A stretch of DNA of 64,000 nt, taken from Pyrofollis japonicus. Lineage in GTDB: Archaea > Thermoproteota > Thermoprotei_A > Sulfolobales > Pyrodictiaceae. The position numbers were made by a program, and so were the translations under genes. Positions 1-64,000 of the stretch are shown here, one piece after another; position 1 is the first letter of the stretch; each line of letters starts with the position of its first letter. The notes under the pieces were generated by a model. It was not told the origin of the DNA. It worked only from the letters and a program-made list of their open reading frames with translations, and did no database searches. Location: positions 682,001 through 746,000 of the forward strand of contig NZ_AP028634.1 of assembly GCF_033097485.1 (NCBI RefSeq), written 5' to 3'.

Positions 1-123
1 TGCAGCAAAATCAAGTACTGTTCGTGCTATTAGCTGGGCGAGCCTCTCAACAGCATATACGCGTTCCTGCCCGGCCTCATAGTCCTTTAGCGCATCCACG
101 AATTCATAATAATAAGTTTTCAT
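1..123 (-). CDS. HepT-like (DUF86/HEPN) protein, partial
   Basis: The reverse strand is open from an ATG at 123 to the window edge, giving 41 residues that start MKTYYYEFVD and continue ERVYAVERLAQLIARTVLDF. This helix pattern, with a Tyr-containing first helix then an ERLxQ helix, is the N-terminus expected of DUF86/HepT proteins. These are HEPN-fold toxin or ribonuclease partners of MNT nucleotidyltransferases. The catalytic RxxxxY motif would lie beyond the edge, so activity cannot be judged. No nucleotidyltransferase is visible on this side. The family call rests on a short stretch and is moderate. Confidence 0.5.
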   Translation of the reverse strand, partial: MKTYYYEFVDALKDYEAGQERVYAVERLAQLIARTVLDFAA

Positions 124-231
124 GAGTCCTAAGAGTCTTTCTAGTACTGCCACGCCTGGACCCGTATTTCACTAGGTTATTGCTGGGAGCTAGAAGTTGT
201 TCTGCCTCGTAGATGATATGATGTCTTGGAG

Positions 232-912
232 CTAGGAGTTCACTATTTTGCCGAGTATGGTAGGGACTTGGGTTATATCGTTTGCAACGTAGTCTGCTAT
301 CGGTGATGGTGGTGTGTTTCTTGCTATGTGGATTGTCTTTATGCCTAGGTTCTTGGCTCCCCATATGTCTTCGTAGCCTCGGTCGCCTATGTGGATTGCC
401 TCGCCTGGCTTTGCGTCTACGAGGCTTAGCGCGTAGATGAATATTCTTGGGTCGGGCTTCCTTACGCCTACGAGCCTGCTGGTCACCACGGCGTCGACGT
501 GGTCTAGGAAGCCGTGGAGGCGTAGAGCCTCCTCTATGGCCTCCTGGGAGGAGGCGTTCGAGACGATGACTACTCGGTCCGTGAGCCTTCTAATCTCTCT
601 TAGCGCGTCCAGGGCGCCGGGGATCGGCTTGAGGCTGGCTGCGAGGATGCGTACAAGGTCGCGATAGGTTTTGCGGGCCTCCTCTGGCCTTACGACTCTC
701 TTCCTGCTCCGCGAGACATAGTAGTAGGCGACTGCCTCCAAGCTGGTCTCACAGATATCGGCGTAGCGGAAACCGTAGCCGTGGTAAACATCAAGGTAGC
801 TTAGAGGGGCATCTATGCCGAGCGAGCTAGCCAGTTCCCTGCTGAGCCCCTCGCTACCCTCCTCAATCATCAACGTGCCTCCAAGGTCTAGGAGGACTGC
901 TCTTAGCCGCAA
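232..912 (-). CDS. HAD-superfamily hydrolase
   Basis: A 226-residue protein with the HAD motifs in order: DLGGT at residues 9-13 (nucleophile Asp9), Ser118 in IVSNASS, Lys152 in RKPDP, and the acidic GDRGYED at 176-182. A helical cap of about 70 residues sits between motifs I and II, as in small C1-capped HAD phosphatases. The second Asp of the usual DxD pair, which protonates the leaving group, is Gly11, so ordinary phosphomonoesterase activity is not certain; DxGGT variants do occur in the superfamily. The gene stands alone with an ATG start at 912. The substrate cannot be deduced. Confidence 0.85.
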   Translation of the reverse strand: MRLRAVLLDLGGTLMIEEGSEGLSRELASSLGIDAPLSYLDVYHGYGFRYADICETSLEAVAYYYVSRSRKRVVRPEEARKTYRDLVRILAASLKPIPGALDALREIRRLTDRVVIVSNASSQEAIEEALRLHGFLDHVDAVVTSRLVGVRKPDPRIFIYALSLVDAKPGEAIHIGDRGYEDIWGAKNLGIKTIHIARNTPPSPIADYVANDITQVPTILGKIVNS

Positions 913-1111
913 TACTTGCCGCCGCGCAGATTCTCTTCAGTGAGGACCCATTTATCTAGAAGCCCCGGGGGCCGGCGACGAGGAGTTATAAGCTGTGGTT
1001 AATCGCCGCCGGATGCTCCACAGGGAAGAGAGACACACGGTAGGGACTGGGTGCGTCAAAAATGCTTGTTAGGCGGTGCCCCGTACCCCCCTTTATTGTC
1101 GCCGCCATCGT

Positions 1112-1723
1112 CTAGAATAGGTTCTTGAGCCTTGTGGGTGCGACGAGCTTTTTGAGGCTCGTGACGTGTATTGTCGTCTTTATGGGGTATTGTTCGCTCC
1201 TTGCCGCCGCGCCTAGTATCTCTGCTGGCGAGGGGGGCTCTGCTATTGCCCTTATCTTGTAGGCTTTGTCGCCGCGGCCTAGTGCCTGGTTCTCTAGCCT
1301 TGCTAGCGCATGGTGTAGGAGCACCTTGTCCCTGTGGAGCACTAGTTTGAGCCCAGCGTGTCTTAGCTCTAGGCGGGCGCTGCCCCGCGGGACGCTCTTT
1401 TCTAGTAGCTCTGCGAGGAACAAGAGCGCTTCTTCTGCGCTGTCTGCGCGTACCGTCAGCGTCCTCGTGGGCGGGTTTACCGCCTCTATGTCCTCACCGT
1501 ACCTGGCTAGTACTACTGGCGCCCGGGTCGCGCCTAGTAAGCGGAGCGCCGTGTAGCGGTGATGCCCGTCGATAATGGTGAGCGTCTTCTCCTCAACTAT
1601 TATCGGTCTCAGTACTTGCCCCGCCGCGGCGATGCTGTGGGCTATTCGCTGTGCGTGGTGCTTGTCGGCTTTTTCGTGTACTCGTAGCTCCCGGATCGGC
1701 AGTAGGAGTATCCTTGGCTCCAC
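1112..1723 (-). CDS. ParB/Srx-fold protein, probable free-serine kinase (SerK-like)
   Basis: A 203-residue protein whose N-terminal half carries the ParB/sulfiredoxin fold signature: RELRVHEKAD around residues 11-20 and DGHHRY at 52-57. Archaeal SerK enzymes, which phosphorylate free serine to O-phospho-L-serine, share this fold and a Glu in the LRxHE segment (Glu17 here) that is catalytic in the characterised enzyme. The gene is far shorter than a chromosomal ParB, lacks an evident helix-turn-helix, and begins 9 bases after the TrpB2 stop on the same strand. That makes a metabolic role much likelier than partitioning. The context suggests it supplies phosphoserine to TrpB2 or to cysteine synthesis. 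The fold is clear; the kinase assignment is inferred. Confidence 0.65.
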   Translation of the reverse strand: MEPRILLLPIRELRVHEKADKHHAQRIAHSIAAAGQVLRPIIVEEKTLTIIDGHHRYTALRLLGATRAPVVLARYGEDIEAVNPPTRTLTVRADSAEEALLFLAELLEKSVPRGSARLELRHAGLKLVLHRDKVLLHHALARLENQALGRGDKAYKIRAIAEPPSPAEILGAAARSEQYPIKTTIHVTSLKKLVAPTRLKNLF

Positions 1724-1732
1724 AATAGGCGG

Positions 1733-3097
1733 TCAGCCCTCCACCTTCGGCAGGTACGATAGGTCGAAGCTCTCCGGCTCGGTATCCTCGAGCCTGCCTG
1801 CCAGGTAGTCCTCGTAGCCCTTGAGGTCTAGTAGGCCGTGGCCGCTCAGGTTGAACACTATGATGCGCTTCTCGTTCTTCTTCTTAGCCTCCCTAGCAAG
1901 GTCTATCACTGCTTTGACTGCATGGGCGCTCTCTGGCGCCGGGACGATGCCCTCTGCCTGGGCGAAGAACCTAGCTGCCTCGAACACCTCTGTCTGCTTA
2001 TACGCTACTGGCTTCACGACGCCGTGGTTGAGCAGTATGCTGAGCGTTGGCGCTACGCCGTGGTAGCGTAAGCCCCCGGCGTGTATCGGTGGCGGTATGA
2101 AGCGGTGGCCAAGAGTATGCATCTTTATCAGAGGCGTTAGCCCGGCCGTGTCGCCGTAGTCGTATGCGTAGACGCCCTTAGTCATCGAGGGCGCTGCCTT
2201 GGGCTCGACAGCTATCACCTCTGCGTCTAGCTTGCCGCGGAGCTTCTCCTTTATGAACGGGTAAGTGAAGCCTCCGAAGTTGCTCCCACCACCGACTGCG
2301 CCGACCAGGTGTGTCGGGGGCTCTTCTCCCAGCAGCTCCAACTGCTTCATGGCCTCTTGTCCAATAACGGTCTGGTGTAGGAGCACTGCGTTGAGCACTG
2401 AGCCCAGCGAGTACTTCGTGTTGGGGTTTGTAAGGGCGTCCTCGATTGCCTCGCTTATGGCTATTCCGAGGCTGCCCGGGTTATCAGGGTCCTCCTCCAG
2501 TATCTTCCTGCCGACGCTGGTCAGCTTGCTCGGGCTCGGGACCACTTCTGCGCCGTAGATCTGCATCAGTACGCGGCGGTAGGGCTTCTGCTCATAGCTG
2601 ACGCGCACCATGTAGACGCGGACCTTTATCCCGAAGAGCGCGCCTGCTAGGGCTAGTGCGCTTCCCCACTGCCCTGCACCAGTCTCCGTGGTTAGCCTCT
2701 CAATGCCCTCCTGGGACGCCATATAGGCCTGTGCTATGGCCGTGTTAGCCTTGTGGGAGCCCGTCGGGATAACCCCCTCGTACTTGTAGTATATCTTGGC
2801 TGGCGTGCCTAGTCTCTCCTCAAGCCTCCTAGCCCTTAGGAGGGGAGTCGGCCTACCGATCTCAAGGTATGCTTGCCGGACGGGCTCGGGTATGGCTATG
2901 TAGCGCTCCATGCTAGTCTCTTGGCGTACCAGCTCTTTGGGGAAGACTGCTTCAAGCTCCTCGGGCTTCACTATGGAGCCGTCTGGTTTGCGTGGAGGAG
3001 GAACAGGCTCCGGGAGATCTGGCACAATGTTGTACCAATGCTTTGGCACAATCTCCTCTACTTGTGGGGCACGGAGTTTTATGGGGTCTATCGCCAT
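1733..3097 (-). CDS. trpB: Tryptophan synthase beta chain, TrpB2 type
   Basis: A PLP enzyme that condenses indole with serine or phosphoserine to form tryptophan. The pyridoxal lysine sits in GSHKANTA (Lys116 counting from the ATG), the cofactor phosphate loop is VGGGSNFGG, and the early segment [13 protein letters not shown] is typical of the TrpB2 subgroup. TrpB2 is longer than TrpB1 at its N-terminus and usually lacks a TrpA partner; no trpA or other trp gene is adjacent. I chose the ATG at 3097 because a TTG at 3124 lies too close to the TATA box (3143-3150). The SerK-like gene follows 9 bases downstream. TrpB2 enzymes have been shown to prefer O-phosphoserine, which fits the neighbour. 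Confidence 0.92.
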
Positions 3098-3142
3098 TGG
3101 CGCATCGGCTACACCAAGCAACAACCCCTGCGACGACTGTTC

Positions 3143-3150
3143 TATTTAAA
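3143..3150 (-). promoter_or_regulatory. TATA box for trpB2-serK operon
   Basis: The reverse strand reads GGTTTAAATA here, a good archaeal TATA box. A transcription start about 25 bases downstream would fall near 3121, leaving a short leader before the trpB2 ATG at 3097. Confidence 0.55.
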
Positions 3151-3201
3151 CCTTTCCCTTACAAGTGGCTCCAAAAACAAACGCTCCCTCTATACGGGAG
3201 A

Positions 3202-4557
3202 GTGCTTAAGAAGCAGCTCTTCTCTTCAGAATATTCTGGGTGGAATATTCTGGCGGGAATAATTCTTTGGAGGAGGGAGTTCCTTGGGCTCCGGAGATTT
3301 CTCCGTAGCGGGTCGTGGCTCCTCCTGTATGGGAGGAGAAAGACTGGCAAGTCGTTTATGACGAGGCTGCTCGCCGAGTGGAGTATATACTCCATTGTGG
3401 CGAGAGACAGCACGATAGTTTTTGAGGAAAGGGGGAGCGAGCCCAGGCTCTTGAGCATAGAGGAGGCAATTAGAGCGATAGCTGGGCGTCTGCGAAGAGG
3501 AGATGTAGTGGTTATTGACGAGTTTCAAAGGCTTCCGGAATCGCTGTGGGAAATGCTTGCCTCGATACATCCAAACGGGCAGCTTATCTTGGTTGCCTCG
3601 AGCCTTGGTGTTGTTGAGCGGGTATTCTCGAGGCATAGTCCCCTCTTGGGGCTAGCGGCTCCATGGCGCATAGACTTGCTCCATCTAAGCGACGTAGTAG
3701 TATCGCTCCTGCCGAGGCTCAGCGCCAGGGAGGCTGTTCTTTGGGCTCTACTGCTCAGAGAGCCGTGGCTTACATCGATGCCCGGCGTATTGGGCGAAGC
3801 ACCCTGGGATTGGATAACCAGTAATGCACGGCTGCTCTATAGTGTTGCCTCGGGCCTAGTAGGCGAGGTCTTCACCGAGGAGGAGAGGAAGCTGACAAGG
3901 CTATACGATGCTGTTCTCCGCCTCTTGGGTGACGGGGTCTGGGACTCCAAGTCATTGGCAGCGTTGCTTTATCAGCGCGGCCTCATAGAGTCTCCAAGTC
4001 CCTCGACCGTGACGGGGGTACTGGACAAGCTCGCCTCAATGGGCCTGGTGACGAAGACGAGGCTGTGGATGACCAGGGGCAAGCGCATATACTATAGGCA
4101 CTCATCACCCCTCCTAGCAATAGTCTATGGCCTCGCCGAGAGCCACGCTGTGGACGAGTACCCGGTGCCTCCGGGCACTATGCGCGACACAGTACTAGCG
4201 CTCTATGCACGTGAACTCCAATTCTCGCTAGCAGAGATGCTCGCCGAGTACCATGACGGGGTACCGGCCTACACTATACTGCCCCAAGGCGAGGGAGACG
4301 TAGACATAGTTGTCCTGGATAAGCGGGCAAGGTACGCGATTGCAGCCTACGAGGTAAAAATGGGTACATGTAGCCGAAGCGACCTCATAGCCGCGTACGA
4401 GAGGGCTAGAAAAATCGGTGCAGCCCTTGCTGGCGCAGTATGCCTCTCCGGCGCAGACGCGGCCCCGCCGCCAGGTCTGAGAATACTGGAACCCGAAGAT
4501 GTAGCCGAGGTGGCAGAACAGTTAGCGCGTAGGGCCTCGAAAAAAGCTGCGCAATAA
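3202..4557 (+). CDS. Archaeal P-loop ATPase (ATPase_2/DUF234 type)
   Basis: About 451 residues counted from a GTG at 3202. The Walker A is GRRKTGKS at residues 44-51 and Walker B is VVIDEFQR with Asp106. A winged-helix-like middle is followed by a C-terminal segment with YEVKMG (around residues 385-405), resembling the nuclease-like DUF234 region of archaeal ATPases often found beside mobile or defence genes. No ATG exists near the expected N-terminus (RREFLGLRRF); the GTG follows a GGGAGA stretch and is the best candidate, but the start is uncertain. It is divergent from trpB2, and the sequence just upstream overlaps that promoter. Function in the cell is not known for this family. Confidence 0.75.
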   Translation: MLKKQLFSSEYSGWNILAGIILWRREFLGLRRFLRSGSWLLLYGRRKTGKSFMTRLLAEWSIYSIVARDSTIVFEERGSEPRLLSIEEAIRAIAGRLRRGDVVVIDEFQRLPESLWEMLASIHPNGQLILVASSLGVVERVFSRHSPLLGLAAPWRIDLLHLSDVVVSLLPRLSAREAVLWALLLREPWLTSMPGVLGEAPWDWITSNARLLYSVASGLVGEVFTEEERKLTRLYDAVLRLLGDGVWDSKSLAALLYQRGLIESPSPSTVTGVLDKLASMGLVTKTRLWMTRGKRIYYRHSSPLLAIVYGLAESHAVDEYPVPPGTMRDTVLALYARELQFSLAEMLAEYHDGVPAYTILPQGEGDVDIVVLDKRARYAIAAYEVKMGTCSRSDLIAAYERARKIGAALAGAVCLSGADAAPPPGLRILEPEDVAEVAEQLARRASKKAAQ

Positions 4558-4562
4558 ACCTG

Positions 4563-5168
4563 CTAACCATGTAGCGGCTTATTCGCGGCATCAGTGTGAA
4601 ACAGCTTGTAGAACGTGATGGCTATTATTGTCTTCGCGTCCTTTATCTCGCCGCTCCTTATCATCTCGAGTGCCTTGGGGAGAGGCACCCACATGGTCTC
4701 TATTAGCTCGTCGTGCTCCGGCCTAGCGCCGACAAACCTGAGGCTGCGCGCGAGATAGATGTGTATGTGCTCGGTCGAGGTGCCCGGCGAGGGGTATATC
4801 GTGGTCATGTAGACTAGTTCCCCTGGCTCGTACCCGGTTTCCTCGATGAGCTCCCTCCTAGCAGTCTCCTCCGGCTCCTCCCCCTCCTCCATAGTCCCCG
4901 CAGGTGCCTCAATGAGCCACTCGCCAACAACCGGGCGGAACTGCTTCTCGAGCAGCAACTCCCCCTTCTCGTTGACTGGTAGAACAACCACCGCGCCACC
5001 GTGGAGGAGAGCGTCAAACGCGACCTCGCGGCCGCCTATGCGTGCAATGATTTGGCCAAAAACCATTCTACGGCCACGGCAGAGGACACGTCTCCCAACG
5101 ATCTCGGGCCCGGCCAAGACAGCCTCTACCTCCCCGAGCCGAGAAGCAAAACGCTGGAAATAGTACAA
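4563..5168 (-). CDS. Nudix hydrolase, ADP-ribose pyrophosphatase-like
   Basis: A 201-residue protein with a complete Nudix box at residues 91-113: Gly91, then RELIEETG with the metal-binding Glu residues at 106, 109 and 110. The upstream FRPVVGEWLIEAPAG is the arrangement seen in ADP-ribose pyrophosphatases, where it contributes to substrate binding. The likely reaction is hydrolysis of ADP-ribose or a related nucleoside diphosphate sugar. The start is a TTG at 5168. It converges on the ATPase gene with 5 bases between the two stops. A preceding glycine-rich strand and a 50-residue N-terminal beta domain match the dimerisation domain of the family. Confidence 0.88.
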   Translation of the reverse strand: MYYFQRFASRLGEVEAVLAGPEIVGRRVLCRGRRMVFGQIIARIGGREVAFDALLHGGAVVVLPVNEKGELLLEKQFRPVVGEWLIEAPAGTMEEGEEPEETARRELIEETGYEPGELVYMTTIYPSPGTSTEHIHIYLARSLRFVGARPEHDELIETMWVPLPKALEMIRSGEIKDAKTIIAITFYKLFHTDAANKPLHG

Positions 5169-5266
5169 TATCTCTACTCTCGGATAACCCGCGTACCAAT
5201 GCTAGGCGTGCTTCCCTAAGCCTAGGGCAGCAAGTCGCGAGGCAGCACAGTTATCGGGAATATTCT

Positions 5267-5806
5267 TCACTTCTTTAGCCGGAAGACCGTCTTGCAGTAG
5301 CCCTTCTCCTTGCTAAGTATGCTTACTCTTCCGCCTTCGCGCCTCTTTAAGATCTCGAGCTCAATGCCGTGTAGCTTGGCGAGCTCCGCGACGAGGTATG
5401 GGAATGGGCATAGGGTGCCCGGTATCTCGGCTAAGCCGACACCCTTTGGGCAGTAGCGGCACTTGTTCCCCAGCACTATGAGCGAGACCTTGTCCTCACC
5501 TTCCCGGACTACTTTTACCTCATCGCTTATTGATAGAGCCTCGTTGAGCGTCGTAACTATCTCGTCGAGCACTTGGACAGGGTCGTTACCGCTGGACTGC
5601 GGAAACTTGTACCCAAGGCCTTCTAGGTAGAGCTTGAGCCTAGGCGCGACATAGCGCGCGAACATGCTCATAGCGCCCTGGTTTAGGACGCCAGTATACG
5701 CCCCGGCAGCCAAGTATAGGGCAAAGAATGCGTGTTGTGGCGTAATCTTCCTCTCATTAATATTTCTAATCAACGCCTCCATAGTATCATTACTTGCACT
5801 ATTCAT
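5267..5806 (-). CDS. Conserved hypothetical protein with CxxC, possibly V4R-like
   Basis: A 179-residue protein starting at ATG 5806. It has a helical N-terminal half (residues 10-65), then alternating strands and a cysteine cluster C116xxC119, C133 and C171. The spacing and the order (helices, then a late cysteine cluster next to a GTLCPFP turn) recall V4R/4-vinyl-reductase-type small-molecule sensor domains, but I cannot assign it firmly. It is divergent from the Roadblock gene at 6017 and may belong to the same functional group. Metal or ligand binding through the cysteines is plausible. No membrane segment is seen. Confidence 0.6.
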   Translation of the reverse strand: MNSASNDTMEALIRNINERKITPQHAFFALYLAAGAYTGVLNQGAMSMFARYVAPRLKLYLEGLGYKFPQSSGNDPVQVLDEIVTTLNEALSISDEVKVVREGEDKVSLIVLGNKCRYCPKGVGLAEIPGTLCPFPYLVAELAKLHGIELEILKRREGGRVSILSKEKGYCKTVFRLKK

Positions 5807-5953
5807 TAATACATCCCTAACTATGATAACTGCACGAATTATGATTAATATATCTAGGGCCTCTCCCCTACAGCAAAAAACACTACAATTGGGGCTTTGA
5901 GGCGCCGGCGACGTGGTCCAAGGATTCAGGTTTTCAGGTTTAAGGACAAATAC

Positions 5954-6016
5954 TTTAAACTCTATTACCTCTCCTGGTAACGTGGATAAAGTAGTAGAAT
6001 ATGGAGGTGAGCAGCT
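5954..6016 (+). promoter_or_regulatory. TATA box and strong Shine-Dalgarno that set a non-AUG start
   Basis: TTTAAA at 5954-5959 is a TATA box with an expected transcript start near 5982. GGAGGTGA at 6003-6010 is a strong Shine-Dalgarno sequence. The in-frame codon 6 bases after it is CTG at 6017; the ATG at 6001 and GTG at 6007 are in another frame that stops at 6046-6048. The site therefore supports a CTG start for the Roadblock gene. Confidence 0.5.
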
Positions 6017-6376
6017 CTGTCATCCCCATTACGCTCGGTAATATCTGAGTTCACGCGAATACAAGGCGTAAACGGCGCGGCAGTGATAAGCAAGGACGGA
6101 TTCGTAATAGATGCGGTTATCCCGGGAGGCGAGGAAATAGACCCAGACGCACTAGCCGCGATGATAATCACGGTCTATGGTGCATCTGAGCGAGTAGGCT
6201 CCGAGCTAAAGCTCGGAAACCTAGACATGGTTATGCTTGAATTCGCGAACAACTATGTACTCCTCGAGGACCTGGGCGATGCAGTATTCACAGTAATAGC
6301 TGACAAGAGGGCATACCTCGGAAGAATACGCTACGAGATGAAAAAGCAGAAGGAAAGGATAAAGGCAGCATTATAG
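6017..6376 (+). CDS. Roadblock/LC7 domain protein, CTG start
   Basis: A 119-residue single-domain Roadblock/LC7 protein. Such proteins dimerise and in bacteria and archaea usually work with small Ras-like GTPases. Diagnostic features are EFTRIQGVNGAAVISKDGFV near the N-terminus, a long central helix (DPDALAAMIITVY) and the strand pair DMVMLEFANNYVLLEDLGD ending in FTVIADK. A GTG at 6083 would delete the first helix and strand, so translation must begin earlier. The only in-frame candidate after the upstream stop is CTG at 6017, which lies correctly behind GGAGGTGA. The gene is followed 28 bases later by the DUF2226-like gene. No small GTPase is encoded nearby. Confidence 0.85.
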   Translation: MSSPLRSVISEFTRIQGVNGAAVISKDGFVIDAVIPGGEEIDPDALAAMIITVYGASERVGSELKLGNLDMVMLEFANNYVLLEDLGDAVFTVIADKRAYLGRIRYEMKKQKERIKAAL

Positions 6377-6404
6377 CCTCGCAGGCCCAGAGGGCACATA
6401 GGTA

Positions 6405-7145
6405 ATGCTGTTCCTCAGCCGCGGCCGCACGCTGAGATTCCACGAGTTTTTTAATGAGGCTCCTCGCACGGTTCTAGAGAAATATATGGAGACGGGTTTC
6501 ACTGGGCGCATACAGATAAATACACCGGATTACTATGTCGAGATAGAGCTTCTTGACGGAAAACCGGTCGCGATAATTGCGCGAGAACAGGGCACTGGCT
6601 CCATAATGAAGGGCAAAGACGCGCTAAAGATCCTAGGAAGAGTACTTGATTCTAAAGAGGGGTTCGCAGAGATAGTTGAGCTCAGTAAGGAAAACATTGG
6701 AATAGATCTTGAATCAGAGCCGGAGGCAGCCATAGATCAGAGTGAGCTTAGAAAAATGCTCGGCACGGAGAAGGAGGCCGAGCAAGCACCGGAAACACTA
6801 GTGCAACCAGTCGGCGAGATCAAGATAAGCGAGCAAATGCTTGCAATGCTGAGAACCCTGCTAAAGGACGTGGGTACCTTAGTAAAGATGATACTCAGGT
6901 CGGAGGAGACGCGTACATTTGAAAACACCTCCATAGCGGAGGCGCTGGGTAACACCTTAGCCAATATGAGCCCTGATCACCTTGTCTATGCTAACTGTAG
7001 GCTTGATGACGGCTTAGTTATAAACATACTTTGCGATACAAGTGGGTGCGCAATGCTGACTGCCGATGGAAAAACTGTGGATGCGAGCACCCTTGTGAGC
7101 AAGAGAGGAAGATGCAAACTCTACATTACTCCAAGGATCTTCTAA
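6405..7145 (+). CDS. DUF2226-like protein of the Roadblock cluster
   Basis: A 246-residue soluble protein beginning at ATG 6405. Its N-terminal 100 residues (LEKYMETGFTGRIQI, YYVEIELLDGKPVAIIA, then a helix ending KILGRVLDSKEGFAEIVEL) have the pattern of archaeal DUF2226, a domain that often accompanies Roadblock proteins. A Glu-rich linker leads to a helical segment and a C-terminal strand-rich part with two cysteines in ILCDTSGCAM. Function of the family is unknown; a role in scaffolding or regulating a GTPase is inference. It shares a transcription unit with the Roadblock gene just upstream. Confidence 0.6.
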   Translation: MLFLSRGRTLRFHEFFNEAPRTVLEKYMETGFTGRIQINTPDYYVEIELLDGKPVAIIAREQGTGSIMKGKDALKILGRVLDSKEGFAEIVELSKENIGIDLESEPEAAIDQSELRKMLGTEKEAEQAPETLVQPVGEIKISEQMLAMLRTLLKDVGTLVKMILRSEETRTFENTSIAEALGNTLANMSPDHLVYANCRLDDGLVINILCDTSGCAMLTADGKTVDASTLVSKRGRCKLYITPRIF

Positions 7146-7193
7146 AAGCGGTAAATAGTTCGGCGAAACCCGTGGTACAACAAGTTCGGCTCC

Positions 7194-8003
7194 TTATAGC
7201 CTCCTTGCGAGTCCGAGGATATAGCTTATAGCTATCGGGACTATGCCTGCTATTGTTGACTCAAGCATGGGTAGCTTGAATCCATAGACTAGTATGAAGT
7301 ATATTGCTGCGCCGAGGCTTGCAACACTAACACCAATCTTTGGAGGTATTGGACGCAGAGGCTTCTCCTCAGCTCTAGCCCTCTCTTCGCTAGGCGCCGT
7401 GGCTGCAACTTCGACTGTTTCAGGCTTCTCTACTACTTCGAGCCTGTTCTCAACAAGCCTTAACGAGGTGCCGCAATTAGGGCAGGTCTTGAGCGATAGG
7501 TCTGCGCCGCAGAAGGGGCAAGAAGCTATGCCGAAGGGTACTCTGCGGCCGCATCTCGGACAAGTCTGCGTGAACACCTCTACGTTTGCGCCGCATTTCG
7601 GGCACCGCAGCGGTGTGCCGTTGATTATACGGCTCAGAGGCTCTATGAGCGAGCTAATGGCGCGCGGGTCGCCTAGGGCTGCAAGAGTGTAGCCGCCACC
7701 TATGTTTGCGATCAGGAGGGCTCTATCCATGTGAGAGGCAACAATTATGGAGGGCTTGGCGTTCAAGGCGCGGCTTGGAGGAGCCTCTAGGTAGCTGACG
7801 GAGAGTGAGGCCAGCTCCTCTGCATACAGCTCCAGCTCCGGGTTCTTTGCCTCAACATTATAGACCAGGCCCTCATGCGCAGCCACAACGATGTCCACGC
7901 CATCAACGCCCGCGGCGAGGGCCGTAGCAGCCGTGAGCTTAGCCTCCGGGCTCTCAAGCACAGCTTCAGTACTCGCCAATGCCGGTTCCCAGTGAAACAC
8001 CAT
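7194..8003 (-). CDS. Membrane protein with Roadblock-like domain and double zinc ribbons
   Basis: A 269-residue protein. Residues 35-128 look like a divergent Roadblock/LC7 domain (DIVVAAHEGLVYNVE, then SIIVASHMDRALLIANIGGG). They are followed by four CxxC knuckles, C134/137, C148/151, C162/165 and C174/177, arranged as two zinc ribbons. A charged linker comes next, then two hydrophobic segments at about 224-242 and 247-265. The predicted topology places the ribbons and Roadblock domain in the cytoplasm. It converges on the DUF2226-like gene, closing a four-gene group on Roadblock themes. The start is ATG 8003. It may anchor a GTPase-regulating complex at the membrane; that is inference. Confidence 0.7.
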   Translation of the reverse strand: MVFHWEPALASTEAVLESPEAKLTAATALAAGVDGVDIVVAAHEGLVYNVEAKNPELELYAEELASLSVSYLEAPPSRALNAKPSIIVASHMDRALLIANIGGGYTLAALGDPRAISSLIEPLSRIINGTPLRCPKCGANVEVFTQTCPRCGRRVPFGIASCPFCGADLSLKTCPNCGTSLRLVENRLEVVEKPETVEVAATAPSEERARAEEKPLRPIPPKIGVSVASLGAAIYFILVYGFKLPMLESTIAGIVPIAISYILGLARRL

Positions 8004-8050
8004 ACACTATTTAGGGGGTAAAACGTTTCCCTCTCTGCACCCAAGGGTGT

Positions 8051-8647
8051 ATGGCAGCTCTGCTCCAACCCCATCCAGGCATAGACGCTCTTCACGATAT
8101 AAAACTATATAGGCATCTATACACCTTAACAGATCCCGAGAGGTGGGACTTCCTGAAGAGAAGAGTCCTCCTCTACACTATAGGTATTGCAGCAGTAGCT
8201 ATCTTCGTTGTCACGATCTTAGCGGCTTCAAGCAAGTCTGCCGCCTCCAGCATAGGTATAAAGATCGCTGTGACTGAGCCACCTAGGCTAACCACAATTA
8301 CTCATCCGATTGGGAGGCAGAACGTAACCGTGTGGATGCTCGGATTCGACGCTATTATTGATGGGAGCAGGCTTGCTCATCCAGCACCAATAGAGGGTGT
8401 TGATGTCTACGTGAAGGTGGCGCTAGGCAATAACAGTACTATGTGGCTTAGGGCGGAGAAGGGTATCATCGGCGGCATAGAGTACATGTGGTACGGTGAC
8501 AGCATAGTCGTGCCCGGTGAAGAGGCGAGGCTCCACGTATCGGTATATACGCCGGAGGACGAGAAGCCCTTAGCCGTCATAGTTACTGTTCACCTAGAGG
8601 GCTACGGCACCGTTTACAGCAACGTGGCCAAACTCGCCTCCCGCTGA
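8051..8647 (+). CDS. Single-span membrane protein with extracytoplasmic domain, unknown function
   Basis: A 198-residue protein. A basic-flanked hydrophobic segment (RRVLLYTIGIAAVAIFVV, about residues 37-58) is followed by some 140 residues rich in beta strands with possible N-glycosylation sites (NVT, NNST). This suggests an N-in, C-out surface protein. No family is recognised. The ATG at 8051 is the only candidate before the membrane segment, though a TATA-like TATATAGG at about 8107 lies inside the frame, so the start could be misjudged. It is divergent from the zinc-ribbon membrane protein with 47 bases between them. Confidence 0.6.
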   Translation: MAALLQPHPGIDALHDIKLYRHLYTLTDPERWDFLKRRVLLYTIGIAAVAIFVVTILAASSKSAASSIGIKIAVTEPPRLTTITHPIGRQNVTVWMLGFDAIIDGSRLAHPAPIEGVDVYVKVALGNNSTMWLRAEKGIIGGIEYMWYGDSIVVPGEEARLHVSVYTPEDEKPLAVIVTVHLEGYGTVYSNVAKLASR

Positions 8648-8679
8648 ACAAGTAATCGCGACTGGTCTTCGAGAGTAGT

Positions 8680-9276
8680 ATGAATAAGGGGGTTGCCCCT
8701 CCTTATTTTCCAAGGGGCTGTAGTGGGTTGGCAAGAGAGGTCCTAGTGCCCTTTAATCTTGCTAGGCTGGGAGACCGCGTAGTAGGGATCGACGCGTTCT
8801 TCTGGCCGTTCCTAGAGAAGCGTTTCCGAACAGTCCTCCTAGTCCACCCCATCAGCTATGTCGAGGGAGTTAGGGGTAATGGTTGTAGGCTTGAGCCACG
8901 CGTAAGCATCTCTGAGCAGCTCGGCGAGCTAGAGGAGATTGCTGGGCGGAAGCCAGCCAGGCCGAAGACCCCCAAGATAAGCCTTGGCGCTAGACTTGCA
9001 TGGCTCTTCCTGCCGTTCTCCATGATTAAGCACATGTTCGAAGAGGAGGCCAAAGGGTTGGAGATCACCGAGGAGATGCAGGCAGTAGGCCTAGCCAAGG
9101 AGCTGAAGAAGCTGGAGCCGGTGGGCGGTATAAGTTACGCAGTGTTCAAGTTCACGGAGGATGACTTATTGTTGCCAGTGCAAGAGAATATGAGGAGGAT
9201 ATACAGCGAGCTAGCCAAGCGTGACCCAGGATACCGGGAGGCATGTAAGGCCGCAAAAATGATCTGTAAGCCATAG
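8680..9276 (+). CDS. Hypothetical protein
   Basis: A 198-residue protein from ATG 8680 that I do not recognise. The first 70 residues hold alternating strands with single cysteines at 14 and 69. The middle has a Lys/Pro-rich stretch (KPARPKTPK), then one moderately hydrophobic segment (LAWLFLPFSMIKHMF, about 109-123) and a charged helical C-terminus. It follows the preceding membrane protein by 32 bases on the same strand and may be co-transcribed. Codon composition matches its neighbours, so it looks like a real resident gene. Confidence 0.6.
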   Translation: MNKGVAPPYFPRGCSGLAREVLVPFNLARLGDRVVGIDAFFWPFLEKRFRTVLLVHPISYVEGVRGNGCRLEPRVSISEQLGELEEIAGRKPARPKTPKISLGARLAWLFLPFSMIKHMFEEEAKGLEITEEMQAVGLAKELKKLEPVGGISYAVFKFTEDDLLLPVQENMRRIYSELAKRDPGYREACKAAKMICKP

Positions 9277-9317
9277 TCTTAGAGAACAGTTGGCTCGGGC
9301 CCATAACGCTTGTCCCC

Positions 9318-9366
9318 GGGAAAGTGATGGGGCTCGGCGTCGCCGGCGTCTTCACTGAGCCTTTCC
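9318..9366 (+). ncRNA. Possible kink-turn / C/D-box-like RNA element
   Basis: GGAAAG at 9319-9324 can pair with CTTTCC at 9361-9366. Immediately inside lie TGATG at 9325-9329 and CTGA at 9355-9358, the sequences that form a kink-turn in box C/D RNAs. The interior is a GC-rich hairpin-like stretch. The C box ends in G rather than A, and internal C'/D' boxes are not seen, so this is a weak candidate in the 249-base gap before the substrate-binding protein gene. Confidence 0.2.
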
Positions 9367-9525
9367 AGGGTTCTCCGCTTTGCTACATTTCCTCATAGCC
9401 CGTGTTTCCTCTAGTCTCGCAACCGGCGTGTAGTAAAGGGTTTCCATGCCGCTCCCTTATTGCTGAAGAAGAGTTTTATCCTGGACCCCGGGGCCAGCTT
9501 CTAAGCGTTACTTGGTGACCGGGTT

Positions 9526-10635
9526 ATGCGTGGCCAGGTCCTCGCCGCAACACTAGCCATACTGTTCCTCATCGTCGGTATTGTAGCCGGCTACTATATT
9601 GGCAAAGGCTCTACCAGAACCGTTACCGTTACAAGCCCCGTCACGCTCACAGCATCTAAGACCCTTACCGAGACAAGCACGATCGAGAAGACAGCAACGA
9701 CGACGCTGGTGAAGAAGGAGACGCGTACACTTACCAGGGTAGTGCTCGTGGATGCTCTGGGCCGCAAAGTTGTCCTCGAGAAGCCCGCGGCTAGGGTAGT
9801 GAGCCTAGCGCCATCGATAACCGAGGATGTGTGCTCGCTCGGGCTCTGCGACCGCTTGGTCGGCGTAGACGACTTCTCTAAGACTGTGAAGGGGTTGCCG
9901 AAGAACGTTGTCACTGTTGGGGGCTACTGGCAGCCTAGCACAGAGAAGGTGGTGGCCTTGAAGCCTGACCTGGTTCTAGCCTGTAGCGGGGTGCCCTCGC
10001 AGGAGAGGATGGCCAAGCAGCTAGAGGGTATGGGTGTCAAGGTGTTCTTCCTCCGCTGTAGCAGGGCCAAGAGCCTGGACGACATCTACTGGGACCTATC
10101 AGCGATAGCATCGCTGCTCGGTAAGCCGGAGGCAGCAGACAAGGTCATCAAGGAGATGCAGCAACGGGTAGCCGAGCTGGAGAAGGCATTAGCAAACACT
10201 ACTAGGCCGAGCGTAGCCCTCGTAGTCTACTTGGAGAAGAACGGGGCATGGGTTGCTGGCGGCGGGACGTTCCAGGACACACTGATAACGCTTGCTGGCG
10301 GGAGCAACGCGTTCCACAGCCTCTACGGCTGGCAAGTGGTCGGGTTCGAAGACATGCTTGCCAAGAACCCCGACTACGTGATAGTTGCCGGTATGTCTCC
10401 GAGCGACTATAACAAGACACTTGAGTTCTTCAAGACCACGCCGCTAAAAGAGCTCAAAGCATACCGTGAGGGACACATATGCGTCCTCTACGGGAAGGCG
10501 ACGGATAGGATCAACCGCCCCTCGCCGGGAATAGTTGATGCAGCCTACTTGCTGGCCTCGATACTCCACCCGGGCAAGGTGGAGCCGCCAAGCAGCCTAG
10601 CAGACTCCTATAAGTGTACAGAGAGCCAGGGCTAG
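9526..10635 (+). CDS. ABC transporter substrate-binding protein, BtuF/FhuD type
   Basis: A 369-residue extracytoplasmic binding protein for a helical-backbone (cluster A-II) substrate such as a corrinoid, haem or ferric siderophore. An N-terminal anchor (residues 5-25) is followed by a Thr/Ser-rich stalk (about 29-70), then the two-lobed domain starting at VVLVDALGRKV with the typical PARVVSLAPSITE. The late segment ENGAWVAGGGTFQDTLITLA is also characteristic. It lacks a lipobox Cys, so membrane anchoring is by the uncleaved helix. Permease and ATPase genes follow directly, giving a complete importer. Which substrate is carried cannot be read from sequence. Confidence 0.85.
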   Translation: MRGQVLAATLAILFLIVGIVAGYYIGKGSTRTVTVTSPVTLTASKTLTETSTIEKTATTTLVKKETRTLTRVVLVDALGRKVVLEKPAARVVSLAPSITEDVCSLGLCDRLVGVDDFSKTVKGLPKNVVTVGGYWQPSTEKVVALKPDLVLACSGVPSQERMAKQLEGMGVKVFFLRCSRAKSLDDIYWDLSAIASLLGKPEAADKVIKEMQQRVAELEKALANTTRPSVALVVYLEKNGAWVAGGGTFQDTLITLAGGSNAFHSLYGWQVVGFEDMLAKNPDYVIVAGMSPSDYNKTLEFFKTTPLKELKAYREGHICVLYGKATDRINRPSPGIVDAAYLLASILHPGKVEPPSSLADSYKCTESQG

Positions 10636-10656
10636 GACCGTGGGGCGCCAAAAGCC

Positions 10657-11625
10657 TTGAGGACGAGCATCGCATGGGCTGTGCTGGTTTTTTCCCTAGG
10701 CATCCTCCTCTTGGCCGGGCTCGTGATCGGGCCTCTCGGCTTCTCGCCTCCAAGAGAGCTGGCTAGGACCGTGCTAGAGCTTAGGCTGGCCCGCACCCTC
10801 CTAGCAGTCCTCGTGGGCTCTGTTCTCGGTCTCTCCGGGCTCCTAATCCAGTACAGCGTCTCGAACCCCCTGGCCTCCCCAGATATCCTCGGCGTGCTAC
10901 AGGGCGCCTACGTGGCCTCGATGCTCGTCGTCATAGTTTACCGTGGTTCTCCTCCCCTTGGCGCCTCCCTTGCCTCTGGGTTTCTTGGAGGCCTTGCTGC
11001 CTACGGGCTGAGCATCCTCATAGCGTCTCGCACCGGGTTTACGAGGACGGGGCTCGTGCTGGCAGGCATAGCTGTGGCCAGCATGCTTGCCGGGGCCTCT
11101 AGCCTCCTAACGGTGCTCGCCGAGGCCTTGGCCGGTGTCAGTGCGGCACTAATGCTTCTCGGCACCTTCGCGTACGCGACGTGGGACTCGGTGACGGTGT
11201 CGTTTATGGGGCTCGTCCTGGGGCTCGCGGCCTCGCTCGCGCTTGCGCGTGGCCTGGATGCCCTCTCCTACGGGGACGAGATCGCCGCCGACCTCGGCTA
11301 TAGGCCTGGAGCTGTGCGCCTCGCCGCCTCCGGGGTGGCGGCCCTGCTGAGCGCGGTATCGGTCTACGCTGCCGGGATAGTGTACTTCGTGGCCCTCATG
11401 GCTCCCAATGCTGCGCGGCTCCTCATGGGCGGCCACCCCTCTAGAGCTATTCCAGCAACCCTGCTCATAGGCGCGTTGATAGGTCTGGGGGCAGACGTGG
11501 CTTCTCGGCTAATAGCGCTTGCAGCTGGTACTGGCGAGGTGCCTGGAGGCCTCTTGACGACCATTGTGGGGGGCGCGTTTCTCGCATACATGGTTATCCG
11601 TAGCGGTGCTGGTGCGGAGCAATGA
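10657..11625 (+). CDS. ABC transporter permease, FecCD/BtuC family
   Basis: A 322-residue integral membrane protein with roughly nine to ten hydrophobic segments. Family landmarks include RLARTLLAVLVGSVLGLSG, NPLASPDILGV near the start of the second helix, the ATWDSV segment, and the C-terminal YFVALMAPNAARLL that contacts the ATPase. It forms the homodimeric channel of the importer for the upstream binding protein. The start is a TTG at 10657, 22 bases after the previous stop; the gene overlaps the ATPase gene by four bases (ATGA), which indicates translational coupling. Confidence 0.9.
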   Translation: MRTSIAWAVLVFSLGILLLAGLVIGPLGFSPPRELARTVLELRLARTLLAVLVGSVLGLSGLLIQYSVSNPLASPDILGVLQGAYVASMLVVIVYRGSPPLGASLASGFLGGLAAYGLSILIASRTGFTRTGLVLAGIAVASMLAGASSLLTVLAEALAGVSAALMLLGTFAYATWDSVTVSFMGLVLGLAASLALARGLDALSYGDEIAADLGYRPGAVRLAASGVAALLSAVSVYAAGIVYFVALMAPNAARLLMGGHPSRAIPATLLIGALIGLGADVASRLIALAAGTGEVPGGLLTTIVGGAFLAYMVIRSGAGAEQ

Positions 11626-12419
11626 GCTTGATGCGCCTCGTCTCCGTCAGCGCCGGGTACGGCGAAACCATCGTCATCCGGGATGTCAGCTTCTCGGCGG
11701 AGCCTGGTGAGCTACTAGTAGTGCTTGGCCCGAACGGCGCAGGGAAGACCACGCTTCTAAGAACAATAGCGGGGCTCCATAAGCCGCTGAGCGGGAGGGT
11801 ATTGCTCAGAGGCACCGATGTCTACGAGATGAGTTCCCGCGACAGAGCAGTACACATAGCTTATGTTCCCCCGGCGCTGCCCAGCCCGGGGCTCGGCCAG
11901 AGCGTCGCAGAGTTCGTCGCGGCAGGCCTCTACCCGGCTAGGAGCGGGCTAGCCCTGGGCCCGAGTAGAGAGGACCTAGAGAAGGCGGAGAAGCTTCTCG
12001 GAAAGCTGGGTATTGGCGGCCTCGCCTCTCGCCCCCTCTACGCTACTAGTAGTGGTGAGAGGCAGAGAGCCCAGCTGGCTCACGCGCTTATCCGTGACCC
12101 CGAGGTACTTGTTGTCGATGAGCCTACGAGCTTCCAGGACATGTATGGACGTGTGCTCGTGTACAGTGTTCTGAGAGAGTACGCGAAGAGCGGCAGACTA
12201 GTCATAGTTGCAACACACGACATGGTTCTGGCGGCGCTCTATGCTACTAGGATCCTGCTCTTGGACAAAGGCAGGGTAGTGGATGAGGGAGGTCCTGGAG
12301 AAGTGTTGGCCAGGGATGTCTTGGAGAGAGTGTTCGGCGTGGAGGTAGCCTTTGCAGAGGTCGATGGAAGAAGAATACCTGTCCCTATAGCGCCCAGGGC
12401 GTGGAGAAGCTCAAGGTAA
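11622..12419 (+). CDS. ABC transporter ATPase for corrinoid/iron-type importer
   Basis: A 265-residue ATP-binding subunit. Walker A is GPNGAGKTT and Walker B VLVVDEPTS with the catalytic Glu. The signature is SSGERQRAQL rather than the usual LSGGE, and the D-loop reads SFQD instead of SALD, both mild departures. An H-loop His is present in VATHDMVLA. It is translationally coupled to the permease and completes the binding protein-permease-ATPase operon. The last 25 residues contain a basic tail typical of BtuD-like subunits. Confidence 0.9.
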   Translation: MSLMRLVSVSAGYGETIVIRDVSFSAEPGELLVVLGPNGAGKTTLLRTIAGLHKPLSGRVLLRGTDVYEMSSRDRAVHIAYVPPALPSPGLGQSVAEFVAAGLYPARSGLALGPSREDLEKAEKLLGKLGIGGLASRPLYATSSGERQRAQLAHALIRDPEVLVVDEPTSFQDMYGRVLVYSVLREYAKSGRLVIVATHDMVLAALYATRILLLDKGRVVDEGGPGEVLARDVLERVFGVEVAFAEVDGRRIPVPIAPRAWRSSR

Positions 12420-12494
12420 ACCAGGGCCTGGCTCGCTGTCTTGGCGGGTTTTCTCGGCGCGTCGGCTCAAACTAGCAATGTTAACGTATGTGTA

Positions 12495-12548
12495 AAAATA
12501 TAATAGCGTAATAGCTTAGGACAATGAGATTCGGGGGTGAAGAGCAGC
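12495..12548 (+). promoter_or_regulatory. TATA box and Shine-Dalgarno of the trxB-like gene
   Basis: AAAATATAATA at 12495-12505 is an A+T-rich TATA box. GGGGGTGA at 12533-12540 precedes a TTG at 12549 by 8 bases, which favours TTG 12549 over the GTG at 12537 that overlaps the ribosome-binding site itself. Confidence 0.45.
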
Positions 12549-13583
12549 TTGGCGGATGAAGTGGAGAAGCATGAAGCAATAATTATTGGCGCGGGTATGG
12601 CCGGCCTTACCGCTGCACTCTACCTCGCCAGGCAGGGAGTCGATGTATTGGTTATTAGCGCGGACCTCGGCGGCCAGCTCATGCAGGCAACTGTTATCGA
12701 GAACTACCCCGGCATAGAGGCGGTGAAGGGTGTTGATCTTGCTCAGCGCGTTGAGAAGCAGGCTAGGACGTTTGGCGCGAAGTTCCGCTACGGCGAAGTA
12801 ATCACCAAGATAGACAGGCTGGAGGACGGCACGTTTCTACTCGAGAGCAACCGTGGCAAGAGATACCAGGCTGAGACAGTTATTCTCGCAATAGGCAAGC
12901 TGCCCAAGCGAATGGGCATCCCGGGTGAGGACGAGTACGATGGGCGCGGTATAAGCTACTGTACTATCTGTGACGGGCCGCTCTACGCTGGCAAGAGGAC
13001 AGTAGTGGTCGGTGTCGGGGACCAGGGGTTGGAGGCTGTTGCGCTCCTAGCAGGGCTAGCGAAGAAGGTCTACTACGTAACTCCGACAAGGCTCTTCGGC
13101 GACCCAGACCTAGTTGCAAGGGTTAAGGCAGCGCCAGTGGTCGAGATTCTTGAGAACCACGAGCCCGTTAGGGTAGAGGGCGACGGGATGAGGGTCACAA
13201 CTCTGGTAGTGAGGGATAAGAAGACTGGTGAGGAAAAGCGCCTTGAGGTAGACGGCGTCTTCGTAGAACTGGGCTATGTGGCCAAGACGGACTTCGTCAA
13301 GCACCTAGTAGACTTGAACGAGAACGGCGAAATAATGGTCGACTGTACCACCCAGGCAACGAAGACACCAGGCCTCTTCGCGGCGGGGGACGTGACGCAG
13401 ATACCATTCAAGCAGGCCGTGATCTCGGCAGGCGACGGCGCAAAGGCAGCACTCTCAGCGTTCAACTACCTGCAGAAGAGAAGGGGTAAAAACGTCGAAA
13501 TAAGGGGAGACTGGAGGAAGACCGGCAAAGTCAAGCCAAAGACCTCTATGAGGCTAGGCCTGCCCAAGAGGAAAAGCAAGTAA
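12549..13583 (+). CDS. Thioredoxin reductase-like FAD/disulfide oxidoreductase
   Basis: About 344 residues from TTG 12549, or 348 from a GTG at 12537. The FAD motif GAGMAG lies at residues 15-20, the redox-active pair is CTIC (Cys138 and Cys141), and the C-terminal FAD segment TPGLFAAGDV is intact. This fits the low-molecular-weight TrxB family that reduces thioredoxin or glutaredoxin-like proteins. The second nucleotide-binding motif, GVGDQG, is present, but the HRRxxxR signature that binds the 2'-phosphate of NADPH is replaced by a VTPTRLF stretch. A different reductant (NADH, another flavin or ferredoxin route) is therefore possible. The gene stands alone with its own promoter. Confidence 0.85.
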   Translation: MADEVEKHEAIIIGAGMAGLTAALYLARQGVDVLVISADLGGQLMQATVIENYPGIEAVKGVDLAQRVEKQARTFGAKFRYGEVITKIDRLEDGTFLLESNRGKRYQAETVILAIGKLPKRMGIPGEDEYDGRGISYCTICDGPLYAGKRTVVVGVGDQGLEAVALLAGLAKKVYYVTPTRLFGDPDLVARVKAAPVVEILENHEPVRVEGDGMRVTTLVVRDKKTGEEKRLEVDGVFVELGYVAKTDFVKHLVDLNENGEIMVDCTTQATKTPGLFAAGDVTQIPFKQAVISAGDGAKAALSAFNYLQKRRGKNVEIRGDWRKTGKVKPKTSMRLGLPKRKSK

Positions 13584-13627
13584 CTAGATAACTTCAATGT
13601 TCGATAAGACACTATATTTTTGCTTAT

Positions 13628-14092
13628 TTACCAAACAACTTGGAGCCCAAGGGCTTTCGCTACATACGCCAAGTCCTTGTCGCCAGTAAGGATAGGCGCC
13701 CTGAGTCTCTGAGCCAGAGCCACTATTGTTGAGTCTACTATACTTAGCCGCCGAGATCTTAGCCCCGGATCTTCAGCATTTTGTAGCATCTTATCGCCTT
13801 GGCTCTTAATCTCGGCTGCCCGGAGCCAATCCATTAGTCCAAGCATTTCGATGCGGAAGTAGACTGTTAGGAATGTTACGACCTCGCTTAGTGTCCTGAG
13901 CACGGGGATTCTGCCACGGTACCAATGTATAGTGTATTCATAGGCTACTGTTACAGGTATAATGCCCTCAACAATGCCTTTGCGTATATCCTTAAGCACA
14001 TCTGACGCTCTTTCAGTGAGCTCTCCATACGCCATTGATAGGAGGGCATAAGTGTCGACAACTACTTTCCTAGGCTTCTCTTCTTCAGCCAT
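13628..14092 (-). CDS. PIN-domain ribonuclease toxin, VapC-like
   Basis: A 154-residue PIN-domain protein. The acidic active-site residues are recognisable as Asp13 in VVVDTYALL, a central Glu in AYEYTIH, the later SIVDSTIVALA and the LTGDKDL motif near the C-terminus. VapC toxins cleave RNA, often tRNA or rRNA, and are neutralised by a cognate antitoxin. The antitoxin gene lies directly upstream and overlaps by 31 bases, so this is a standard type II pair. The ATG at 14092 gives ten residues before the first strand; a slightly later start would remove part of the overlap. Confidence 0.85.
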   Translation of the reverse strand: MAEEEKPRKVVVDTYALLSMAYGELTERASDVLKDIRKGIVEGIIPVTVAYEYTIHWYRGRIPVLRTLSEVVTFLTVYFRIEMLGLMDWLRAAEIKSQGDKMLQNAEDPGLRSRRLSIVDSTIVALAQRLRAPILTGDKDLAYVAKALGLQVVW

Positions 14093-14307
14093 TCAGACTC
14101 CTCCTCGTCTAGCTCCTTTTCGGCCTCCTCTGCTGAGCCCTTGCAGCAACCCCATACACGCTCCCACAGATCAAGGGGACGGAGAACTACTTCACCATCC
14201 CTGACCTCTACTTGGAGGAGAGACCCCTCCACTATGTTCAAGGCTTCACGTACAGCCTTAGGCAATACTATGATGCCTTTCTTCCCGACGCGAACCGTTA
14301 GGGCCAA
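14062..14307 (-). CDS. AbrB/SpoVT-type antitoxin, VapB-like
   Basis: An 81-residue protein with an N-terminal swapped-hairpin AbrB domain (KKGIIVLPKAVREALNI, then GSLLQVEVRDGEVVLRPL), the DNA-binding fold of many VapB antitoxins. The C-terminal acidic tail (EEAEKELDEEE) would be the toxin-binding part. The start is a TTG at 14307. It precedes and overlaps the PIN gene; autoregulation of the pair by the antitoxin is the family norm. A CC dipeptide at 54-55 is unusual for the fold but lies in the linker. Confidence 0.85.
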   Translation of the reverse strand: MALTVRVGKKGIIVLPKAVREALNIVEGSLLQVEVRDGEVVLRPLDLWERVWGCCKGSAEEAEKELDEEESEWLKKRSLGK

Positions 14308-14632
14308 ATCTCTTCCCAGTAGTTAGACATATTAGCTAAACTCATAAGTTTTACCAATGATATCAGCTTATTTATGCGACCAGGCTGGCGGCGTTTATGG
14401 ATCTCCACAACCATGCTGACGCTGTTTTGGTGCACTTTGTGACCCGTTTCTGCGCGAAGCAGTAGAAACAACGGATCAGCTAGAAAGCTAAGGGAATGTG
14501 CCTGGCGGCTGACGGGGCAAAACCATTAGCATAGTGTGGTTGCGATTCTTGTTAATCGGGTTTCGCGGTAATCGGTAAGTTTTGAAATAATAGTTAGGTT
14601 ACGAGTAAAATGCCTGGTGCTGCTTTAGGGGT
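14308..14632. other. Intergenic stretch between vapB and gcvH, no gene found
   Basis: I see no convincing coding frame or tRNA. A small hairpin is possible at 14446-14469 (GTTTCTGC, loop GCGAA, GCA, bulge, GAAAC) without a following T-run. The first 60 bases hold A+T-rich promoter-like sequence for vapBC. The rest is not explained. Confidence 0.4.
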
Positions 14633-15055
14633 TTAGTGTCCTTCCTCCTCCTTCTTGATCTTCTCGGCATACTGTTCGGGCGTGAGCAGTTTTTCCAACT
14701 CTTTTTCGTCGCTGATCCTTATCTTGAACATCCATCCTTCTCCATAGGGGTCCTTGTTTAGGAGCTCGGGCTCGTCGTAGAGCCTCTCATTGACCTCTAC
14801 TACTTCGCCGGAGACGGGGGCATAGACGTCTGCAGCGGCTTTAACCGACTCTATGCTTGCCACTGCGTCTCCCGCCTTGACCTTGGCGCCGGGCTCGGGG
14901 AGCTCGACGCCGACTATATCTCTCAGCTTCTTCTGAGCATAATCAGTTATGCCCACAACTACGATGCCGTCTTCCCTCTTCACCCACTCATCTGTCTTGG
15001 TGTAGAGGCGGTCCTTTAGGACGATGTAGTTGAGTACGCGTATTTCTTCAGCCAA
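14633..15055 (-). CDS. gcvH: Glycine cleavage system H protein (lipoyl carrier)
   Basis: A 140-residue lipoyl-domain protein. The lipoate attachment site is Lys72 in [17 protein letters not shown]. The [11 protein letters not shown] and [11 protein letters not shown] segments are classic for GcvH, which carries the aminomethyl group between the P, T and L proteins. Length is typical. No gcvT, gcvP or lipoate gene is nearby, so the partners are elsewhere, or the protein serves another lipoate-dependent process as some archaeal lipoyl carriers do. It starts at a TTG (15055) about 26 bases downstream of a CCTATAAC element, so the message may be leaderless. Divergent from the nuo cluster. Confidence 0.92.
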
Positions 15056-15152
15056 GGCTCTACGCCGGATACAAGTAAGGGGTTATAGGAGGGACTTCTG
15101 TTTTTAGCCCGCCTGCTACGTTTTAGGCTGTCCAGCGCATCGAACCGGGCTA

Positions 15153-15160
15153 GGTTTAAC
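15153..15160 (+). promoter_or_regulatory. TATA box upstream of nuoA
   Basis: GGTTTAAC at 15153-15160 is a plausible TATA box, placing the transcript start near 15182 and leaving a leader of about 60 bases before the nuoA GTG at 15241. It would drive the first genes of the complex I cluster. Confidence 0.4.
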
Positions 15161-15240
15161 AACTAGTGTGCCCCGGAATAGCTTCTACACGGGGGATGCA
15201 GCCCCCCGGGACCACTACCGCGTTGCTCCATGGATGAGGG

Positions 15241-15621
15241 GTGTGCCGGGCATTGTATGACGCCATAGTCTCTATCGCCGTCGTCGTGGTATTATTGCCC
15301 CTGGTGCTCCTGCTCGCGTACTACGTGCTGGCCCTGGTGACTCGGGGGCCGGACAGGTTCTTCGTCAAGGCTCGCTACGAGGCAGCTAACCCGCCTAAGG
15401 GGTCTCCTCGGCCACCCGTGCTATACCAGTACCTCGGCTACGTCGTGGCCTTCGTCGTGCTCGACCCGATATTCATGCTGCTCTACACGCTTCCTGTTGT
15501 CGCCGGTAAGTGGGACTGGACTTGGATAGGGCTCAACGCGGTGGCAGGCATAATAGTGGTGCCCCCGCTCTTCTACGCGTTAAGGTACGCCTCGCGTAAG
15601 GATCTATGGTCCCTAGACTAA
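15241..15621 (+). CDS. nuoA: Complex I-like subunit A (NuoA)
   Basis: A 126-residue membrane protein with three hydrophobic segments and the segment FVVLDPIFMLLYTLPV containing the acidic residue of the second helix, typical of NuoA. In complex I this subunit stabilises the junction between the quinone-site module and the first membrane subunit NuoH. It is first in a ten-gene run on the plus strand. The start is a GTG at 15241; a nearby ATG at 15232 is in another frame. The cysteine-containing loop of bacterial NuoA between helices 1 and 2 is present only as a charged, Pro-rich loop (NPPKGSPRPP). Confidence 0.85.
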   Translation: MCRALYDAIVSIAVVVVLLPLVLLLAYYVLALVTRGPDRFFVKARYEAANPPKGSPRPPVLYQYLGYVVAFVVLDPIFMLLYTLPVVAGKWDWTWIGLNAVAGIIVVPPLFYALRYASRKDLWSLD

Positions 15622-15650
15622 GGGGGTTAGACCCGGAGAGTGGTGTATCC

Positions 15651-16265
15651 ATGAGTGCTTGTCCGCGCAGCGGCCTAATATTCATAGGCAACCTGGACGA
15701 AGTAGCCGAGAAGGCCACAAAGTGGCTCCTCAACAAGAAGCCGATCAAGAGCCTCATAGACTGGGCTATAAGCTTCAGCCTCTGGCCCGTCCACCTCACA
15801 ACCAGCTGCTGTGGCGCCGAGTTCGCCGCAACCTATGCGCCGAAGTACGACGGTGAGCGCCTAGGGAGCCTTCCGTTCACTCACCCGAGGAACACAAACC
15901 TGCTACTCATAGAGGGGACGCTTACCAGGAAGATGGCGCGCGCTGCGCGCATGGTCTGGGAGCAGATGCCTTGGCCTAAGTTCGTCATAGCTATGGGCGC
16001 CTGTGCTATAACGGGAGGCCTCTTCTACAACAGCTACAACATCGTGAGGCCAGCCGATATACTCCCAGTCGACTACTTCATACCAGGGTGCCCGCCGACA
16101 CCGGAGGCAGTGCTGCGAGCGATACTGGAGCTACAGAAAAAGGTTAGGAGAGGAGAATGGAAGCCACGCGACGTCAAGAACAAGAAGTTCGTGGAGGAGC
16201 TCATGAAGCCGCTAAAAGAGGAGACAAACTTCTACTTCAAGACGAAAGGCATCCCCATAGACTAG
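15651..16265 (+). CDS. nuoB: Complex I-like subunit B (NuoB), N2 cluster protein
   Basis: 204 residues from ATG 15651. The four ligands of the terminal 4Fe-4S cluster N2 are visible: tandem Cys53-Cys54 in TTSCCGAEF, Cys118 in MGACAITGG and Cys147 in PGCPPTPE. This is the subunit that hands electrons to quinone (or the alternative acceptor) at the NuoB-NuoD interface. Length and motif spacing are standard. A longer frame begins at 15606 inside nuoA, but the ATG gives the expected N-terminus. nuoC, expected next, is on the opposite strand just downstream. Confidence 0.95.
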   Translation: MSACPRSGLIFIGNLDEVAEKATKWLLNKKPIKSLIDWAISFSLWPVHLTTSCCGAEFAATYAPKYDGERLGSLPFTHPRNTNLLLIEGTLTRKMARAARMVWEQMPWPKFVIAMGACAITGGLFYNSYNIVRPADILPVDYFIPGCPPTPEAVLRAILELQKKVRRGEWKPRDVKNKKFVEELMKPLKEETNFYFKTKGIPID

Positions 16266-16363
16266 GGGCATTTGTTCCCGCCTACGAGTTTTTAGGCCCC
16301 CGGGCGACGAGGCCCTTCTCACCGCTCTTCCGCGCCCTAGGTTCCCCTAGGGCCCCCTTGAGG

Positions 16364-16957
16364 CTACTGTTTCTTCGCAGCCCCCTGGCCCTGTTGTCCC
16401 TGGCTTTGCCCGGTCTTCGGCTTCAGCTCTGGCTTCAGCACCCAGATGGGCTTAGAGGGTTTGGAGGAGTGTATTGGCTCTTCGTGGACGTGGAAGTCTT
16501 TGCGCAGCGGGTGGATGCCGGGCGGCCAGTCGGGTGGAAGCAGGAGGTGGCGTAGGTCTGGGTGGCCCTTGAAGTAGACGCCTAGCATTTCGTATTCTTC
16601 TCTCTCCTGGAACAGGGCGGCAGGGTAGAGGTCGGTAATCGTGTCTATTTGGGGCTTGTCGCGGGGGACATAGGTCTCGAGGGCTACCTGGTCTGAGGGG
16701 TTGTCTGTGCGGGTGAAGTGGTACACGAGCTTGATTCTCTTCTCCTTGGGGAGATCTACTGCGCTTATTGATAAGAGGTAGTCGTAGCCGAGCTCTCTTA
16801 GCTTCCTAGCGGCTTCGCGTATCTTCTCAGCGGGGACTATGAATGCTTGGAAGTTCTCCCTCGCCTGCTTAGAAGAGGCTATGCCCTGGAGCGCTTCTTC
16901 CGGAGAAGCGGTTGTGCTCAAATCGGGACGCGCCTCCGCTTTAAACGTTTTAAACAC
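16364..16957 (-). CDS. nuoC: Complex I-like subunit C (NuoC), inverted in the cluster
   Basis: A 197-residue subunit related to the 30-kDa protein of complex I. It has the signature EREEYEMLGVYFKGHPDLRH followed by LLPPDWPPGIHPLRKDF. It packs on NuoB and NuoD in the peripheral arm. Uniquely in this cluster it is encoded on the minus strand, between nuoB and nuoD. A GTG at 16957 gives the length stated; TTTAAA elements at 16939-16953 suggest that transcription may begin near 16921, where a TTG could serve as a leaderless start and give 185 residues. The C-terminal 20 residues are a Gln/Gly/Lys-rich tail. Confidence 0.93.
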   Translation of the reverse strand: MFKTFKAEARPDLSTTASPEEALQGIASSKQARENFQAFIVPAEKIREAARKLRELGYDYLLSISAVDLPKEKRIKLVYHFTRTDNPSDQVALETYVPRDKPQIDTITDLYPAALFQEREEYEMLGVYFKGHPDLRHLLLPPDWPPGIHPLRKDFHVHEEPIHSSKPSKPIWVLKPELKPKTGQSQGQQGQGAAKKQ

Positions 16958-17100
16958 GCGCTTATTACAGTGGGTGACTACCCGGTTTGTTTCTGCCCCG
17001 GCCTATCCTTATTAAGGATGCCTTTGCGTGGAAGGATAACGGGTATTAGGGGCTCCAGCATAGTAGCGCCCATCCCTATATTAACATAGGTGAAAGCTCT

Positions 17101-18309
17101 TTGTCCAAGATTGAGCTGCCCGGTATGGTTGGCCACGAGCTCGGCCAGAAGGATGGTTATCGCGTCGTAGAGCTGTTCATCGGTCCCCAGCACCCTGCTT
17201 CCGGCCACATGAGGCTCATAGTCTACCTTGATGGCGACATTATTGTCCGCGTTGACCCTGACATAGGCTACGTTCACCGAACAATGGAGAAGCTATCCGA
17301 GATACGTGAATATGTTAGGGTTATTAGCCTCGTGGAGCGAATGACTATTATTGACTCGTGTAACATTACGCTACCCTTCGTAGAGGCCGTCGAGAAGCTC
17401 CTAGGAGTAGAGGCTCCGCCGAGGGCGAAGTATCTGCGCACAATCCTCTGCGAGATAAACCGTATCTCGAGCCACCTCTACGGCCTAGGCATTGGCGGCA
17501 TCTTCCTAAACCACTCGACCATGTTCATGTGGGGGTTCGGCGACCGCGAAGTCTTCGTCCACCTAGCCTCACTGCTAACCGGGTCCAGGCTAACCCACAC
17601 CTACAACATCTTCGGCGGCGTTAGGAGGGACCTGCCCCAGGGCTTCCGCGACGAGTTCGAGAAAGCCAAGAAGTATATGCTGAGGAAGCTCAAGGACTAC
17701 GACAAGGTGTTCTTCAACAACCCGGTCATAAGGAGCCGTCTCGAGAACGTAGGAGTACTGCCAAGGGACAAGGCGATAGCCTACGGTATCACCGGGCCTA
17801 ATCTCAGAGCAAGTGGCGTGAGGTACGATGCCCGCCTCCTAGGATACGCCGCCTACAGCGAGCTCGACTTCGAGCCAGTTGTCGGCAAGTACGGGGACGG
17901 CTTGGAGAGGGTGTGGGTTAGGCTGCGCGAGATAGAGATGAGCCTAGACCTCATAGAGCAGGCGCTGAAGCAGCTACCCGAGGGACCAATATTCCACGAG
18001 AGGTATGCGAAAATGGTTCCGCCGGCCATGAAGAAGTGGTTCGAGAAGGGCAGGGTGAAGCTCCCGGGCGGCTACGTGAGGCTGCGCCCCAAGAGGGGAG
18101 AAGTATTCACGAGGGGCGAGATGGGCCACGGAGAGGTCACGTACTACCTTGTAAGCGATGGCGGGATGATGCCCTACCGGCTGAGAATAGTCACGCCGAG
18201 CGCTAGGAACGCCATAATGTTCTCCATCCTGCCGCCCGGCCACACGTTGATGGACCTACCCGCGATCTATGGTAGCATGGACTACTTCCCGCCCGAGGCA
18301 GATAGATAA
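17101..18309 (+). CDS. nuoD: Complex I-like subunit D (NuoD)
   Basis: A 402-residue protein of the 49-kDa subunit/NiFe-hydrogenase large-subunit family. GPQHPASGHMRL (His31 and His36) is the quinone-site loop of complex I. Neither Cys pair of hydrogenases is present: the N-terminal RxCGxC position reads RMTIID and the C-terminal region ends SMDYFPPEADR, so it is not a hydrogenase. The conserved quinone-contacting Tyr that follows the ERM sequence in most homologues is Ile83. The start is a TTG at 17101 behind GGTGA at 17090-17094. A TATA-like TTATTAAG at about 17009 could give it a promoter of its own, needed because nuoC upstream points the other way. Confidence 0.95.
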   Translation: MSKIELPGMVGHELGQKDGYRVVELFIGPQHPASGHMRLIVYLDGDIIVRVDPDIGYVHRTMEKLSEIREYVRVISLVERMTIIDSCNITLPFVEAVEKLLGVEAPPRAKYLRTILCEINRISSHLYGLGIGGIFLNHSTMFMWGFGDREVFVHLASLLTGSRLTHTYNIFGGVRRDLPQGFRDEFEKAKKYMLRKLKDYDKVFFNNPVIRSRLENVGVLPRDKAIAYGITGPNLRASGVRYDARLLGYAAYSELDFEPVVGKYGDGLERVWVRLREIEMSLDLIEQALKQLPEGPIFHERYAKMVPPAMKKWFEKGRVKLPGGYVRLRPKRGEVFTRGEMGHGEVTYYLVSDGGMMPYRLRIVTPSARNAIMFSILPPGHTLMDLPAIYGSMDYFPPEADR

Positions 18310-18335
18310 CCTTCGGATGTGGAGGTGTGTTCCGC

Positions 18336-19349
18336 ATGGTGTTAGAGGAGACCGCTCATATTCTCCACGTACCGGTTTGGCTCCTCAGAGGAATCCTTGG
18401 ACCCCTGGTCTATCCCGGCCTAGTGGCCGTTCTTGGCACAGTGCTCTTCCTGCTATGGGCTGAGAGAAAGATGGCTGCAAGGGTGCAGCAGCGCGTCGGC
18501 CCCTACTATGTTTCCCCGAGGCTCCGCGGCGCCCTCCAGCTAATAGCTGATGGTACTAGGTTCGCGCTCCAAGAGATAATTATCCACGTTGAGACCGATA
18601 GGACTATGTTCGTGCTAGGCCCTATACTGGCCTTCACCTTCCTGGTGCTACCCTTCACTGTGCTTCCCGGCGGGCCGGGCATCTATGGTTTCCACAGCGA
18701 GTTCAGCATAATCATTCTCTACGCATTGCTCACGCTGGCCCCTATAACGGTTATATTGATGGGCTGGGCCTCGTCCAACAAGTTCTCGATGATAGGTGCT
18801 GGGCGTGAGGCACTGCTAACTATTTCGGGCGAGCTGACCCTCGGCATAGCAATGCTATCAGCTGCCGCCATGTATGGTACCCTTGACTTCGTGAAGGCTG
18901 TTGAGAAGCAGGCGGAGACCGGCGTGATAGGCCTTATCTCTAACCCGTTGGCTGCACTGCTCTTCTTCCTAGCAATGCTGTTGCTGACGGACAGGCTGCC
19001 CTTCGACATAGTGTTGGGTGAGCAGGAGATAGTGCAGGGACCCTACACGGAGTACAGCGGCGTCCTCTACGCCTTGACAATGTCTATTGACTACGTGAAG
19101 CTCTACGCGCTGAGCTTCGCCTTCACGCTGCTCTTCCTAGGCGGCTGGGCGCCCTTCAGCTCCCCGCTCTGGGGAAGCATATCCGTCTACGTCAAGTCTC
19201 TGCTAGTCATGCTGTTCTCGGTGTTCCTCAGAACAGTCTATGGCAGGATGAGGCTAGACCATGCGATGAACTTGTTCTGGGCCAAGCTTTTCCCACTAGG
19301 CTTCGCGTCGCTCATAATAGCCGTCATAGCCCACGTGATCTACGCATAA
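18336..19349 (+). CDS. nuoH: Complex I-like subunit H (NuoH)
   Basis: 337 residues from ATG 18336, placed 8 bases after GGAGGTG; a GTG at 18327 overlaps that ribosome-binding site and is less likely. Eight hydrophobic segments and the hallmark loop WAERKMAARVQQRVGPYYV identify NuoH, which forms the quinone-access chamber and the entry of the proton path. A second conserved loop, TDRLPFDIVLGEQEIVQGPYTEYSG, carries the acidic residues of the family. It follows nuoD by 26 bases and precedes nuoI by 25. Confidence 0.95.
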   Translation: MVLEETAHILHVPVWLLRGILGPLVYPGLVAVLGTVLFLLWAERKMAARVQQRVGPYYVSPRLRGALQLIADGTRFALQEIIIHVETDRTMFVLGPILAFTFLVLPFTVLPGGPGIYGFHSEFSIIILYALLTLAPITVILMGWASSNKFSMIGAGREALLTISGELTLGIAMLSAAAMYGTLDFVKAVEKQAETGVIGLISNPLAALLFFLAMLLLTDRLPFDIVLGEQEIVQGPYTEYSGVLYALTMSIDYVKLYALSFAFTLLFLGGWAPFSSPLWGSISVYVKSLLVMLFSVFLRTVYGRMRLDHAMNLFWAKLFPLGFASLIIAVIAHVIYA

Positions 19350-19374
19350 CCCTGTGCAAGGAGGTGCTCCCTGC

Positions 19375-19911
19375 ATGGCGAGCGAGGAGGACAAGAGGAA
19401 AAGAAACGAGGATAGGGGCGATGATCATAGGCCCCGCATAAACCCCGTCCTAGCACACCTCGAGGCAATAGCCACTGGCCTGAAGTGGTTGTCGAAGCGC
19501 CCAATGACGCTCATGTATCCCGACGTGGAGGAGAAGAGGCCGGAGTACTTCAGGGGATTCATAGTATTCAACTACGATAAGTGCATAGGCTGTAGCCTCT
19601 GCGCCCAGATATGCCCGCCCAGGGCTATCCACATGTACCGTGTCCCCGGCGACAAGAGGATAAGGCCCGGCTACGACGCTGGACGCTGTATCCACTGCGG
19701 CCTCTGCACAGACATCTGCCCGACAGACGCGCTGAGTGTGAGCCCGGTACACGACGAGGTATTCGAGACAGTTGAGAGCATGGACTTCGACCCTGTCGAG
19801 TGGCATCTTATCTCGCAGAAGCTTTTGGAGGAGCACGCTAAGAGGAAGAGAAAGCTCGTCGTAGCACGCGTTGATGAGGAGGTGGGTCTGAGATATGAAC
19901 CTGTCGAGTAA
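19375..19911 (+). CDS. nuoI: Complex I-like subunit I (NuoI), two 4Fe-4S ferredoxin
   Basis: 178 residues from ATG 19375, which lies behind GGAGGTG at 19360-19366; an upstream GTG at 19354 would put that ribosome-binding site inside the gene. Two 4Fe-4S motifs are complete: Cys70/73/76 with Cys80, and Cys105/108/111 with Cys115. The protein carries electrons into the NuoB cluster. The N-terminal 25 residues are highly charged, as in other archaeal versions. With no nuoE, F or G in the window, the electron donor probably docks directly here, for example reduced ferredoxin. It overlaps nuoJ by 17 bases. Confidence 0.95.
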   Translation: MASEEDKRKRNEDRGDDHRPRINPVLAHLEAIATGLKWLSKRPMTLMYPDVEEKRPEYFRGFIVFNYDKCIGCSLCAQICPPRAIHMYRVPGDKRIRPGYDAGRCIHCGLCTDICPTDALSVSPVHDEVFETVESMDFDPVEWHLISQKLLEEHAKRKRKLVVARVDEEVGLRYEPVE

Positions 19912-20401
19912 TCTCCTCGTCGACTCGGCTATTGTTGGCTCTTTAACCGTTCTAGCGCTATCCGCCATAGGCACTGTTGTGGCAAAGAGGACTATGAAGG
20001 CAGTATTCATGCTGGGCATTGCCGCCCTCTCGGTGGCGGGGCTCATGGCCCTCATGGGGTACTCGTATCTGGCGGCATTCTACGTTGTAGTCTACGCTGG
20101 TACGACGATCACGCTGCTAGCGTTTATAGTTATGATGCTCGGCGACCTATACGAAGAGGCGCCTAGGAAGCCCGACCTGCTCTTACTGTCTATAATCACT
20201 GCCGCGGCGCTCGGCGCACCTATACTGTTCTATGCTTCCAGACACCCGGTGCCGAGCAGCGAGATAGTGAAGACCAAGTATGGGCTAGCGGATGCCGCTA
20301 GGTTCTTCACTGATTGCTGGCTCTGCACAATACTGATACTCGTCACCATTGCGGCCGTACTGATAGAGGCAGTGTCTATTGCGCGCAAGAGCCAGGCCTA
20401 G
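19895..20401 (+). CDS. nuoJ: Complex I-like subunit J (NuoJ)
   Basis: A 168-residue protein with five hydrophobic segments. SYLAAFYVVVYAGTTITLLA is the third helix, whose pi-bulge region is characteristic of NuoJ and rotates during coupling. The last helix is preceded by a Cys pair (CWLC) not usually seen in the family. The ATG at 19895 lies within the end of nuoI in another frame, indicating coupled translation. An 85-base gap follows, containing TATA-like sequence. Confidence 0.9.
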   Translation: MNLSSNLLVDSAIVGSLTVLALSAIGTVVAKRTMKAVFMLGIAALSVAGLMALMGYSYLAAFYVVVYAGTTITLLAFIVMMLGDLYEEAPRKPDLLLLSIITAAALGAPILFYASRHPVPSSEIVKTKYGLADAARFFTDCWLCTILILVTIAAVLIEAVSIARKSQA

Positions 20402-20449
20402 AGGGGTGTTAAAGTGGCGCACAATTTTTTGAAGTTATGCCTGGGGCTA

Positions 20450-20470
20450 TCCCTTTAAGCCCTCATATAA
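20450..20470 (+). promoter_or_regulatory. TATA-like elements before nuoK
   Basis: CCTTTAAG near 20451 and CATATAAT near 20464 lie in the only sizeable gap inside the nuoD-to-nuoN run. They suggest an internal promoter, with transcription beginning at about 20480-20492 just ahead of the GGAGGAGAGGAG ribosome-binding region of nuoK. Confidence 0.35.
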
Positions 20471-20507
20471 TCCATGCTTTAACAGCTTGGAGGAGAGGAG
20501 TAGGGTC

Positions 20508-20828
20508 TTGAACGGTGAGATACTGGCTGCACTAGTTTACACCGCGGCTGTTATCACAGGCTCCGCGGGGCTCTATGGGCTCCTAACCGCCCGGAGCCTC
20601 CTAAGGCTCCTCGTGTCGGCAGAGCTCTTGTTCAACACGATAGTCCTCATCGCGATATATATTGGCGCGGTATCGCCTTCTGCCGGCAGCAGCGGCTTCT
20701 ACTCCGTCCTGCTAACAGTTATCGCCCTAACCATTGTCGAGATGGCTATCCTCCTCGCGATAGTTGTCCTGATTTATCGCACGAGGAAGACTCTCGCCGT
20801 GAGGGATCTTCGTGAGGCGAAGGGGTGA
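20508..20828 (+). CDS. nuoK: Complex I-like subunit K (NuoK)
   Basis: About 106 residues with three hydrophobic segments; the conserved acidic residue of helix 2 is Glu in SAELLFNTIVL and that of helix 3 is Glu in TIVEMAILLAIV. Both Glu residues belong to the central proton path of complex I. TTG 20508 sits about 7 bases after a purine-rich GGAGGAGAGGAG; a TTG at 20487 would give seven more residues. Three bases separate its stop from the next gene. Confidence 0.9.
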   Translation: MNGEILAALVYTAAVITGSAGLYGLLTARSLLRLLVSAELLFNTIVLIAIYIGAVSPSAGSSGFYSVLLTVIALTIVEMAILLAIVVLIYRTRKTLAVRDLREAKG

Positions 20829-20831
20829 GCA

Positions 20832-22340
20832 GTGGTGCAGGAATACGTTCTCGGATCACCTATACTCTGGGCCTCGGTCCTCACACCCATAGCGGCTGGC
20901 CTGGTAAATGCCTCTGCCCGCAGAGGCTCCAAGGCGTTCCACACCTCGGTCGCTGCTGGCTCCTGGGCCGTTACCCTGGCACTGCTGCTACCGGTGCTCC
21001 ACAAGGTTCTCGGAGAAAAAGTCGTGGCTATTGACCCCTGGTATGTTGATACTGGTAGCTTCGGGACCCTAGGGCTCTTCATGGACCCCGTGTCGGCCAT
21101 AATGGCTCTGAGCGTGGCGCTGGTAAGCCTCATTGTCGCAGCCTACTCGGCGCCGTACATGGAGCACCGGTTCGAGGAGATGGGCTCGGGGAGCTTCTCC
21201 ACCTACTTCTTCCTCTACCAGTTGTTCACAGCCGGCATGCTTGGCTCGGTCCTCGCCAGCAACGCTATACTGTTCTACCTGTTCCTGGAGCTGACGCTGA
21301 TACCCAGCGCCCTCCTAATAGTACTCTACGGCTATGGTGATAGGTTCCGCGTAGGCCTAATCTACCTCATCTGGACCCATGTTGGAGCAGTATTGTTCGT
21401 CATCGGGCTATTCGTCGCAAACGTCTTCGACTTCTACGTGCCTGGCCACGGCTACGTGGTGGGCGTGAGCCATAGCTGGGCAGCGTTCCTCCTAGTGCTG
21501 ATAGGTGCTAGCGTCAAGATGGCTATGGGTGGGCTACACCTATGGCTTCCCTACGCGCACGCCGAGGCGCCGACACCGATATCGGCTCTCTTGTCCCCAC
21601 TGCTCATCGGTATAGGCGGCTACGTGTTGCTGAGGGCGGGAATAGGGTTCTTCCCCGACCTCTGGCGTGCGGCGACGCCCTTCCTCTTCCTCTGGGCGGT
21701 TGCAACGATGCTCTACGGCGGCTTCCTGGTGCTGGCGCAGCGGGATATCAAGAGGCTGTTCGCCTACAGCAGTATATCGCAGATGGGGTACCTGATGCTT
21801 GGCCTCAGCATCGCCAACACTGAGGGCGAGGCGGGCGCGATACTCCACTACCTTACCCATGCGCTCGGCAAGGCGATCCTCTTCGGCGTCGCGGGCGTCT
21901 TCATAGTAGCCCTCGGCACCAGGGACTTGAAGAAGATGGGTGGCTTGCTGGGAAAGATGCCCTATACCGGCGCATTGGCGCTCACAGGCTTCATGCTGAT
22001 ATCGGGGCTCCCGCCAACCATGGGTATGTGGAGCGAGGTCTACCTCGTCTTCGGGTTCTCGAAGTGGGCTATGAGCTATGGTCTCTGGAGCTTCGTCTGC
22101 CTAACAATACTAGTGATGGCCGCTATGACTCTCACCGTTATCTATAGCTTCACGACGTTCAAGAGGGTATTCTACGGGCCCCCGGGCCCCTTGTACGACG
22201 ATGCCTCGGAGAAGCCTGCTAGGGGGCTCATAGCGTCTCTCCTCGTGCTCCTCGTACTGGCAATAGTTTTCTTCATATTCATGGGTTGGCTCGCCGACCC
22301 CTTGGCGCAGGGTCTTGGAAGCACATATGCTCTGAGGTGA
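20832..22340 (+). CDS. nuoM: Complex I-like antiporter subunit M (NuoM)
   Basis: A 502-residue antiporter-like subunit with about 14 hydrophobic segments. The coupling residues are present: Glu in FLELTLIPSALL (helix 5), Lys in GASVKMAMGGLHLWLPYAHA (helix 7) and the Lys/Ser-rich DIKRLFAYSSISQMGY (helix 8-9). LWLPYAHAEAPTPISALLS is the broken helix 7 signature. NuoM transfers one proton per cycle. Here it comes before nuoL, reversing the usual L-M-N order. The start is a GTG at 20832 preceded by GGGGTGA. Confidence 0.93.
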   Translation: MVQEYVLGSPILWASVLTPIAAGLVNASARRGSKAFHTSVAAGSWAVTLALLLPVLHKVLGEKVVAIDPWYVDTGSFGTLGLFMDPVSAIMALSVALVSLIVAAYSAPYMEHRFEEMGSGSFSTYFFLYQLFTAGMLGSVLASNAILFYLFLELTLIPSALLIVLYGYGDRFRVGLIYLIWTHVGAVLFVIGLFVANVFDFYVPGHGYVVGVSHSWAAFLLVLIGASVKMAMGGLHLWLPYAHAEAPTPISALLSPLLIGIGGYVLLRAGIGFFPDLWRAATPFLFLWAVATMLYGGFLVLAQRDIKRLFAYSSISQMGYLMLGLSIANTEGEAGAILHYLTHALGKAILFGVAGVFIVALGTRDLKKMGGLLGKMPYTGALALTGFMLISGLPPTMGMWSEVYLVFGFSKWAMSYGLWSFVCLTILVMAAMTLTVIYSFTTFKRVFYGPPGPLYDDASEKPARGLIASLLVLLVLAIVFFIFMGWLADPLAQGLGSTYALR

Positions 22341-22347
22341 TGGCTTG

Positions 22348-24300
22348 ATGGACGCGGCTACGTGGGCTCTGTGGAGCGTACTGACAAGCTACGTGTTCTC
22401 AGTCATAGCTCTACTGCTAGGCGCTCTCCACGCCAAGTGGAAGACGGTTGCGTGGACCAGTGTATCGGGCCTAGTGCTCTCAACGATATTTGCGTGGATG
22501 GCGCTCGCCTCGCCCGAGGGCGAGCTGACTTATCACTGGGTCAGGAGCCTCGGTGTCAACTTCTCGCTGCTAGGCGACAAGCTCGCAACGATAATGGGCG
22601 TGGTGGTTGCTACCCTCAGCCTCCTCATAGGAATCTATAGCGTCGAGTACATCGGGGAGTGGGGTGCGCCGCGCTACTGGTTCTTCTACACCTTCTTCGT
22701 CGCGAGCATGTTGCTGCTCGTCTACGCCGGCGACATGATAACCATGTTCATTGGCTGGGAGGGTACTGGTCTCTCGAGCTGGGCGCTGATAGGCTTCTAC
22801 TACGATGACCGCGAAGAGTTCTGGGTAGGCGATCCCGGCAGGAAGGCTTGGAAGGTCCCGATGTGGTTTACTCCGAGCCACAGCGGGCTGAGGGCCATAG
22901 TGTTTACGAGGCTCGGCGACATCGGCATGCTTATCGGCTTCGGAATGGTCTACGCCGTCACCGGCTCCACGAGCATAGCCGTGCTGAGGGACAACATCTA
23001 CACCTTGTTCGCCGACCTGACGCTGCGAGGCCTAGCAGCCTACTGGCTACTACTGTTCTTCATGGGCGCGTTGGCGAAGAGTGCCCAGTTCCCGTTCCAC
23101 GAGTGGCTCGTCACGGCGATGACCGGCCCGACCTCGGTCTCGGCGCTCATACACGCTGCGACGATGGTTAAGGCTGGCGTGTTCTATGCCCTCCGCTTCG
23201 CCCCGATACTGGCTGTCGGGTTGTTCGCACCGCTCGCGACCGGGGTCATCACTATGAAGGCTCTCGCGTGGCTAGCCCTCCTAACAGCGTTCGCCACTGC
23301 CACTATGGCGATCGTGGCCAGGGAGCTGAAGCTGATACTTGCCTACTCGACTGCTAGCCAGCTATCATACATGCTTGGCGCGGTCTTCGCCGCCACAGCT
23401 GTGGACGAGGCTGCGCTCGGCGACCTGGGTGGCTTCTCCCACCTGGTCTCGCACGCAGTGTTCAAGGCGGCGCTGTTCCTCGCTGCCGGCGCGATAATCC
23501 ACGCAGTGCACAGCAGGTTCATAGACGACATGGGTGATTTGAGGAAGTACATGCCGTGGACCTATCTGGCGACGCTGCTAGCTGGCCTAAGCCTGGCAGC
23601 GATACCGCCCTTCTCAGGGTGGTGGAGCAAGGACCTAGCCGTGCACGCTATGGGCGAGTATAGCTGGTGGCTTGCCTTCGGCGCCCTGGTAACCGCTGTG
23701 CTGACCGGCGCCTACACGATGAGGATGATATACTACGTGTTCCACGCGCCCGCCACTCGGAAGCACGAGCACCTCCACGAGGCGCACCCCCTGATGCTCG
23801 GCCCCTACCTAGTACTAGGCCTAACCGCCCTCGGCCTGGGCCTCGTCTGGCCGTGGGTTGAGCACCACATAGCGGAGGCCGTCGGGGCCGAGGCGCCTCA
23901 CCTAACCGTTGGGGACGTGTTGCCGGGAACCATTGCCGCCGTGCTGGGCGCCTCCACTGTTGCACTGTACTTTGCCGGCGTGAGGCCGATGGAGTGGGTT
24001 AGGAGGAGCAAGTCTCTGCAGGTACTATACAACTTCCTCTATGACCGCTGGTACGTGAACTCGGTGATATATAGGCTGATAGTGTATCCTGGCGCTAGGT
24101 TCGCCGAGTGGCTCCGCGACGGCGTCGAGAAGGGCTACGACATGCTCCTCCACGTCTCGACGCCTGCTGCGAGCACCGGGCTCGGGCAGCGGATACGGGG
24201 GCTGCAGAGCGGTGACCTGCAGCGATACCTGGCGTACTTCTTCGCGGGTATACTTCTCGCTGCCCTGATCTCTGCCTTCGTGATTGTTTTAGCCGGGTGA
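22348..24300 (+). CDS. nuoL: Complex I-like antiporter subunit L (NuoL)
   Basis: About 650 residues, the usual size for NuoL including the long amphipathic lateral helix at the C-terminus (SKSLQVLYNFLYDRWYVNS and onward). Helix 5 has Glu in GWEGTGLSSWALIGFY, helix 7 has Lys in GALAKSAQFPFHEWL and the loop GPTSVSALIHAATMVKAG is intact; LKLILAYSTASQLSYM marks helix 8-9. ATG 22348 follows GAGGTGA by seven bases and is preferred to the TTG one codon earlier. It is the distal proton-pumping subunit. Confidence 0.94.
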   Translation: MDAATWALWSVLTSYVFSVIALLLGALHAKWKTVAWTSVSGLVLSTIFAWMALASPEGELTYHWVRSLGVNFSLLGDKLATIMGVVVATLSLLIGIYSVEYIGEWGAPRYWFFYTFFVASMLLLVYAGDMITMFIGWEGTGLSSWALIGFYYDDREEFWVGDPGRKAWKVPMWFTPSHSGLRAIVFTRLGDIGMLIGFGMVYAVTGSTSIAVLRDNIYTLFADLTLRGLAAYWLLLFFMGALAKSAQFPFHEWLVTAMTGPTSVSALIHAATMVKAGVFYALRFAPILAVGLFAPLATGVITMKALAWLALLTAFATATMAIVARELKLILAYSTASQLSYMLGAVFAATAVDEAALGDLGGFSHLVSHAVFKAALFLAAGAIIHAVHSRFIDDMGDLRKYMPWTYLATLLAGLSLAAIPPFSGWWSKDLAVHAMGEYSWWLAFGALVTAVLTGAYTMRMIYYVFHAPATRKHEHLHEAHPLMLGPYLVLGLTALGLGLVWPWVEHHIAEAVGAEAPHLTVGDVLPGTIAAVLGASTVALYFAGVRPMEWVRRSKSLQVLYNFLYDRWYVNSVIYRLIVYPGARFAEWLRDGVEKGYDMLLHVSTPAASTGLGQRIRGLQSGDLQRYLAYFFAGILLAALISAFVIVLAG

Positions 24301-24338
24301 GAGGCCTAGAGGAGTTGAATAGGGAAGGGTGATGGCTC

Positions 24339-25766
24339 ATGGTCTCGGTGTATGAGGCTGGAATACTCGTAGCAGTAGCGTCCTACGGGTTCTCGGCGCT
24401 AGCCGCCCCCTTGTTCGGGAAGAGGTTCGCCAAGGCGGCGTTCTACGCCTCCTCGCTGCTAACACTGTTCACACTACTCTACATCGCGGCCGCGATGGGC
24501 TCAGAGCCATACGTGACTGTATTCAGCGGCGCAGTCGTCTTTGACAAGTACTCCTTGTTCCTAGTAACCATGGCTGTCACTGTCTTCCTGCTGGCCGGGC
24601 TGGGCGCGCACAGCGTGACCGAGTCTTGGGACGCGGGTGACGCGTTCTACGCGGTCCTCTCGCTGATAGCGCTGGGCCTGGTAGCTATAGGGTTCGCCCG
24701 GACAGTGTACCTGGCGTACACCGCTTGGATCATGGCCGCTGTCTCGGCGTACATACTTATAGCTATGAGGAAGAACGGTATCTCGGCAGAGACGGCTATA
24801 AAGTACGGCGTAACGGGCTCCGTGGCGACGATACTGTTGCTGCTCGGCGTCGTGCTCTACTACATAGTGCACGGAGACGTCTACATGGCGCCCGGCCTCC
24901 TCCAGACAGAAGCCGTATTCACGGTGCCAGTGGTGGCATTGGCAATAATCGCCGCCGGGTTCAAGATGGGGGTCGTCCCGTTCCACGCGTGGGCAGTAGA
25001 CGTCTACGGCAACGCCCGCCCAGTAGCAGTGGCAGCGGCCTCGGCGCTGGCGAAGCTCATAGTAGCACTGCTCGTCATCAAGCTCTTGACGCCCTTCGCG
25101 CAGGGAGCACCCCAGACCCTGTTCTGGGTGGCGGCACTGCTCGCAGTACTCACAATGTTCTACGGCAACCTCGGAGGCGCAGCCGCGGTCAAGGACTCTC
25201 CGCAGAAGGCGCTCGCCTACAGCAGCGTGGGCCAGGCAGGCTACATAGTTGTCGGCTTCGCGACGCTAGCCTCGCTCGCAGGGATCAACACCAAGGCAGC
25301 GCTCGCGGGCATAGCGCTGCACACAGTCGCCTACGCGTTCTCCAAGCTAGCAAGCTTCCAGGTGCTTGACGCGGCCTGCGGAGACGAGCCCTGCAAGTGG
25401 GAGAGGCTACGCGGACTAGCCCACCGCAGCCCAGCAGCAGCAATAGCGATGACGATAGCACTTATGAACCTAATGGGGCTGCCCTTCACCCTCGGGTTCT
25501 GGAGCAAGCTATACCTACTAGTAGCAGCAGCATCTGCAAGCGCCTGGCTAGCCTTCCTAATGCTACTAAACTTCGCGATAGCAGCCTACTACTACGGCTA
25601 CATGCTCTACCAGCTAGTACAGAAGCCGAGCCAAGAAACTCCAGCGATAAGGGACGACTACAGGGTATACGCGGCGCTCATAGCAGCACTAATCACGATA
25701 GCCCTCGCAGTACAGCCCTGGAAGATCTACGGAATACCACTATACGGGTACACAACCCCACCCTAA
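24339..25766 (+). CDS. nuoN: Complex I-like antiporter subunit N (NuoN)
   Basis: A 475-residue antiporter-like subunit with about 14 hydrophobic segments. Helix 7 (AAGFKMGVVPFHAWAVDVY) has its Lys and the helix 8 region AALAYSSVGQ-like sequence is present as KALAYSSVGQAGYI. The helix 5 segment reads YTAWIMAAVSAYILIAMRKN: aligned on YILIA, the Glu found in nearly all homologues is replaced by Ile. This may alter one of the four proton paths. The start is ATG 24339, 38 bases after nuoL. The 3' half is rich in A/C-ending codons. It ends the cluster. Confidence 0.92.
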   Translation: MVSVYEAGILVAVASYGFSALAAPLFGKRFAKAAFYASSLLTLFTLLYIAAAMGSEPYVTVFSGAVVFDKYSLFLVTMAVTVFLLAGLGAHSVTESWDAGDAFYAVLSLIALGLVAIGFARTVYLAYTAWIMAAVSAYILIAMRKNGISAETAIKYGVTGSVATILLLLGVVLYYIVHGDVYMAPGLLQTEAVFTVPVVALAIIAAGFKMGVVPFHAWAVDVYGNARPVAVAAASALAKLIVALLVIKLLTPFAQGAPQTLFWVAALLAVLTMFYGNLGGAAAVKDSPQKALAYSSVGQAGYIVVGFATLASLAGINTKAALAGIALHTVAYAFSKLASFQVLDAACGDEPCKWERLRGLAHRSPAAAIAMTIALMNLMGLPFTLGFWSKLYLLVAAASASAWLAFLMLLNFAIAAYYYGYMLYQLVQKPSQETPAIRDDYRVYAALIAALITIALAVQPWKIYGIPLYGYTTPP

Positions 25767-25913
25767 CCCCCAACCCAGTGTTTTTATCCCCAAGGAACAT
25801 GCTCGTGCTCTCCCTCTTCCTCCTCGTCTCTAACCACTCGGTAACACTGATCACTGTTGAGGGTAGCAATCCTAATTGGCTCGTAGAGCCATGTTCTACT
25901 ATGGGTGCAAAGA

Positions 25914-26126
25914 GTGTCTAAAGCTGTGAGGGTGAGATACGAGAAAGGCGTGCTCAAGCCCCTGGAGCCCATTGATCTCCGGGAAGGCGAGGAGGTGATT
26001 GCAGTACTCATCCCCATCGGTGAGAAGAGGAAGAGGATTCTGAGGAAGTACCGGGGCATACTGGGCAAGGCCTCAGAGGAGGAGATAGAGGAACTACTCG
26101 CCGAAGCAGAGTGGGAACCCCTATGA
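25914..26126 (+). CDS. DUF104 antitoxin (AF2212-type), VapB-like
   Basis: About 70 residues. VSKAVRVRYEKGVLKPLEPI followed by REGEEVIAVLI is the beta-rich DNA-binding core of DUF104 antitoxins, and the acidic C-terminus (SEEEIEELLAEAEWEPL) should bind the toxin. GTG 25914 gives the family-typical N-terminus; a GTG three codons earlier is also possible. It overlaps the PIN gene by four bases (ATGA), as expected of a toxin-antitoxin pair. It lies just after the nuo cluster and is probably separately transcribed. Confidence 0.85.
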   Translation: MSKAVRVRYEKGVLKPLEPIDLREGEEVIAVLIPIGEKRKRILRKYRGILGKASEEEIEELLAEAEWEPL

Positions 26127-26581
26127 ACGGATACGTCTTCGTAGACTCCAATGTGTTTATCCAGCTCCTCTACGAGGGTGCCCGCGCTTCTGAGGCCGAG
26201 GACCTATTAGAGAAACACCCCTTGCTGGCGACCAGTATCGGCGTCGTAGACGAGGTGCTTCACTTCATTATAAGAAGGGAGGCGATGAACAAGTACGGGG
26301 TTAAGAGGGCATACGATCTAAGAAGGCTCATTAGAGACAAAGGGGTAGCGTTCGCCAAGGAGAGCCTAGCCAAGTTCTCCTCACTGCTAGAAGAATTGTA
26401 TGTAAGGGTGGTGACGGACGCCGAGACCCAGCCAAGCCAAATAATCAGCACCATGGACAAGTACAGGCTATCGCCAAGAGACGCAATCATAGCCCTAACG
26501 TGCAAGCACTACGGCATAGACACCATCCTAACCTTCGACGAAGACTTCAAGCGAGTACCCTGGCTCCGAGCAACCCCCTAA
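26123..26581 (+). CDS. PIN-domain toxin, VapC-like
   Basis: 152 residues from ATG 26123. The PIN acidic residues are seen in VFVDSNVFIQLL (first Asp), the central Glu of GVVDEVLHF, RLSPRDAIIALTCKHYG (third Asp) and TFDEDFKRV (fourth). It is a probable RNase kept in check by the overlapping DUF104 antitoxin. Coding-strand composition is strongly A/C-rich towards the 3' end, like nuoN before it. Confidence 0.88.
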   Translation: MNGYVFVDSNVFIQLLYEGARASEAEDLLEKHPLLATSIGVVDEVLHFIIRREAMNKYGVKRAYDLRRLIRDKGVAFAKESLAKFSSLLEELYVRVVTDAETQPSQIISTMDKYRLSPRDAIIALTCKHYGIDTILTFDEDFKRVPWLRATP

Positions 26582-26685
26582 CACTACGGCAAAGAAACCA
26601 AGACCAGCAGGAGAACCAATACCCATCCATGCCCGTGTTAGCAATTTTTGCCCCATAGCAAAAGCCTAGGAAAGGGAGGCACCTG

Positions 26686-27027
26686 GTGGACGAGTTGGGC
26701 GACGAGCTAATAGTACGCGTCAACACCCAGGGCTACCGGCCCAGGATCCGCGCCTGCATACGCCACGTCCCCTGGCACTGCAGGATAAAAGACAACACAA
26801 CTGTGAGCGACATATGCGTAGAATGGACAGCGGACAACAAGTCCCTAGAATACAACGCCCTCGACAACCTGGTGAGGAGCATAGCCTCATCTAAGCAGTG
26901 GAGCGCAGAAGAACTAATAGCAGAGCTCAAACAAGTCCTCGAACAAAAACTAGGCACACAGGTAACAGTAACAATGCGCTTCGAGGAGAAGAAAGACCTA
27001 GAAATAGAACTAACCCTAGGCAAGTAA
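26686..27027 (+). CDS. Small protein of unknown function, possible T-fold (QueF-like)
   Basis: A 113-residue protein from GTG 26686. The order of elements is strand, loop with CIRHVPWHC, a SDICVEW strand, a long helix pair (NALDNLVRSIASSKQW, AEELIAELKQVLEQKL) and two C-terminal strands (QVTVTMRFE, LEIEL). This resembles the tunnelling (T-) fold of QueF-like and GTP cyclohydrolase-type enzymes. I cannot identify an active-site motif with confidence, so the suggestion is tentative. It is the last G+C-rich gene before the A+T-rich island. Confidence 0.55.
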   Translation: MDELGDELIVRVNTQGYRPRIRACIRHVPWHCRIKDNTTVSDICVEWTADNKSLEYNALDNLVRSIASSKQWSAEELIAELKQVLEQKLGTQVTVTMRFEEKKDLEIELTLGK

Positions 27028-27314
27028 CAATATTAACCAACTTAATTAACCATTATAGCTATCTACAATTACGATCTCTTCTAATCAGCTCTGTGCTATC
27101 GTTAACCTTCTTTTCCCAACTAAGTTCGTTTTCTAACCTTGTAATAAGTTTCTTCAGTATAATTAGTCGGGTGTTCTTGTTCAAGATATATAGAACCTCC
27201 TTGTAAACAATATCCAAATAGCAAACAAAATTCTTCTTATATAAGGCTTTAAATGTCTTTTGAGCACAGCAAGCTTTAAGAGCCTCGCCAGAGTATGAGA
27301 GAGTTCTAATTTAT
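27028..27314. other. A+T-rich flank of the ATPase island
   Basis: The base composition falls sharply right after the preceding stop. On the minus strand one frame is open from 27310 to a TAG at 27059-27061 (about 83 codons, containing LYKKNFVCYLDIVYKEVLY), lying just after the ATPase stop. It lacks an ATG or GTG and has only an internal TTG, so it may be a decayed or frameshifted downstream gene. Nothing else is recognised. Confidence 0.35.
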
Positions 27315-29246
27315 CTAGTGCGTCGCTATGAGAAATAATTCTATAGGCGCATAAATTATGTCTACGTCATTACACTTCTCTGACCAAATATAACTAGTCT
27401 TGCTATGTCGATTAACAAGATATATGTTAAATAATAACGTCTTTATGCTTTCCTCTTCATTATCCTTAATAAAGGATGTTTGGCATTTAAGTTCATCGCA
27501 TTTCTTTGGGCTTCTTGAAATCTCTATACCATAAATAGGTCTGACCCCTTTCTTAGTAGCTTTAACTATAAGTGCATCTATTTCAAATTGATTACATTTT
27601 TCGTTTTCCTGATTTTTATCTATTTTATCGTTTTGTTCTAATCGATATGTATAGAGACCGTAGCTTGCTGGCTGTGCCCCTATAGGCTTGTCGGCTGAAG
27701 CTCGTATAGCATATAAGTTGAGCATTATATTTTGTAAAGTTATCATCTCTAGTAATGTGCCTACAATACCTCTGGTTACAAATTTATTATCTCCATCTCT
27801 TTCGCACGCTATTTCTTGTATAACTTCCTCTAAAACATCCTTAAGAATAGATGATGGATCAGTTGTACTATCCAACGGATTGTATAATAAATAGCCATAA
27901 TAAGCTGAATATAGGTATCGAGGATCACTGTAAACAAACTTATGCTTACGCGATTTAGGTGTTTGCTTCTTTTTCTTCTGTTCGTTGTCTTTCTTTTTGC
28001 CGTCAGATCTCTTTTCAACACTAGACTCTTCAATAGGTGGCCTATATGCTGTAACTTGGAACAAGATGTCAGCTTCTCTTAAATACTTAAGTACACTCTC
28101 TACAACACTTCGCGCGTTATGATGCGATAAAGGACTTAAAGCGATATCGTCACCGAGCTCTATTGCTTTTCTTTTTAAATCCTCTCCAGAGAATGTTATA
28201 TTAGCTTTTTTGCTGAATATAGATGCTGCCAAGACTTGAAAAGAGGCTTCAACGTACGGCTGATAGTTCTTATCGATGTTCTCTACTCTAATTGCATCAT
28301 TAACTATAGAATCATAGGTTCTTTTAAGTGCACTTATATATTGTTTTATATATCGTCCTATTTTATTATTGATACTTTTCTTATTTTTACAAAAATCTTT
28401 ATATTTATTTTGATTAAAGATGTCTTTAATTATTTCAAATCCAAAGATAGTGCCACCAAAGACTGCATAAAGAGCAAACAACAACCTAATGTAAGGCATG
28501 TATTTAGCCTTTTCATAAAGTTTAGTACCGAGATAGCTTAGGTGATTAAACAGTACTTGTGTATCTTCGATAATCTTACGCCTTTCAGTACCTTTAAGAG
28601 GATGTAATCTCTTAATTTTAGGACAAATCGATTTAATAATCCTTAAACCTATTTCTCCAAACCTCAGCGGATAAAGTCTCACTACCTCTAATCCTCTATT
28701 CTTAAGGCTACGTGGCAAATATGCAGTAGGGCTTGCAGCAATAACTACGGCGTTGCCTAAAAGTTTTGAATAAATAATTTTGCGGACATTTTCATAACAG
28801 TAATGAACGTTATCTATCAGAAGCAGTATTGTAAATTTGTTATCATTAATATAATAATTTGAAAATACATGTAAATATTCATTAATTTTATCTAGAGATA
28901 AATTATTATTAATTGCACAATCTAATGATATAGGTATAATATTATGTTCTTTTATAAGATTAATAATTTTAATAATATCCCTATTATCACATTTCTTATA
29001 TCTACGCTTTTCTTGTATACAGTCAATTATGCTACGATTACGCAAGAGAAGAGTTGATGCCAAGTCACTCATAACGTATGATTTACCTACCGAACGGGGG
29101 CCGGCAAGAAGAATTCCATTTAATCTTTTCCCTTTATTGATAATATCGGTGATCTTACTGAAGATCACATGTTCTACATTCATACTGAAAATTTCCCTGA
29201 ACTTGTCCAAGTCATTAAATTCTTTATTGTTTGTTAGCGTAACCAT
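27315..29246 (-). CDS. Large A+T-rich P-loop ATPase, probably acquired
   Basis: A 643-residue protein with Walker A GPRSVGKS at residues 49-56 and a Walker B ILLLIDNVHY in which Asn146 takes the place of the usual catalytic Glu. A sensor-like strand follows (VVIAASPTAYL). The rest is helical, with a Lys-rich insert (KKDNEQKKKKQTPKSRK, about 425-440) and a C-terminal domain with FEIDALIVKATKKG and GIEISRSPK. That pattern is reminiscent of the PD-(D/E)xK-like nuclease end of archaeal ATPases. Asn, Ile and Lys are abundant and A/T dominates codon third positions, unlike every neighbour. It probably arrived with a mobile element or as an accessory defence gene. Biological role unknown. Confidence 0.75.
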   Translation of the reverse strand: MVTLTNNKEFNDLDKFREIFSMNVEHVIFSKITDIINKGKRLNGILLAGPRSVGKSYVMSDLASTLLLRNRSIIDCIQEKRRYKKCDNRDIIKIINLIKEHNIIPISLDCAINNNLSLDKINEYLHVFSNYYINDNKFTILLLIDNVHYCYENVRKIIYSKLLGNAVVIAASPTAYLPRSLKNRGLEVVRLYPLRFGEIGLRIIKSICPKIKRLHPLKGTERRKIIEDTQVLFNHLSYLGTKLYEKAKYMPYIRLLFALYAVFGGTIFGFEIIKDIFNQNKYKDFCKNKKSINNKIGRYIKQYISALKRTYDSIVNDAIRVENIDKNYQPYVEASFQVLAASIFSKKANITFSGEDLKRKAIELGDDIALSPLSHHNARSVVESVLKYLREADILFQVTAYRPPIEESSVEKRSDGKKKDNEQKKKKQTPKSRKHKFVYSDPRYLYSAYYGYLLYNPLDSTTDPSSILKDVLEEVIQEIACERDGDNKFVTRGIVGTLLEMITLQNIMLNLYAIRASADKPIGAQPASYGLYTYRLEQNDKIDKNQENEKCNQFEIDALIVKATKKGVRPIYGIEISRSPKKCDELKCQTSFIKDNEEESIKTLLFNIYLVNRHSKTSYIWSEKCNDVDIIYAPIELFLIATH

Positions 29247-29420
29247 AGCTATGTAATCCTTGCTAATAAATTACACATGTAATACAATATAAACAATATC
29301 GCCAAATAGCCATATAGCCTAGATATTAAAAAGAGATCATATGCTATTATCGATTCTCGCCCCCTGCGCCAACACATTTACTAAATCTTTATTTTTGGAT
29401 GCATTTCCGTTAATTAGAGA

Positions 29421-29906
29421 ATGGGGAAATCCATGTCTGATTATTGGCTTGTTGTGGTTACTGAGGAGAACTATCACACCATAAGGTCTCACCGCGTCTA
29501 CGGGGTACCTGCCACAAGAGGAGAGACGGCAACTCGCCTCATAAAGCCCGGGGACATTATCCTGGTTTATGTCGCGAAGCGCGGCTCGAAGAGCCTCGGA
29601 GGAAGAATAGCGGCGGCCTATCGGGTCAAGAGTGAGTGGAGGAGAGAAGACACCCTTCTATGGCCCGACGAGGAGCGGGAAAACAGGGTCCTCTACCCTT
29701 ACCGAGTAGATGTGGAGCCGCTCATAGAGTGTACGGGTCCAGAGGCACCGGAGCTCAAAGAACTGGTGCGCAGCTTGTCCTTCATAGAGAAGAAGGATCG
29801 TTGGCAAGCATACCTCGTAGGAACAATAGCTAACGCCCGAAAACCGATACCCAGGGAGGACGCCGAGAAGATAATCAGGGAGCTAGAGAAGAGGTGTAAA
29901 AAGTAG
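29421..29906 (+). CDS. EVE-domain protein
   Basis: A 161-residue single-domain protein. DYWLVVVTEENYHTI at the N-terminus, GETATRLIKPGDIILVYVA and a later aromatic-rich strand region match EVE (PUA-like) domains, which hold modified bases in nucleic acids. EVE proteins frequently sit beside restriction or methylation-based defence genes. Here the methylase gene converges on it with 25 bases between them. It starts at ATG 29421, or at ATG 29433 four codons later, after a TATA-like CTTTATTTTT near 29386. Whether it senses a base modification made by the neighbouring methylase is inference. Confidence 0.8.
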   Translation: MGKSMSDYWLVVVTEENYHTIRSHRVYGVPATRGETATRLIKPGDIILVYVAKRGSKSLGGRIAAAYRVKSEWRREDTLLWPDEERENRVLYPYRVDVEPLIECTGPEAPELKELVRSLSFIEKKDRWQAYLVGTIANARKPIPREDAEKIIRELEKRCKK

Positions 29907-29931
29907 GAAGCTAATCCTTATTCTCCTATCG

Positions 29932-32900
29932 TTATTTCTTTAGCCACGTGTCTAGTGCGCCACCCTTCTCGCTAACAACTCTACAAGCCAGATTCTTCTC
30001 CGCGTCGTCTTCTGGCAGCAGCTTGCAGAGAACCTTTGCTATTCCTAGGGCCTCGTCATAGAGACCAGGATACCTCGTTCGAAGAACCTGCTTATAGGTT
30101 TCGAGGGTGCCACGCGCGGCGCCATAGTATAGTAGGTGGAGAATATCCACGCTGCTCCGGGCAATAGCTCTCTCCGGGTCGCGCTCAAGCCCACGCTCCC
30201 TTAGCAGCCTCTCGAGATCCGCGGCGCTACGAGCATCACGCGGATAGTGTAGCACGAACGCGTCCCTAGCCCTGGCGACGAGGCGAGACCGCACGAGGTC
30301 CTGGTAATCGGTTATTCCTAGCGCTATTCCGAGCAACCCCATAGACTGGCCATCAAGCCTTATGTCTCCGGCCTCGGAGAACAGTGTCCTAGCGACTAAG
30401 TAGAACCTGGCCGGAGCCGACGACACAACAGCGCCGCCAACACCGGAGAGCGCCTCGGCAACAGCGCGGCCAGCAACCCTGTAAGCAAGATCAGCCACGC
30501 CACGAGAATCAAGAACGCCCTTCGGATGGATTATTTTCTCGCAACGAGTAAGAACAGACAACGCGGCACCAAGAGCAGCAAACAACAAGTCGTAGCCAAC
30601 AACGCCGCCCTCCCGGACAATCTTCAATGCAAAGCTCCTAGCCCTCTCAAGCGCCTCAGCCTCAACAGCCGCAGCATCACAACGCCTACTATCCTCTCTC
30701 TTCCTCCAAGCAACAACAATACTAGTGTCAAGCCTTATCTTGCCACGAGCAGTAACACGGGTACCAGACTCAGTCACGAGAGGCACAGCACTAGAAACCC
30801 TAAGGCCACCAAGCTCCCAGCCAGCTCGCAGAAGAGAAGCCCAAGCATCAACACTTGTATGGTTATAATAAGTCACAATAATACCGTTCTCCCCGAGAAA
30901 GCCAGACATAGTTCTAAAAGCCTGGCCGAGCCGCTCCTCAAACCACTTAACAGCATCCTCTAAACTAGCATTGCCAAGACGGCCAAGATTCACACTAATC
31001 TCGCGACGAGCAACCTCCTCCCACTGAGTCCTACGCTCAAACCACGCACCACCAACACGGCGAAAGAAGGCATCCGCAACAAACCTCGGAACAAGCCTAC
31101 CACCCTTAACATCACTAAGAGCCCTCTTAAGCCAAACATAATAGAAATCACTAAGCTCACTATACGGAACATCATCATAATACGGCGGATCAGTAACAAT
31201 GGTACTGAATCTCTCTACACCAAGCTTACTTAAAGTAGTTGTATCGTCAAGTAGGACTTTAGTATAGCTAAGACTATTAGGAGAGGTAACAAAGATAAGA
31301 TATTTAAGGCTATTAGTCTCTATTCTCATAGACCAACTATAGCTATACATTATAGTTTTTCCCGATTTTGAAATAGATACAGGAACCTCCACAAAATTCC
31401 AGACCATAGCTATTCCTCTAAACGATAAGGCATCACGGATTTTACTTTCTGCCCACGAAGTAGGATTCCACGAAGTAACAATAGCATTATACCTTGCATG
31501 TTCAATTAATGCTATTGCTAAATACGTTGTTACTGCCTCTGCGTATCTGAACGCCTCCTTCTCACTCCATCCTTCTCTTAGCTTCATCTCTTCAGTTTTT
31601 TTGCCTGCCTTCCGTATCAGTTTAGCAAGCTTAACTAGGGCTAGAAGCTGGCGTGGATTGAAGAGCTTGTAGAATTTGTTAAAGCCCCATGTTATTATGC
31701 TGAGGTTTCCTGCTGTTCCGGATGTATACGTCCAGAGTGGTTCTGTTGGTATGTCTGGGTCTCCGCATATCTGCTTGAGTTTCTCTAGCGCTTTCCATAG
31801 TTTCTCGGTGTCTTGCTGTGTTGCTGGCTGGAAGTCTAGGTCTCCGTTGACTATCTTTGCTTTGGCTAGTAGTCGTGGCCTGGCTGGTGCGTTTCTTAGC
31901 TCGTCTAAGCTTATTTTGCCTTCTAGGTAGTCTTCTAGTAGCTTGTTCCATTGCTTTATTGCCCATTTTGGGTACCATTCTAGTCTCTTGCGTATCATTT
32001 GTGGTGCTTGTTCTTTTGTCGTGTATGTTTTCCCGGTTTCGGGGTCTATGTAGCCTAGGGGGCGGCGGTCCTGTATGCAGGTGGCGGTGTTGCTGCGTGG
32101 CGCTATGTTTGGCTCGGGTACGTTGTAGGTCTCGTTGCCTATTCTTATAGTGTTGCCGTTTATTGTTGCTCTTGTGACGTCTTTCCCCATCTTGTTTAGG
32201 TCTATGATCTCGATTTCTACTTCGCCGTTGTTGTTTACTTTTGGCTGCATGTATACTAGTCTCTGGTAGCGGTTGCCCTGTCTCGTGCGTGCTAGCCAGT
32301 AGTTGCCTATCATTGGGCTGTACTTGCCGCTGTGTGGGCACTTGATCTCCCATGTGCCTATGTAGACTGCTACGTCATCGTCGTATAGCTCTTTTATGTC
32401 GGGGTCTTCGCGCAGCCGGTCTACTATCCATTTTCCCCACCGGGCTACGTCGTATAGTAGTGCTGGTAGTTCTACTCCGCTGGGTGTTTCTCGTGCTAGG
32501 CCTTTCCTCTTGAGGGAGCCAATGTCCAGTATGTCGCTTAGCTCTTTTAGCTCGTCGTGCTTTACTGTTACGCGGTGTTTTCCGAAGAGGACTGGGTACT
32601 CGAGTACTGCTTTGAGGAACACGTAGGCTGTGGGGAGGAGCTCTACTGCTACTGCCTCTGAGACGCCTAGGCGGATTGCCTCTAGGGGTATGGAGCCGAA
32701 GCCCGCGAAGGGGTCTAGTAGCTTGGCCGACCTTATTCTCTCTATGAGTTCCCTTTTTCCTAGCTGGTTGAGGTCTGGGTTAAGGCTGTGGGGGGACTTG
32801 TCTTCTAGGAGGCGGAGGGCCTTGGCGAGGCTCCTTATGTCGGTGTTTTCGGGTAGGAGGCTCGCCGCTATGACGAAGCGTGCTCCGACGAGGGGTTTCC

Positions 32901-33177
32901 GAGTCCACCAGAAAACCATTTCCCAGTAGTCGGGGCGCCCGCCTCCGGACTTCTCGCTCAAGCTGTACTCGTTGACTATGCGGACTATGTTGGCGCGCCT
33001 AGCCCCTATTTTCTGGGCTAGGCGGCCTTGGAGAGGTATTTGCTCGGTGTAGATGCGGGGGCTCTCGATAAGCCTTGTGTCGTTATTGCTTGTACTGTTT
33101 TCTGGCAAGCTGACACCACTGGTAAAGAGTGCATTGCCTCTGGTTTTGAAGTGTTTCTGTTTGTCTGCGGAGATCAT
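29932..33177 (-). CDS. DUF1156-type adenine-specific DNA methylase
   Basis: A 1081-residue protein. The N-terminus holds the DUF1156 signature with WEMVFWWTRKPLVGARFVI (residues 85-103). The SAM-binding motif DPFAGFGSIPLEA begins at Asp155 and the catalytic DPPY lies at 663-666 in TDPPYYDDVPYSEL. A long insert between them includes KCPHSGKYS, a possible zinc-ribbon half. It likely methylates adenine-N6 in host DNA. The divergent DUF499 ATPase and the helicase share its locus. Composition changes abruptly inside the gene: the stretch 31,200-31,660 (residues about 507-660) is A+T-richer, and skew differs on either side. ATG 33177 lies very close to a TATA-like element, so a later start is possible. 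Confidence 0.85.
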   Translation of the reverse strand: MISADKQKHFKTRGNALFTSGVSLPENSTSNNDTRLIESPRIYTEQIPLQGRLAQKIGARRANIVRIVNEYSLSEKSGGGRPDYWEMVFWWTRKPLVGARFVIAASLLPENTDIRSLAKALRLLEDKSPHSLNPDLNQLGKRELIERIRSAKLLDPFAGFGSIPLEAIRLGVSEAVAVELLPTAYVFLKAVLEYPVLFGKHRVTVKHDELKELSDILDIGSLKRKGLARETPSGVELPALLYDVARWGKWIVDRLREDPDIKELYDDDVAVYIGTWEIKCPHSGKYSPMIGNYWLARTRQGNRYQRLVYMQPKVNNNGEVEIEIIDLNKMGKDVTRATINGNTIRIGNETYNVPEPNIAPRSNTATCIQDRRPLGYIDPETGKTYTTKEQAPQMIRKRLEWYPKWAIKQWNKLLEDYLEGKISLDELRNAPARPRLLAKAKIVNGDLDFQPATQQDTEKLWKALEKLKQICGDPDIPTEPLWTYTSGTAGNLSIITWGFNKFYKLFNPRQLLALVKLAKLIRKAGKKTEEMKLREGWSEKEAFRYAEAVTTYLAIALIEHARYNAIVTSWNPTSWAESKIRDALSFRGIAMVWNFVEVPVSISKSGKTIMYSYSWSMRIETNSLKYLIFVTSPNSLSYTKVLLDDTTTLSKLGVERFSTIVTDPPYYDDVPYSELSDFYYVWLKRALSDVKGGRLVPRFVADAFFRRVGGAWFERRTQWEEVARREISVNLGRLGNASLEDAVKWFEERLGQAFRTMSGFLGENGIIVTYYNHTSVDAWASLLRAGWELGGLRVSSAVPLVTESGTRVTARGKIRLDTSIVVAWRKREDSRRCDAAAVEAEALERARSFALKIVREGGVVGYDLLFAALGAALSVLTRCEKIIHPKGVLDSRGVADLAYRVAGRAVAEALSGVGGAVVSSAPARFYLVARTLFSEAGDIRLDGQSMGLLGIALGITDYQDLVRSRLVARARDAFVLHYPRDARSAADLERLLRERGLERDPERAIARSSVDILHLLYYGAARGTLETYKQVLRTRYPGLYDEALGIAKVLCKLLPEDDAEKNLACRVVSEKGGALDTWLKK

Positions 33178-33228
33178 CTTTATTATCCTTATACGTGGCC
33201 CTTGTTGCCAGGGGAGGGATTACTCTTT
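33175..33228. promoter_or_regulatory. Divergent promoter region of the methylase and DUF499 genes
   Basis: CTTTATTATCCTTAT at 33178-33192 is A+T-rich on both strands and can supply TATA-like boxes in each direction. GGGGAGGGA at 33211-33219 precedes the DUF499 ATG (33229) by nine bases. Confidence 0.4.
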
Positions 33229-36200
33229 ATGCCTATATTTGAGCACGCTGTGCTCTGGAGCGATGTTCTCGACAAGAGGCTTGACGAGCACCAGGCCCCG
33301 GAGCTAGACTACTTGTTCCGCAGGGGAGAAATCTACCGTATCTACAGTGATCCACGAGAATTCTTTAGCCGCACACTCGTAACCGATAACATGCTCTCCG
33401 TGCTAGAAGGTGTCGTCGACGCGCTGAGCGGTACGGGTAACAAGGTCTTCCTCCTCTACAGCTTCTTCGGCGGAGGTAAGACGCATACACTGATAACGAT
33501 TTACCACGCCCTCCGCGACCCCGATGCCCTCCTAGAGTCGGTCAAGGAGTCCGCCGAGACGTATAGCGGTGACCGCGTACAGTTCGTTGAGAGGGGGAGA
33601 AGGCTCGTCGAGCGCCTACGGGGGCTTGGAGACATAAGTGTCGTGGTTATTAGCGGGAAGTATGAGAGGCTCTTCCCCGATCCTTCCCACCCTGTAGAGG
33701 TAAACGGTGTCCGCGTCAAAACACTATGGGGGTACTTGGCGGCGCTCCTTGGCCGCTATAATGAGATAAGGATAGATGATGAGCATGTGCGGGCGCCGGC
33801 TATTGATAGGCTTGAGAAAATACTTGCGGGCAAGCGTGTCCTTGTGCTGGCGGATGAGGTTGCAGACAGGCTCGCCAGCCTCCTTGAAAGCAGCAGCGAA
33901 GTAGACCGCAACTATGCTAACCAGGTTGTCTCCTTCTTCGACAACTTGTTCAGCGCTGCTAGGAGCGTGGACACGGCAATAGTGTTTACCCTGCCAGGCG
34001 AGGAGCGCGGAGGCACGCTTGTGCTTGAGAGTAGGTATCAGGGAAGGACAGTTGAGCAGGCTCTCCAAAAAATAACGCGCGCCGCTATGCGTGTAGGCTC
34101 TGCGCCGCTTGAGCCCGTCAGCTCCGCGGAGTTCTGGAGGATTATCAAGCGCCGACTATTTAGGAAAGTGGAAGACGACTACGCCAAGAGGCTGTCCCTT
34201 GAGCTGGAGAACGTCTATCGCTCCGAGAAAGACGTGTTCGGCGACGATACCCGCTACGCCGAGGAACTCCGCTACATGTATCCTCTACACCCTGGCTTCA
34301 TAGAGGCGCTGAGGACTATCATTGAGAGGAACGATAAGCTCCAGAAAACGAGAGACGCTATAAGGATAGCGAGGATTATTGCAAGGCAGCTACACTCAAG
34401 GTGGGAGAAGAAGGAACTGCGAGAAGACATGGTTATGGCGTGGCACATTGACCCTACTGTGTCAGAGCTCTCAATCATACTGCAGGGGTTCGATGCCTAC
34501 AAAATGGTTGTTGATGCAGACCTCAAGAACAACATGAAGAAAATACGGAAGACTCTGGGCGACAAGGCGCCTCTAGCCAAGATGGCGGCCACCGCCGTGT
34601 TCGTGCTCACCTATACCTTCCAAGCCCCGAAGCCGCTACCACAGTTCCCGACGAGGGACAAGATAGCCCAGCTGGTCTACGACCCAGCACTGTTCGCCGA
34701 GAATCACTGGATGCCGAGCGATATACCGGAGGCTGTTGACACTCTGAGGCGTAATCTCTACTACTTGTGGACCGATGGGGAGAGGTTTTGGTTCTGGAAC
34801 GTTCCGAACGTCATACAGATGATAGAGGAGAGGGCGAAGCAGATAGCGAGGATGGAGGGGCCTAGGCTCGTAGAGGAGGTCGTGGCTAGCGACGACTACT
34901 TGCGCGGCCTGGTCTCGAGACAGTTCAGGGACCGGAGGCTTGGCGGCAGGATCAAGATGAGGCTCTTCGAGCACTACGACACATTTGTGACTGCTAAGCC
35001 GGAGGATGTGCCGGATGATGAGAGGTATAAGCTCGTCGTCGCCCTTCACCCACCGGAGCAAGGGTTTGAGAAGATAGTGACGCATAGCGTGAAGGGCGGG
35101 AGGTTGGCAGAGAGAGTCTACCGCAACACCGTAGTTGTGCTCGCTCCGCGGGACCCAGCCGAGCTAGAGAACGCTATAATCGATACATATGCAAAGGTGC
35201 GGGCGGCAAACGTGGTGGAGAGAGAGCTGGGCTCAATAATCCAAGGCCTCCAAGGAGTCCCGTCATCTATGAGATCCGTTATAAGAAGCATCCAGCTGTC
35301 ACTTATACGTGATGTAAGGGAGTTCAACGTCTCGGAACTCTACAACATATTGTTCAACGGCTTCGACACAATATACTATCCCGGAGAAGCTGGTGTCAGG
35401 AAGGTTGACGCGTCAAGGCTGGGCGTGACCGCTGTCTCGCTTGCCCAGAAGGCCGAGAGAGCGCTGGAATCCCTTGGGAAGGCCTTGTTCGAGATGAGCT
35501 TCGAGTATCTCGTCGAGAAGCTTGAGGAGACCGCTAATTCCCTCAGTACTCCGCGAAGCGTCCGCGAAGTAGTATCAATGTTCAGAATAGACCCCTCGCT
35601 GCCCATGGCTACGCGTAGAGCCGTGATAAACGCTCTGCTAGAGGGGCATCGGGGCGGCAGGCTGCTCGTCGAGCGGGTTACGCGCCAGGGTAAGCGAATT
35701 TACTATGCTGGAATCCTGCAGGGGGACTGTGACTCCGGTGAACCACTCCTGGTTAGCGAGCTGGGCGACGACGATACGGTTGTGCTCGCGGAGCCGGGGC
35801 GGGCGACAGAGGAGACGGCAAAGAAGCTGCTAGACTACCTGGCCAGCCTGGAGGGCGTTGAGCAGCGCCCTGATGGGAGCGTGCTCGTTCGCAGCGTGAA
35901 GGTCTCCCTCTACAACCAGGTGATCAGCCTCAGAGAGTTCGTAAGCGAGGTAGGCCCTAGCCCCGACGTAGTGTTTGAGGCGAAGTACTGCATAACCGAG
36001 GCGGCGAGGAGGCCGGGTATAAGGCTAATCCTCTCCACCGAGAAGATCTCCATCGACGAGGGCGAGGAGTACACAGTCAAGGCTTCCGTCGAGTCCATCG
36101 GTGAGCTTGACCCGGGCAGGGTAAGGCTAAGCATAGACAAGCTTGACGGCCTAGAAATAGAAGTCTCAAAAACAGAGCTACGGGTAGGCGAGGAGGCAGA

Positions 36201-36678
36201 GATAAGGATCAGGGCCCTCCGGCAAGGCAGTTACACGGTAGCCATTACGGCTATACCGGAGCGCGGAGACGAAGACAGGGCCAGTATAGAGGTGACGGTG
36301 AAGGGGCGTGAAGAGGAGGTTGAGTGCACGAGGCTCGACGAGGCGCCTGGCATCGTTACTGGGCTAAGGATTAGCGGGGAATGGGGCAACGCCTCAATCA
36401 TCGTGGAGAATATTGCGGAGGCAGTAGGCCAGGCTGTCGCAACTGGCACCCTCAGTGCCGGAGGAGTGTTACTAAAGATCGAGGAGCCCCGCGAACTCGG
36501 CATAGTGTACATGCTTGCACAGAACATCGTGAACATAGTAGGGCAGGGCAGCGGTGAGCCCCCAAGGATAGAACTTGACATATCTTTCGGCTCAAACTAC
36601 CCGGACAGGGCACTGCTTAAGCGGCTTATCTCCCCTATCCCGGCGGGCGTCGTATGCAAGGCGAGGATTAGGAGGTAA
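33229..36678 (+). CDS. DUF499 ATPase of a helicase-methylase-ATPase defence-type locus
   Basis: 1149 residues from ATG 33229. Walker A is SFFGGGKTHT at residues 78-87, the form typical of DUF499 proteins, and VLVLADEVAD is a probable Walker B. A strand-rich region near residues 930-1030 (SIDEGEEYTVKASVE and following) looks like an Ig-like domain. DUF499 ATPases are related to the BrxC/PglY component of BREX and occur beside DUF1156 methylases. The gene is divergent from the methylase and followed by the small gene 7 bases later and then the helicase, so these three are an operon. Role in target recognition or signalling is inferred from the family. Confidence 0.88.
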   Translation: MPIFEHAVLWSDVLDKRLDEHQAPELDYLFRRGEIYRIYSDPREFFSRTLVTDNMLSVLEGVVDALSGTGNKVFLLYSFFGGGKTHTLITIYHALRDPDALLESVKESAETYSGDRVQFVERGRRLVERLRGLGDISVVVISGKYERLFPDPSHPVEVNGVRVKTLWGYLAALLGRYNEIRIDDEHVRAPAIDRLEKILAGKRVLVLADEVADRLASLLESSSEVDRNYANQVVSFFDNLFSAARSVDTAIVFTLPGEERGGTLVLESRYQGRTVEQALQKITRAAMRVGSAPLEPVSSAEFWRIIKRRLFRKVEDDYAKRLSLELENVYRSEKDVFGDDTRYAEELRYMYPLHPGFIEALRTIIERNDKLQKTRDAIRIARIIARQLHSRWEKKELREDMVMAWHIDPTVSELSIILQGFDAYKMVVDADLKNNMKKIRKTLGDKAPLAKMAATAVFVLTYTFQAPKPLPQFPTRDKIAQLVYDPALFAENHWMPSDIPEAVDTLRRNLYYLWTDGERFWFWNVPNVIQMIEERAKQIARMEGPRLVEEVVASDDYLRGLVSRQFRDRRLGGRIKMRLFEHYDTFVTAKPEDVPDDERYKLVVALHPPEQGFEKIVTHSVKGGRLAERVYRNTVVVLAPRDPAELENAIIDTYAKVRAANVVERELGSIIQGLQGVPSSMRSVIRSIQLSLIRDVREFNVSELYNILFNGFDTIYYPGEAGVRKVDASRLGVTAVSLAQKAERALESLGKALFEMSFEYLVEKLEETANSLSTPRSVREVVSMFRIDPSLPMATRRAVINALLEGHRGGRLLVERVTRQGKRIYYAGILQGDCDSGEPLLVSELGDDDTVVLAEPGRATEETAKKLLDYLASLEGVEQRPDGSVLVRSVKVSLYNQVISLREFVSEVGPSPDVVFEAKYCITEAARRPGIRLILSTEKISIDEGEEYTVKASVESIGELDPGRVRLSIDKLDGLEIEVSKTELRVGEEAEIRIRALRQGSYTVAITAIPERGDEDRASIEVTVKGREEEVECTRLDEAPGIVTGLRISGEWGNASIIVENIAEAVGQAVATGTLSAGGVLLKIEEPRELGIVYMLAQNIVNIVGQGSGEPPRIELDISFGSNYPDRALLKRLISPIPAGVVCKARIRR

Positions 36679-36685
36679 TGAGGGG

Positions 36686-37090
36686 ATGGAGCACGAGCCA
36701 GTGAAGGAGTACATTATCGAGCTTAGGAGGAGGCGTGGGAAACAAGTACTATTCTTCGTTGAGGGTGGCAGCATTGTTGCCGCTGCAACCCTGGCGTGGC
36801 CGCAGACGCTTACATGGCTCCGCGAACTCGGGTTCGAAGAGACTGGGCCCAACAAGTGGAAGACTGGAAGCATGACGGCTTTTCTCGAAGCAATCATACT
36901 CTATGGTGTTGCGCAGACGCTGCGGAGCAGTGGCAGACTCTCCCAGCTGCGCCGAGTAGCCGACGAGCTGGAGCTCTTAGAGCTGAGATTCTGGGCCAAC
37001 AAGTTCTCCCAGGGATACCGGGGCAGCGGTAGGCGGGGCATGTATAGGCCTGCCCGGAGCTTCAAGATACTATACCGCTTGGCAAGGTGA
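36686..37090 (+). CDS. Small unrecognised protein between DUF499 ATPase and helicase
   Basis: A 134-residue basic protein from ATG 36686. It starts with a strand-rich segment (QVLFFVEGGSIVAAATLAW), then TWLRELGFEETGPNKWKTGS, a helix pair ending LSQLRRVADELELLELRFW, and an Arg/Gly-rich tail (GYRGSGRRGMYRPARS). The tail could bind nucleic acid. It is locked into the operon: 7 bases after the ATPase stop, and overlapping the helicase start by four bases (GTGA). I cannot place it in a family. The position suggests a dedicated accessory component of the system. Confidence 0.75.
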   Translation: MEHEPVKEYIIELRRRRGKQVLFFVEGGSIVAAATLAWPQTLTWLRELGFEETGPNKWKTGSMTAFLEAIILYGVAQTLRSSGRLSQLRRVADELELLELRFWANKFSQGYRGSGRRGMYRPARSFKILYRLAR

Positions 37091-40000
37091 AATCGCTCTT
37101 GCTGAACGAGGCAGGGGCGGGCCTCCTCTACTTGGCGCTCTCGAAGCTTCTGAGCTGGCACCCTATCTACGTGTTCTCAACCCCTGCTACGCGGCCATAT
37201 GTGCCGTACTCTCACCAAGTCGTAGTCCTTCGAGATAACGCCTCTAGACCGGTGGTACGGGTACTGATTGGCGACGAGGTTGGGCTCGGCAAAACGGCGC
37301 AAGCGGCTCTCACGCTGAGACTACTCGAGGCTAGGAGGAAAGCAGCCACGAGGGAAGGGCGCGACGAGTTTAGGGCACTGATCCTGGTCCCCCGGATACT
37401 CGTTGAGCAATGGTTCGACGAACTGGTTTCAAGGGCGTCTATTAGCCATGCTAGAATCTACATGCTCCGCTCGGGAGAAGATCTTGACTGGGTGGAGCAG
37501 AAGGGTTGGCCGCCGGGCTACTATATTGGCAGTATCCAGCTTCTCAGGCTGAGAAACTATGCCGATAGGCTGGTTAATGTAGACTGGGACGTAGTAGTCG
37601 TTGACGAGGTGCATAATGTCGGGGTTGGACCCAGCTTCCAGTCGCCAAACAAGTCCTACCAGCTAGTATTCAGGCTCACGAGGCCTCCTCATAGATCCGT
37701 GATCTTGTTGTCGGCTACGCCGCACCGGGGGAAGTCGAGAGACTACATAGCTAGGCTAATGCTCCTCGTACCGGAGATAGCACTGGAGGATGTAAGGCAG
37801 CTCGTAAGCATACTCGACAACAACGAGTTCTACAAGAAGACGCACGGAACCCTGGTCTATAGGAGGACTAAGGAGCTGGTAAACGAGCTTGAAGAAAGAG
37901 AGGTGTTTCGGCCCGCGCACTTCTATGCGGTGATCATCAACGTGTCCAGGGAGGAGCAGCAATTCGAGAAAATACTGAGAGGCTTCGCTGAGAGGAAGGT
38001 GAGCGAATGGGGCTCCGAGATATGGGAGCGAGGAAACCCTAAGGGCTTGATCATAGCCTTGCTCTTGAAGAGGGCTAGTAGCAGCGTCTACGCGGCGAGA
38101 AAGACCCTGGCAACACTGATAGAGAATTTCAACAAGAGGCTGGGGGAAGGCGCCGATGTTGAGTCATTGCGGCAAATTCTCTCAATAGACTTCTCCGAGT
38201 TGAGTGAGGAGCCAGAGGAGCTGCTTAGAAAGGCCCTCGGCTCCGCGGCCGGCTTGTTCACGAGGAAGGATATAGAGGAGCTTGCGAGCCTTGTTAGCCT
38301 CGCCGCAAAGATAGAGGAGGACGGAGAGTCCAAGCTCAAAGCCCTCGTAGACATTATTGAGAAACATGTCTCAGAGGGCCGCAGGGTAGTGGTCTTCACA
38401 GAGTACCGTGATACCCTCGAATACTTGTATGAGCGTCTAAAAGGCCTGAGTGTCGGCGGACGAGAGCTAAGGATAAGGTGTATTAGTGGCGCTGCTTATG
38501 GGCCATGTAGTCGCCAAAACATAGAGATCATTAAGAGCGAGCTGGAGGCCGGAGACCTGGACGTCGTCCTTGCAACAGATGTTGCGTCCGAGGGGCTGAA
38601 CTTACAGCATGCAAACGTGCTGATAAACTACGATGTCCCGTGGAGCCCTGTCAAGCTCGAGCAGAGAATCGGAAGAATATGGAGGCTTGGGCAGCGCAAC
38701 GAGGTGGAAATATATAGCCTCTTCAGATCCGCGTCAATAGACTATGTTCTAGTGGAGAAGCTGTACTCGAAGATCCTCGCCATACATGAGGCCACCGGTA
38801 CATCAAGGCCAATAATCGGCGCCAAGGCTGAGCTCTATGCTGAGGGAGAATTCTATAGCATTGATAAGCTGTATCGGGGAGGAGCACCTGGAAGCTCCGA
38901 TGCTGTGGCAGACGCGCTAGAAGAGGAGGGAGAAGTAGGCATAGCGAGGGCTATTCTCGAAAACAACCTGGACGCGATAGCCAAGAAGATATTGGAGAGG
39001 ATAAACAAGCTAAGGCAGGAGATCCAGGAGAAGAATATCTATCCATCGTATATCGAGCCGCTAACGCTGAAAAAGCGGCTAGAGATGTGCCTAGGGTCGC
39101 CAGAGCCTCCTATGAGGATAGTAGAGAAGCAAGCAAAAATACTGCAACGCCTCCTTGGCAGGGACGAGCCGAAGGACAGCTATGATGCAGTAAAGAGCCT
39201 GCGCGGGGCACTAGCATGGCTGCTTGCCTCGAAGAAGGGCAGCACAGTCAAGCATTATTATCGTAGCCCAGCCCTCGAGCCGGGCACTCGGCTAGCAATC
39301 ATCCCTGTTGCAGTGAAGTCTCCCAACGGTGCCCTACTCTACGAAGAACTCGTCGGAATAATGTACTCTAGTAAGGGGCGCAGCTCTTACACAATCCTAG
39401 TGGGCCCCATGCTCTTAGACAAGCTTGTAGAGATAGCCGAGAAGGGAATAGAGTACGCGGATAAAGCAAGGATTAGTCCTTTGGAGAAAAACATACTACT
39501 CCTAAGAGCGCAAAACCATGTACAACAATGCCTAAGCATATCGTTTAGGAGGGATAATCTCGAAGCACTATGGAAACTAATAGGAGAGAAAACAGGGAAA
39601 GAAACCAGCATCGGGACAAGGATCAGGGTTGAGCCACTAGAGTCCGAGATTGTTCTTATTGAGCACGGCCCCGTAGGTGGTGCACCTAGAGAACCCCGTA
39701 AAGTAAGTGAGGCCAGTGAGGAGCGCCAGGGGGCTTTGAAAGAGGATATTGCAGCGCTGGACGAGCTAGAGAGAAGACAGCAAATAGAGAGAAAAGCTAT
39801 ACCTGTCGTAATGAGGTACGAGCTTGACCACGGCAGGGTGCCCAGAGACGTACACGAGGAAAGAAGCTACGACATAGAGTCCTATGATCCACAGACCGGA
39901 GAGGTGCTACGCTACATAGAGGTTAAGTCGCACTGCGGCGACAAAGCCATAGTAGAGCTCACCGAGAAAGAATATGAGTTTGCAAAAGCACATCGAGACA

Positions 40001-40167
40001 AGTATTGGCTATACATTGTTCTAAACATGTGCGGCGATAAGCCAAAGATCATAACTATACACGACCCTCTCTCAAAACTAGGCTTCAAGCGGTTAAGGAA
40101 ACGAATAGTAGAGGAGAGAGTAGAGACACGGTACATCGCCGAAGTAACAGAAATAGAAACCACGTAG
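37087..40167 (+). CDS. SNF2/SF2 helicase with C-terminal DUF3883 domain
   Basis: A 1026-residue protein. Motif I is GDEVGLGKT at 62-70, motif II DEVH at 172-175, motif III SATPHRG, and motif VI QRIGRIWRLGQ, all intact. The C-terminal 150 residues hold a DUF3883 domain (RSYDIESYDPQTGEVLRYIE, then VKSHCGDK), a PD-(D/E)xK-like fold seen in defence helicases. Length and arrangement match helicases paired with DUF1156 methylases and DUF499 ATPases. The GTG start overlaps the previous stop. A translocase or nuclease effector acting on unmodified DNA is a reasonable inference. Confidence 0.9.
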   Translation: MKSLLLNEAGAGLLYLALSKLLSWHPIYVFSTPATRPYVPYSHQVVVLRDNASRPVVRVLIGDEVGLGKTAQAALTLRLLEARRKAATREGRDEFRALILVPRILVEQWFDELVSRASISHARIYMLRSGEDLDWVEQKGWPPGYYIGSIQLLRLRNYADRLVNVDWDVVVVDEVHNVGVGPSFQSPNKSYQLVFRLTRPPHRSVILLSATPHRGKSRDYIARLMLLVPEIALEDVRQLVSILDNNEFYKKTHGTLVYRRTKELVNELEEREVFRPAHFYAVIINVSREEQQFEKILRGFAERKVSEWGSEIWERGNPKGLIIALLLKRASSSVYAARKTLATLIENFNKRLGEGADVESLRQILSIDFSELSEEPEELLRKALGSAAGLFTRKDIEELASLVSLAAKIEEDGESKLKALVDIIEKHVSEGRRVVVFTEYRDTLEYLYERLKGLSVGGRELRIRCISGAAYGPCSRQNIEIIKSELEAGDLDVVLATDVASEGLNLQHANVLINYDVPWSPVKLEQRIGRIWRLGQRNEVEIYSLFRSASIDYVLVEKLYSKILAIHEATGTSRPIIGAKAELYAEGEFYSIDKLYRGGAPGSSDAVADALEEEGEVGIARAILENNLDAIAKKILERINKLRQEIQEKNIYPSYIEPLTLKKRLEMCLGSPEPPMRIVEKQAKILQRLLGRDEPKDSYDAVKSLRGALAWLLASKKGSTVKHYYRSPALEPGTRLAIIPVAVKSPNGALLYEELVGIMYSSKGRSSYTILVGPMLLDKLVEIAEKGIEYADKARISPLEKNILLLRAQNHVQQCLSISFRRDNLEALWKLIGEKTGKETSIGTRIRVEPLESEIVLIEHGPVGGAPREPRKVSEASEERQGALKEDIAALDELERRQQIERKAIPVVMRYELDHGRVPRDVHEERSYDIESYDPQTGEVLRYIEVKSHCGDKAIVELTEKEYEFAKAHRDKYWLYIVLNMCGDKPKIITIHDPLSKLGFKRLRKRIVEERVETRYIAEVTEIETT

Positions 40168-40171
40168 ATCA

Positions 40172-40393
40172 CTAGTGCTGTAACTGCTTGGCCCGAGCCA
40201 CGGGCTTTGAGCCAGTACCGCCATTGGTAATAGGTACCACTTTTTCAATCTCAACAGAGATATAGTCTCTATTTTCCTCAAAGACGCCGTAAGCATAGTA
40301 TTCTCTACCATTAAACTTTAGCCTTAGACGAACAGTTCTCACAACACCCCTTCTTAGACGGGCCTCTTGGCTCAACCCCTCTCCTCTCCACAA
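40172..40393 (-). CDS. Small hypothetical protein
   Basis: A 73-residue frame on the minus strand converging on the helicase gene (4 bases apart). From about residue 17 it reads as a compact beta protein (VRTVRLRLKFNGREYYAYGV, then DYISVEIEKVVPIT) with a basic tail. The first 16 residues look less protein-like, so a GTG at codon 17 or 18 may be the true start. An overlapping frame at 40311-40538 is less convincing. No family is recognised. Confidence 0.45.
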   Translation of the reverse strand: MWRGEGLSQEARLRRGVVRTVRLRLKFNGREYYAYGVFEENRDYISVEIEKVVPITNGGTGSKPVARAKQLQH

Positions 40394-40718
40394 CTACTAC
40401 TGGAGTACCATATCCAAGGTAAGCTGATACACTCAATAATACCAGAAAAGCTAATCCAGTATCATGGTCAATACCGTTGATACTATGCAAGGTGATACAT
40501 AAGCGGCTAGAATACCATGAGGGTATTATCAGCGTCATAGCTTAACCCTAGAAAGAAGCCTCAATACTGTTATTCCCTCTCCGATGTGTCACCGATGCAA
40601 CTACTAATAATAGCTAAGCTAAACTTCTATGACAAAGAGCTATTGTTAGCACATCTAAATATTCCTTTAATGTATTTCCTTACAGTAGGTTTTTAGGGAT
40701 ATTGCAGCTCTCCTTGAC
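40394..40718. other. Gap after the defence region, nothing recognised
   Basis: About 325 bases, somewhat A+T-rich. TATA-like CTTTAATG near 40671 may serve the next gene. No tRNA, repeat or convincing frame was found; a minus-strand frame at 40311-40538 is weak. Confidence 0.4.
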
Positions 40719-41492
40719 TTGACTAGGTTCTCTATGCTGCTAGGTGTATATGGTATGGGTTCTTCTCGTAAGAGTAGCTGTGTTAGTGGGGTTGTTTGTG
40801 AGCACTTGGCCTGGATTGCTGGCGTACTTGGAGCTAGTGTCGATGATGTTGCTTCGCGTCTCCCTGTTCCCGTGCCCGGTATGAGTGTTGAGGACTATGG
40901 TGCTTCTCTCCAGGCGTCTCTCGTGCTTGTTGATGCCTTTGAGTATCTGTTCTTCCGCGGGTTTAGGAGGTTGCTGCGAGTAATGGTTCCGGAGGACGTG
41001 TTTTGCCTCGTGGAGGGCGAGGAGGACACTGTAGTGAGTAGCTGTAGGGATGCGCGTGGCTTCTCGATAAGCTTTGCAGGCAGCGGTGAGCATGCTCCCA
41101 GTAGTCTCGTGTTGGAGGCGCAGACGTCTGCCGAGGACCCGCATCACGTAGGCATAAGGGTTTATGCAAGTATTGGCCCCGGCGGCGAGGCTGAATGGGA
41201 GGAGCTTGGGCCAGAGAGGGCTGAGAGGATTGTTAGGCGGGTCATATCGTATGCTAAGAGGACGAGGCTGTACATGGGCCTCGAAGAAGTGCTGGCGGAA
41301 ACTGAGGGAGTGTACGAGCTCAGCCTGGAGCCTGGCGACGGGGTTGGGGAAGGCGTGCCGGAGGCGGCTCTCGAGGCGTTTGTCGCCGGGATGCCGGGCT
41401 TCGTGCTGCCCTTCGACCTGAACCCCGTACTGGATCTATCCGAGTACATCTCGAGGAGGCTGAGCAGGGAGCTGGAGAAGATGCGGGAATGA
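40719..41492 (+). CDS. Hypothetical protein
   Basis: A 257-residue acidic, soluble protein I do not recognise. The start is a TTG at 40719 or, five codons on, an ATG at 40734. The first 100 residues are mostly helical with cysteines at 21, 27 and 97 (SSCVSGVVC). The middle has a strand-rich part (SLVLEAQT, GIRVYASIGPG), and the C-terminus is helical. Coding-strand composition is G/T-rich at the 5' end and shifts towards A/C. It precedes a VapBC pair. Confidence 0.6.
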   Translation: MTRFSMLLGVYGMGSSRKSSCVSGVVCEHLAWIAGVLGASVDDVASRLPVPVPGMSVEDYGASLQASLVLVDAFEYLFFRGFRRLLRVMVPEDVFCLVEGEEDTVVSSCRDARGFSISFAGSGEHAPSSLVLEAQTSAEDPHHVGIRVYASIGPGGEAEWEELGPERAERIVRRVISYAKRTRLYMGLEEVLAETEGVYELSLEPGDGVGEGVPEAALEAFVAGMPGFVLPFDLNPVLDLSEYISRRLSRELEKMRE

Positions 41493-41580
41493 GGGTAGTA
41501 GGGTTGGTGGTTTGGCTTTCCTCTTGGAAACCTATATGTATACGGGTGCGTATACGTGTGGGCTTGGTGGTGCTTGGGGG

Positions 41581-41841
41581 ATGGGTAGTAGGGTTGTGCC
41601 GGTGAGGCTTGATGAGGAGTTGTTGGAGCTTGTTGATGAGCTTGTGAGGCTTGGTCTTTATGGTTCTAGGAGTGAGGCTTTGAGGGACCTTATACGGATA
41701 GGTGCGAGGCATGTGTTGCGGGCTAGAGTGGTTTCGGAGGCTGTTGGGAAGCTGTTTGAGCTTGAGAGGGAGGAGGGTGATATACCGGTGAGGCTTCGGG
41801 GGGCTTTGGAGCAGTTGCTCTCTGAGAGGGAGAGGCTCTAG
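41581..41841 (+). CDS. Ribbon-helix-helix antitoxin, VapB-like
   Basis: 86 residues from ATG 41581. VVPVRLDEELLELVDELVRL followed by YGSRSEALRDLIRIG is a ribbon-helix-helix DNA-binding domain, here as the antitoxin of a VapBC pair. The rest is a charged helix that should bind the toxin. A TATA-like TATATGTATA at 41532-41541 puts the transcript start near 41558, so the earlier in-frame TTG (41512) is excluded. The toxin gene begins on the base after its stop. Confidence 0.87.
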   Translation: MGSRVVPVRLDEELLELVDELVRLGLYGSRSEALRDLIRIGARHVLRARVVSEAVGKLFELEREEGDIPVRLRGALEQLLSERERL

Positions 41842-42342
41842 TTGTCGCTGGTCTACGTTGATACGAGTGTTGTCGTGGCTGCTCTTGATCCCTTGGATCC
41901 CAGGAGGGATGGGGCTAGGAGGGCTCTTCAGCGCCCCGTGGGCAAGATTGTTTCTGAGCTTGTCTCGGCTGAGTTGGCGAGTGTTCTCTCACGGCAGCGC
42001 GGCGTACTGGAGGAGGTGAGGCGCAGGCTCGGCGTAGACGAGTCCGTGGCCTTTGTCGCGGTCCTCCTCTACATATTGAAGAGGTTCGGGCTGAGATACG
42101 TCCCCGTAAAGAAGTTCTCGAGGACGCTGCTCGGCAGGTTCTACGGCCCCATAGCGTACTCCATATTGTTGTCTGAGAAGCTCAGGCTTAGAACCCTGGA
42201 CCTACTCCACCTAGCCTACATAAAGGCGCTAAGAGAGCAAGGCATACCCGTAGACACGCTCCTCACAGCCGACACAGATTTCAAGGAAAATGAGGAACGG
42301 ATTCGCAATGTTCTAGGCATAACCGTTGAACTAATAAAATAA
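41842..42342 (+). CDS. PIN-domain toxin, VapC-like
   Basis: A 166-residue PIN protein starting at TTG 41842. Acidic residues are in VYVDTSVVVAAL, SAELASVLSR, LDLLHLAYIKALREQG and TADTDFKE, matching the four-acid RNase centre. It is slightly longer than usual VapC because of an internal segment around VPVKKFSRTLLGR. It abuts the ribbon-helix-helix antitoxin with no gap. Confidence 0.88.
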   Translation: MSLVYVDTSVVVAALDPLDPRRDGARRALQRPVGKIVSELVSAELASVLSRQRGVLEEVRRRLGVDESVAFVAVLLYILKRFGLRYVPVKKFSRTLLGRFYGPIAYSILLSEKLRLRTLDLLHLAYIKALREQGIPVDTLLTADTDFKENEERIRNVLGITVELIK

Positions 42343-42459
42343 ATGAATGAAAATAACAATGTCCCTATGGCTCGGGCCATTGATAGCCTCGAAGCTATAG
42401 CCGCATCCCGCTGCCTAGTATTCGAGAAGGCAGCCGGGACAGCTCATAGAACACGCTAA
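42343..42459 (+). CDS. Possible 38-residue peptide after vapC
   Basis: A short frame whose ATG directly follows the vapC stop codon. It encodes MNENNNVPMARAIDSLEAIA and eighteen more residues. No Shine-Dalgarno or family is evident. It may be a remnant or simply chance; it is listed because it abuts the operon exactly. Confidence 0.2.
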   Translation: MNENNNVPMARAIDSLEAIAASRCLVFEKAAGTAHRTR

Positions 42460-42590
42460 AGCCTAGCACGATGCATACGCGTGTTTTGTTTGTGGTGGTT
42501 GTTTTGTCTGGGGCTAGTGTTTTGTACTCTCCTCTTCACTGTTGCTAGACTGGGTGTCTTCCTGCTCTTCTTCTGGGTGGTTGGGTAGAG

Positions 42591-44237
42591 TTGGCCGAGT
42601 TTGTCCCCGTTGAGCGCGGTAGGAGGGTTGACGAGGCTGTTCTTGGCAGGGTTGGCGGCTTCGCGGGGGTTTATCGTAGTCCGCGTTTTCATCGGCCAAG
42701 GTGGCCTTATTGTTCTCGGCCTTGGTGCCCGAATAACCGCGCCTATACCGGCAAGTACTACGTCAAGGCCACTGTGCCTCTAGGGGAGGATACCGGTATC
42801 AAGATTTATCGCAGGAGCATGTTGAGCAGTGTGCTCTCCTCCGTGTGGCCCATGGTTGCCTCGGAGGCGCTGCACGGCGGGCTGGCCAGGTCTTTGCCGC
42901 TTACTGCTGCCTCTCTTGCCGCCTCGATTATGGGGCTGGAGCCCCTGGTGCCCGGCGGGACAGTGGCGGGTGTGGAGGAGGGGAAGGAGCTTAGGGTAGA
43001 GGTTCTCGAGGACACTGTCGCTGTTGTTGGAGCTGGTGTTGCTGGGCTCCTCGTTGCTCGGAGGCTCCGCGGCCTCGGCGTCCGAGCTGTAGTGTTCGAG
43101 AACAGTGGCAGGGTTGGCGGCTTCTACAGGTTCTTCAGGGGCATGGACCCCGGGCTCGACAAGGTGCTAGAAGAGGCAAAGGATATACCCATAGTCAAGG
43201 CCAGCTATATCGGGTTCTACGACGAGGGACACGCCTTCCTAGCTGGCGACACACTCTACGTGACGCGTGGCCCCGTGATCTATGCTGGTGGCGGGGAGAC
43301 TCCTCCGCCCGTCACTGTTAACAATGACTTGCCGGGGATCGTCTCGGCCAGCTACGGTCTAGAGATCGTCTCCGAGCTAGGCTATCGCCCGCGGAGAGCA
43401 GTCGTGCTCGGCTATGGGTACTGGGCGCCAAGGGTTGCCGACAAGCTGGCCGAAACGGGTGTTGAGACGAGGCTCGTGGCGCCGCGGGGCGGCCTCGCCG
43501 GGGAGCCGGAGAAGGCCGAGCTAGTCGAAGCCGACACCGTTGAGGGCTTCCTGGGCGTGGAGCGGGTCGAGGGCCTAGTGCTGGGGGGAGGCGAGGAGAT
43601 CGCGACCGACATGGTCCTGTCTGCTCTAGGCGAGTACCCTGACGCTAATCCGGTTTACGCTGCTGGCTACAGGCCAGTGTTCCTTGCGAGGTGTTGGCGC
43701 TTCGCCCCCGAGGCCCCGGAGCCAGGCACCCCTATGGAGGCGGTTGGGGGCCTGGTCCCCGCGGGCAGTGTCCTTGGTTACGAGGACTTGGAGGCGGTGA
43801 AGGCCTCGGCGGAGTACGCTGCCGTGTTGGCGGCGAGGTGGCTCGGCGCGGCCGGCGAGGCCGATGCCGAGCACTACTATGGCTTGCTGAGGGAGGCTCT
43901 CGCCTCAGCGGAGAAGGGCTGCGCTACGGCCTCGCGGCCCCCGGTGTGGCTCAGCGGCAGGGTGGAGGGGCTACAGTTCGTGGACATGGATGAGGATATT
44001 CTGCTCTACCACGCCTACTCCGCCTTCACTAAGGGCTACCAGGTTATGGAGCTGCTCAAGAGGAGCACGGGCCTGGGCACGGGCTCGGACCAGGGAAGGT
44101 TCTCGGCGGCGAGCACGGCGATGATACTGGCAGCGATATCCGGCAGGGATCCCTTAAGCATAGGTGTTTTCCGCGCGAGGCCACCCCACTCCGCGCCAAG
44201 CCTAGACCTGTTGGCGCGGATCCCCCTAGAGTGGTGA
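42591..44237 (+). CDS. FAD-dependent amino-acid dehydrogenase, alpha subunit
   Basis: A 548-residue flavoprotein like the alpha subunit of sarcosine oxidase, HcnB or dye-linked L-proline dehydrogenase. The first 90 residues (YRSPRFHRPRWPYCS, then NNRAYTGKYYVKATVPLGED) match the region after the 2Fe-2S ligands of the Fer2_4 domain, but the Cys ligands themselves are absent. GAGVAG at 147-152 is the first nucleotide-binding motif, and VVLGYGYWAPRVADKLAE a second. No GcvT-like C-terminal domain follows. The start is TTG 42591. The beta subunit gene begins 6 bases downstream. Electron transfer from the substrate-oxidising beta subunit to an acceptor is the likely role. Confidence 0.8.
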   Translation: MAEFVPVERGRRVDEAVLGRVGGFAGVYRSPRFHRPRWPYCSRPWCPNNRAYTGKYYVKATVPLGEDTGIKIYRRSMLSSVLSSVWPMVASEALHGGLARSLPLTAASLAASIMGLEPLVPGGTVAGVEEGKELRVEVLEDTVAVVGAGVAGLLVARRLRGLGVRAVVFENSGRVGGFYRFFRGMDPGLDKVLEEAKDIPIVKASYIGFYDEGHAFLAGDTLYVTRGPVIYAGGGETPPPVTVNNDLPGIVSASYGLEIVSELGYRPRRAVVLGYGYWAPRVADKLAETGVETRLVAPRGGLAGEPEKAELVEADTVEGFLGVERVEGLVLGGGEEIATDMVLSALGEYPDANPVYAAGYRPVFLARCWRFAPEAPEPGTPMEAVGGLVPAGSVLGYEDLEAVKASAEYAAVLAARWLGAAGEADAEHYYGLLREALASAEKGCATASRPPVWLSGRVEGLQFVDMDEDILLYHAYSAFTKGYQVMELLKRSTGLGTGSDQGRFSAASTAMILAAISGRDPLSIGVFRARPPHSAPSLDLLARIPLEW

Positions 44238-44243
44238 AACGGC

Positions 44244-45464
44244 ATGAGTGGAGAGGAGACTATGCACGGGTTGCCCAGGATAAGGTTCGCGGACAAGCTC
44301 CCAGACAGGGCAGACATAGTCATTATTGGCGGCGGGGCCGCTGGCATAGCCACCGCCTACGCCATGGCCAGGCTCGGGTACTCGGAGAGCCACCGCGTAG
44401 TGGTGCTAGAGCGAGGCTACCTTGGCAGGGGCTCTGCTACGAGGAATGCTGGGAGGTTCCGGATCCACTTCTTCTCAAAGGAGAACGCCAGGTTCGCCCT
44501 AGAGTCGAGGAAGAGGATCCTCGAACTCCCCCACGTGACCGGCGTGAACCCGGTCATAACCCTCGGGGGCTACCTGTGGCTCTTCCAGCGAGAAGAGACC
44601 CTTGAAGCGTTCCGGAGGACGAACGAGGAGATATGGAGGCCCCTAGGCGCCCCAGTAGAGTTCATGAGCGTCGAGGAGGTCAGGGAGAGGTTCCCCCTGC
44701 TTAACCCGGAGGGCTATGCTGGCGCAGCATTTGGGCCACAGAACGGCAGCGTACACCACGACTACATGATTATAGGCGAGGCTACCTACGCGGCCTCAAA
44801 GGGCGTGATAATCGCGCCGTTCACGGAAGCCGAGGAAATAGTAGTTGAGGCCAGCAGAGTGAAGGGGGTGAGGGTCAAGGGGCACGGCACAATAGAGGCC
44901 GACAAGGTCCTGGTGGCGGCCGGTATCTGGACGAAGACACTCCTAGAGAGGATGAGGATAGAGCTGCCGCTCAAGCCGGTGAGGAAGAGCCTATTCGTGA
45001 CCGAGCCATACAAGTTCACGCTGAAGCCCTTCGTAACGGAGTTCGAGACGGGTAGCTACGTGTGCCAGACACCCAAGGGAGAGATAATAGCCACGATGAA
45101 GTATGCGCCCGGCGAGCCCGAGACAATGGATTTCGGGAGCGTCTCGCTGCGCTGGATAGCCGCGACGGCAAGGTTCGTGAAAAAGCTAGTGCCGTGGGCG
45201 AGACTAGACCTAATGAGGGTTTGGAGCGGCCACTACAACGTATCCCCCGACCACAGCCACATACTCGGCAGGGACCCCGAGTGGCCACAGGGGCTATACG
45301 TCGCCACCGGGTTCAGCGGCCACGGGCTAATGATGTCCCCCTATGCTGGAGAACTCGTAGCGATAAACATGGTTGAGGACAAGGTCCACCCAGACATGGA
45401 GCCGTATCTCCCGACAAGGTTCCGGGAAGGCAGGCTGATACACGAGGGCCTAGTCATAGGCTGA
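44244..45464 (+). CDS. FAD-dependent oxidoreductase (DAO family), beta subunit
   Basis: A 406-residue member of the D-amino-acid oxidase/sarcosine oxidase beta family. FAD motif is GGGAAG at 29-34, followed by ARLGYSESHRVVVLERGYL and GSATRNAGRFR. The C-terminal GLYVATGFSGHGLMMSPYAG is the conserved FAD-binding end. It oxidises a secondary or N-methyl amino acid, probably proline, sarcosine or a related compound; sequence alone does not choose. The sizes of the two subunits fit archaeal dye-linked proline dehydrogenases. No gene for a small 2Fe-2S gamma subunit is seen. Operon with the upstream alpha subunit. Confidence 0.85.
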   Translation: MSGEETMHGLPRIRFADKLPDRADIVIIGGGAAGIATAYAMARLGYSESHRVVVLERGYLGRGSATRNAGRFRIHFFSKENARFALESRKRILELPHVTGVNPVITLGGYLWLFQREETLEAFRRTNEEIWRPLGAPVEFMSVEEVRERFPLLNPEGYAGAAFGPQNGSVHHDYMIIGEATYAASKGVIIAPFTEAEEIVVEASRVKGVRVKGHGTIEADKVLVAAGIWTKTLLERMRIELPLKPVRKSLFVTEPYKFTLKPFVTEFETGSYVCQTPKGEIIATMKYAPGEPETMDFGSVSLRWIAATARFVKKLVPWARLDLMRVWSGHYNVSPDHSHILGRDPEWPQGLYVATGFSGHGLMMSPYAGELVAINMVEDKVHPDMEPYLPTRFREGRLIHEGLVIG

Positions 45465-45535
45465 CACACCTCCCCCGGGAGACAACCAATATATAGAGGC
45501 CGCTGGGCACAGCAGGAAAAGGTGCAATATTCGCC

Positions 45536-46192
45536 GTGAGGAAACAAGCAGCAATCACCGTCCTCACCCTATTCGCAGCATCCCTACTCTCGGCGCTCAT
45601 TCTCCAAGCCCACGCCGCCCCCGACTGGGCGAAGAAGGGCAACTGGGCAGAATACGAGACTGAGCTGGTGATGGAGGGGGCCCCGCTCCAACTAGTATTC
45701 GGGGCCACGAGGCTACGCGTAACCGAGACCGTGAAGATAACCATAATGGATGTGAACGAGACCGGCTTCAAGGCAGAGATGAGAATAGTATCCTACAGCG
45801 TCGAGCCAAAAGAGTTCGAGAAACACATGGAGAACATGACGCTGAAGACGCAGACAGTGTTCGTGCCCTTCGACAAGGAGCCGGCCAAACAGCCAATATT
45901 CTACGCAGACCCCTCCAAGCTACCACCGGACGGAAAGGTGGTCGCAGGGCCACAGGACACCCCGGTGACAGCGACATACGACAAGAAAACAGGCTGGCTA
46001 ATAGAAGCAACAGCCAGCAACACACAGAACAACGTGACCACAACGATGCACGTAAAGCTCCTACGCAGCAGCTTTGCAGCAGCAACAACACCGGGACAGA
46101 CAAGCAACAAGACAATACTACTCGCAACGGGGGCCGCGGCAGTAATAGCGGTGATAGCTGCCGCAATACTCGTAGCGAAAAAGAAGAAGTAA
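45536..46192 (+). CDS. Secreted protein with C-terminal membrane anchor, unknown function
   Basis: A 218-residue surface protein from GTG 45536. A signal peptide (AAITVLTLFAASLLSALIL, cleavable after AHA) is followed by a strand-rich ectodomain that repeatedly shows threonine and possible N-glycosylation sites (NET, NMT, NVT). A C-terminal hydrophobic helix (about 191-213) ends in Lys-Lys-Lys-Lys. That is the layout of archaeal single-anchor extracytoplasmic proteins. No domain is recognised. TATA-like AATATATAG at 45489-45497 precedes it. Confidence 0.7.
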   Translation: MRKQAAITVLTLFAASLLSALILQAHAAPDWAKKGNWAEYETELVMEGAPLQLVFGATRLRVTETVKITIMDVNETGFKAEMRIVSYSVEPKEFEKHMENMTLKTQTVFVPFDKEPAKQPIFYADPSKLPPDGKVVAGPQDTPVTATYDKKTGWLIEATASNTQNNVTTTMHVKLLRSSFAAATTPGQTSNKTILLATGAAAVIAVIAAAILVAKKKK

Positions 46193-46217
46193 AAAAGAGC
46201 CAAGCTATTGCCTAGTA

Positions 46218-47057
46218 TCATTGGCTAAGTCTTAGTTCTTGTAGGCCGGTGAAGGGCTTCACTGCTAGTTCTAGGCCTTTCTCCTTTGCTAGGTCGGCTA
46301 TGGTTGAGGAGACGTAGGCTGCGAGCCCCTCTGCCTCGGCGAGCAGGGGCTCGTAGTATTTTCTCCTCTTCTCGTCCAGGCCTGGGGCTAGGTAGCCGTG
46401 CACGTAGAGCCTCGGAGACATGGTGCGCGACGATACCGTGGCTATTGCGAGGTCTAGGGCTGTCCTAGTATACTTCTTCGCCCTCTCCACGGCCTCGCCT
46501 ATACCGTAGCCGAGTGACAGCATCCTTGACAAGAATATGGCGAACACCTGCGTATCAGTATACGCCTGGGTCACAACACCCACTTCTTCGCCCAGCTTGT
46601 CCTTGTACAGCCCACCGTTATGCGCCACATAGATGTCTATGCGCTCACTCGGGAACTCTACAACCTCTAGAAACGGATGAGCATGAGTAGTGCCGCGCGG
46701 CTCCCCCCGACTAGCCCTACGAGCATGGAAGACCACAACGGCCTCCTCGGTATCGCTCGAAGAGATTAGCTTGGCGACACGCTCCGCAGCCTCCCCGAGA
46801 GCACGGAGATTAACCCTACACGCCTCCTCCCCGCCGACACCAACGCCGCCAGCATCAAACCTCTCATAAGCCATGAACCAAGAACCCCTTATCCTCCGTG
46901 CAACAAAGAACCCATACCCATGGCAGTGACGAGCATCACCACCAGTAATAGCAGGCAAGTAGTGATCATCACTAGCAGCGAGAGGAAGGAGCCTCACAAG
47001 CTCAGCAATAAGCCCTAACCCACTGCCCCTAGCAACACCAGCCACAAGCCTACACAA
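46218..47057 (-). CDS. Class II glutamine amidotransferase-like protein
   Basis: A 279-residue protein of the YafJ/EgtC-like group of Ntn-type amidotransferases. The nucleophile is Cys2 after removal of Met. VVFHARRASRGEP (Arg binding the glutamine carboxylate) and VAHNGGLYKDKL, with the conserved Asn-Gly-Gly, are intact, as is TQAYTDTQVFAIFL. No synthase domain is fused, so the amidated acceptor is unknown. The TTG at 47057 makes Cys2 the second residue and so fixes the start. Composition runs from G/T-rich at its 5' end to A/C-rich at its 3' end on the coding strand. Confidence 0.85.
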   Translation of the reverse strand: MCRLVAGVARGSGLGLIAELVRLLPLAASDDHYLPAITGGDARHCHGYGFFVARRIRGSWFMAYERFDAGGVGVGGEEACRVNLRALGEAAERVAKLISSSDTEEAVVVFHARRASRGEPRGTTHAHPFLEVVEFPSERIDIYVAHNGGLYKDKLGEEVGVVTQAYTDTQVFAIFLSRMLSLGYGIGEAVERAKKYTRTALDLAIATVSSRTMSPRLYVHGYLAPGLDEKRRKYYEPLLAEAEGLAAYVSSTIADLAKEKGLELAVKPFTGLQELRLSQ

Positions 47058-47244
47058 GCCACAACACCAGCCGAAACCCCATAAACCCCACGGAAATAAA
47101 GATAACCATGATCATTTTCTCGCATTGCGTATTTACCCCAACCCTCTTCGTCTTTAAATTCCTCTTTCTTTTCTCATTGGAACCTGTCCTTAGTGGAGTT
47201 GTAAGGCTTCTTGGGAACAACGTTTCAAACCCATACATTTCCAT

Positions 47245-47385
47245 CAGAACGTTATCGCATAGAGTAGAATGGGGAAACGGGTAAGATATTCATTACCAAC
47301 CACCTTATAAGCCGACCGTGTTCCAAAGGAGATAAATAGCAGTGCCTTAAGGAAAATTATTCGGATCCCAAAAGGGAACAAACCA
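47245..47385 (+). promoter_or_regulatory. Probable CRISPR leader
   Basis: An A+T-rich stretch directly left of the first repeat, with CCTTATAAGCC at about 47301 and further A/T runs to TTCGGATCCC near 47360. The array degenerates at its right end and its repeat ends in ATTGTAAG, like crRNA 5' handles of crenarchaeal type I-A systems. The leader and promoter therefore belong on this side. The remainder of the 328-base gap (47058-47244) holds nothing recognisable. Confidence 0.6.
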
Positions 47386-48106
47386 CTCTAACTCAAAAGA
47401 GAATTGTAAGCGTATGATTCAGCAGCGATCGGTAACGATCTATGGCGTCTCTAACTCAAAAGAGAATTGTAAGAATGGGTTTGGAGGAACGGAGGAAAAC
47501 GAATAAGCATCTATACCATCTCTAACTCAAAAGAGAATTGTAAGATGGCTACTATGGTTATGTTTACCCCGCTGACGTCTGTCCCGTCTCTAACTCAAAA
47601 GAGAATTGTAAGGCTCTCTAAAGGATGCTATCAGCGGCGCGTTTACGTGGCTCAACTCTAACTCAAAAGAGAATTGTAAGAGAGCATGCTCTCCGCCTCT
47701 TGGCTGAGTGGAGGGAGCTTCGCTCTAGCTCTAACTCAAAAGAGAATTGTAAGCCAACAAAAAGCCCAGGTCCCTGTCTCCTACAAGATAGATGCGGCTC
47801 TAACTCAAAAGAGAATTGTAAGTGTCAATACGCTTTATGAGCTCTATGAATTCTTCTGCCCACTCATCTCTAACTCAAAAGAGAATTGTAAGTTGTAGCG
47901 CCCGGGCAGGGCTAGCCCCCTCTCTGAGCCTGTAGCCATCCTCTAACTCAAAAGAGAATTGTAAGTGATTCAGCTAAGGCGATGAAATCCTTTATGCCTA
48001 TCCTCTTGTCCCTCTAACTCAAAAGAGAATTGTAAGTTGTAGCCGCGCTCGTAGAGCTGGTTCAGCAAGTCGCTGTAGTTACTAGAACTCAAAAGAGAAT
48101 TGTAAG
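47386..48106 (+). CRISPR. CRISPR array, 11 repeats and 10 spacers
   Basis: A 25-base repeat reads CTCTAACTCAAAAGAGAATT then GTAAG. Repeats begin at 47386, 47449, 47520, 47588, 47656, 47729, 47798, 47868, 47941, 48012 and 48082. Ten are identical; the last has two changes in its first four bases. Spacers are 38, 46, 43, 43, 48, 44, 45, 48, 46 and 45 bases, all distinct by eye. The final degenerate repeat and the orientation of the ATTGTAAG end indicate transcription left to right. No cas gene is present in the window, so processing and interference must be supplied from elsewhere. I saw no spacer match inside the window. Confidence 0.97.
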
Positions 48107-48350
48107 ATAGCTGGCCACGTCTCGGGGTTCCAGCCACAGTCAGCCCTTATCGAGGATAACGCACTGGCCACGCAGTACCCGTTGCCGCTACAAGTGCTTG
48201 ACGTGTTATCGCCCCAGTCAACCGTCACGTTAACCCACTGCCCCGGAGGCCGCAACAACGACACTGACGGGGATATACTTGTAAAAGCTCGCTGGCGGGC
48301 AGAACATCTGAACCCAACCGCCTCCCCCCGGCGGCGCCGAGAGAGCCGCC
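48107..48350 (-). pseudogene. Fragment of a secreted-protein gene at the array end
   Basis: On the minus strand a frame reads WVNVTVDWGDNTSSTCSGNG and continues ALSSIRADCGWNPETWPAIL, a convincing extracytoplasmic domain. It then runs straight into the terminal CRISPR repeat, where translation turns into repeat-derived sequence. The upstream part of the frame is not protein-like. It looks like the truncated remains of a pilin-like or surface protein. Confidence 0.3.
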
Positions 48351-48415
48351 ACCCTGCCCCGAGACCCAGGCAACAATAACAGCCACGGTCACCGCCTAGG
48401 CCTAGCTGCTCTTCG

Positions 48416-48588
48416 CTATATCCGCGCACTCCAGAGGTAGGCTATAGCCCCTATGAGCGCCAGTATCGTCGCGAAGCCGTCGCCAGCTCCCTTAGGCTAG
48501 CCGTCTCGGTGCCGCCGGCAGTGTGGGCCACGACCGTTATCGCGGGCAGTGCGGCATGTATTGCTAGGAGTAATGCAGCAAGCCGCAT
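48416..48588 (-). pseudogene. Small membrane protein gene broken by a frameshift
   Basis: From ATG 48588 the minus strand encodes a signal-peptide-like MRLAALLLAIHAALPAITVV and continues to about residue 32. A single frame change near 48490 then opens GAGDGFATILALIGAIAYLW and a stop at 48416-48418. In the original frame it stops at 48451. The two halves form a sensible signal peptide plus C-terminal anchor, so this is either a decayed gene or a sequence error. Function unknown. Confidence 0.35.
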
Positions 48589-48795
48589 ATGTCTTCCCGG
48601 GAACACAGTTCCAGAACCCCCCGCTACTCTAAGCCTGCTGGGAGATGATGCTCCGCCCTCGATGCCGACTCAAAGGCCTAATTACCGCGTCCACGGCGAT
48701 GGCATTAATAATTTCTTTATCAGAATTATCAATGCGGGTTATGTAGACCGGGCATACACGGGCTTAGAGAACAAGAGAAACCAGGGACAAGACTG
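48589..48795. other. Gap between the broken gene and the convergent pair
   Basis: Roughly 200 bases with an A+T-rich patch at 48700-48735 that could serve as a promoter for the following plus-strand gene. No repeat or RNA gene is recognised. Confidence 0.35.
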
Positions 48796-48873
48796 ATGTT
48801 GAAGTACTCGACTCTAAACTGTGCAGCATTCGAGCATAGTATATATTTGCTGGCAGCTTATTCTCCTACGGGA

Positions 48874-49107
48874 ATGCGGAAGATGGCTCACGTGGATGTA
48901 GCTAGGAATACCGTTGAGGAGATAGTACCTCAGGAGGTACTCCAAAGGATTATGGAGGAGCTTCGCCGCCACGGGGTAAGGGCGCGAGTAAGACTAAACC
49001 ACCGCGGAACCCCCGACATATACATAGACTATGATGACTTGGATAAACTGTTCCAGCTCTGCGACAGGGGCGTGCTCAGCAAGGAGGCCCGGGAGCTACT
49101 CTGCTAG
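48874..49107 (+). CDS. Small protein paired with a RelE-like toxin, possible antitoxin
   Basis: 77 residues from ATG 48874, or from ATG 48883; an ATG at 48796 is also in frame but the added residues are not conserved-looking. It has a helix (VPQEVLQRIMEELRRHGVR), then strand-rich sequence (ARVRLNHRGTPDIYIDYDDL) and a final acidic helix. It converges on the RelE-like gene, sharing four bases at the stops (49104-49107). No DNA-binding motif is obvious, so the antitoxin suggestion comes only from position. Confidence 0.5.
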   Translation: MRKMAHVDVARNTVEEIVPQEVLQRIMEELRRHGVRARVRLNHRGTPDIYIDYDDLDKLFQLCDRGVLSKEARELLC

Positions 49108-49385
49108 CAGCACTCCTCATACACTCTTTCACGAGGCCCAACACACTCAATAAGAACCTCGCACTTATCCTCAATTACACGGTAAATAACACGATAATCA
49201 CCAAGCCTCCTAGAAAGCATGCCTTTACAGCGTCCCCGAAGCAACTTATCAGCCGCGCTGTATGGATCATGTTTTAGCTCTTCAACTAGGCTATCGAGGC
49301 GCTTACGCAGCTGAGGATAGCGCTTCACCCTACGCACAACCCAATGAGAAACCCCGACTCTCCATTCTTTACATTCCCTTGTCAC
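49104..49385 (-). CDS. RelE/ParE-like toxin
   Basis: 93 residues from GTG 49385. The fold pattern is that of the RelE/ParE superfamily: helices RRVKRYPQLRKRLDSLVEEL, then LLRGRCKGMLSRRLGDYRVI and the strand YRVIEDKCEVLIECV ending near ERVY. The Arg-Leu-Gly-Asp-Tyr-Arg-Val/Ile-Tyr core is characteristic. Most act on ribosome-bound mRNA or on gyrase. The partner lies on the opposite strand rather than in the usual tandem order. Confidence 0.82.
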   Translation of the reverse strand: MTRECKEWRVGVSHWVVRRVKRYPQLRKRLDSLVEELKHDPYSAADKLLRGRCKGMLSRRLGDYRVIYRVIEDKCEVLIECVGPRERVYEECC

Positions 49386-49414
49386 CGGCTGACTCCCTCC
49401 ACACTACACTAAAT

Positions 49415-49506
49415 GTAAAACTCAATAGAGAGTCGTAAGGGGGTTATCAGGTGGCCAGCACCATCGTTGAGTCATAACCACCTCTAACTCAGAAGAGAAT
49501 TGTAAG
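49415..49506 (+). CRISPR. Decayed CRISPR mini-array, two repeats
   Basis: A repeat at 49482-49506 differs from the main array repeat by one base (A to G at position 11). A second at 49415-49439 matches it at 19 of 25 positions and is clearly degenerate. They enclose a 42-base spacer and run in the same direction as the main array, 1.3 kb to the left. It is probably a detached or dying piece of that array; no leader is seen. Confidence 0.75.
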
Positions 49507-49685
49507 CGTGGTGCCCGTATACACGGGCTCAGCATGGATAACCGATACTGGATATGCTCGAAAATAATTTGAGGATAATGTAATCCGTTATCTGGATGCA
49601 GGAGAGGGACGTATTAGGTAAATGGAGAAAGAGTTGTAACGTCTGTGTATTTACTCTGCAAAGATGCTATAATTGCTCGTGGTGC
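49507..49685. other. Gap between the mini-array and the VIT1 gene
   Basis: About 180 bases without a recognisable gene. It includes the A+T-rich AAAATAATTTGAGGATAATG at 49560-49579. Nothing else is visible. Confidence 0.35.
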
Positions 49686-50579
49686 TTAGGTTTCTATGTT
49701 TTCTATTCCGAATATTCTGCCTAGTAGTTCGCCGAAGAGGAAGCTGCCTATTGCTGTCCCTATCATTAGTGTCGCGCTTTCTAGGAATTCTCTTGTGAAG
49801 CTTTTGCCCTGTACTACTGTGCTGTAGAAGGTGAAGGCGCCGGTCAGTAGGAATGCTAGTAGTAGTGATGTGGTGAAGGCTAGTAGCATGTTGTGTGTTA
49901 GGAAGTATGGTAGGGCTAGGAGTACCACGGAGAATATGTAGGAGGCGCCGGTCACCATTGCGCTTGTGGAGGGCTTTGTTTCTCCTCCGTGCTTTGCCTG
50001 CAGGTAGGCTGCGCCAGCCATTGAGAGTGCCGCGGAGAAGCCTACTACTAGGCCGGCGACGCCGGCCATGATCGTGTTGCTGGTTGCTCCTAGGAAGCCC
50101 GCGTGTACGCCAGTAATCTCTACTATGGCGTCGGCGAGGCCTAGGGCCACGTAGCCCAGGTATTTTACGCGGACGTCCTCAACTCTCTCCAAGAGCTCGT
50201 GTTCATGTGTCTCCTCGTCCGCTATGATGCTCTCGAGTATTTTCCTCTCCTCGCCATCAACGTGGGGCAGGAACTCCCTGTAGCTGCGGACAGCGTCCTC
50301 TTCGCCTCTCTCCAGGAGCTGGAGCACAAACACGGGGCCGAGGAGCTTGTAGAGGAGGCTTAGCCCCTTCAGCTTCCAGCCGTATGGCTCGCAGTGCTTG
50401 CCGAGAACCCTTGACCAGAACTCCATATGCCTCCTCTCCTGCTCGGCGAACGCCTTCAGTATTCTGCGCAGCTCCTTGTCCCCAGTCTTGCTCGCTAATA
50501 GCTCGTAGGCCTTCGTGGCGGTGGCTTCCTCTCTACAGAACTGCTCGACGAGCCTCATCTTGTCCCTTGGTATGGGCAT
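49686..50579 (-). CDS. Rubrerythrin-VIT1 fusion, iron/manganese transporter
   Basis: A 297-residue protein. Residues 1-135 form a ferritin-like diiron domain: Glu residues in FCREEATATKAYELL, then AEQERRHMEFW and ADEETHEHELLERVE supply the metal ligands. The C-terminal half is a VIT1/CCC1-type membrane domain with five hydrophobic segments starting GYVALGLADAIVEITGVHAG. Such fusions export iron or manganese, with the soluble domain sensing or delivering the metal. ATG 50579. It stands alone; no Fur-type site is identified. Confidence 0.9.
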   Translation of the reverse strand: MPIPRDKMRLVEQFCREEATATKAYELLASKTGDKELRRILKAFAEQERRHMEFWSRVLGKHCEPYGWKLKGLSLLYKLLGPVFVLQLLERGEEDAVRSYREFLPHVDGEERKILESIIADEETHEHELLERVEDVRVKYLGYVALGLADAIVEITGVHAGFLGATSNTIMAGVAGLVVGFSAALSMAGAAYLQAKHGGETKPSTSAMVTGASYIFSVVLLALPYFLTHNMLLAFTTSLLLAFLLTGAFTFYSTVVQGKSFTREFLESATLMIGTAIGSFLFGELLGRIFGIENIET

Positions 50580-50843
50580 CTCGTGGCCTCACCCCGCTAA
50601 GTAGTGGTGGCTAACAGCTATGTTTTTAGGGTAAACGCCTCCTCGGTGGCCGAGAACTGGCTGTGGAGGCCGCAAAGCTATCCGAACCAATTTCTTACTA
50701 GAAACAAGTATGCTTTAATTGTTTCCCCGCCCCGGAGGAGCGGCTCGGCCCCGCTCCTCGCCAACAATAAGAAGGGATACACGCCAACCCCGGGCACGGG
50801 AAAGGGCTCGCTGGAACAGTATCTGAAGAGGTGTCGCCAACCC

Positions 50844-51563
50844 TTGCGCATACCACTATGGCTAGAGATGAGAGGTAGACGAGTCCTCGTCGTCGGCGGT
50901 GGAAGCGTTGGGACGCGGAGAGCTCTCATGTTCCTAGACGCTGGCGCAGAGGTAAAAGTAGTCGCCAAGGAGTTTAGCGAGAAGCTGCGAGAAGCCGCGG
51001 CGAAGAACAACCGGCTCACACTAGTAGAGGGAGACGCGGGCAACAAGGAGTTCCTGCGCCCCCTGGTTGAGTGGGCAGACATAGTCGTAGTAGCCACGGA
51101 CAACGAGCTAGTCAACAGCAGGGTATGGGAGCTTGCCAAGAAGGCTAGGAAGTGGGTCAACGACGCCACCAGTGCCGAGAGGACAGAGATAGTGGTACCG
51201 TACAGCGGCGAGGTCTACGGCGGCGGGCTCCGCGTAGCAGTAACCAGCGAGGGCAAGACCGGGGTAGCTGCGCGCCACGCACTACACCGGATAATCAAGT
51301 GCCTCGAAGAGGACAAGGAGCTACGAATGCTCTACGAGGCAATGAGGCGGCTCAAGCCAGTCCTCAAGAAACACGTAGCAGTAGCGAAGCAGAGGGTGCC
51401 GATATACTACGAGGTTGAGGAGCAGATACTACCATTAATACAGCAAGGCGCATCCCTAGAAGAAGTGCTTGAGACGATGGCAAACTACTTGGAGAAGCGG
51501 CTGAGACAGCTAGGAGTAGAAGCCGATAAGCAGCACTTGCTGGGCGAGCTTAAACAAGCCTAG
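50844..51563 (+). CDS. Precorrin-2 dehydrogenase / sirohydrochlorin ferrochelatase-like (CysG N-terminal domain)
   Basis: 239 residues from TTG 50844, which follows GAGGTG at 50828-50833. The NAD-binding loop GGGSVG is at 18-23 in LVVGGGSVGTRRALMFLDA, and VVVATDNELVNSRVWELAKK with VNDATS is the family hallmark. The protein oxidises precorrin-2 to sirohydrochlorin for sirohaem, haem d1 or alternative haem synthesis. The C-terminal 100 residues are helical, as in the dimer domain. A longer frame starts at 50604 but its extra N-terminus is low in protein character. Neighbouring haem genes are not visible. Confidence 0.85.
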   Translation: MRIPLWLEMRGRRVLVVGGGSVGTRRALMFLDAGAEVKVVAKEFSEKLREAAAKNNRLTLVEGDAGNKEFLRPLVEWADIVVVATDNELVNSRVWELAKKARKWVNDATSAERTEIVVPYSGEVYGGGLRVAVTSEGKTGVAARHALHRIIKCLEEDKELRMLYEAMRRLKPVLKKHVAVAKQRVPIYYEVEEQILPLIQQGASLEEVLETMANYLEKRLRQLGVEADKQHLLGELKQA

Positions 51564-51692
51564 AAAGGCTCCCCGTACAATCATCTCCGTCGCGGCTAGG
51601 GGCTGGTATCTGTAGGGTAATTAGGAGCCGCTACACCCCTTACTGCTAGGCCTCTCGGGACAGTTGCATCGGATAACTGGTGTAGGCGGGCC
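51564..51692. other. Short gap before the methyltransferase-like gene
   Basis: No gene. CGGATAAC at about 51669 is identical to one arm of the tungstate operator upstream of wtpA; a single half-site is probably coincidence. Confidence 0.25.
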
Positions 51693-52250
51693 TTGGGGGA
51701 CAACCGGGAGCCAAGGGAGCTGGATGCGGAGGAGCTTGGCCGGACCATAGAGCTTCTCTACGACGCGTTCCACACCGTGGAGAGCGTTGGCGGCTCATTG
51801 TCGCCCTTCGTGCCGACCCAGGACTATGTCGAGGAGCCGATAACGGTGCTCCTCGAGGCGTTCCTGGAGAGGGCTGCGTTGTCTAGGCCTAATCCTGTGT
51901 TCTACGAGCCTGGCTGCGGCACGGCGAAGATAACGGGTAGGGTGGCGGCCCGGGGCTACTACGCTGTATGCCTAGAGCTTGACGCAGAGCTTGCAAAGCT
52001 GGCCGCGAAGAACACGAGGAGCCTCCTCGTAGACGTGGTACAGGGGGACTTGGCGACTTTTTCGCCCCGAAGGGCTGACGTGGCCTACGCCTACCTGTTG
52101 CCAAGGGCTGTGAGGATGGCGCTGGAGGCGCTGGAGGGCAGGGGCACGATCATGCTCAGCCTAGACTACCCGGCAGAGGGGGACAAAGGCCAACTAGCCG
52201 TAACAGAGCTACGCATAATGCACCGAGGAATATACGTGTACAGAGCCTAG
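51693..52250 (+). CDS. SAM-dependent methyltransferase-like protein
   Basis: A 185-residue protein with a glycine-rich motif I, FYEPGCGTAKITGRVA (residues 70-85), followed by YAVCLELDAEL with the acidic residue that binds the ribose. A helical N-terminus of 45 residues includes FVPTQDYVEEP, reminiscent of N-terminal parts of rRNA or protein methyltransferases. The C-terminal half is short, so the substrate domain is minimal. Start TTG 51693. The substrate is unknown and the SAM-binding call is moderate. Confidence 0.65.
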   Translation: MGDNREPRELDAEELGRTIELLYDAFHTVESVGGSLSPFVPTQDYVEEPITVLLEAFLERAALSRPNPVFYEPGCGTAKITGRVAARGYYAVCLELDAELAKLAAKNTRSLLVDVVQGDLATFSPRRADVAYAYLLPRAVRMALEALEGRGTIMLSLDYPAEGDKGQLAVTELRIMHRGIYVYRA

Positions 52251-52313
52251 CACTTGAGGTTCCTATGGCTTGACGTCTAAGGGTTTCCTACAAGCTTGGG
52301 TAACTGACGTAAA

Positions 52314-52667
52314 TCAGTCTAAGGTTGTTACCAGCTTGAGCCTAAAGTTGTAACCAAGCTCTTTGGCAGCTTTCGCTATGACTTCAAAGTCCTTATCCCT
52401 GGTGACTAGTTCTTCTTTAAGTCTTATCGCTATAGCTGCTATGAGTAGATCTGTTGCTTGCTGCGGATTACCTTTCTCCATAAGCTTTAACTGTAGTCTA
52501 TGAGCAACAATATAATCTTCCTTTATTGGGAACTCTACGTTGCCTCTAAACTTCCTATAAAAGATTATCTTTGGGTACTCAATTAGCGTAATTGATGTTA
52601 TACTACCGTCTATGGTTTCTCCCTTCTTAGCTATATCTATTACTATGCTAGTATCATATATAGTCAA
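52314..52667 (-). CDS. PIN-domain toxin, VapC-like
   Basis: 117 residues, short for the family but with the essential elements: Asp5 in IYDTSIVIDIA, Glu in TLIEYPK, a third acid in ATDLLIAAIAIRL and TRDKDFEVIA near the end. It overlaps its antitoxin gene by four bases. The coding strand is less G+C-rich than its neighbours, as seen in several mobile toxin genes. ATG 52667. Confidence 0.86.
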   Translation of the reverse strand: MTIYDTSIVIDIAKKGETIDGSITSITLIEYPKIIFYRKFRGNVEFPIKEDYIVAHRLQLKLMEKGNPQQATDLLIAAIAIRLKEELVTRDKDFEVIAKAAKELGYNFRLKLVTTLD

Positions 52668-52897
52668 GACTCGTAGAGCCTCCTTAGCCTCTCTTTTTCT
52701 TTCTCCTCAATCCTTTCCCAATCGACAGCTTCTAGTCTATCAACTAGATCTTCCTCCTTTACACCAAGCATACTCCTAAGAACATCTACGGGCATGCTAC
52801 TTTCAAGCATTTCTTCAATTTCTCTAACAATTCGTTCAACGTCTTCATCGCTAACCCATGCTGGCACACGAAGACGAATAGTCACAACACGAGACAA
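52664..52897 (-). CDS. Antitoxin of the VapBC pair
   Basis: A 77-residue protein. The N-terminal VVTIRLRVPAWVSDEDVERIV pattern suggests a ribbon-helix-helix-like strand and helix, and the C-terminus is a long charged helix ending ERLRRLYES. It overlaps the PIN gene downstream. The start is a TTG at 52897, behind GGAGGCG at 52904-52910. A perfect TTATATAA palindrome at 52941-52948 is its probable TATA box. Confidence 0.78.
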   Translation of the reverse strand: MSRVVTIRLRVPAWVSDEDVERIVREIEEMLESSMPVDVLRSMLGVKEEDLVDRLEAVDWERIEEKEKERLRRLYES

Positions 52898-52940
52898 GGT
52901 TTAACGCCTCCAGGAACTAGGTTCAGTGACAGGCTTAGCA

Positions 52941-52948
52941 TTATATAA
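52941..52948 (-). promoter_or_regulatory. TATA box of the VapBC pair
   Basis: TTATATAA reads the same on both strands and lies 44 bases before the antitoxin TTG, with GGAGGCG at 52904-52910 between. The rest of the 203-base gap (52898-53100) holds no gene. Confidence 0.45.
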
Positions 52949-53100
52949 GACGCTTTACTTAGCCTAGGGCGCACGATGACATTCTACCTCATTAGAGGCG
53001 AGCTTACATGGTCAGCTCTTCGTCATATGTTCGTATCCTGTCGAACGCTAGAGCCAAGGTAAATCGCTGACAAGCACATTAAAGGAGGAAATAAGTATGC

Positions 53101-53832
53101 CTAGCTGCTTTGTCCATATTCTTTGCCGAGTAGTGGTGCTAGTTCTTCGAGGTATGGTTTCGCGTAGGGTGTTTCGAGGAATTGTTTTGGCTTATATACT
53201 CCGTGTAGTGTTCCGTGCCTCATGTAGGCTATTCTTGTTGCTAGGTGGAGTGCTTCTGGCAGGTTATGAGTTACGTGGATCGCTGTGAACCCTATCTCTC
53301 TGTGGAGTTGCTTGAGCAGGTTTCGCCCGACCAGTCTCAGCGCGGGATCCAGTGCGCTTAGGGGCTCGTCTAGGAGGAGCAGCTTTGGCTGCACTACTAG
53401 TGCCCTTGCGAGTGCTACTCTTTGTTGTTCTCCGCCGCTGAGCGTTGCTGGCTTCCTGTCGAGGAGGTGCTCTATCCCCAGGTGCTTCGCGATTGCCCTT
53501 ACTTTCTCATCCACTATGTTCTTGGGCGTCTTTCTAGCCCTGAGCCCGTAGGCTATGTTATCGTATACGGTCATGTGTGGGAAGAGCGCGTAGCTCTGGG
53601 GGACTAGGGCTATTCCCCTCTCCTCTGGGGGTAGGTGGGTTACGTCGCGCCCGTCTATGACTATGCGGCCGCGTCTCGGCCTGATTATCCCGGCTATGGT
53701 TAGTACTAGGACTGTTTTGCCTACACCGCTGGGGCCTAGTACTACAAGGTATTCTCTCCTCCCCACCTCTAGGCGGGGTATGCTGAGCTTGAACCCACCT
53801 AGCTCTACTTCCAGGTTCTCTATGAGCATCAT
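53101..53832 (-). CDS. wtpC: Tungstate/molybdate ABC transporter ATPase (WtpC/ModC)
   Basis: A 243-residue ATPase with Walker A GPSGVGKT at 34-41, signature LSGGEQQRVALARAL, Walker B LLLLDEPLSALDP and the switch His in IHVTHNLPEAL. It lacks the extra C-terminal regulatory (TOBE) domain of long ModC proteins; the short form is usual for WtpC. ATG 53832 overlaps the permease stop by four bases. It is the third gene of the binding protein-permease-ATPase operon. Confidence 0.88.
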   Translation of the reverse strand: MMLIENLEVELGGFKLSIPRLEVGRREYLVVLGPSGVGKTVLVLTIAGIIRPRRGRIVIDGRDVTHLPPEERGIALVPQSYALFPHMTVYDNIAYGLRARKTPKNIVDEKVRAIAKHLGIEHLLDRKPATLSGGEQQRVALARALVVQPKLLLLDEPLSALDPALRLVGRNLLKQLHREIGFTAIHVTHNLPEALHLATRIAYMRHGTLHGVYKPKQFLETPYAKPYLEELAPLLGKEYGQSS

Positions 53833-54614
53833 TTCTGCGTCACCGTACGAAGTGCTACGAAGACCGCGATTGCAAGAGCTGCGAGCAGAGCCGAGATAAC
53901 TACCGCATAGTCTAGGCCGTAGGCGTTCAGCACCTCTATTATCAGCACATTCACGGTCTTGGGGTGGTAGGCTACTATTAGGAGTGCCCCTACCTCGCTA
54001 ACAGCCCTCGCCCATGCGAGTAGTGCTCCCGCGACTATGTGGCGGAGGCTCATGGGCAGCGTTATGGTTAGGAGTACTCGTAGCTGCGTCGCCCCGAGGC
54101 TTCGGGCAACAGCCTCTGTCATCGGGTCTATGCTCTCTATGCCTGCCCTTACTGTGTCAACCAGGAGGGGGGCGGACACGAACACCATTACCGCTACTAC
54201 TCCTGCGAAGCTGTCCTCGAGCCAAACACCCAGGCTCTTGACCAGGGGTGATGCTACTCCGTTCCTACCGTAGGCCGTTAACAACATTATCCCTGCAACA
54301 GCGTGGGGCATGACGAAGGGAAGATCCACTATTGTCTCTACTACTCGTTTCCCGGAGAACTCGTACCTGGCGAGAACATAGGCCAGGGGAACGCCCGCTG
54401 CAAGGAGCACTGCGACGGCTATGAGGGAGGCCTCTAGTGTGACACGGAACGCGCTCCTAACCTGCTCCGCGAGAATAGTTTCGCCCAGGACTTCTCTGAG
54501 GACAGAGGGCTCTAGGCGCGCAAAGAGCGAGAAGACAGGTAGGGCTATGAAGATCACGAGCAGTGAGGCGAGCGCATGGATAACTATGAGTGGCTTAGCC
54601 CTCGTGCCTGACAA
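53829..54614 (-). CDS. wtpB: Tungstate/molybdate ABC transporter permease (WtpB/ModB)
   Basis: A 261-residue membrane protein with about six hydrophobic segments. The EAA-like coupling loop AVARSLGATQLRVLLTITLPM is typical of the sulfate/molybdate/tungstate permeases. PFVMPHAVAGIML is another landmark. It overlaps the substrate-binding gene by 20 bases upstream and the ATPase gene by four downstream, so translation of all three should be coupled. Confidence 0.88.
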   Translation of the reverse strand: MSGTRAKPLIVIHALASLLVIFIALPVFSLFARLEPSVLREVLGETILAEQVRSAFRVTLEASLIAVAVLLAAGVPLAYVLARYEFSGKRVVETIVDLPFVMPHAVAGIMLLTAYGRNGVASPLVKSLGVWLEDSFAGVVAVMVFVSAPLLVDTVRAGIESIDPMTEAVARSLGATQLRVLLTITLPMSLRHIVAGALLAWARAVSEVGALLIVAYHPKTVNVLIIEVLNAYGLDYAVVISALLAALAIAVFVALRTVTQK

Positions 54615-55650
54615 GGCCTCTTATCTCCTCCGGTAGGTTGCCATAGCCGAGGGGTTTCTCGAGGAATGGCTGCCCCATTTCCTCGAAGACGCTGCGGCCC
54701 TCGCTGAGAAGGTACTTTACGAAGAGTATTGCTTCCTTGTGGTGCTCGGCGTTCTTGGGGACCGTTACGCCGTAGATTATTGGGGCCATTGGTATCGCCT
54801 TCTCCTTGTCCGTGCCAGCCATTATGTGCACAACCACTCGTGCATACCTAGAGGCCATACCCGGGTCTGCCAGGTTTATACTGGGCGGTAGCTCCACGTA
54901 GCTCAGATTATGCTGTACTGCGACGCTGCTGTACTCGAACGCGTAGTCTAGGCTGCCTGCTTCAAGCAATGAGATAAGGTCTATGCTCTTCGGCCTAATA
55001 ACGAGGTTCCCGGATGCCTCGGGGCTGGGCGGGATATAGATGTGGAGCGTACCGTTGACTACCTCGTAGCGGGCGCCCCTAATCTTGTCTATGATCAAGC
55101 TCTTGAGGAGAGACGTGTTCCCCGTCTCGAGAGAGGCGAGGCCTATGACGCCTACTGCTCGATAGCCACACGGGTCTAGGTTGGGGTCGGAGAACCCGTA
55201 GCGGACACCGTTGCGCGCGAGAATACGGAATACTGAGAGGTCGCCGCTGCTGCTCATTGCTTCCTGGGCGTAGCGCGACTTATCCGTGAACACTATGACG
55301 AGGCTATTTGAGGCAAAGGCGATGTACCAGTCGGCGTAGTCTGGAACCATCATGCGCGGAATGAGCCTATAATCTGCGACTGCGACGATGTCGCAGTTCT
55401 TGCCGAGCTCTGTCACCTTTCGGACCGCGAGAACACTGCCGCTTGGCTCGAGGAGGACGCGGATACCATACTTTTTCTCAAAGCCCTTGGCGAGCTCCTG
55501 GAGCGGCAAGATGAGTGACCCGGCGTTACAGACAACTATCTCGCCGCCCTTCCGGAGACGCCACTGATCTCTGCTCTCGTACAAGAGGAGCGTGGCAACG
55601 AGGACAACGACTAGGATGGCGGCGAGGGCTGTGCCGAAGCGCGTGCCCAC
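54595..55650 (-). CDS. wtpA: Tungstate/molybdate-binding protein (WtpA)
   Basis: A 351-residue extracytoplasmic binding protein. An N-terminal anchor (about residues 8-24) precedes EIVVCNAGSLILPLQELAKGFEKKYGI, in which the AGSL loop coordinates the oxyanion. Later ADYRLIPRMMVPDYADWYI and FSDPNLDPCGYRAVG are WtpA hallmarks: WtpA differs from ModA in these segments and binds tungstate with very high affinity. The start is a GTG at 55650, 31 bases downstream of the TATA box at 55681-55690, whose upstream side is an operator. Confidence 0.9.
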   Translation of the reverse strand: MGTRFGTALAAILVVVLVATLLLYESRDQWRLRKGGEIVVCNAGSLILPLQELAKGFEKKYGIRVLLEPSGSVLAVRKVTELGKNCDIVAVADYRLIPRMMVPDYADWYIAFASNSLVIVFTDKSRYAQEAMSSSGDLSVFRILARNGVRYGFSDPNLDPCGYRAVGVIGLASLETGNTSLLKSLIIDKIRGARYEVVNGTLHIYIPPSPEASGNLVIRPKSIDLISLLEAGSLDYAFEYSSVAVQHNLSYVELPPSINLADPGMASRYARVVVHIMAGTDKEKAIPMAPIIYGVTVPKNAEHHKEAILFVKYLLSEGRSVFEEMGQPFLEKPLGYGNLPEEIRGLVRHEG

Positions 55651-55680
55651 CTAGTCCACCGGTACTGTAAAGCCATTGGA

Positions 55681-55713
55681 CAATATTTATCCGTTATCCG
55701 AAGCCGGATAACG
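55681..55713 (-). promoter_or_regulatory. wtpA promoter with ModE-like operator palindrome
   Basis: CGTTATCCG at 55692-55700 and CGGATAACG at 55705-55713 form a perfect inverted repeat with nine-base arms and a four-base centre. The minus-strand TATA box, read as GATAAATATTG, begins one base away at 55681-55690. The operator therefore covers the TFB-contact region, so binding would block or shape initiation. The outer CGTTAT/ATAACG resembles the ends of bacterial ModE sites. The regulator encoded at 55756-56814 is the natural candidate. Confidence 0.7.
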
Positions 55714-55755
55714 AATTATTAGCAGAGGACCAGGGGCTTCCTTCAGCACTGCAAT

Positions 55756-56814
55756 CTAGGCTTTGATTTTCTCGCAGAAGTCTCCAGGGACCCGGTAGCC
55801 CCGAAGACTCTGAAGCACTTTCATGAACTCGTCGGAGCAGAACTTCTCGAGAAGTATTCTTACAGCATTTCTCTCCAAAGAATGCCTCGTTGTCACTATA
55901 TCGAAGCGCTCCCAGGCCACCGGCACGAATCTTAGTCCGTAGGCCTCTGCTACGCACTGTATCCCGAGCCCCACATCGGCGTCTCCGCGCGCAACAGCCT
56001 CAGCAACCTCTACATGGGTTCTCGCCTCCCGTGTCCATCCCCTTATCTGGGCCGGGTCGAAACGGGCCCCGTGCTCCTCTGCCCACTTCTTCAGAAAATA
56101 CTCCAATAGGATCCTTGTCCCACTTCCCTGTTCTCGATTGATAAGTGTAAGACGGCCCTCGAGAAGGCCTTCAGCTATCTCGTTGAGGCTCATATCGTGC
56201 CTCGTTATAACTCCTTGGAGCCGCTCATACCCCTTGACGAGAACCATGCTAATACCTTTCGCAAGGCTCCTCACAAGCCCAATATTATACTCCCCCGAGG
56301 CAGAGTCATAGACGTGGAGCCCTGCCAGGTCTGCTTCGCCGAGGACTAGTGCCGCGAGACCCCTCACTGAGCCAATCCAGTGGGCCTCTACGAGCACGTT
56401 CACGTCCCTAGCCAGGCCTACTAGGTGGCTAAGGGCGACGTCATGGCTACCAGCATAGACAACGACACTGCCTGCGGGGAGGGCTTGCTGGGCGGGAAGG
56501 CTCGGTGGCTCACCGTGGACGCGGCGGTAGGCCTCGAGAAACACTGTGAGAAGCTCTTTGCCTCTATCGGTGAGCCTTGCTCCTCCGCCTCTCCTCCCGC
56601 CTCTCTGGACCTCTACGATCTTTTCCCCGAGGAGTCTCTCCACTCTGTTTATGCGCTCCCACGCCCTGGAGTAGGCAAGGCCCAGACTCCTGGCGGCACA
56701 GAGAATCGAGCCACACTTGTCTATGAGGAGTAGGAGCTTCCCGGTGGTCTCGTCAACTACTACCTGGTCCCCGATTACTAGCTCAACGCTTATCCTAGGC
56801 CTAAGCCTGCGCAA
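55756..56814 (-). CDS. ModE-type regulator with periplasmic-binding-protein-like effector domain
   Basis: A 352-residue transcription factor. Residues 1-95 form the ModE winged helix (KCGSILCAARSLGLAYSRAWERI, then the wing RGGRRGGGARLTDRGKELL). Residues 105-350 are a two-lobed binding-protein-like domain (SVVVYAGSHDVALSHLV, then TLINREQGSGTRILLEYFL), as in MoeA/ModE-linked regulators. The ligand is likely molybdate, tungstate or a cofactor precursor. It is upstream of the wtp operon on the same strand, with the operator between. It probably represses wtpABC when metal is plentiful; that is inferred. Confidence 0.88.
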   Translation of the reverse strand: MRRLRPRISVELVIGDQVVVDETTGKLLLLIDKCGSILCAARSLGLAYSRAWERINRVERLLGEKIVEVQRGGRRGGGARLTDRGKELLTVFLEAYRRVHGEPPSLPAQQALPAGSVVVYAGSHDVALSHLVGLARDVNVLVEAHWIGSVRGLAALVLGEADLAGLHVYDSASGEYNIGLVRSLAKGISMVLVKGYERLQGVITRHDMSLNEIAEGLLEGRLTLINREQGSGTRILLEYFLKKWAEEHGARFDPAQIRGWTREARTHVEVAEAVARGDADVGLGIQCVAEAYGLRFVPVAWERFDIVTTRHSLERNAVRILLEKFCSDEFMKVLQSLRGYRVPGDFCEKIKA

Positions 56815-56971
56815 GATGCTTACCCTTTTCTCCGGAAACCCTGGTTCTTAGCCCGGGTTACGGTAATTACTATTCCTCCTTGCCTTGCTCCACGACACTA
56901 TAATATGGTGTTATGAAATCATGCTATTTAAGTTTACCAAGATTTAATTTAAGCATGCAAAGCTTGAAGCA
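56815..56971. other. Promoter region of the ModE-type gene
   Basis: A+T-rich. The minus strand has CCATATTATAGTGT around 56892-56905, an imperfect dyad that could be a TATA box or autoregulatory site. No gene is present. Confidence 0.35.
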
Positions 56972-58381
56972 TTAGCCTATTGTTACCTCAACTATCTTTC
57001 CTCCATGCCTTTCTACTGCGTTTTTAACGAGCTTGTCAACGGTCTCTACTATTTCTCTGAGCCGGTCCCTTGTCTCGGCCTCGCTGTAGACCCGTAGCTT
57101 TGGCTCTGTGCCGCTCTTCCTCACGAGTACCCAGGAGCCGTCGTCGTACTCGTAGCGCATGCCATCGATGCTGAGCACCTTGGCTGGTTCTCCTAGGGCT
57201 CTCTTCAGCTCCTCAACTAGCTCCTCGTATACCTTGTCGCGTAGGCTCGTTGGCTCGAGGAGGTAGCTCCTGCGGTCCCAGGGGTAGTCGGGTATGCCTA
57301 GCTCGTCTAGCAGCGTGGCCAGGGGCTTGCCTTCCTCGATAAGGGTCTTGGTTACTAGTGCTGCTTGCCATACGCCGTCAACCCAGGGCCCCCATCTCGG
57401 GTCTATTAGCTTCCAGGGCTCTGCTGCGAGAACCACATTGCTTGCTCCGAGCTGCTTTAGTCTCTCATGGGTTTTTCCCAGCCGGTAACGCTCTACACGG
57501 CCGCCGAGCCTCTCAGCAACAACGTCAACCACCCTACCCGTATCGATGCTCACTATTACTGTGCCTTTGCGCTCTCTCAGCAAGAGCGCGGCGTAGAAGG
57601 CTATGAGGCGGTCCTGCCTAACGAACCCAGCGCGGGGATCAAGTACTGCTAACCGGTCCCCGTCACCGTCGTGGGCTAGTATGAGGTCTGGGCTGGCTGC
57701 GCGGTAGAAGGGCAGGAGGGGCTCGAGGACATCTTTGCGGGGCTCTGGGCTCCTCCCGGGAAAGAAGCCGTCCGGGTTAGAGTTCACTGTGACCACTCTG
57801 GCGCCTAGCATTCGCAGCACGGTGGGCGTAACCATGTAGGTGGCGCCGTTCGCGGGGTCCACGAGTACCCTAGGCCTTGCCTTGACCCGTGAAGGCTCTA
57901 GCCTCGAAACCATTTCCCCGATGTACTTGCTCACAGCCTCCTCTGCGTGGAAGAAGCCCTTGGCGACCCGCCAATCACCGGGCTCAGCCGTCTCCACGAG
58001 CTCTTCAACTCTCTCCTCTAGGTCCCTTGTGAATTCGTAGCCCTCGCTGTCGTAGAGCTTGAGCCCATTATACTCTGGCGGATTATGGCTAGCCGTAACC
58101 GAGGCGCCGAGGGAGCCGCCGAGCCTACTAGCAGCATAGGCCGCGACAGGAGTAGGGGCCACGCCCACGTAGCCTGCCGAGACGCCGCCAGCCATGAGGC
58201 CACTCATGAACGCCAACGTGAGCAGGGGCCCCGTAGTCCTAGTATCGTGGACCACGTAGGCCTCGCCACGCCCATCGACAACCTTTGCGGCCGCGAGGCC
58301 AAGCCTATAGGCGAGGACAGCGTCGAACTCCCCGGGGTACTTCATCCTTATACCAGCTGTTCCGAAGAGCCTCCTAGGCAA
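56972..58381 (-). CDS. Phosphohexomutase (phosphomannomutase/phosphoglucosamine mutase family)
   Basis: A 469-residue alpha-D-phosphohexomutase. The phosphoserine is Ser98 in TASHNPPEYNG, the metal loop is HDGDGDR (Asp238, 240, 242), and the phosphate-binding RKSGTEPKLRVY is near the C-terminus. The sugar-specificity loop, normally GEESGH or GEPSG, reads LAAEPWKLI, the form seen in some archaeal enzymes and probably reporting on substrate choice (mannose, glucose or glucosamine phosphate). It supplies sugar nucleotides for glycosylation or cell-surface synthesis. The start is a TTG at 58381. No sugar genes adjoin it. Confidence 0.92.
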   Translation of the reverse strand: MPRRLFGTAGIRMKYPGEFDAVLAYRLGLAAAKVVDGRGEAYVVHDTRTTGPLLTLAFMSGLMAGGVSAGYVGVAPTPVAAYAASRLGGSLGASVTASHNPPEYNGLKLYDSEGYEFTRDLEERVEELVETAEPGDWRVAKGFFHAEEAVSKYIGEMVSRLEPSRVKARPRVLVDPANGATYMVTPTVLRMLGARVVTVNSNPDGFFPGRSPEPRKDVLEPLLPFYRAASPDLILAHDGDGDRLAVLDPRAGFVRQDRLIAFYAALLLRERKGTVIVSIDTGRVVDVVAERLGGRVERYRLGKTHERLKQLGASNVVLAAEPWKLIDPRWGPWVDGVWQAALVTKTLIEEGKPLATLLDELGIPDYPWDRRSYLLEPTSLRDKVYEELVEELKRALGEPAKVLSIDGMRYEYDDGSWVLVRKSGTEPKLRVYSEAETRDRLREIVETVDKLVKNAVERHGGKIVEVTIG

Positions 58382-58697
58382 CGCCCCAGCACACCGCCGC
58401 CGAGACTATAGTACACGGGCAAGGCGTAAGAGGGTTACCAGGCACACCGCTAACAAGAAGGCGCAAGAAATATGGACACCGGCCCACACAATAACATTCC
58501 CCCTGGGTGGATGAGGTAGTAGGGACGTGCCGACAAGTGGCCCAGCTTCTCCCCGGGCCGTGGGGACAGGTGGAGCGACCCTGACACCCCTCCTCTGAAT
58601 GGAGCAGATGCCGGGACGAACGTGTACTAGGTGATTCTTGGTAAGAGTTTAGAGCCCTTGCGTCAATACCCTAGTCTGAGTCCTGGGCGAGGCCTCA
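58382..58697. other. 316-base gap before the pyrimidine operon
   Basis: G+C-rich with several short dyads (GGCCC/GGGCC at 58538-58558, CCCC/GGGG at 58552-58565). I looked for a tRNA, SRP RNA, RNase P RNA and C/D-box RNA and found no match. A structured leader or an unannotated small RNA is possible. TTTAGAG near 58648 may be the pyr TATA box. Confidence 0.35.
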
Positions 58698-59306
58698 ATG
58701 GCTAGACAAGACGATAGCGTAGCCACGGTGCTTGCAGGCCTCCTCATACGCATTGGTGCCATCAAGTTTGGCGAGTTTGTTCTCAGTAGTGGTGCTCGTA
58801 GCCCGATCTACGTTGACTTAAGGATTGTGCCTAGTTTTCCCGACGTGTTTAGGCGTGTTCTTGCCATGCTTTCTGGCCTCGTGGCCTCGGAGGCTGGTGA
58901 TGCCGAGACTATTGTCGGGGTTGCTACCGGTGGGTTGCCGTGGGCTACGGGGGTTGCGCTGAGCCTTGGCCTACCCCTTGCCTATGTTCGCTCGGAGAAG
59001 AAGGGTTATGGTACTGGTCGCCGCGTTGAGGGCGTGGTTAGAGGTTGCTCAGTCATAGTTGACGATGTTGCTACTACTGGTTCGAGCCTGGCCTCTGCAG
59101 CTGAGGCTGTTAGGGAGGCTGGTGGGAGGCCCTGCTACGCCGTGGTGGTTGTTGATCGCGGGCAGGGTGCGGGTGAGAGGCTTAGTGGGCTCGGTGTTCG
59201 GTTGTTGAGGCTGGCCACGCTGAGAGAGGTCTTGGAGGCTGCTGGCGAGGAGGGGCTTGTTGAGAGGGAGACCGTCTTAAGGGTTATAAGGGAGCTATAT
59301 GGCTGA
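58698..59306 (+). CDS. pyrE: Orotate phosphoribosyltransferase
   Basis: A 202-residue enzyme that joins orotate to PRPP to make orotidine 5'-phosphate. The PRPP motif VDDVATTGSS is at 121-130, preceded by the lysine-rich RSEKKGYGTGR loop that closes over the active site, and GEFVLSSGARSPIYVDLR at the N-terminus. Length is normal and the start is ATG 58698. It is first in the pyrE-B-I-K-C operon; pyrB begins 18 bases after its stop. Confidence 0.95.
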   Translation: MARQDDSVATVLAGLLIRIGAIKFGEFVLSSGARSPIYVDLRIVPSFPDVFRRVLAMLSGLVASEAGDAETIVGVATGGLPWATGVALSLGLPLAYVRSEKKGYGTGRRVEGVVRGCSVIVDDVATTGSSLASAAEAVREAGGRPCYAVVVVDRGQGAGERLSGLGVRLLRLATLREVLEAAGEEGLVERETVLRVIRELYG

Positions 59307-59324
59307 AGCATTGCCGAGGGCTTA

Positions 59325-60278
59325 GTGGGCTCGGCTAGAGCCACATGGCTTGGCCGCGACGTTATCAGTATTCTCGATTTCTCTCGCGATATGCTTGAGG
59401 AGCTCTTCCTAGTCGCAGACGAGATGGACAGGTTTCTGCGCAGCGGCCGTGTTCCGAGGCTTCTCGAAGGCAAACTGGTGGCGCTGGCTTTCTTCGAGCC
59501 CTCTACCCGGACTAGGCTGAGCTTCGACACTGCTGCTAAGAGGCTTGGCGCCGAGACTATCGGGTTTAGCGGGGAGGAGGGAACGAGTATCGCTAAGGGC
59601 GAGAACCTGGCCGACACTGTCAGGATGCTCGATAGCTACGCTGACGCGATAGTTATTAGGCACAAGTACGAGGGCTCGGCGCTCTACGCCGCAGAGGTAG
59701 CGGAGCACCCCGTCATCAACGCTGGTGATGGGAAGCAGCATCACCCGACGCAGGCTATGCTAGACCTCTATACCGTGAGGCAGCTGTTTGGCTCAGTGGA
59801 TGGACTGGTGTACGGAGTGCTCGGCGACCTCCGCTATGGTAGGGCGGCGACAAGCTTCATCCTGGGGTTGACGCTGTTTCGTCCCAAGAAGCTCTACCTC
59901 ATCTCGCCTCCGCTGCTCCGGGCTAGGGAGGAGGTCCTAGAGGTTCTTCGTCAGCGGGGGATCGTGTTCGAGGAGGCGGGCAGCCTGGAGGAAGTGATAG
60001 GGGGGCTCGACGTGCTATACGTGACGCGTATTCAGCGGGAGCGCTTCCCGGACCCGAGTGAGTACGAGAAGGTGAAGGGCAGCTACCGGGTTACGCGGAG
60101 GCTCCTAGAGGAGCACGCTAAGCCCGAACTCAGGGTTATGCATCCATTGCCACGCGTTGACGAGATAAGCTTTGACGTGGACGAGACCAAGTATGCGGCT
60201 TATTTCATCCAAGCCCGTAACGGAGTACCCGTTCGCATGGCCTTGCTAGCCCTTGTCCTCGGAGGGTGGGAGAAATGA
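59325..60278 (+). CDS. pyrB: Aspartate carbamoyltransferase catalytic chain
   Basis: A 317-residue enzyme that makes carbamoyl-aspartate. The carbamoyl phosphate motif is [11 protein letters not shown] (Ser60-Arg64), the 80s-loop lysine is in [13 protein letters not shown], and HPLPRVDEI near the C-terminus is intact. GTG 59325 is the start. The regulatory chain gene overlaps by four bases, as expected for a regulated c6r6-type enzyme. Confidence 0.96.
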
Positions 60279-60754
60279 GCCCCGGGGAAGCACTCCTCGT
60301 CCGCAAGATACGCGACGGGACAGTCATAGACCATATTCCTGCCGGGAGAGCCTTAGTAGTGCTGAGGATCCTCGGCATAACGGGGAGGGAGGGCCTCAGA
60401 GTAGCCGTTGTGATGAATGTTGAGAGCCGCAGGCTTGGCCGCAAGGACATAGTTAAGATTGAGAATAGGCATCTCCGCCCCGAAGAGGTTAACAAGATAG
60501 CGTTGGTCGCGCCAACCGCTACTATAAACATTGTGCGCGACTACGAGGTTGTTGAGAAGAAGCGCGTAGAGCTACCCAGCATCGTCGAGGGTATATTGAA
60601 GTGCACTAACCCCACGTGTATTACGAGGAAGCCCAGGGAGCCCGTGAAGCCCAGGTTCAGGGTGCTGAGCCGCCGTCCTCTGCGTTTGCAGTGCATGTAC
60701 TGTGGGACCATTGTGTCTGAAGATGATGTTGTGAAGCAGTTAATAGGCGGGTAG
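60275..60754 (+). CDS. pyrI: Aspartate carbamoyltransferase regulatory chain
   Basis: A 159-residue allosteric subunit that binds nucleotides in its N-terminal domain ([19 protein letters not shown]) and zinc through Cys110, Cys115, Cys140 and Cys143 in its C-terminal domain. ATG 60275 overlaps the pyrB stop (ATGA); a GTG three codons earlier is less likely. The presence of PyrI implies feedback control by CTP or UTP. Confidence 0.96.
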
Positions 60755-60760
60755 GCCGGC

Positions 60761-61576
60761 ATGGGTGTTACCCGGGCTGGGCTGCGGAGGGCAGCGGGGC
60801 TTCCGCGGTATAGGTATACTAGTCTGGGGCTAGGCCGCGTAGTTTGGCGGAGCAAGCGTGGCATTATCCTAGAGTACCGCTACCTTGGCGACTCCGTGGA
60901 TATTTTGCCTGGCCAGTTTGTCCATTTCTGGGTACCAGGCTACGAGGCTATACCGCTCACCCCGCTATATAGTGACGAAGATGTTGTAGTGTTCCTGGTA
61001 GCCGAGAGGGGGCCTACTACGCGAAAAATCGTACAAGACCCGCCACGCTACGCGGGAGTAATAGCGCCTCTGGGCAGGCCCGTGAACCCCACTGGGCCGA
61101 GGATCCTGCTCGTCGCAGGCGGTGTTGGAGTTGCCTCCGTTGCATCGATCGCTAGGAGTGCGGTGGAGAGGGGGCTGGAAACCGTCCTCGTCTATGGCGC
61201 TAGGAGTGGGGACGAGCTGGCGCCCATAGAGCCCTATGTCGGCGACGTGGAGACCTTGTACGCGACCGAGGATGGGAGCAAGGGTGTTCGCGGAACAGTC
61301 ATCGATGCCTTGGTGGAGGAGGAGCTCCGGGGGTTCAGCGAGGCCTATGCAGCTGGGCCTCCCGCTATGCTTTGCAGGCTCTACGAGCTCCAGCAAGAAC
61401 GTAGGATAGCTGATAGGCTCTACATGGCTCCGGAGAGGGTTATTCGGTGCGGGCTAGGGTTTTGCGGTAAGTGCGCCATACCAGGCACCACTAAGCTACT
61501 GTGCAGGGACGGTGCCTTCCTAGACTCCAAAGAGCTCTCCCAGTGGGTCAGGATGGGGTGCCCCGTTAACGGCTAG
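60761..61576 (+). CDS. pyrK: Dihydroorotate dehydrogenase electron-transfer subunit (PyrK-like)
   Basis: A 271-residue iron-sulfur flavoprotein. LLVAGGVGVASVASI is the nucleotide-binding loop, and the 2Fe-2S ligands are Cys230, Cys235, Cys238 and Cys248 (CGLGFCGKCAIPG, then LLCRDG). It passes electrons from dihydroorotate dehydrogenase (PyrD) to NAD or another acceptor. Its partner pyrD is not in the window. The FAD-binding segment reads PLTPLYSDED rather than the usual RPxS form. It begins 6 bases after pyrI and ends 6 bases before pyrC. Confidence 0.88.
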   Translation: MGVTRAGLRRAAGLPRYRYTSLGLGRVVWRSKRGIILEYRYLGDSVDILPGQFVHFWVPGYEAIPLTPLYSDEDVVVFLVAERGPTTRKIVQDPPRYAGVIAPLGRPVNPTGPRILLVAGGVGVASVASIARSAVERGLETVLVYGARSGDELAPIEPYVGDVETLYATEDGSKGVRGTVIDALVEEELRGFSEAYAAGPPAMLCRLYELQQERRIADRLYMAPERVIRCGLGFCGKCAIPGTTKLLCRDGAFLDSKELSQWVRMGCPVNG

Positions 61577-61582
61577 GAGGCG

Positions 61583-62878
61583 GTGCTACGAGGCATGGGT
61601 GAAACAGTCGTCTGCGGCAACCTGGTTGATGCTAGAGGCTTCCTGGGCGAGGGCTGCCTCCTGATAAGGAACGGATTCATCGCGGAGATAAGGGAGGATG
61701 CAGCCGCGACAACAAACACTATCGATGTGCGTAGCCGCGGCGACGTCTTCGTCATGCCGGGCTTCATTGATCTGCATGTACACCTCCGTGGGCTCATGCT
61801 TAGCTACAAGGAGGACGAATATAGCGGCACTGCAGCCGCGGCCGCGGCTGGTGTAACCCTTGTAGGCGATATGCCTAACACTGTGCCGAGGCTGGACACT
61901 GTGGAGGCTCTTGCCGCGAAGCTGCAAAGCCTCGAAGAAGAGAGCCTCGTAGACTACGCTGTCTACGCGGGAGTGCCAAGCGACGCCGATGAAGCAGCGA
62001 GGCTCCTAGAGGCTGGGGCGATAGGCTTCAAGATATATCCTGGCGACTTGGAGAAGAGGGGCAGTGTTGTAGAGAAGCTTCTCAGAGGCAAAGGCCTCGT
62101 TGTTGTTCACCCCGAGCTCCCGGAGGCGGAGAAGCCTGTTGCGGACAGCGAGGATGCGAGGAGAGCCGCTAGGAATTGTTCATGGGAGACGGCCGCGGTT
62201 GAATACATTGCGGCGCTGGAACCCTCTGCGAAAATCCATGTAACACACGTATCGTGTCCCTCAACGCTCCTAGCCGCGAAGAGAGCGGGGTTCAGCACAG
62301 ATACAACCCCCACGTACCTGTTCCTAGAGCCGGGAGAGGGCTGCCTCTATCGCGTTAATCCCCCGATTCGTGGATTCGCTGAAAGGCAGCTAATGCTGCA
62401 ACTCCTCCTGGAGGGCGTCGTGGACACTGTTGCCAGCGACCATGCACCGCACAGCGAGAAGGAGAAGCTGGGGGACCCGCTTACCTGTCCCCCGGGGATT
62501 GCCTGGCTTGAGCAGTGGCCGCTCATCCTCTACTGCCTCGTGGGGGCAGCGGGGATGCTTTCCCTTCCGGAGTTTCTCCGCCTAGTATCAGCTGGGCCCG
62601 CTAAGGTTCTCGGCTTGGGACACGTCTATGGGTTGCTTGAGCCCGGTTACCGGGGCAATGTTGTCGTCGCGGAGGCTTCGTGGAGTGAGGCAAGCAGCTA
62701 CAATCGTTACTCGAAGGCGAGGCTGACACCGTACGCCTGGAGGGCTAGGAGGTGTATGAGGATCCTCTACGCGTTTGCTGCGGGAGAAAAGATCTACGAC
62801 GATGAAAAAGGGGTTACGGGTAGGCGCGGCAAAGTAGCTAATGCCGCCGCGTTTAGGCGTGCTCCTGTAGCACCTTGA
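61583..62878 (+). CDS. pyrC: Dihydroorotase
   Basis: A 431-residue amidohydrolase. The metal-binding HVH is His65/His67 in FIDLHVHLRG, the bridging lysine (carboxylated) is Lys150 in GFKIYPG, His176 and His222 complete the metal site, and ASDHAPHS carries the catalytic Asp286. DMPNTVP is the substrate-binding segment. It closes carbamoyl-aspartate to dihydroorotate. The start is GTG 61583 or ATG 61595. The gene converges on the LDH2-family gene and overlaps it by 26 bases. It ends the pyrimidine operon. Confidence 0.94.
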   Translation: MLRGMGETVVCGNLVDARGFLGEGCLLIRNGFIAEIREDAAATTNTIDVRSRGDVFVMPGFIDLHVHLRGLMLSYKEDEYSGTAAAAAAGVTLVGDMPNTVPRLDTVEALAAKLQSLEEESLVDYAVYAGVPSDADEAARLLEAGAIGFKIYPGDLEKRGSVVEKLLRGKGLVVVHPELPEAEKPVADSEDARRAARNCSWETAAVEYIAALEPSAKIHVTHVSCPSTLLAAKRAGFSTDTTPTYLFLEPGEGCLYRVNPPIRGFAERQLMLQLLLEGVVDTVASDHAPHSEKEKLGDPLTCPPGIAWLEQWPLILYCLVGAAGMLSLPEFLRLVSAGPAKVLGLGHVYGLLEPGYRGNVVVAEASWSEASSYNRYSKARLTPYAWRARRCMRILYAFAAGEKIYDDEKGVTGRRGKVANAAAFRRAPVAP

Positions 62879-64000
62879 CCGTGAAGGGTACTCCTACTTC
62901 TTCTGCAACCTTCTTTAGGTCGTTGAACACGTTGCGGTGAAGGGGTACTCCCTTCTTCTCCCTTGTTAGCTTCGTGTACCAGGCTTTCTCGCCTGGAATC
63001 CATATTCTGTCCGCCTGCGGGTGCTTCGGCAGGCTCTTTATCTCCTCGATCATTTTCTCTAAGCGGTCATAGTACTCCTCCATGGGCACCAGTGCACCTA
63101 TGTTTATAGCCATGAAGAAGTGGCCTACGTTTGCTGGCTGCGGGTCAGTGGTGTTCCTGACGTGCACTGTCCATGCTGCCCCACTGACTATCGCTGAGAG
63201 CAGCTCAACTATCAACGCGAAGCCTGTCCCCTTGTGGCCTCCTGTCTCCTCAGTCAATCCTCCCAGGGGTAGCAGTGCTGCCTTGCCCTTCTTTATGGCA
63301 TCAAGTATTGGAGCAGCGTCCCCTGTTAGCTCTCTCCCGTCCTCGAGGCTCACCGCCCAGCCGTGTGGAACCTTCTTCCCTGTCTTGGCGTAGATCTCTA
63401 TCTTGCCTACCGGAACCGTGCTCGTAGCCGCATCGAAGAGGAAGGGTGGCGGATTCCTCCTGGGGGCGGCAATGGCTATTGGGTTTGTGCCGAGGTACTT
63501 GCTGAGAGTATTTATGTATGAGACCAGGGGCCTCGCATTGGTCATCGATACCCCGATCATATTGTGCTCTACCGCCATTAGCGCATAGTAGCCTGCTATG
63601 CCGTAGTGGTGGCTTCTCCGGACGAAGACCACGCCTACTCCGTGCTTCTTAGCCCTCTCTATTGCAAGGTTCATGGCATAGGTTCCGACTACCTGGCCTG
63701 GCCCGTTGTCGCCGTCTACGAGCAGTGCTGCACCAGCGTCGGCTACGATCCTTATATTGGGGTTAATGTTGACTGAGCCGACCTTTATGCCGCCAATGTA
63801 GCGCCTAATTCTCTGCACGCCGTGGCTCGAGATGCCCATTAGGTCTGCGGCGACTAGGTTATCGGCTATCTTGTCGGCGTATTCTTTGCGCAGACCGAGC
63901 TTCTGGAAAACGCTTGAAACGAACTCCTTCAACGAGACATGGTCAACGCGAACGTATTCCTCCGGGGGGTATAAGTGTTCCTTCTCATAGAGTTCTTGAG
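62853..64000 (-). CDS. LDH2/malate dehydrogenase-family oxidoreductase, partial at 5' end
   Basis: The minus-strand frame is open without a stop from 62853 past a TTG at 63932 to the window edge, and the residues upstream of that TTG (YPPEEYVRVDHVSLKEF) match the family N-terminus, so the true start lies outside the window. ADLMGISSHGVQRIRRY, RRSHHYGIAGYYA and TNPIAIAAPRRNPPP are signatures of the NAD(P)-dependent LDH2 fold. These enzymes interconvert malate, lactate, sulfolactate or ureidoglycolate with the keto acids. Substrate not determinable. The gene overlaps pyrC at its 3' end. Confidence 0.92.
   Translation of the reverse strand, partial: QELYEKEHLYPPEEYVRVDHVSLKEFVSSVFQKLGLRKEYADKIADNLVAADLMGISSHGVQRIRRYIGGIKVGSVNINPNIRIVADAGAALLVDGDNGPGQVVGTYAMNLAIERAKKHGVGVVFVRRSHHYGIAGYYALMAVEHNMIGVSMTNARPLVSYINTLSKYLGTNPIAIAAPRRNPPPFLFDAATSTVPVGKIEIYAKTGKKVPHGWAVSLEDGRELTGDAAPILDAIKKGKAALLPLGGLTEETGGHKGTGFALIVELLSAIVSGAAWTVHVRNTTDPQPANVGHFFMAINIGALVPMEEYYDRLEKMIEEIKSLPKHPQADRIWIPGEKAWYTKLTREKKGVPLHRNVFNDLKKVAEEVGVPFTVKVLQEHA

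Follow-up and report, generated by a model that had tools for sequence, protein, structure and literature searches.

A short A+T-rich segment within the 64-kb window (the whole stretch of DNA analysed here, itself part of a 2.0-Mb single-contig genome whose gene content and relatives mark it as archaeal) is well supported as a recent acquisition, and the single intact gene that it carries, 643 codons in length, would by profile encode a very diverged member of the common, almost unstudied AAA_14 family of ATPases. The explanation that we prefer, and to which we give an even chance, is that this acquired and diverged ATPase acts as an ATP-binding, nucleic-acid-contacting switch with probably little catalysis of its own. 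The gene stands at the border of a defence locus, and the features on which the argument rests are collected in the table below.

Features of the A+T-rich segment and of the adjoining defence locus (positions in the window)
Feature	Position	Strand	Basis and remarks
A+T-rich segment	26987..29484	.	maximum-likelihood edges, GC 0.329 vs 0.549
83-codon stop-to-stop frame, possible remnant	27059..27310	-	frame reading; no ATG/GTG start
643-aa AAA_14 ATPase gene	27315..29246	-	intact ORF, Pfam; no sequence orthologue found
C-terminal region, residues 430-643, PD-(D/E)XK-like topology	27318..27959	-	predicted; DUF4143-like not by sequence alone
AAA_14 domain, residues 30-199	28650..29159	-	Pfam 45-199, profile comparison 30-199
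Walker B LLLIDN, residues 141-146	28809..28826	-	alignment; Asn146 in place of catalytic Glu
Walker A GPRSVGKS, residues 49-56, intact	29079..29102	-	motif reading
EVE-domain gene	29421-29906		profile searches
DUF1156 methylase	29932-33177	-	profile searches
DUF499 ATPase	33028-36678		profile searches
171-codon frame	36575-37090		
Helicase with NOV_C	37087-40167		profile searches

The sharp change of composition over about 2.4 kb that the original prediction had described is borne out by segmentation, which separates the two GC levels with a log-likelihood ratio of 111. The 1-kb stretches poorest in GC (0.30, against a mean of 0.548 and a standard deviation of 0.060, the comparison being made within the window) fall inside the segment, which is bounded by an orphan gene, orf113 (26686-27027), on one side and by the EVE-domain gene on the other. 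Two further GC dips, to about 0.40, occur at 31000-31750, inside the DUF1156 gene, and at 40000-40750, after the helicase gene. Codon use is Asn/Ile/Lys-rich with A/T-ending codons, as had also been claimed: GC at the three codon positions of the 643-codon gene is 0.40, 0.30 and 0.27, with a third-position value of 0.52-0.78 in neighbouring genes; asparagine, isoleucine and lysine together make up 28% of the protein (4-19% in the neighbours); AAT and AAC are used 33 and 12 times (15 and 66 in the neighbours), and TTA accounts for 22 of 63 leucine codons, as compared with 7 of 570. The break also takes in the non-coding DNA on both sides of the gene, and so belongs to the DNA itself and not to codon choice alone.

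No orthologue of the ATPase was found in 58 relatives, among them four from the same genus and 15 from the same family, nor in 214 genomes of the order or 398 of the phylum, and about 540 genomes of the phylum held nothing related in sequence to the gene as a whole. Weak matches in the phylum (E 0.001-0.01) were, where inspected, unrelated proteins or stop-containing frames at chance level. Neither phages nor plasmids matched the protein, pattern scans of 85,000 species and of IMG/VR, which distant relatives can escape, yielded no relative, and the DNA of the island, searched in the 58 relatives, returned only itself and one 32-bp match. The protein is by these comparisons an orphan at the pairwise sequence level, and an orthologue of like composition at the same place, which would have counted against recent acquisition, was present in none of the 58 relatives. 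Nor does the family explain the base composition: at 34 loci of related AAA_14 proteins, a few of which overlap as fetches of one and the same gene and so lower the independent number somewhat, the GC of the gene minus that of its flanks averages 0.007 (standard deviation 0.037, lowest value -0.054), while the same difference here is -0.21. Because related genes match their own surroundings, the A+T-richness is not intrinsic to the family. These observations support well the earlier suggestion of recently acquired DNA.

The surroundings are themselves variable: in two genomes of the same genus the neighbourhood of nuoN has quite another arrangement and is without the whole block. From the nuoN-like to the pyrE-like gene (25766-58698) the distance is about 33 kb here and about 10 kb, with other content, in the same-genus genome L059, in which an amidotransferase-like gene lies inverted between the two. 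The 113-codon orf113 had no match in the 58 relatives and none above chance in Pfam or NCBIfam; owing to its absence from all relatives there is no exact empty site, and the arrival times of the ATPase gene and of its neighbours are inseparable.

The original prediction of a 643-residue ATPase with an Asp-Asn Walker B motif proved accurate. The protein scores 31.1 bits with Pfam AAA_14 (PF13173), above the curated cut-off of 27, and GPRSVGKS conforms to the Walker A pattern G-P-R-x-x-G-K-[ST]. In Walker B, Asp145 is followed by Asn146, at a position occupied by glutamate in 30 of 30 aligned relatives; an Asp-Glu pair is usual in AAA_14, yet is no requirement of the Pfam profile cut-off. By profile the protein is thus a member of AAA_14, but an altered one, and to call it a protein of unknown type, as had been done, was too strong. 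PADLOC and PHROGs gave no match to it, and NCBIfam none near any cut-off; the ATPase_2, DUF234 and DUF499 profiles of Pfam were likewise without a match.

Closer placement relied on AAA_14 proteins collected from the genomes of relatives, 30 of which (crenarchaeal, mostly AAA_14-DUF4143) were aligned with the ATPase. Of 17 positions without variation among these 30 proteins it retains 15, spread from Walker A to P634 and L639 in the C-terminal part, the two losses being E146 (Asn) and G171 (Ala). Residue 577, in the E-x-K motif, is serine; among the other 30, lysine occurs here in 21, threonine in 6 and serine in 3, so that the loss of this lysine is not unique, whereas that of the Walker B glutamate is. 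Profile comparison aligned residues 30-199, through LYPLRFGE, with seven AAA_14-DUF4143 proteins (79.9%, E 1.4e-5). Pfam, run on seven relatives of this type, recognises AAA_14 in all of them and DUF4143 in six; the family profile A1 stayed short of E 1e-5 in the source genome. AAA_14-DUF4143 ATPases (COG1373-like) are common in Sulfolobales-type genomes, and the present protein resembles them in its AAA_14 match above cut-off, its invariant residues, collinear with theirs between Walker A and the P...FL motif at the C-terminus, and a similar predicted fold. It differs in length (643 residues against 412-577), in having D-N and AAS where they have a Walker B D-E and, after the next strand, TGS, and in carrying serine in place of their E-x-K lysine. 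The DUF4143 profile (PF13635) finds no match in the protein up to E 1, and for this reason it is not filed as DUF4143. The archaeal ATPase_2-DUF234 proteins (COG1672-like, of which L025 in the source genome is an example) share the same general layout of AAA+, winged-helix and nuclease-like parts, but profile comparison with them gave a probability of only 1.1%.

For the C-terminal part, a nuclease-like character had been claimed, and this is plausible. An AlphaFold2 model built on the 31-protein alignment (mean pLDDT 71, pTM 0.79) predicts a helix-strand-strand-strand-helix-strand core at residues 489-609, of PD-(D/E)XK-like topology, that carries E500, E555-I-D557 and E575-I-S577, with serine in the usual place of lysine. 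The alignment given as input presupposes homology, so that the model is support and not proof; a single-sequence model (34 and 0.24) was discarded as of no use. The solved folds nearest to the model are the clamp loader, ORC/Cdc6, DnaA and STAND-type proteins, all at low TM-scores, and fold searches of the PDB and of viral models returned generic AAA+ matches only. The C-terminus agrees with the family at 12 of 18 conserved columns, a number reached by one of 60 shuffles (6.7 +/- 1.8), and profile comparison of the C-terminal half sets EIDAL on EVDFV and IEIS on IEVK with a P of 0.06. In an HMM search the fragment 430-643 ranks first of 359 sequences, with an E-value of 0.22. These matches are not significant alone; the collinear residues and the predicted topology are only suggestive of homology to the AAA_14-DUF4143 family and of a PD-(D/E)XK-like fold. 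At about residues 404-436 lies a Lys-rich stretch of low complexity.

The 83-codon open frame described after the ATPase gene is present from stop to stop. A frame of at least this length arose in 31 of 3000 Markov simulations of the 287-bp stretch, and this, with the missing ATG or GTG start, makes it weak support for a gene. At 27184 an in-frame TTG is preceded by AAGGAGGT at a spacing of 10 nt, and an ORF initiated there (27059-27184, minus strand) would give a basic peptide of 41 codons. The 83-codon frame matched nothing in Pfam or among plasmids, and nothing meaningful in PHROGs.

The position beside defence genes was described correctly. The genes at 29421-40167 correspond to a BREX-related (Hma-like), DUF499-centred defence system, a tripartite arrangement described as BREX-related or 'Hma', and DUF499 loci have been noted together with EVE genes (PMC12839542). 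Relatives of the DUF1156 gene are patchy, occurring in 18 of the 58 genomes searched (source genome included). On one side of the locus is an AF2212-like/PIN toxin-antitoxin-like pair (25905-26581), and on its far side a second gene that is PIN-like by sequence (41842-42342). That the ATPase is an accessory component of this system is improbable. The gene directly adjoins the EVE-DUF1156-DUF499-helicase genes, and a related EVE gene stands next to DUF1156 in one of 11 other fetched DUF1156/DUF499/helicase loci, which, with the published DUF499-EVE association, would favour such a role; but none of these 11 loci holds a relative of the ATPase, the composition of its gene is sharply unlike that of the system's genes, and the protein lacks a DUF499 match. 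Absence from the other loci marks it as a chromosomal neighbour of the system, not a part of it.

In the preferred reading of an acquired switch-like ATPase, a single gene with its flanking DNA would have come from an A+T-rich source and would now border on a variable defence locus. Its product would comprise an AAA+ ATP-binding domain, a helical or winged-helix middle and a C-terminal PD-(D/E)XK-like domain. Replacement of the Walker B glutamate in AAA+ proteins usually stops hydrolysis and leaves ATP binding in place, and PD-(D/E)XK enzymes need their lysine for cutting. As both residues are replaced here, binding probably outweighs hydrolysis and cutting in this protein; we infer this loss of catalysis from the residues. 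Most likely it would bind both ATP and nucleic acid and serve as a slow switch or a scaffold, in the manner of ORC/Cdc6- and STAND-type AAA+ proteins. It would then detect or tag nucleic acid, or hinder an active ATPase related to it, and would not itself restrict DNA. Any part that it might have in defence or counter-defence would likewise be an inference.

The main rival to a switch is a passenger in decay, an acquired AAA_14 gene that drifts without function and has lost its catalytic residues first; the 83-codon frame would be what is left of a second gene. Changes in both catalytic motifs, the Lys-rich low-complexity stretch, the start-less frame downstream and the lack of relatives all fit this explanation. 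We consider it unlikely all the same, since 643 codons remain open in DNA of 33% GC, where a frame long unselected would hold stops, and since the family-invariant residues that are kept include Walker A, E500 and D557. An origin as the cargo of an integrated virus or plasmid, or as what remains of one, perhaps with a function in counter-defence, would suit a lone A+T-rich gene with flanks of its own in a region variable within the genus. It is quite unlikely, as the ends of the segment show neither terminal repeats, target duplication nor tRNA, no integrase or recombinase was recognised among the large ORFs read (part of them profile-searched), and the phage, plasmid, PHROGs and IMG/VR searches were negative. 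The flanks had been proposed as a place to look for an integrase or attachment sites, and the result leaves the suggestion of a mobile-element protein neither shown nor excluded; the same holds for that of a defence protein, given the missing PADLOC match and the absence from the Hma loci. A native gene in which local mutation bias or relaxed selection raised the A+T content, without any transfer, is very improbable: no donor sequence for the segment was found, as this explanation would have it, but the sharp edges extend into non-coding DNA, the gene is missing from all genomes of the genus and family that were searched, and its GC offset is far from that of related genes.

The gene is of a known family type (AAA_14) in an unusual variant, and its product is probably a borrowed, switch-like protein and not a new kind of system. 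That it is the founding member of a group of mobile AAA_14 proteins with altered catalysis, which act by binding (as an ATP-locked sensor or dominant inhibitor) and are brought into defence loci so as to modulate defence, is an improbable extension. A literature search recognised by title no functional study of the AAA_14-DUF4143 family, whose members occur often in these archaea and have hardly been studied; DUF4143 is named in a single paper of the literature searched. In other respects a foreign gene in such a variable region is nothing out of the ordinary, but a natural variant in which both the glutamate of Walker B and the lysine of the nuclease motif are replaced would allow it to be asked whether the family acts through hydrolysis and cleavage or through binding gated by ATP.
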